DNA of 16,504 nt from Deltaproteobacteria bacterium (GTDB taxonomy: Bacteria; Desulfobacterota; Desulfobacteria; Desulfobacterales; Desulfobacteraceae). The stretch is from NCBI GenBank assembly GCA_019314105.1, contig JAFCZY010000228.1, positions 1-16,504 on the forward strand, in the 5' to 3' direction. Positions 1-16,504 of this stretch are shown in pieces (the stretch's first letter is position 1; each line of letters starts with the position of its first letter). The position numbers were made by a program, and so were the translations under genes. Below the pieces are notes generated by a model that saw only the letters and a list, made by a program, of their open reading frames with translations, was not told the DNA's origin and searched no databases.

Positions 1-1
1 G

Positions 2-568
2 TATTATGTCGACGAAGGCTTTCATGGTATTATCGGAAAAACACCGGTGATGCAGAATCTTTATGAATATATAGAGAGTGTGGCGTCTCTGGATACGCCG
101 GTAATGATTTTGGGAGAAAGTGGTACGGGAAAAGAAATGGTTGCCAAAGCACTTCATGAAACCGGCAACAGAGCGTCCAAGCCGTTTATTAAAGTAAATT
201 GCGCCGCGCTAAGTGAAAATATTCTTGAAAGTGAATTGTTTGGCCATGTAAAAGGCGCTTATACCGGAGCTGAGGCTGATAGGATAGGACGGTTTGAAGC
301 AGCACACACCGGAACCCTTTTTCTGGATGAAATTGGAGATATTCCCCTTTCTGTTCAGGTTAAACTGCTCAGGGTTCTGGAAGAAAAAATGATTCAACGG
401 GTCGGTGCAAATCAATCCATTCCCATTGATGTCAGGATTATTACAGCAACAAATAAAAATCTTGAAAAAATGATAGAGGAAGGGACATTCAGGGAAGATC
501 TCTTTTTCAGGGTGAATGTTTTTCCATTAACCTGTCCTCCGCTTCGTCAACACAAAGATGAAGGGTGA
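2..568 (+). pseudogene. sigma54-dependent activator, AAA+ part (5' piece of a gene split by a frameshift)
   Basis: The reading frame is already open at the left edge, so the N-terminal sensory domain lies outside the window. What is visible is the bacterial enhancer-binding-protein AAA+ domain: an entry segment with IIGKTPVMQNL, Walker A GESGTGKE, a sigma54-contact loop reading GAYTGA (Phe replaced by Tyr, an aromatic exchange), Walker B TLFLDEIGD, sensor I ITATNKN and the arginine-finger segment REDLFFR. The frame then enters a second copy of a 53-bp stretch and stops at 566-568 after HKDEG. The rest of the domain continues in another frame from about 565. If the extra copy is removed, one uninterrupted activator results. 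Such proteins hydrolyse ATP to open sigma54-RNA polymerase promoters. The likely target is the sigma54 promoter at 1230. The family is certain. Whether the break is real or an assembly fault is open. Confidence 0.85.
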
Positions 569-614
569 ATGTTTTTCCGTTAACCTGTCCGCCGCTTCGT
601 CAACACAAAGATGA
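509..614 (+). repeat. 53-bp imperfect tandem duplication breaking the activator gene
   Basis: Copy 1 is 509-561 and copy 2 is 562-614, directly adjacent. They differ at two bases: 526 A versus 579 G, and 538 T versus 591 G. Both differences fall in the third position of proline codons of the activator frame (CCA/CCG and CCT/CCG). The 53-bp period is not a multiple of three, so it shifts the frame and creates the stop at 566-568. Confidence 0.95.
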
Positions 615-1023
615 TATTACGCTGATTACCCAGCACTTTATCAGTCTTCATGCAGAGAAAACAGGAAAAAATATTTTAGGGTTTACACCGGAAGCCATGC
701 GGTTAATGGTGGCCTATCCCTGGCCCGGCAATATCAGGGAATTGAGAAATAGTGTCGAGTATGCGTTTGTTCTGGCACGGGGAAAAAGTATCAGGCCCGA
801 ACATCTGCCGGAAAAAATTATAAGTTTTAATCCTTTGGATACAAAATTTTTAAAAAAGGTAGAATACAATGGTATCGTTAATGTTGGCCTGTCTGAAAAA
901 GAAAAGCTTCTTAACGCACTTCAACAGGCTGACGGGAATCAGACTCGGGCAGCAGATATTTTAGGGGTCAGCCGGATAACCGTGTGGAAGCGTATTAAGA
1001 AACATGGCATACAGCTTAAGTGA
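565..1023 (+). pseudogene. sigma54-dependent activator, C-terminal part with Fis-type HTH (3' piece of the split gene)
   Basis: This frame resumes the activator interrupted at 568, starting inside the second copy of the 53-bp repeat at VNVFPLTCPPLRQHKDD. It carries the rest of the AAA+ domain with the sensor II segment YPWPGNIRELRN. It ends in a Fis-type helix-turn-helix (NQTRAADILGVSRITVWKRI) followed by a short tail and TGA at 1021-1023. The GTG at 565 is only the first possible start codon and has no convincing ribosome-binding site. This piece is therefore best read as the C-terminus of the same gene, not as a separate protein. Without its Walker motifs it could bind DNA but not activate sigma54 polymerase. 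Directly downstream are a palindrome and a sigma54 promoter, the usual arrangement of an activator beside its target operon. Confidence 0.85.
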
Positions 1024-1093
1024 TCCGATTCAACCGTTTAAAGACTGATAGTCGCCGCATCACAAGCAAGATCAATTAACCGTTACTATAAAG

Positions 1094-1112
1094 TGTTAAT
1101 AAATTATTAACA
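1094..1112. promoter_or_regulatory. perfect 19-bp palindrome, probable enhancer (UAS) for the sigma54 activator
   Basis: TGTTAATAAATTATTAACA is a perfect inverted repeat of two 9-bp arms around one central base. Its centre lies about 153 bp upstream of the start expected from the sigma54 promoter at 1230-1244, a typical distance for an enhancer-binding protein site. An ATTAAC half-site lies at 1075-1080. Binding by the activator encoded just upstream is inferred. Chance occurrence in AT-rich DNA is possible but unlikely for 19 bp. The rest of 1024-1293 shows no credible gene. Confidence 0.6.
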
Positions 1113-1229
1113 TTGTCAATGGGAACGTTCTGTGTAGGCGTGTGATAAAATATCGGGTAAATATTTTAGGAGTGCTATAGCCGCTTGATTAGGGGAATGA
1201 AGAATTTTATTAAAAAAAAAGTTTGTCTT

Positions 1230-1244
1230 TGGTATAGTCATTGC
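1230..1244 (+). promoter_or_regulatory. sigma54 (-24/-12) promoter of the thioredoxin/Fe-S/cytochrome operon
   Basis: TGGTATAGTCATTGC fits the TGGCAC-N5-TTGC consensus. The invariant GG and GC are correctly spaced and TTGC is followed by T. The expected transcription start is near 1256, giving a leader of about 45 nt before the ATG at 1301. An enhancer-like palindrome and a sigma54 activator gene upstream support the call. Confidence 0.7.
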
Positions 1245-1300
1245 TTAATTGCTGCCTTAGCGATATTTGTTAAAATTAAATTCAACTTAAGGACTTGAAC

Positions 1301-1816
1301 ATGAAAAAGGAAAACATACTTGTTGCTGTTATTATCTGTATTGCTGTTGCGGGTGTTATGATGTATATTAATTTAAATCCGAAACAACCGGTTGCAGTTA
1401 TTCAAGACAAGATGCCCGGCCCAATCAGTGCTACTTCAGATATAGACTGGCAGGAGTATGTTCAAGGTATGGAATTGGCAAAAACAGAGAATAAGCCTAT
1501 TTTTTTATATTTTTATGCTGACTGGTGTACCTACTGCACAAAACTTAAAAAGACAACATTTCGAAATGAAGCGGTTTTAGCCTATTTAAAAGATAATTTT
1601 ATCAGTATTTTAGTGGATACGGATAAAAAACAAGAGCTTGCGACACAATGGAGCGTCAGGGGGCTGCCAACGTTATGGTTCCTTAAACCGGACAATTCAA
1701 AAATTAATAGTATCCCCGGGTTTGTCGATGCAAAACAATTGTTGCATATTCTAAAATATATTCATACGGAAAGTTATGATAAAATGAATTTTCAGGAATT
1801 TGCAAAAACATTATAG
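1301..1816 (+). CDS. membrane-anchored thioredoxin-like protein (DsbD C-terminal-domain type)
   Basis: The 171-residue protein has one N-terminal hydrophobic segment (about residues 7-25) that should anchor it in the inner membrane with the rest in the periplasm. The soluble part has a thioredoxin fold: FYADWCTYC with the redox pair Cys76/Cys79, and GLPT with the expected cis-proline at 123. The context resembles the C-terminal domain of DsbD and the thioredoxin_7 group, which pass electrons to periplasmic disulfides or reduce damaged cysteines. ATG 1301 is preferred over the in-frame TTG at 1295 because AAGGA at 1289-1293 sits 7 nt before it. It is the first gene of a sigma54 operon with a Tat-exported ferredoxin and a cytochrome. 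That suggests it hands electrons to or from that pair, which is inference. The exact substrate cannot be read from the sequence. Confidence 0.85.
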   Translation: MKKENILVAVIICIAVAGVMMYINLNPKQPVAVIQDKMPGPISATSDIDWQEYVQGMELAKTENKPIFLYFYADWCTYCTKLKKTTFRNEAVLAYLKDNFISILVDTDKKQELATQWSVRGLPTLWFLKPDNSKINSIPGFVDAKQLLHILKYIHTESYDKMNFQEFAKTL

Positions 1817-1896
1817 GAGATTAGATTGAATATTAGAAAAATCACATCTATTCGATTATATAATATGATTAAAAAAATATCAAAAAGGAAGGAAAA

Positions 1897-2856
1897 ATGA
1901 CATCTAAACTTTCGCGCAGGGCATTTTTAAAAGGTTCCCTGACTGCTGCAGGATCTGTGGCTGCAACCACAAGCATTGCCCGTGCTGCCACATCTATGGC
2001 CCATACAAAAAAGGAGCCCTTGGTGACTTTGCTTGACATCAGTAAATGCATTGGCTGCGAAGAGTGTGTCTATGCTTGTCAGGAAGTAAATGCAAACAAG
2101 TATCCCGAACCCCAGAAACCATTCCCCAAAATGGTTCCCGACAGGGTCCCGGTACAGGACTGGTCGGATAAAAGAGATGTGACAGACCGTTTGACGCCTT
2201 ATAACTGGCTTTTCATTCAGCATGCATCCGCCACGGTCAATGGGGAAGAGATCGAACTCACTATTCCAAGACGGTGTATGCATTGTGATAATCCTCCCTG
2301 TGTCAAGCTTTGCCCCTGGGGCTCGGCAAAACAGGAGGAAAACGGACTTTCAAGGATTGATCCGGACATTTGTCTTGGCGGGTCAAAATGTAAAAAAGTC
2401 TGTCCCTGGGATATTCCTGAAAGACAGACCGGTGTCGGGCTTTATCTTGACATCTTGCCGGCCTTTGCCGGAAACGGGGTCATGTATAAATGTGACCGGT
2501 GCTATAACAGACTTGAAAAAGGTGAAGTGCCTGCCTGTATCGAAGCCTGTCCTGAAGATGTTCAAACCATTGGTCCGAAAAGTGAAATTCTGGAAAAGGC
2601 CCATGCTCTTGCCAAAGAGATGAACGGATATATTTATGGGGAGCATGAAAATGGTGGAACCAATACGATTTATGTCTCTCCTGTTCCCTTTGAACAATTG
2701 AACCAGAGTATCGAAAAAGGAAAAGGCAAACCTCATTTGAATACGGTCAAGAACATGATGGCGGATGGGACCAACCTTGCCATGCTTATTGCACCCCTTG
2801 CAGGTGTTGTCGCTGCATTTGGTAAGTTTTACTTGAGTTCAAAGGAGGACAAATAA
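1897..2856 (+). CDS. Tat-exported four-cluster [4Fe-4S] electron-transfer protein (HybA/FdnH/DsrO type)
   Basis: The 319-residue protein starts with a twin-arginine signal (SRRAFLKG, then a hydrophobic stretch to about residue 30). It ends with a membrane anchor (about 293-312), so it is a periplasmic ferredoxin subunit held at the membrane. Four cysteine groups follow the known dicluster pattern: C51-x2-C54-x2-C57-x3-C61; C127, C130, C135, C139; C159-x5-C165-x3-C169; and C199, C202, C214, C218. In the third group the second cysteine is replaced by Gly162. By the family's usual ligand pairing this leaves one cluster (C139/C159/C165) with three cysteines, as in NarH where Trp replaces the same cysteine and a [3Fe-4S] cluster forms. 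The ribosome-binding site is AAGGAAGG. The stop overlaps the ATG of the cytochrome gene by one base. In related complexes this subunit wires a periplasmic catalytic subunit to a membrane cytochrome. No such catalytic gene is nearby. Confidence 0.9.
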   Translation: MTSKLSRRAFLKGSLTAAGSVAATTSIARAATSMAHTKKEPLVTLLDISKCIGCEECVYACQEVNANKYPEPQKPFPKMVPDRVPVQDWSDKRDVTDRLTPYNWLFIQHASATVNGEEIELTIPRRCMHCDNPPCVKLCPWGSAKQEENGLSRIDPDICLGGSKCKKVCPWDIPERQTGVGLYLDILPAFAGNGVMYKCDRCYNRLEKGEVPACIEACPEDVQTIGPKSEILEKAHALAKEMNGYIYGEHENGGTNTIYVSPVPFEQLNQSIEKGKGKPHLNTVKNMMADGTNLAMLIAPLAGVVAAFGKFYLSSKEDK

Positions 2857-3302
2857 TGAAGACCACAGGAAAATTACGACGCTATATTTATGTCCTTACC
2901 CTCTTTTTTATAACCTTATCCGGTTTTGGGCAGATGCCGATTTTTAAACGATATTATATTGCGGATATTCCCGGATTGGGATGGTTGGCACAGTTTTATG
3001 TGACCCATATTATCCATTATGCTGCGGCCAGTGTACTGATAGCGCTTGTTCTATATATTCTTTTTGATTTTATTTTCAATGGATCAGGGTTGAATAGAAT
3101 TACCGGGTCCGGATATCTCAAAATAGTAATTCTTGCCGGATTAATTGTTTCGGGTGGGTTAATGGTGTTTAAAAACCTTCCCGGTGTATATTACGGCCAT
3201 ACGACAATTATTGTTTTGGATCTGGTTCATTTAAGCCTTTGTATGATGTTGTTATGTGTCAGCCTCTATACCCTGATTTGGGAAAAAAAGTGGGTGAACT
3301 AA
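2856..3302 (+). CDS. small four-helix membrane protein, probable b-type cytochrome partner of the Fe-S protein
   Basis: The 148-residue protein is very hydrophobic, with about four predicted transmembrane helices (near 9-27, 46-72, 87-105 and 116-141). His51/His54 in helix 2 and His115/His125 at helix 4 could ligate heme b in the manner of the FdnI/HyaC quinone-linked cytochromes. The sequence match is general and not diagnostic. The start ATG overlaps the stop of the ferredoxin gene (TAATG), with AAAGGAGG at 2841-2848, so translation is probably coupled. Together the two would move electrons between periplasmic redox centres and the quinone pool. At 148 residues it is shorter than FdnI (about 217). 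An alternative is a non-heme anchor. The operon ends here, followed by a strong hairpin. Confidence 0.75.
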   Translation: MKTTGKLRRYIYVLTLFFITLSGFGQMPIFKRYYIADIPGLGWLAQFYVTHIIHYAAASVLIALVLYILFDFIFNGSGLNRITGSGYLKIVILAGLIVSGGLMVFKNLPGVYYGHTTIIVLDLVHLSLCMMLLCVSLYTLIWEKKWVN

Positions 3303-3313
3303 AACAGGTTAAT

Positions 3314-3364
3314 ATCAAGAGACCTCCAACCCTTTCATCCGGAAAGGGTTGGAGGTCTCTTGAT
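3314..3364. terminator. 23-bp perfect hairpin between convergent genes, probable bidirectional terminator
   Basis: Arms 3314-3336 and 3342-3364 are exact reverse complements around a 5-base loop (ATCCG). The stem is very stable, with GACCTCC and CCAACCC in its core. It lies between the end of the cytochrome gene and the stop codon of the minus-strand CYTH gene, which begins at the last base of the right arm. Neither side has a clear T-run, so it is not a textbook intrinsic terminator. It may act as a transcript-end stabiliser. Confidence 0.65.
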
Positions 3365-3828
3365 TACCAGGAGGAATAGGGTGTTTCAATCAGGTTGGAA
3401 TTAAAGTATCGGGGGTCATGGGTGACTTCTTTTTCGATCCAGTCCGGTTTTTCAAACACCTGATCAATTGAATCCAGTTCAATTTCAGCGACAACGAGTC
3501 CCTTATTATCCCCTGAAAATTGATCAATCACCCATTCAAAGCCGTTGAATTCAATTTGATATCTTGTTTTTTCTATTAAGGGTTTTTTACAGAAAAGTTG
3601 TAGCATTTCCTTTGCATCCTGTTGCGGGATGGGATATTCATACTCTTTTCTGGCAGCATTACGGGTGGCGCCTTTAACAGTAAGAAAGGCGCTGTCCCCT
3701 GAGAGCCGAATTCTGACAACTCTGTCTTTTCCATTTATCATGTACCCCTGGCGGATGATGTTGCCGTTAATCAGTAAAGAGGTGGGCAGGTATTTTAAAA
3801 GAAATTTTCTTTCTATTTCAATGGCCAT
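3364..3828 (-). CDS. CYTH-domain (triphosphate tunnel metalloenzyme) protein
   Basis: The 154-residue protein begins MAIEIERKFLL, containing the ExExK signature (Glu4, Glu6, Lys8) of CYTH/triphosphate-tunnel enzymes. It continues with alternating charged strands: RQGYMI, RVVRIRLSG, AFLTVKG, KEYEYPIP, EKTRYQ, WVIDQFSG and LVVAEIELDS. These build the eight-stranded tunnel that binds a triphosphate and divalent metal. Small single-domain bacterial members of this length characterised so far are mainly inorganic tripolyphosphatases, while a few relatives are class IV adenylate cyclases. Substrate cannot be decided from sequence. The start codon is preceded on the minus strand by AAAGGA at an 8-nt spacing. 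The gene is monocistronic, divergent from mtnP and convergent with the cytochrome operon. It has no evident functional link to either neighbour. Confidence 0.85.
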   Translation of the reverse strand: MAIEIERKFLLKYLPTSLLINGNIIRQGYMINGKDRVVRIRLSGDSAFLTVKGATRNAARKEYEYPIPQQDAKEMLQLFCKKPLIEKTRYQIEFNGFEWVIDQFSGDNKGLVVAEIELDSIDQVFEKPDWIEKEVTHDPRYFNSNLIETPYSSW

Positions 3829-3855
3829 TATCTGATTCCTTTTTTAATCCAAAAA

Positions 3856-3885
3856 TTGTTAAAAAACGCTTTAAATTTTTATCAT
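3856..3885 (+). promoter_or_regulatory. possible sigma70-type promoter of mtnP-apt
   Basis: TTGTTA (3856-3861) and TATCAT (3880-3885) are separated by 18 bp in the divergent gap 3829-3932, giving a start near 3892 and a leader of about 40 nt. A second -10-like TATAGT lies at 3894. The call is tentative because the region is AT-rich. The gap should also hold the minus-strand promoter of the CYTH gene. Confidence 0.35.
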
Positions 3886-3932
3886 GTTCTTGATATAGTG
3901 CAGTGATGATTAAAAAATTACAAGGAGAAAAA

Positions 3933-4682
3933 ATGTTGAAAATTGGCATTATCGGCGGATCAGGGCTGGATGATCCTGATATTTTAAAAAATCCGGATGA
4001 CCTTGAAATGACCACGGAATATGGGAATCCTTCTTCTTGCTTATTGTCCGGAAAAATAAAGGGTGTGGAGACCGTTATCCTTGCCCGGCATGGTCGAAAG
4101 CACCAGTACAGCCCCACCCAGGTGAATAATCGTGCCAATATCAAAGCACTTCAACAGGCAGGGGTGACGCATATTATCACCACCACAGCCTGTGGCAGTT
4201 TAAGGCAGGAAATAGACCGGGGACACCTGGTTATTTTGGATCAATTCATTGATTTTACACGATTTCGGAAGAATACTTTTGCGGAGTCTTTTGAAAATGG
4301 TCTGGTTCATCCCGTCATGGCCCATCCCTTTGATGAAGCGTTAAGAAAAAAATTGTATAGAACAGCAAAAAAACTTGATTTGAACGTTCATGGAAAAGGG
4401 TGCGTTATCACTATTGAAGGTCCCCGGTTTTCTACTGTTGCCGAGTCCAAAATGTTCAGGATGTGGGGAGCCGATGTGATCAATATGTCAACAGCCCCCG
4501 AAGCCATGCTGGCAAATGAAGTTGGCATCCCTTATGCCACCGTTGCCATGTCAACGGATTATGACTGCTGGAATGGAGATGAAGTCCCTGTTACCTGGGA
4601 AGAGATCCTGGCAGTATTCAAACAGAATGCAGATAATGTAAAACAATTGCTTGTAGCTGTAATAGAAGAATTAAAAGAATAA
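3933..4682 (+). CDS. mtnP: S-methyl-5'-thioadenosine phosphorylase
   Basis: The 249-residue protein is a class I nucleoside phosphorylase of the MTAP branch. It catalyses phosphorolysis of methylthioadenosine to adenine and methylthioribose-1-phosphate in the cytoplasm. Visible motifs are the phosphate-binding GIIGGSGL (residues 5-12), LARHGRKHQ (50-58, Arg52/His53), TTACGS (84-89), EGPRFST (162-168) and NMSTAPE (184-190). AMSTDYDCW (205-213) follows, whose aspartates are typical of enzymes selecting 6-aminopurines. ATG 3933 is chosen over upstream in-frame GTG 3903 and ATG 3906 because AAGGAG at 3922-3927 sits 5 nt before it and the family's first strand begins there. The apt gene 27 bp downstream would recycle the adenine product, which supports an MTA rather than an inosine substrate. 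Confidence 0.93.
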   Translation: MLKIGIIGGSGLDDPDILKNPDDLEMTTEYGNPSSCLLSGKIKGVETVILARHGRKHQYSPTQVNNRANIKALQQAGVTHIITTTACGSLRQEIDRGHLVILDQFIDFTRFRKNTFAESFENGLVHPVMAHPFDEALRKKLYRTAKKLDLNVHGKGCVITIEGPRFSTVAESKMFRMWGADVINMSTAPEAMLANEVGIPYATVAMSTDYDCWNGDEVPVTWEEILAVFKQNADNVKQLLVAVIEELKE

Positions 4683-4709
4683 CCGCGAGGAAAAATAAAG
4701 GAAAAAGAA

Positions 4710-5231
4710 ATGGATTTAAAAGAGACCATCAGAAGTATTCCTGACTGGCCCATTAAAGGCGTGATATTCCGTGATCTGACCACATTGATGCAGAACCCGC
4801 AGGCTTTTCAGAAATCGTGTAATGTACTGTATGAACGATATAAAGACATGAAGATTGACAAGATTGTGGGGATTGATGCCAGAGGGTTTGTCTTTGGTGC
4901 AGTCCTGGCCTACAAACTGGGGATCGGGTTTGTTCCGGTCAGAAAAAAGGGCAAGCTGCCCTGGAAAACCATCCAGGAAACCTATAGCCTGGAATATGGA
5001 GAAGATACCCTTGAAATCCATGAAGATGCTGTTGAAAAATGCGAAAAAGTTATCATTGTCGATGATCTGATTGCCACCGGCGGTACTATTGGTGCGACAG
5101 TTAAGCTGGTAAAAAAATTGGGTGCCGATATTATTGAATGTGCGTTTGTCGTTGAACTTCCCGATCTGAAAGGAAGAGATCAGATTCAGGATTGCAAAGT
5201 GTTTGCCATAACAGAATTTGAAGGTGAATAG
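4710..5231 (+). CDS. apt: adenine phosphoribosyltransferase
   Basis: The 173-residue protein has the normal Apt length. It joins adenine to PRPP to give AMP. Motifs are PDWPIKGVIFRDLT near the N-terminus (11-24), GIDARGF (54-60), the mobile loop around VRKKGKLPW (77-85) and the PRPP-binding signature VIIVDDLIATGGT (114-126). AAAGGA upstream of the ATG serves as ribosome-binding site. It follows mtnP in the same direction with a 27-bp gap, so the pair forms a short adenine-salvage operon that clears the by-product of polyamine and other S-adenosylmethionine-dependent pathways. No terminator is apparent in the 14 bp between its stop and the convergent stop of the next gene. Confidence 0.95.
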   Translation: MDLKETIRSIPDWPIKGVIFRDLTTLMQNPQAFQKSCNVLYERYKDMKIDKIVGIDARGFVFGAVLAYKLGIGFVPVRKKGKLPWKTIQETYSLEYGEDTLEIHEDAVEKCEKVIIVDDLIATGGTIGATVKLVKKLGADIIECAFVVELPDLKGRDQIQDCKVFAITEFEGE

Positions 5232-5245
5232 CCTTCATTGATCCA

Positions 5246-6160
5246 TCAGGATAATCGTTGAGGTTTCACACCCTGGATCTGAATATTTTGTATTGGGTTG
5301 ATAAAGGCGTGTGTCAGATGAATGTCGGTTAGATGAATATAGATCTCTCCATTGGGATGAATCCCCCGGATCTTCCCGTCATGCAAAAACCATTGTAATA
5401 GTATTTTGGACAGGCGTTTACGGTTTATCTTTTCAGGATTTTCCAGGGTGTAAAAGGGAGTTGATTCCGGCAGGGTTCCTTCTGAATCCATGAGATGTTT
5501 CATAAAGTTAAGGATACGGGAAAGCCTTAACAGAGTAGCCGCTTCGATTCTTGTCGTTGTATTATCCAATGGAAGTGCAGTCGATCGCATCAGGTTGAAA
5601 TGATCCGGTAAAATCTTATTGTTTTTACAAATCTCATAATCAAGGCTGCCAGGGGCCGGATAAAAAATGGACAGACCCACAAGGGTTCTTTTTTGAGCAA
5701 GATATAAAAGATCCTTTAATGAACTCTCTGCTGTCTGACCGGGTGCGGCTGCAATGATGTATGAAACCGATTCAAGACCATATTTTTGTGAAAGATCAAG
5801 TGCCTTTTCAAAGGCTTTTCTGACATCAGGCCGGTTGAATTTAGCCAGCTGGGTTTTTGAGGTTGATCCCAATGACAGATTAAGTGTTTTAAATCCGCAC
5901 GTTTTCATTAAGGAGACAATCTCTTCATCTATGGCAGGCGGGTAAAGACCGTTCATGGCGCGCAGTTCAACATTTTTATTTTTAAAATAGAGCTTTATCT
6001 TTGAAAAAAGTGTTATAAACCATTTTTTGTTTAAACAGAGATTTTCATCTTCAAAGTCAATAAAGCCGACATCAACGTCTTTGGATTGTTGTTCCAACAT
6101 ATTCATAGCTGTATCCAAAATGCCTGAAAGCGTGAAAAAGAGAAAAAGAAGACCTATCAC
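5246..6160 (-). pseudogene. N-terminally truncated radical-SAM protein (B12-binding-type), lacks the Fe-S motif
   Basis: The 304-codon frame resembles the second half of cobalamin-dependent radical-SAM proteins: FIDFEDENL, ELRAMNGLYPP, LMKTCGFKTLNLSLGS and IIAAAPGQT, followed by FYPAPGSLDYEIC. The family's cobalamin domain and the CxxxCxxC loop that binds the catalytic [4Fe-4S] cluster should come before this. Only about 30 residues precede FIDFEDE, and no such cysteine group exists anywhere in the frame. The other minus-strand frames upstream of 6160 show stops and no cysteine motif. The GTG at 6160 followed by a hydrophobic stretch is probably an accidental start. An inner ATG near 6106 is the alternative. 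The gene is therefore most likely a decaying 5'-deleted remnant. It converges on apt. Confidence 0.7.
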
Positions 6161-6246
6161 TGTCAGATAAAAGTTATGGTGTACGTATCATGTTTTAAAA
6201 ATAAATAAAAATGGTTAAAAAGATTATTGAAAAAATCTGATTTCCC

Positions 6247-6275
6247 TTGCTTAAAAATTATTATGTTGACATATT
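6247..6275 (+). promoter_or_regulatory. possible sigma70-type promoter of the PAS-sigma54 activator
   Basis: TTGCTT (6247-6252) and CATATT (6270-6275) are separated by 17 bp. They would start transcription just before the A-run, consistent with translation from TTG 6308. The match is only moderate in AT-rich DNA. Confidence 0.25.
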
Positions 6276-6281
6276 TAAAAG

Positions 6282-6299
6282 AAAAAAAAAAAAAAAAAA
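6282..6299 (+). repeat. run of 18 consecutive A
   Basis: An uninterrupted A18 tract lies directly before the GGA of the likely ribosome-binding site of the activator gene. If translation began at the upstream TTG 6227 or ATG 6263, the run would encode consecutive lysines inside the protein. With the TTG 6308 start it lies in the leader. Length could vary by slippage or sequencing error. Confidence 0.95.
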
Positions 6300-6307
6300 G
6301 GACACCT

Positions 6308-7669
6308 TTGGATACATTCACCCAGAATACAACTGAAATCATTCTTGAAAGCATATCTGACGGTGTTTTTACGGTTGATCATGAGTGGAAAATTATGTCA
6401 TTTATTAATCGTGCGGCTGAAAAAATTACCGGTATAGCACGAAAAGATGCCATTGGCCGGTATTGCTGGAATGTGTTTCGATCAAATATGTGCCAGGATG
6501 AATGTGCACTAAAAAAAACCATGCAGGAAGGCAAGTCATTTTTCAGCAGTTCCACGTATATTGTTAATAGTCAGAAGAAGCGGATTCCCACTACTGTTTT
6601 CACTGCTTTGTTAAAAGATAAAAAAGGCAATATTATCGGTGGGGTTGAGACTTTCAGGGATCACAGACTTGTGGAGGAATTACGAAAAAAACTTTATGGC
6701 AGTTTTCAAATGGGAGATATGATCAGCCGCAGCCAGGCAATGAGAAATATCTTTAAACTCCTGCCGAAAGTCTCTCAAAGTGACAGCACCGTACTGATCA
6801 GAGGGGAAACCGGTACAGGAAAAGAATTGATAGCAAAGGCGATTCATGATTTGAGCCCAAGAAAGGATAACCCCTTTGTCGCGATCAATTGCGGGGCACT
6901 TCCGGATACGCTTCTGGAATCGGAATTGTTCGGGTATAAAGCAGGTGCCTTTACCCATGCAACTAAAAATAAGCCGGGATTATTTGCCACGGCAAATAAA
7001 GGGACTATCCTTTTGGATGAAATTGGAGATACGAGCCCTTCGTTTCAGGTAAAGCTTCTTCGGGTTTTGGAGGAGAAGGCATGTTTGCCCCTTGGCGCCG
7101 TTAAAAAGGAAAAATCAGATATAAGAGTCATTGCCGCCACAAATAAAAATTTGTCTAAAATGGTTGATGCGAATACATTCAGACAGGATCTTTTTTACCG
7201 CATTAATGTGGTGCAATTAAAATTGCCTCCGCTGCGACAAAAGATGGAGGATATCCCCCTCCTTGTAGAACATTTTATCGCCAACCTGAATAAAATACGG
7301 GGGAAATCTGTGAGCGGAATAGACAAAACAGCTCTTGGGATCTTGATGGCACATGATTACCCGGGAAATATAAGAGAGCTTGAAAATATTATCGAACATG
7401 CGTTTGTGCTGTGTTCCAAAGGGGATATCACAAAGGAGCATCTGCCTTCCACGCTTACACGGCAATCCCTGATAGAAATAGAAGATAATGCGTCGCAGTT
7501 TCCCTTGAAAGCCGCAGAAATTAAAGTCATTAAGATATTTTTGAAAAAAAATAATTATGGCCGCAAAGCCACTGCCAAAGATCTGGGTATAGACAAAAGC
7601 ACATTGTTTCGAAAAATCAATAAACTTGGAATCAATCTTCCTAAAATCGACGGGCGATTTAAAAGATGA
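6308..7669 (+). CDS. PAS-domain sigma54-dependent transcriptional activator (PAS-AAA+-Fis)
   Basis: Counting from TTG 6308 the protein has 453 residues. Residues ~10-125 form a PAS domain containing Cys53, Cys62 and Cys66 (C-x8-C-x3-C), a possible redox or metal sensor. An AAA+ domain follows with Walker A GETGTGKE (166-173), a GAFTHA loop (213-218) instead of the standard GAFTGA, Walker B ILLDEIGD (234-241), sensor I VIAATNKN and sensor II YPGNIRELEN. A Fis-type helix-turn-helix (~418-440) closes it. TTG 6308 is preferred because AAAGGA ends 5 nt before it, the PAS homology begins there, and the A18 run stays outside the protein. TTG 6227 and ATG 6263 are also in frame. The gene lies immediately upstream of two sigma54 promoters that share TTGCA-type palindromic sites, so it is the likely activator of the NifX-like and Hdr operons. 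This parallels the sigma54-controlled orange-protein operons of Desulfovibrio vulgaris. Confidence 0.9.
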   Translation: MDTFTQNTTEIILESISDGVFTVDHEWKIMSFINRAAEKITGIARKDAIGRYCWNVFRSNMCQDECALKKTMQEGKSFFSSSTYIVNSQKKRIPTTVFTALLKDKKGNIIGGVETFRDHRLVEELRKKLYGSFQMGDMISRSQAMRNIFKLLPKVSQSDSTVLIRGETGTGKELIAKAIHDLSPRKDNPFVAINCGALPDTLLESELFGYKAGAFTHATKNKPGLFATANKGTILLDEIGDTSPSFQVKLLRVLEEKACLPLGAVKKEKSDIRVIAATNKNLSKMVDANTFRQDLFYRINVVQLKLPPLRQKMEDIPLLVEHFIANLNKIRGKSVSGIDKTALGILMAHDYPGNIRELENIIEHAFVLCSKGDITKEHLPSTLTRQSLIEIEDNASQFPLKAAEIKVIKIFLKKNNYGRKATAKDLGIDKSTLFRKINKLGINLPKIDGRFKR

Positions 7670-7707
7670 GATTTTTCTGATAGTCTGCAATTTTGAATCT
7701 CTATACC

Positions 7708-7723
7708 ATTGCAGTTCTGCAAT
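7708..7723. promoter_or_regulatory. 16-bp palindrome, probable activator-binding site (UAS) of the NifX-like operon
   Basis: ATTGCAGTTCTGCAAT is a perfect inverted repeat (7+2+7). Its centre lies about 130 bp upstream of the expected sigma54 start near 7846. A second half-site CTGCAAT lies at 7685-7691, about three helical turns away. The same TTGCA-N4-TGCA pattern recurs upstream of the Hdr operon. Assignment to the adjacent PAS-AAA-Fis activator is inferred. Confidence 0.65.
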
Positions 7724-7819
7724 TTTATAATATTACCCAAAAAAATCATTCCATGGTGTATCCCTCCTAACCGTCTATAATTAATACTTTATTTTTTTAC
7801 TAAAAATTATAATTGAAGT

Positions 7820-7834
7820 TGGCATGCTCCTTGC
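7820..7834 (+). promoter_or_regulatory. sigma54 (-24/-12) promoter of the NifX-like operon
   Basis: TGGCATGCTCCTTGC, preceded by T, matches TGGCAC-N5-TTGC at all but one position with exact GG-to-GC spacing. The expected start near 7846 gives a leader of about 76 nt before ATG 7922. Confidence 0.85.
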
Positions 7835-7921
7835 GGTTATAAATTGTCATAGTCAAATTAAAAAAGGGGATATCAATAAAAATCCCAATTTTATTATACT
7901 TAATATAAAGGAGTACACGAT

Positions 7922-8470
7922 ATGAAAATTGGTATAAGTTCAACAGGAAAAGATATGAATTCCCAGATCGATCCTCGATTTGGCAGATGTGCTTATTTTA
8001 TGATTATACAGACAGATGATATGAGTTTTGATGTGGTTGAGAATGAGTACAAATCCATGGGAGGCGGCGCGGGTATCCAGGCGGCGAATTTTATACATTC
8101 AAAGGATGTTAAGACTGTTTTGACGGGTAATTGCGGTCCCAATGCCATGAATGTGTTCTCTGAATGCAACATTGATGTTGTCACAGGACAGGCAGGGGTC
8201 ATCAAAGATGTTGTGGGAAGGTTTAAAAAAGGTGAATTAAAATTATCAGTTACTCCGACGGTTAACGAAAAATTCGGAGTGGCTGATGATACGGGTCAAG
8301 GCAACAATGGATCACAAGGCCAGGGAAGAGGTATGGGAGGCGGACGAGGAATTGGCCGTGGGCGCGGCATTGGCGGTGGCGGTCGAGGAATGGGCGGTGG
8401 TGGTGGACAAGGTATGGGCGGTGGACGTGGTATGGGAGGCGGACAAGGCATGGGACGCGGTAACCGTTAA
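7922..8470 (+). CDS. NifB/NifX-family metal-cluster-binding protein with Gly/Met/Arg-rich tail
   Basis: Residues 1-~115 match the dinitrogenase iron-molybdenum-cofactor (NifX/NifY/NifB C-terminal) fold: MKIGISSTGKDMNSQIDPRFGR at the start, a central GGGAGIQAANFI, and VLTGNCGPNA. Members bind Fe-S or Mo-containing clusters. Those encoded beside sigma54 activators in sulfate reducers belong with the orange-protein group, whose type member carries a Mo-Cu-S cluster. Residues ~125-182 form a low-complexity tail of GMGGGRG/GIGRGRG-like units with five methionines and no cysteine. It resembles tails on other environmental NifX-like proteins, and its role is unknown. AAAGGAG at 7907-7913 precedes the ATG by 8 nt. 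The gene is first in a sigma54 operon with a second NifX-fold protein. No nitrogenase genes are in view, so a nitrogen-fixation role is not supported. Confidence 0.88.
   Translation: MKIGISSTGKDMNSQIDPRFGRCAYFMIIQTDDMSFDVVENEYKSMGGGAGIQAANFIHSKDVKTVLTGNCGPNAMNVFSECNIDVVTGQAGVIKDVVGRFKKGELKLSVTPTVNEKFGVADDTGQGNNGSQGQGRGMGGGRGIGRGRGIGGGGRGMGGGGGQGMGGGRGMGGGQGMGRGNR
8294..8467 (+). repeat. in-gene low-complexity repeat encoding the Gly/Met/Arg tail
   Basis: Degenerate short units (GGTATGGGAGGCGGACGAGG-like) repeat through the 3' third of the NifX-like gene. This stretch is much richer in G than its surroundings. Unit number is a likely site of length variation between strains. Confidence 0.8.
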
Positions 8471-8521
8471 AATTGATGATAGAGTCTTAAAATTGCATTG
8501 TTACACAATTTTGGTTCTGGA

Positions 8522-8536
8522 TGGCACGCTCTTGGC
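8522..8536 (+). promoter_or_regulatory. possible internal sigma54-like promoter between the two NifX-like genes
   Basis: TGGCACGCTCTTGGC has a perfect -24 element and GC at the right distance, but T is replaced by G in the -12 element. A TTGCA half-site lies close upstream (8493-8497) inside a 7-bp inverted repeat (8489-8495/8506-8512). That is nearer than usual for an activator site. The call is tentative. Confidence 0.3.
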
Positions 8537-8569
8537 GATACATCTTAATTCAAGGGAGGAAAATTTAGG

Positions 8570-8923
8570 ATGAAAGTTGCAATTACGGTTTGGGATGAGA
8601 AAATTTCTCCTGTTTTTGATTCTGCTCACAAGCTTTTAATTGCGGACATCAAAAATAAAAAAATAAAAAATATATCCTATAAATCCTTTGACCCGGAATT
8701 AGAGGCACGCCTTGCAGAGGAACTAAGTCTTATAGGCATTGAGGTTCTTATCTGCGGCGCTATTTCTCAAGCGTATTCAACATTGATTGAGGCAAGGCCC
8801 ATTCAGTTAATCCCTTTTATCAATGGTAATGTTAACGAAGTTCTTGAATCCTATGTTAAAGGCAACCCTCTTGCCCCTGCTTTTTTAATGCCGGGATGCA
8901 GGGAAGAGGAAGAAAGTCCTTAG
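8570..8923 (+). CDS. second NifB/NifX-family (orange-protein-like) cluster-binding protein
   Basis: The 117-residue single-domain protein begins MKVAITVWDEKISPVFDSAHKL, the hallmark N-terminal strand-loop of the short NifX-like group. ELEARLAEELSLIGIEVLICGAIS and IPFINGNVNEVLESYVKG complete the alpha/beta fold. A tail with LMPGCREEEE carries one of only two cysteines (the other is in LICGAIS). It may bind or deliver a metal-sulfur cluster, possibly with the tailed homologue 99 bp upstream in the same operon. The pair lacks the MinD-type Fe-S ATPases that accompany orange-protein genes in Desulfovibrio. The start codon is set by GGGAGG at 8554-8559. The exact cluster and partner are unknown. 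Confidence 0.82.
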   Translation: MKVAITVWDEKISPVFDSAHKLLIADIKNKKIKNISYKSFDPELEARLAEELSLIGIEVLICGAISQAYSTLIEARPIQLIPFINGNVNEVLESYVKGNPLAPAFLMPGCREEEESP

Positions 8924-8928
8924 TTATA

Positions 8929-8967
8929 ATTGCAATATTGCATCATCACAGAATTGCAACTTTGCTC
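8929..8967. promoter_or_regulatory. paired TTGCA-N4-TGC sites, probable activator-binding region of the Hdr operon
   Basis: TTGCA-ATAT-TGCAT (8930-8943) and TTGCA-ACTT-TGCTC (8954-8967) repeat the half-sites and 4-bp spacing of the palindrome at 7708. Their centres lie about 153 and 130 bp upstream of the expected sigma54 start near 9090. The first contains the perfect palindrome TGCAATATTGCA (8931-8942). Confidence 0.6.
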
Positions 8968-9063
8968 TTCTATACCAACCTTGTTTTTTTCCACATAGTT
9001 CAGATGATTCTCGATTCCCTATAAATAAAGGGCTCTATTATGAAAGTCTGATTTACATCCTTC

Positions 9064-9078
9064 TGGCATGTTGTTTGC
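9064..9078 (+). promoter_or_regulatory. sigma54 (-24/-12) promoter of the kinase-Hdr operon
   Basis: TGGCATGTTGTTTGC, preceded by C and followed by T, fits CTGGCAC-N5-TTGCW with one mismatch. The expected start is near 9090, about 20 nt before the kinase ATG. Confidence 0.85.
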
Positions 9079-9110
9079 TCTTTAAGACAAACAACACAGA
9101 GAGGAGTTTT

Positions 9111-10310
9111 ATGGCCCTGCCAGTAAATTGGAAGATACTTTTGATAGATGATGATGAAGATATTCGGGATATCATGTCTATCACCCTGAAAGATGCCGGA
9201 TATTCAGTCATCTGTGCCCCGGACGGGCATACAGGTCTCATGCTTGCTGCAAGAGAAGAACCTCAGATTGTGATTACTGATATTAAAATGCCGGGGATGA
9301 GCGGTCTTGAAGTTCTCGAGAAAATAAAAAAAATAAAGCCTGAAACTGAAGTTATTGTGACCACAGGGTTTGGCGATATCAAAAAGGCGGTTAAAGCCTT
9401 ACAATATGATGCCTCTGATTTTATTTCAAAACCCATTGATGATGCTGCCCTGCATACGGCATTAAAACGAGCCCGACAACGATATATTGATAAAAAACAA
9501 TTATCGGATTACACCACCCTTCTTGAAAGGGATCTTAAAACCATGGAGCAGGAAGTGTCGAATCAGGCAAAACTGCTTCACCGGGAAAAAATGGTATCGC
9601 TGGGACGTCTTGCTGCAAGCATGGTTCATGAAATCAACAATCCTTTGTCTGGAATTTTGAACTATATCCGGCTCATGATCCGTATCAGCAAAAAAGGCAA
9701 TCATTTGAAATCAGACCTGACACCGGAACAGCGACAGGAGCAGGCCGATAAATTTAATTCCTATCTGGAAATTATCGAATCTGAAACCCAGCGGTGTTCT
9801 GACCTTGTGTCCGGTTTGTTGAAGTTTTCACGGAAAACAAATCTGGAACAAAAAAGTATTGATGTTACAGATTTTATTCAACACAGCCTTTTGTTGTGCA
9901 ACCATAAACTTGAGTTGAGCAATATTGTGTTAAACGTCAGGTGTAATCCTGATGTCCCCCCTGTTTTTGGAGATTTCAACCAATTGGAACAATGTATGAT
10001 TAACCTGATTTTTAATGCCATTGATGCCATGGAAAATGGTGGAGATCTGAAGATTGAAACAAGTTTTGATCCGGAAGAAAAACTTGTTTTCATCTCTATA
10101 AAAGACAATGGGAAGGGTATTTCAAAAGAGGACTTAAATTTTATTTTTGAGCCTTTTTTTACAACGAAAAATGATGGATACGGGGTAGGGCTGGGGCTGT
10201 CGTCAGCCTATGGAATTATCGAAAAACATAAAGGCACCATTGTTGTGGAAAGCCGGTTGGGTTTCGGGTCTGAATTTATCATTAAACTTCCAGAGGTTAA
10301 AGAAAATTAA
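9111..10310 (+). CDS. soluble receiver-histidine kinase (REC-HisKA-HATPase)
   Basis: The 399-residue protein has no membrane segment. Residues 8-122 form a receiver domain with acidic residues 13-15, phospho-acceptor Asp57 (VITDIKMPG), Thr84/85 and Lys107. A coiled stretch (~127-165) leads to the HisKA H-box with His173 (MVHEINNPLSG). The ATPase domain shows the N-box around Asn302, DNGKG (332-336), FEPFFTTK (346-353) and GVGLGLS (358-364). It therefore takes its input from another kinase or a partner, not from its own sensor domain. ATG 9111 follows GAGAGGAG at 9099-9106. The TTG at 9075 lies inside the sigma54 promoter and is rejected. No DNA-binding response regulator follows. The receiver nearest downstream lies inside the HdrA-like protein at 15382, in the same apparent operon, making that protein a candidate phosphorylation target (inference). 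Confidence 0.9.
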   Translation: MALPVNWKILLIDDDEDIRDIMSITLKDAGYSVICAPDGHTGLMLAAREEPQIVITDIKMPGMSGLEVLEKIKKIKPETEVIVTTGFGDIKKAVKALQYDASDFISKPIDDAALHTALKRARQRYIDKKQLSDYTTLLERDLKTMEQEVSNQAKLLHREKMVSLGRLAASMVHEINNPLSGILNYIRLMIRISKKGNHLKSDLTPEQRQEQADKFNSYLEIIESETQRCSDLVSGLLKFSRKTNLEQKSIDVTDFIQHSLLLCNHKLELSNIVLNVRCNPDVPPVFGDFNQLEQCMINLIFNAIDAMENGGDLKIETSFDPEEKLVFISIKDNGKGISKEDLNFIFEPFFTTKNDGYGVGLGLSSAYGIIEKHKGTIVVESRLGFGSEFIIKLPEVKEN

Positions 10311-10345
10311 GATTAAAAATAATATAAATCAAATTGGGGGTATCC

Positions 10346-13300
10346 ATGCCTGAGAAGCTTCCGCCTGGGAAGACGATTCATTTGAGGACTCAACCGTTTA
10401 AAATCGGTTTTTACATTTGCCATTGTGGATTAAATATTGCGAGCAAAGTGGATGTTGAAGCTGTTCGGGATTATGTCAAAACCCTTGAAGGGATTGAGGT
10501 GTCAAGGGATTATAAATTCATGTGTTCAGATCCAGGTCAAAGCATGATTGAAAAGGATATCCGGGAACTGGGACTGAATCGCGTAGTGGTGGCATCTTGT
10601 TCCCCGAGACTTCATGGGAAAACATTTATGGAGGCCTGCAGGCGGGCAGGACTCAATCCCTATTATTTTCAAATGTGCTCGGTGAGAGAACAGGTCTCCT
10701 GGGTGACAAAGGACGGTGCGCGGGCGACTCAGAAAGCAAAACATCTGGTCACGGCTGCCATTCAGCGCGTGAAGTTTCATACCCACCTTGAAACAAAAAT
10801 ATCAGGGGTTAACCCGGATGTGGTGATTGTCGGCGGTGGCATTGCTGGCATGCAGGCAGCCATTGATATTGGTAATTCAGGCCACACGGCATACCTGATT
10901 GAAAAAGATACCACCATTGGCGGTCATATGCTTCAGTTTGACAAAACTTTTCCTACCCTTGACTGTGCCGCCTGTATCGGCACGCCTAAAATGGTGGAAG
11001 TCGGGCAAAATTCCAATATTAAATTATTCAGTTTTAGTGAAGTGACCCATGTCTCTGGCTTCATTGGAAATTTCATAGTGGATATTAAGCGAAAACCCCG
11101 GTATATTAACGAGAATCTTTGTACTGCATGTGGAGAATGTGCAAGTGTTTGCCCGGTTTCCATTCCCAACCCATGGGATATGGGAATGGAAAAAAGAAAG
11201 GCAATTGGCCGGGCGTTTCCTCAGGCCATTCCCATTACCTTTAATATCGAGAAAAAAGACAGGGCTCCCTGTCGATTAACCTGCCCTGCCGGGATCAATG
11301 TCCAGGGATATATTCAATTGATTGGTCAGAAAAAATATGACAAGGCCGCATCTCTGGTGATGGAGAAGGCTCCTTTTCCCGGGGTTTTGGGAAGGGTCTG
11401 CCCCCATCCCTGCGAGGCTGAGTGCCGGCGCAAACTGGTGGATAAACCCATTGCCATCAAGGAGCTGAAACGATTTGCGGCAGACAGGGCAAATCTTGAA
11501 GCAAAAGAACTTCCTGAAATAATCGACCGGGAAGAGAAGATCGCTGTAATCGGGGCAGGGCCTGCCGGCTTAACCGCTGCTTATTTTCTGCGACTCAAAG
11601 GATATCAGGTCACGGTTTTTGAAAAACTGCCGGTTCCCGGCGGGATGTTGAAAACAGGAATTCCAGACTACAGGCTGCCCTCTGATATCCTTGATAAAGA
11701 AATAAATTATATTCTGGCCCACGGGATTAGTCTTGTGCCCAACGCCGCCTTTGGATCTGATATTACATTTGAAGATCTGAAACAGGACGGGTTTCAGGCC
11801 ATCTTTTTAAGCTCCGGTGCTCATGAATCTCTTACGCTTGGGCTTGGTGGGGAAGATACGATAAAGGGTGTTATTGATTCCATTTCATTTCTGAGGGATG
11901 TGAACCTGGGCCATAAAACTGGCTGCGGCAAAAAAGTGATGATCGTTGGCGGCGGCAATGTGGCCATAGATGCGGCAAGGTGTGCAAAAAGAATCGGCGA
12001 CTGTGATGTTTCCATTATTTATCGGCGGACAAGACAGGAAATGCCGGCCTATGAGGAAGAAATTATAGGAGGTCTTGAAGAGAATGTCGAACTGCTTACC
12101 CTTACTGCACCCACTAAAATTATCAGCAAAGATGGCAGGGTTGTCGGCCTTGAGTGCATCAAAAACGAACTGGGTGAAATGGATGCATCCGGGCGACGGA
12201 GACCGGTCAATATTCCTGGGTCTGAATTTATTATCGACTGTGATACCATTATCCCGGCCATTGGTCAGAGGACAGATTTATCCTGGGCAGATTCCATGCC
12301 CGGTCTTGAGATTACAAAATACAATAGGATAAAAGTAGATCCGTCAACACTTCAAACATCCCTTGAGGATGTTTTTGCAGGAGGGGATATGGTAACCGGT
12401 CCTGCTAGTGTGATTGAGGCTATCGCCCAGGGGCGAAGGGCAGCCATTGGTATCGACACCTATATCAATAAAGCTGAAACAGACTCAGACAGAACAGATC
12501 TGGTTGAAATGAATCACAGTGATACACAGACAAACCAGAGTGAAATTCAGGAAAATTATTCAGATATTCCTTTAAATACTATGATTCAAGAAAGGGTTCG
12601 TGTTCAATATAGTGATCCTGAAGAAAGGGTCCACTCCTTTGATGAAATTGAAGCCACCCTGACAGAGGAGCAGGCCATAAAGGAAGCCCAAAGGTGTTTG
12701 AATTGTGCGACCTGCTGTGAGTGTATGGAATGTGTCACGGTATGTGAGGCAAAAGCTATTGATCATCTTATGAAAGAAGAGACCTTGCAGATCGCTGCCG
12801 GCAGTATTATTCTTGCAACGGGGTATGATACCCTGGAACCATCGCCCATGAAACAATTCGGGTATGGCAGGTTCCCCAATGTATTTTCAGCTCTTGAGTT
12901 TGAACGTCTCAGCAATGCCACCGGCCCCACTGGTGGGAAGATCCTGATCCGGGACGAACATAATGAATTTACAAAACAGCCCAAAAGCGTCGCAATCGTT
13001 CATTGTGTTGGAAGTCGGGATGTGAATTATCACGAATACTGTTCAAGGGTTTGCTGCATGTATGCCTTAAAATATACGCATTTGATCAAGGAAAAAGTAG
13101 GGCATGATACAAAAGTGTATGATTTTTATATTGATATGCGGTGTTTTGGTGAAGGGTATGAAGAATTTTATCAACGATGCCAAGAAGAGGGAACGATTTT
13201 TATCCGGGGAAAAGTGGCCCAGATTTCGGATAAGCCAAAGAATTCTTCTGAACAAGGAAAACTGATTGCCATTGCAGAAGATACCCTTTTGGGGGAACTG

Positions 13301-13759
13301 GTTCGGGTCCCGGTGGATATGGTAATTCTCTGTACCGCTATCCAGGCAAGAGAAGATGCCGGAGATGTGGGGCGGGTATTTGGGGTCAATCAGGGAGCGG
13401 ATGGATTTTTTCTTGAAGAGCATCCAAAACTTGCTCCGTTGAATACGGCTACAGACGGAGTATTCCTTTGTGGATGCTGTCAGAAGCCCATGGATATACC
13501 GGATACGGTGTCACAGGCATCTGGCGCGGCCGTAAAAGCCTTGTCACTTGCCACAAAAGGCCAGGTTGATATTGCGCCCACTATTTCTTTTATCGATCCC
13601 GATGTCTGTATCGGATGTAAAACCTGTATCAGCCTTTGTCCGTACACTGCCATTGAATTTGATGAGAGAAGACAGGTGTCTGTTGTTAATGAAGCCATTT
13701 GCAAAGGATGCGGGAGTTGTTCCGGGGTTTGTCCCAGCGGTGCAGCAGGAAACGTTTGA
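10346..13759 (+). CDS. hdrA: HdrA-type flavin/iron-sulfur protein with inserted GltD (NADPH:glutamate synthase small-subunit-like) module
   Basis: This 1137-residue protein is a composite. Residues ~18-300 are HdrA: an N-terminal cysteine region (YICHCGLN, MCSDPG, VASCSPRLHG), the FAD site VIVGGGIAGMQAA (160-172), the FPTLDCAACIGTPKM cysteine motif and a [4Fe-4S] motif CTACGECASVC. Residues ~301-710 are GltD-like: APCRLTCPAGINVQGY with its own cysteines, FAD site VIGAGPAGLTAAY, dinucleotide site VMIVGGGNVAIDAAR and AGGDMVTGPASVIEAI. After a polar Asp/Ser/Asn linker (~709-745), HdrA resumes with CLNCATCCECMECVTVC (784-800), HCVGSRD and two closing [4Fe-4S] motifs (1088-1098, 1119-1129). It could bring NAD(P)H electrons into an electron-bifurcating Hdr complex. 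ATG 10346, preceded by GGGGG, is preferred over TTG 10334. It lies 35 bp after the kinase gene, in one operon. Confidence 0.92.
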   Translation: MPEKLPPGKTIHLRTQPFKIGFYICHCGLNIASKVDVEAVRDYVKTLEGIEVSRDYKFMCSDPGQSMIEKDIRELGLNRVVVASCSPRLHGKTFMEACRRAGLNPYYFQMCSVREQVSWVTKDGARATQKAKHLVTAAIQRVKFHTHLETKISGVNPDVVIVGGGIAGMQAAIDIGNSGHTAYLIEKDTTIGGHMLQFDKTFPTLDCAACIGTPKMVEVGQNSNIKLFSFSEVTHVSGFIGNFIVDIKRKPRYINENLCTACGECASVCPVSIPNPWDMGMEKRKAIGRAFPQAIPITFNIEKKDRAPCRLTCPAGINVQGYIQLIGQKKYDKAASLVMEKAPFPGVLGRVCPHPCEAECRRKLVDKPIAIKELKRFAADRANLEAKELPEIIDREEKIAVIGAGPAGLTAAYFLRLKGYQVTVFEKLPVPGGMLKTGIPDYRLPSDILDKEINYILAHGISLVPNAAFGSDITFEDLKQDGFQAIFLSSGAHESLTLGLGGEDTIKGVIDSISFLRDVNLGHKTGCGKKVMIVGGGNVAIDAARCAKRIGDCDVSIIYRRTRQEMPAYEEEIIGGLEENVELLTLTAPTKIISKDGRVVGLECIKNELGEMDASGRRRPVNIPGSEFIIDCDTIIPAIGQRTDLSWADSMPGLEITKYNRIKVDPSTLQTSLEDVFAGGDMVTGPASVIEAIAQGRRAAIGIDTYINKAETDSDRTDLVEMNHSDTQTNQSEIQENYSDIPLNTMIQERVRVQYSDPEERVHSFDEIEATLTEEQAIKEAQRCLNCATCCECMECVTVCEAKAIDHLMKEETLQIAAGSIILATGYDTLEPSPMKQFGYGRFPNVFSALEFERLSNATGPTGGKILIRDEHNEFTKQPKSVAIVHCVGSRDVNYHEYCSRVCCMYALKYTHLIKEKVGHDTKVYDFYIDMRCFGEGYEEFYQRCQEEGTIFIRGKVAQISDKPKNSSEQGKLIAIAEDTLLGELVRVPVDMVILCTAIQAREDAGDVGRVFGVNQGADGFFLEEHPKLAPLNTATDGVFLCGCCQKPMDIPDTVSQASGAAVKALSLATKGQVDIAPTISFIDPDVCIGCKTCISLCPYTAIEFDERRQVSVVNEAICKGCGSCSGVCPSGAAGNV

Positions 13760-14168
13760 ACCGGTTATTGTTGCTTTTGTCTGCAATTGGTGTACTTACA
13801 CGGCTGCAGATCTTGCAGGGACATCACGGTTATCCTATCCCTCAAATATTCGTCTGATCCGGGTCATGTGTACGGGAATGGTGGATCCTCAATATGTGAT
13901 CAAGGCCTTTTTGGAAGGCGCAGACGGTGTTCTGATCAGTGGATGTCACCCGGGAGATTGTCACTATATTAATGGAAATTATAAGGCAAGGCGCAGGGTT
14001 AAGCTGTTAAAAGAAATTCTTCCACGGTTTGGAATTGAAAAGGATCGATTGCGATTGACTTGGATCGGGGCAAGTGATGGCATTGAATTTGCCGAGGTTA
14101 TGACACAATTGAATGATCAAATAATTGAAATGGGACCTTCTCAGGCAAGCGTGAGCAAGGCGATATGA
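13740..14168 (+). CDS. mvhD: MvhD/FlpD-family [2Fe-2S] electron-transfer subunit
   Basis: The 142-residue protein carries the MvhD signature: FVCNWCTYTAADLAGTSR (Cys15, Cys18), VMCTGMVDP (Cys44) and SGCHPGDCHY (Cys69, Cys74). These ligate a [2Fe-2S] cluster. In methanogens MvhD links a hydrogenase or formate dehydrogenase to HdrA. The frame is open upstream inside hdrA. GTG 13740 is the best start because family homology begins a few residues later and the protein then has the usual length. It overlaps the hdrA stop by 20 bp and has only a weak GGGG-type ribosome-binding site, so translation may be coupled. The alternative is an HdrA-MvhD fusion, known in this protein family, broken by a one-base frameshift near 13740-13757. 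Confidence 0.85.
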   Translation: MQQETFEPVIVAFVCNWCTYTAADLAGTSRLSYPSNIRLIRVMCTGMVDPQYVIKAFLEGADGVLISGCHPGDCHYINGNYKARRRVKLLKEILPRFGIEKDRLRLTWIGASDGIEFAEVMTQLNDQIIEMGPSQASVSKAI

Positions 14169-14187
14169 TATAAAGGAAATCTTTGCC

Positions 14188-15327
14188 ATGATGATTAAAT
14201 TAGCGACCGAAGAGAACAGTCTGACCAAAGGATTGCAGCAGTTTTTTAAACGACTTCTTGCGACAGAGGAAATTGACGCTCTTTTTTTGCCGGTCCGGTT
14301 AACCGCGTCTTCTTCCATAATGCCGTCTCTGGTGACGGATGCAGATCAGATAGAGAATGCAGTGCCGTTAAGCCCCGCCTTTCCGTTAAATTCGGGAAGG
14401 ATGGTGTCCCGGCTTTCCTATAAACTGTCGGGAAGGAAAACTGCTGTATTGCTACGACCCTGTGAGATGCGAGCATTTATTGAATTGATAAAACTCAAAC
14501 AAGGTTCCAGACAGGAATTGATTCTTATCGGGATGGATTGCCCCAAAGCACTGACCGCATCTGATTATACAGCGTATATGGAAAAAGATCCTTTGGCGGA
14601 TGATGCCTATATCCAAAAGGTATTTTCAGAAAAGGATGACACCCTTAATGGCTTTCATTTCAGCAGTGCCTGTCAGACCTGTGAGAATCCTTTTCCCGTT
14701 AATGCGGATATCAATATTTTCCTGCACGGGGTTGATCTTTCAGAGGGGGTGATGATGGACTCCGGCAGTGAGTCAGGCCAGAAAATTCTGGAAAGCCTGA
14801 AGATGCCGGAAGCATCCATGCCTGCAAATCGAGAAGAGATCGTGGCACAGATAAAAGAGGCAAATTCAATAGCAAATTCGGCAATGGTGAAAGACATTGA
14901 AGAAAAAACCAACAGCATACCCAAGCTCACTGCTTTTTTTGACCGGTGCATCAATTGCTATAACTGCCGGAACATGTGCCCGGTCTGCTATTGTAAAGAA
15001 TGTGTTTTCAATACAGATGTGTTTTATCATCAACCGGTTCAATACCATCAATGGGCAGAGAAAAAGGGAATTGTTAAGCTGCCCACGGATACGGTTTTTT
15101 ATCATCTCACCCGGCTGGCGCATATCAGTCATGCCTGTGTGGGATGCGGTCAATGTTCCAATGCATGTCCCAGTGATATAAATGTTTTTGAGCTTTTTAA
15201 GAGTGTGGCTCAACAGACCCAGGCAGCATTTGAATATTCACCCGGGACAGATGAAAACGACCCACCGCCTTTATCTGTTTTTCATGAAAAAGAGTTTGAG
15301 GATATTATTGGGATTGAAAGAGAATAA
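14188..15327 (+). CDS. FrhB/FdhB-like iron-sulfur (flavo)protein of the Hdr complex
   Basis: The 379-residue protein resembles the beta-subunit family of F420-hydrogenase/formate dehydrogenase: AVLLRPCEMRAFIELIKLKQ (87-106), LIGMDCPKALT and SACQTCENPFP in the N-terminal half. Dense cysteine motifs follow: DRCINCYNCRNMCPVCYCKEC (Cys254-Cys272) and CVGCGQCSNACP (317-328), enough for at least two [4Fe-4S] clusters. FrhB-type proteins bind FAD and reduce F420. Sulfate reducers do not generally rely on F420, so here it more likely delivers electrons from formate, NAD(P)H or ferredoxin to MvhD/HdrA. This is inference. ATG 14188 follows AAAGGA at 14172-14177, 19 bp after mvhD. The gene sits between mvhD and the second hdrA, which implies one complex. 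Confidence 0.85.
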   Translation: MMIKLATEENSLTKGLQQFFKRLLATEEIDALFLPVRLTASSSIMPSLVTDADQIENAVPLSPAFPLNSGRMVSRLSYKLSGRKTAVLLRPCEMRAFIELIKLKQGSRQELILIGMDCPKALTASDYTAYMEKDPLADDAYIQKVFSEKDDTLNGFHFSSACQTCENPFPVNADINIFLHGVDLSEGVMMDSGSESGQKILESLKMPEASMPANREEIVAQIKEANSIANSAMVKDIEEKTNSIPKLTAFFDRCINCYNCRNMCPVCYCKECVFNTDVFYHQPVQYHQWAEKKGIVKLPTDTVFYHLTRLAHISHACVGCGQCSNACPSDINVFELFKSVAQQTQAAFEYSPGTDENDPPPLSVFHEKEFEDIIGIERE

Positions 15328-15381
15328 CAGGCTCAACATGGTTTTTTATACTGCCATTTATTATTGGCGCTCGGAGGTAAA

Positions 15382-16504
15382 ATGAACAAGGCAATTGGTA
15401 AAACATTGGTTGCCGGGGCAGGATTGAGCGGTATCAGATCTGCACTGGATCTGGCTGAAACCGGATACAAGGTTCTGCTCATTGATACGTCGGATCATAT
15501 CGGTGGCCTTTTATGCCAGCTCGATAACCAGTTTCCCACATCCAAATGCGGGTATTGCAGGATGCTGCCCATGTTTGACAGGGATAAGTCCTCTCAACAT
15601 TGTCTGAGAAAAGGGCTTTTTCATGAAAACATAGAGATCCTTTTGTCAACACAATTGATGTCTGTTGAAGGGGAACCGGGTGATTTCAGAGTAACCCTTA
15701 AACAGAATCCTTCCTTGATTGATTCGTCTTTATGTACGGGGTGTGGTGAATGTGAACGAATTTGTCCTGTTCTTGTCAAGGATTCGTTTAATGAAGGGCT
15801 GACAAAAAGAAAAGCGGTTTATCTTCCGAGTCCGCAATCCTTTTCCAATACCTATACCATTGATTATACCGCATGCACACGGTGTGGAGAGTGTGAAAAA
15901 ATATGCCCGACAGGCGCTATTAAATTTACAGAACAGGAAAGAGAAAAATTCAAAATTCTGGTGGTGGATGATGAAAAAATTGTCCGGGATTCCATGAAAG
16001 AGTGGCTCAAGGAAGAGGGGTTCTCCGTAACCACTGCGGATTCAGGGCAAAAAGCCCTGGACCTGATGGAGGAGACGCCATTTAATATGATGCTGACCGA
16101 TATCAAGATGCCGGGTATGGATGGTGTTGAGCTGTTGGCAAAGGCAAAAGAAAAAAATGAAGACCTGTGTGTTATCATGATGACGGCTTATGCCGCTGTT
16201 GATTCCGCTGTGGAGGCCATGAAGCAGGGGGCGCTTGATTATCTGACCAAACCCTTTGATCCGGATGTACTGATTTCCATGACAAAAAAAGTCTATCATG
16301 AGTTTGAAATTGCCGAAGCAAGGGTTGAACAGGTGGATGCCCTGATTCTTGCCGGGGGCACACAGTTTTTTAAACCGGAAATGGGAAAAAACCCTTATGG
16401 TTACGGGGTCCTGCCCGGGGTTGTCACCGGAATGGAGTTTGAACGGCTTATCAGCGGTCCGGGGCCTGGTAAAGGGAAATTAATTCATCCGAACACCGGC
16501 AAAC
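15382..16504 (+). CDS. hdrA: HdrA-like flavoprotein with an inserted two-component receiver domain (3' end beyond window)
   Basis: 374 residues are visible and the frame runs off the right edge. It starts directly at the FAD fold (LVAGAGLSGIRSALDLAE, Gly12/14/17), without the N-terminal region of the first HdrA. The HdrA-type segment GGLLCQLDNQFPTSKCGYC (Cys45, Cys56, Cys59) and two [4Fe-4S] motifs follow (C118-C128 and C165-C175). Residues ~191-308 are then a complete receiver domain: VVDDE (194-198), phospho-acceptor Asp240 in LTDIKMPG, Thr268 (MMTAY) and Lys290 (YLTKPFD). HdrA sequence resumes at VDALILAGG (318-326) and GYGVLPGVVTGMEFERLISG. The receiver therefore sits inside the flavoprotein, at the point where the first HdrA carries GltD. 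All phosphorylation residues are present. The histidine kinase at 9111 in the same operon is the obvious candidate donor. GGAGG at 15373-15377 sets the start. Confidence 0.9.
   Translation, partial: MNKAIGKTLVAGAGLSGIRSALDLAETGYKVLLIDTSDHIGGLLCQLDNQFPTSKCGYCRMLPMFDRDKSSQHCLRKGLFHENIEILLSTQLMSVEGEPGDFRVTLKQNPSLIDSSLCTGCGECERICPVLVKDSFNEGLTKRKAVYLPSPQSFSNTYTIDYTACTRCGECEKICPTGAIKFTEQEREKFKILVVDDEKIVRDSMKEWLKEEGFSVTTADSGQKALDLMEETPFNMMLTDIKMPGMDGVELLAKAKEKNEDLCVIMMTAYAAVDSAVEAMKQGALDYLTKPFDPDVLISMTKKVYHEFEIAEARVEQVDALILAGGTQFFKPEMGKNPYGYGVLPGVVTGMEFERLISGPGPGKGKLIHPNTGK

Follow-up and report, generated by a model that had tools for sequence, protein, structure and literature searches.

Gene content of the locus

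The window, that is, the whole stretch of 16,504 nucleotides analysed here, is an entire contig (G000:C263) of a 2.70-Mb draft genome, and its last gene is an hdrA that encodes a receiver domain within the HdrA sequence (Table 1). The reading frame at 15364–16503 on the forward strand is still open at the contig end and the gene is incomplete on this contig; its probable start is the ATG at 15382, with GGAGG at 15373–15377, and alignment with the full-length orthologue of Desulfobacula locus L008 agrees with this choice.

In the Desulfobacula relatives the genes run in the order PAS-sigma54 activator, NifX-like genes, receiver-kinase, HdrL, FlpD and FdhB-like protein, followed by the HdrA-receiver protein, HdrC, HdrB, a membrane kinase and a receiver-kinase, the type name HdrL being taken from passages of PMC2702500. 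The two NifX-like genes, whose products weakly resemble the C-terminal part of MrpORP, are kept before the kinase in these relatives. Near the other end of the window, the adjacent frames 2–568 and 565–1023 match parts of one sigma54 activator and look as if they were a single gene split by a frameshift, real or of assembly origin, and a frame of 304 residues at 5246–6160 on the reverse strand gives a weak radical SAM match (P-methyltransferase-like) below the curated cut-offs.

In the Desulfobacula loci examined, the operon strand showed no gene for a DNA-binding response regulator. In the wider clade 15 of 17 loci are without a same-strand receiver outside the kinases, that of HdrA excepted, the two exceptions being L012 with a 135-residue receiver gene and L117, where the frame runs into the end of the stretch. 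A free receiver gene precedes hdrL in many receiver-bearing loci, four such loci (L021, L148, L155 and L161) have a same-strand receiver-sigma54 gene, and in L034, L157 and L160 hdrL was not found in at least 6 kb upstream of the receiver-bearing hdrA; L157 and L160 are without a nearby kinase as well. Inspection of L019 by eye places EtfBA, a membrane iron-sulfur oxidoreductase and an acyl-CoA ligase after the receiver-bearing hdrA (L019:14254–20155), an arrangement suggestive of fatty acid oxidation in this lineage. A protein of ~780 residues with two iron-sulfur and two CCG (HdrB-like) parts, assigned by Pfam in L092, is encoded there before hdrL (L092:647–2983), and genes of like size and place are found in L016, L094, L095, L097 and L108, these operons being of another layout.

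Table 1. Features of the locus, with positions in the window unless another stretch is named.
Feature	Position	Strand	Remarks
PAS-sigma54 activator without receiver	6227–7669	+	upstream
Two NifX-like genes	7922–8470, 8570–8923	+	between activator and kinase
Soluble receiver-histidine kinase	9075–10310	+	directly before hdrL
HdrL	10334–13759	+	HdrA module, GltD-like NAD(P)-binding module, HdrA C-terminal part
FlpD/MvhD (delta subunit)	13548–14168	+	PF02662, E 2e-54; true start probably further in
Iron-sulfur protein before hdrA	14188–15327	+	weakly AsrA-like by profile; labelled FdhB-like
hdrA gene, 5' part, with embedded receiver	15382–16504	+	residues 1–374; gene runs off contig
HdrA FAD domain, N-terminal part	15382–15711	+	GxGxxG; conserved Cys56, Cys59, Cys74
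HdrA inserted ferredoxin domain	15712–15945	+	two Cx2Cx2Cx3C motifs
Embedded receiver domain	15949–16287	+	residues 190–302
Asp196/Asp197 codons, acidic pair	15967–15972	+	invariant in 120/120 (best 120 of 4325)
Asp240 codon, phospho-acceptor	16099–16101	+	invariant in 120/120 proteins (best 120 of 4325)
Thr268 codon	16183–16185	+	invariant in 120/120 (best 120 of 4325)
Lys290 codon	16249–16251	+	invariant in 120/120 (best 120 of 4325)
Return to HdrA FAD domain (VDALILAGG...)	16315–16504	+	cut by contig end
Membrane haem-motif kinase next to hdrB	L008:14921–17227 and orthologues		
The same kinase in the genome of the window	L182:2–1792	-	

A receiver inserted in HdrA

Pfam assigns to the 374-residue product a Response_reg domain (E = 1.1e-32), Fer4 repeats and an N-terminal FAD/NAD motif. 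The full receiver described in the first-pass annotation is thereby recovered, and counting from the ATG at 15382 reproduces its numbering of Asp196/Asp197, Asp240, Thr268 and Lys290; besides the acidic pair, the phospho-acceptor Asp, the Thr and the Lys, the domain has the aromatic switch residue and the (beta-alpha)5 fold. Its placement between the ferredoxin and the second half of HdrA is agreed upon by Pfam, NCBIfam and the alignment with PDB 8rvv_A. In the NCBIfam HdrA2 model the stretch before the receiver corresponds to positions 138–315 and the best stretch after it, in full-length L008, begins at position 317, while in the 8rvv_A alignment HdrA before the receiver reaches residue 316 and HdrA after the receiver begins at 311. 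The receiver is precisely inserted in HdrA with no HdrA sequence lost, and the arrangement is an insertion and not an end fusion, as had been proposed.

The window holds only the first third of the protein. Full-length orthologues of ~1150 residues confirm the anticipated continuation of HdrA past the contig end, as does a frame of 631 residues on another contig (C177) of the same genome: HdrA resumes after the receiver, its C-terminal part is present, and a second HdrA module follows. L008 and its relatives have the FAD domain, the inserted ferredoxin and the C-terminal ferredoxin of HdrA. In the best 120 full-length relatives, out of 4325 hits, Cys384, 397, 401 and 402 of the Cx12Cx3CC motif, which we take to hold the flavin-proximal cluster, are invariant (120/120), and a second set (Cys891, 902, 906 and 907) is kept in 119 of these 120, the remaining row being gapped. 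The score against the HdrA model NF040770 is 610 bits and falls below the curated cut-off of 1100; the protein is a member of HdrA by homology and fold and is not one of the named methanogen proteins. With the latter (PDB 5odc, 7bkd, 8rwn and 8rvv) it has in common the FAD domain, the inserted ferredoxin, the Cx12Cx3CC motif and the C-terminal ferredoxin, and module 1 without its receiver superimposes on 8rwn with 1.9 Å over 420 residues and module 2 on 7bkd with 2.9 Å over 556. Methanogen HdrA is without a receiver, whereas here one sits between the ferredoxin insert and the FAD domain, and the present protein further differs in having two HdrA modules per chain, of which the first lacks the N-terminal domain of HdrA and the second the inserted ferredoxin. 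Databases name the whole ~1150-residue protein either response regulator or heterodisulfide reductase subunit A, and each name hides one half of it.

The expectation that similar fusions exist in databases held: the best 120 full-length relatives, out of 4325 hits, keep all catalytic residues, and Tyr287, the aromatic switch residue, is invariant with them, these proteins having been picked by similarity to a receiver-bearing query so that they are no sample of degenerate ones. In the same 120, columns conserved at 95% or more make up 49% of the receiver, 45% of the N-terminal FAD part, 36% of the ferredoxin and 28% of the second FAD half. Over 47 loci the embedded receiver and the receiver of the neighbouring kinase are conserved to a similar degree (mean identity 0.676 and 0.657), and flanking HdrA is less conserved (0.593 and 0.503). 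Such conservation suggests that the embedded receiver is built to work. Degenerate receivers were found in L035, in P0089, P0091, P0098 and P0119, and in family f112 (L162–L164), where the acidic pair and the Thr are missing.

In a receiver tree whose resolution is limited by its 112 columns for 145 rows, 43 embedded receivers group with three sigma54-type (NtrC/AtoC) receivers and a Usp-receiver protein (support 95/97), apart from the free receivers and the kinase receivers. Genes for a receiver between two Usp parts lie after hdrB at L030:14885–16306 (+) and L179:13995–15305 (+), the Pfam scan being of L030; the L030 receiver groups with the HdrA-embedded clade and L179 is outside the rows of that tree. 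The receiver may be a portable cassette. The Rosetta-stone idea that the free receivers of receiver-less operons are its detached copy was rejected, since none of 37 falls inside the embedded clade; 25 of the 37 form a clade of their own (support 99/96).

Occurrence of the arrangement and its neighbouring kinases

Many genomes of the Desulfobacterales, an order with known sulfate reducers, carry a complete receiver within the HdrA core, usually beside sensor kinases. An assembly join or a chance open frame has, in our judgement, a negligible probability. The contig end does fall within the gene, but the junctions, which the first-pass annotation had singled out for checking, are identical in full-length proteins from many independent assemblies, including single-contig genomes, and for this reason they are not assembly joins. 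In the genome of the window the gene continues on C177, where the HdrA frame, open at its 5' end, is followed in the expected order by HdrC, HdrB and the first 597 residues of a haem-motif kinase; comparison with L008 places ~0.4 kb of unassembled sequence between the two contigs. The Desulfobacula relatives L008, L009, L011 and L013 match the window stretch at 85–93%. At the level of the order 120 of 291 sampled genomes matched, and 109 of the 121 match rows run through the receiver, the other 12, one of them a 199-residue fragment, ending before it. The family search matched 39 of 86 genomes, 25 with a match through the receiver that came from the ferredoxin side or was partial, six with the receiver and without the ferredoxin insert and eight without the receiver. 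The phylum sample gave matches in 23 of 395, of which 15 extend through the receiver (three of these degenerate) and eight do not. Selenocysteine at an in-frame TGA was rejected for L134 and L148, in which the stops precede the start codon; L149, a split gene whose frame was not found by the TGA pattern, was left out of the counts.

The six genomes that keep the receiver while missing the HdrA ferredoxin insert (G061, G062, G063, G066, G070 and G073; loci L098–L103, with reading frames of 936–959 residues) disfavour a switch acting only through the inserted ferredoxin. A hinge that would work only by swinging this ferredoxin is weakened by the same genomes.

Receiver-less orthologues serve as a natural control for the presence of kinases. 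The 113 distinct loci comprise 83 receiver-bearing, 25 receiver-less, four degenerate and one split, and kinase counts were restricted to those flanked by at least 6 kb on either side (49 receiver-bearing and 16 receiver-less). Within 8 kb, 41/49 receiver-bearing as against 3/16 receiver-less loci have a same-strand kinase (Fisher 4.3e-6, a value that ignores relatedness), 44/49 against 4/16 have a kinase on either strand, and 35/49 against 2/16 have a haem-motif kinase on either strand; an earlier count, before the last 20 stretches, gave a same-strand kinase in 37/45 against 2/12. No same-strand kinase was found within 8 kb in eight of the 49 receiver-bearing loci, and five of the 49 (L019, L031, L113, L157 and L160) are without one on either strand. 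Among the 41 loci where a same-strand kinase was counted, four additionally hold a same-strand receiver-sigma54 gene, and in L021 all the kinases counted adjoin it. Among the receiver-less loci, L092, L094, L170 and L173 have a same-strand kinase downstream with free receiver genes beside it, and L127, where the gene is cut, has a kinase upstream and no free receiver gene. In the three degenerate loci L162–L164, where the opposite strand has a hybrid kinase with a sigma54-type response regulator, a haem-motif kinase was found in none, a same-strand kinase within 8 kb in two and a kinase on either strand in all.

An HdrA tree of 76 rows, made by a quick method with the receiver removed and rooted at the midpoint, needs only two changes of receiver label, and the independent events are therefore few. 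One change concerns a 15-row receiver-less clade (support 99), for which the tree is compatible with receiver gain or loss, and the other the receiver-less pair L090 and L093, which is nested among receiver-bearing rows next to L113 (support 100) and in which the absence of the receiver looks like a loss. No kinase was found in the stretch read for L090, L093 or L113; in L114 and L115, which belong to this group, the kinases lie on the opposite strand.

Most often the partner is a membrane kinase, with CxxCH and Cx3-4CHxH motifs in its periplasmic sensor. The CxxCH lies between two transmembrane helices, called by hydropathy window only, in all 48 full sensor regions from 56 kinase homologues, eight having been dropped with fewer than 240 residues of sensor region; among the kinases listed, those of L028, L152 and L156 have no CxxCH. 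Weak profile likeness was seen to the chemoreceptor sensor domains 3b42 and 3b47 (E 0.012 and 0.33), which are presumably haem c sensors from Geobacter, and Pfam PF21563 is found at E 0.01 or better in 44 of the 48 sensor members, the first member being below the curated cut-off. From its motifs the kinase is predicted to be a c-type haem sensor. Likely candidate partners of the embedded receiver are the kinase at 9075 and, in relatives, the haem-motif kinase and the receiver-kinase downstream of hdrB.

Proposed control of the Hdr flavoprotein

We propose that the activity of HdrA, in what we infer to be one complex of the HdrL, FlpD, FdhB-like, HdrA, HdrC and HdrB subunits, is probably controlled post-translationally by two-component phosphorylation. 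The membrane kinase, with its periplasmic Cache/PAS-like sensor and predicted c-type haem, would sense an extracytoplasmic redox or ligand signal, and either this kinase or a soluble receiver-kinase of the same gene run would phosphorylate Asp240, which is perhaps the target of a haem-sensing phosphorelay. In the receiver, helix 5 leads almost directly into a strand of the HdrA FAD domain, and phosphorylation, by shifting the alpha4-beta5-alpha5 face, would alter electron transfer or complex assembly; we infer haem binding, phosphotransfer, the direction and size of the effect and the electron carriers used. The more specific proposal, that a periplasmic-redox haem phosphorelay directly gates a cytoplasmic bifurcating flavoprotein without transcription across much of the Desulfobacterales, is put forward tentatively, as a possibility that we lean slightly against. 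The first-pass suggestion that the flavoprotein itself is the output stands in part: for close relatives it is favoured, because kinases occur in the gene run without a same-strand DNA-binding response regulator and make the flavoprotein the natural output, and the opening or closing of electron flow by phosphorylation stays conditional. According to a passage of PMC9304861, which cites Vigil 2021 and Watanabe 2021, the families of HdrA and EtfAB seem to rely on substantial conformational changes, and these would give the receiver something to act on.

Several observations weigh against control by phosphorylation. The kinases may serve other outputs, as at the 4/41 kinase loci that also have a receiver-sigma54 gene, and a free receiver gene before hdrL is present in many receiver-bearing loci; a same-strand kinase is also found in 3/16 receiver-less loci and is absent in 8/49 receiver-bearing ones; loci with degenerate receivers have kinases too (2/3 on the same strand, 3/3 on either); and the receiver is retained in six genomes whose HdrA has no ferredoxin insert. 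The system may also be used rarely, since HdlA5BC, by a second-hand statement in PMC5109826, was not detected in Desulfobacula toluolica. Phosphorylation might on the other hand determine how an HdrABC dimer oligomerises or docks with partners, so that the receiver controls assembly and not electron flow. NtrC-type receivers dimerise via alpha4-beta5-alpha5 on phosphorylation and a few receivers of the NtrC/AtoC type group with the embedded ones in the tree, PDB 8rwn is titled Hdr(ABC)2, and the receiver is retained where the ferredoxin insert is lost; the present data, however, do not tell this version from the electron-flow version, and we consider it unlikely.

Less probable again is a receiver that acts as a phosphate sink or reverse sensor, with the redox state of HdrA altering dephosphorylation and, through the kinases, transcription. 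The kinases of the gene run have receivers of their own and the same-strand receiver-sigma54 gene of four receiver-bearing loci could be the output, but the operon strand of the Desulfobacula loci examined yielded no DNA-binding response regulator and the upstream activator gene is without a receiver, so that feedback there would be without a visible output. That the receiver is a structural spacer, a rigid domain captured without phosphorylation, we regard as very improbable; although L035, the three f112 genomes and some database proteins retain receivers that lack the acidic pair and the Thr, the catalytic residues are invariant in 120/120 (best 120 of 4325), and the existence of receiver-less relatives means that no spacer is needed.

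Control of the enzyme by phosphorylation of its own receiver would have counterparts among the enzymatic-output response regulators, which likewise carry receiver and enzyme in one chain. CheB, GGDEF/EAL proteins and the fused response regulator/thioredoxin reductase are receivers with enzymatic outputs, and the fold of thioredoxin reductases is common with the HdrA FAD domain. These are end fusions to the output domain, whereas here the receiver is placed inside the enzyme's domain. Locus VIII of Desulfobacterium autotrophicum HRM2 comprises tandem hdrL/hdrA, hdrB, hdrC and a formate dehydrogenase B gene (PMC2702500), and the HdrA4/HdrL of that organism has the tandem hdrL/hdrA layout in common with the present locus; the main-text parts of PMC2702500 covered here hold no mention of a receiver in HdrA. 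P0142, with the UniRef name HdlA5, is a receiver-bearing family member with PF00072, and HdlA5 of Desulfobacula toluolica is mentioned in the covered part of PMC5109826. The FlxABCD-HdrABC type operon of Desulfovibrio vulgaris (DVU2405–2397) is, by passages of PMC3333781, regulated by DVU2394, so that heterodisulfide reductase genes are there under two-component control as proposed here, but DVU2394 is a separate response regulator acting on transcription, whereas here the receiver is part of the enzyme. Within the terms covered and the passages of PMC6085437, PMC5109826, PMC2702500, PMC4046663, PMC4287179, PMC8097209, PMC9304861, PMC3333781 and PMC6491731, the open-access literature searched yielded no description, functional or otherwise, of a receiver in HdrA, in keeping with the first-pass annotation. 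The novelty is the joining of two known kinds, Hdr flavoprotein and receiver, in one chain.

Bifurcating flavoproteins set the division of electrons in anaerobes among ferredoxin, pyridine nucleotides and disulfides, and we know of no settled account of how anaerobes adjust this division from moment to moment. Should the receiver gate the enzyme, it would be a chemically addressable switch (beryllofluoride, D240A) on a bifurcating complex, for which the orthologues without the receiver, without the ferredoxin or with a degenerate receiver offer natural controls. The organisms concerned are related to sulfate reducers common in marine sediments and, if the proposal is true, signal transduction would in this system act on electron flow itself, without transcription.
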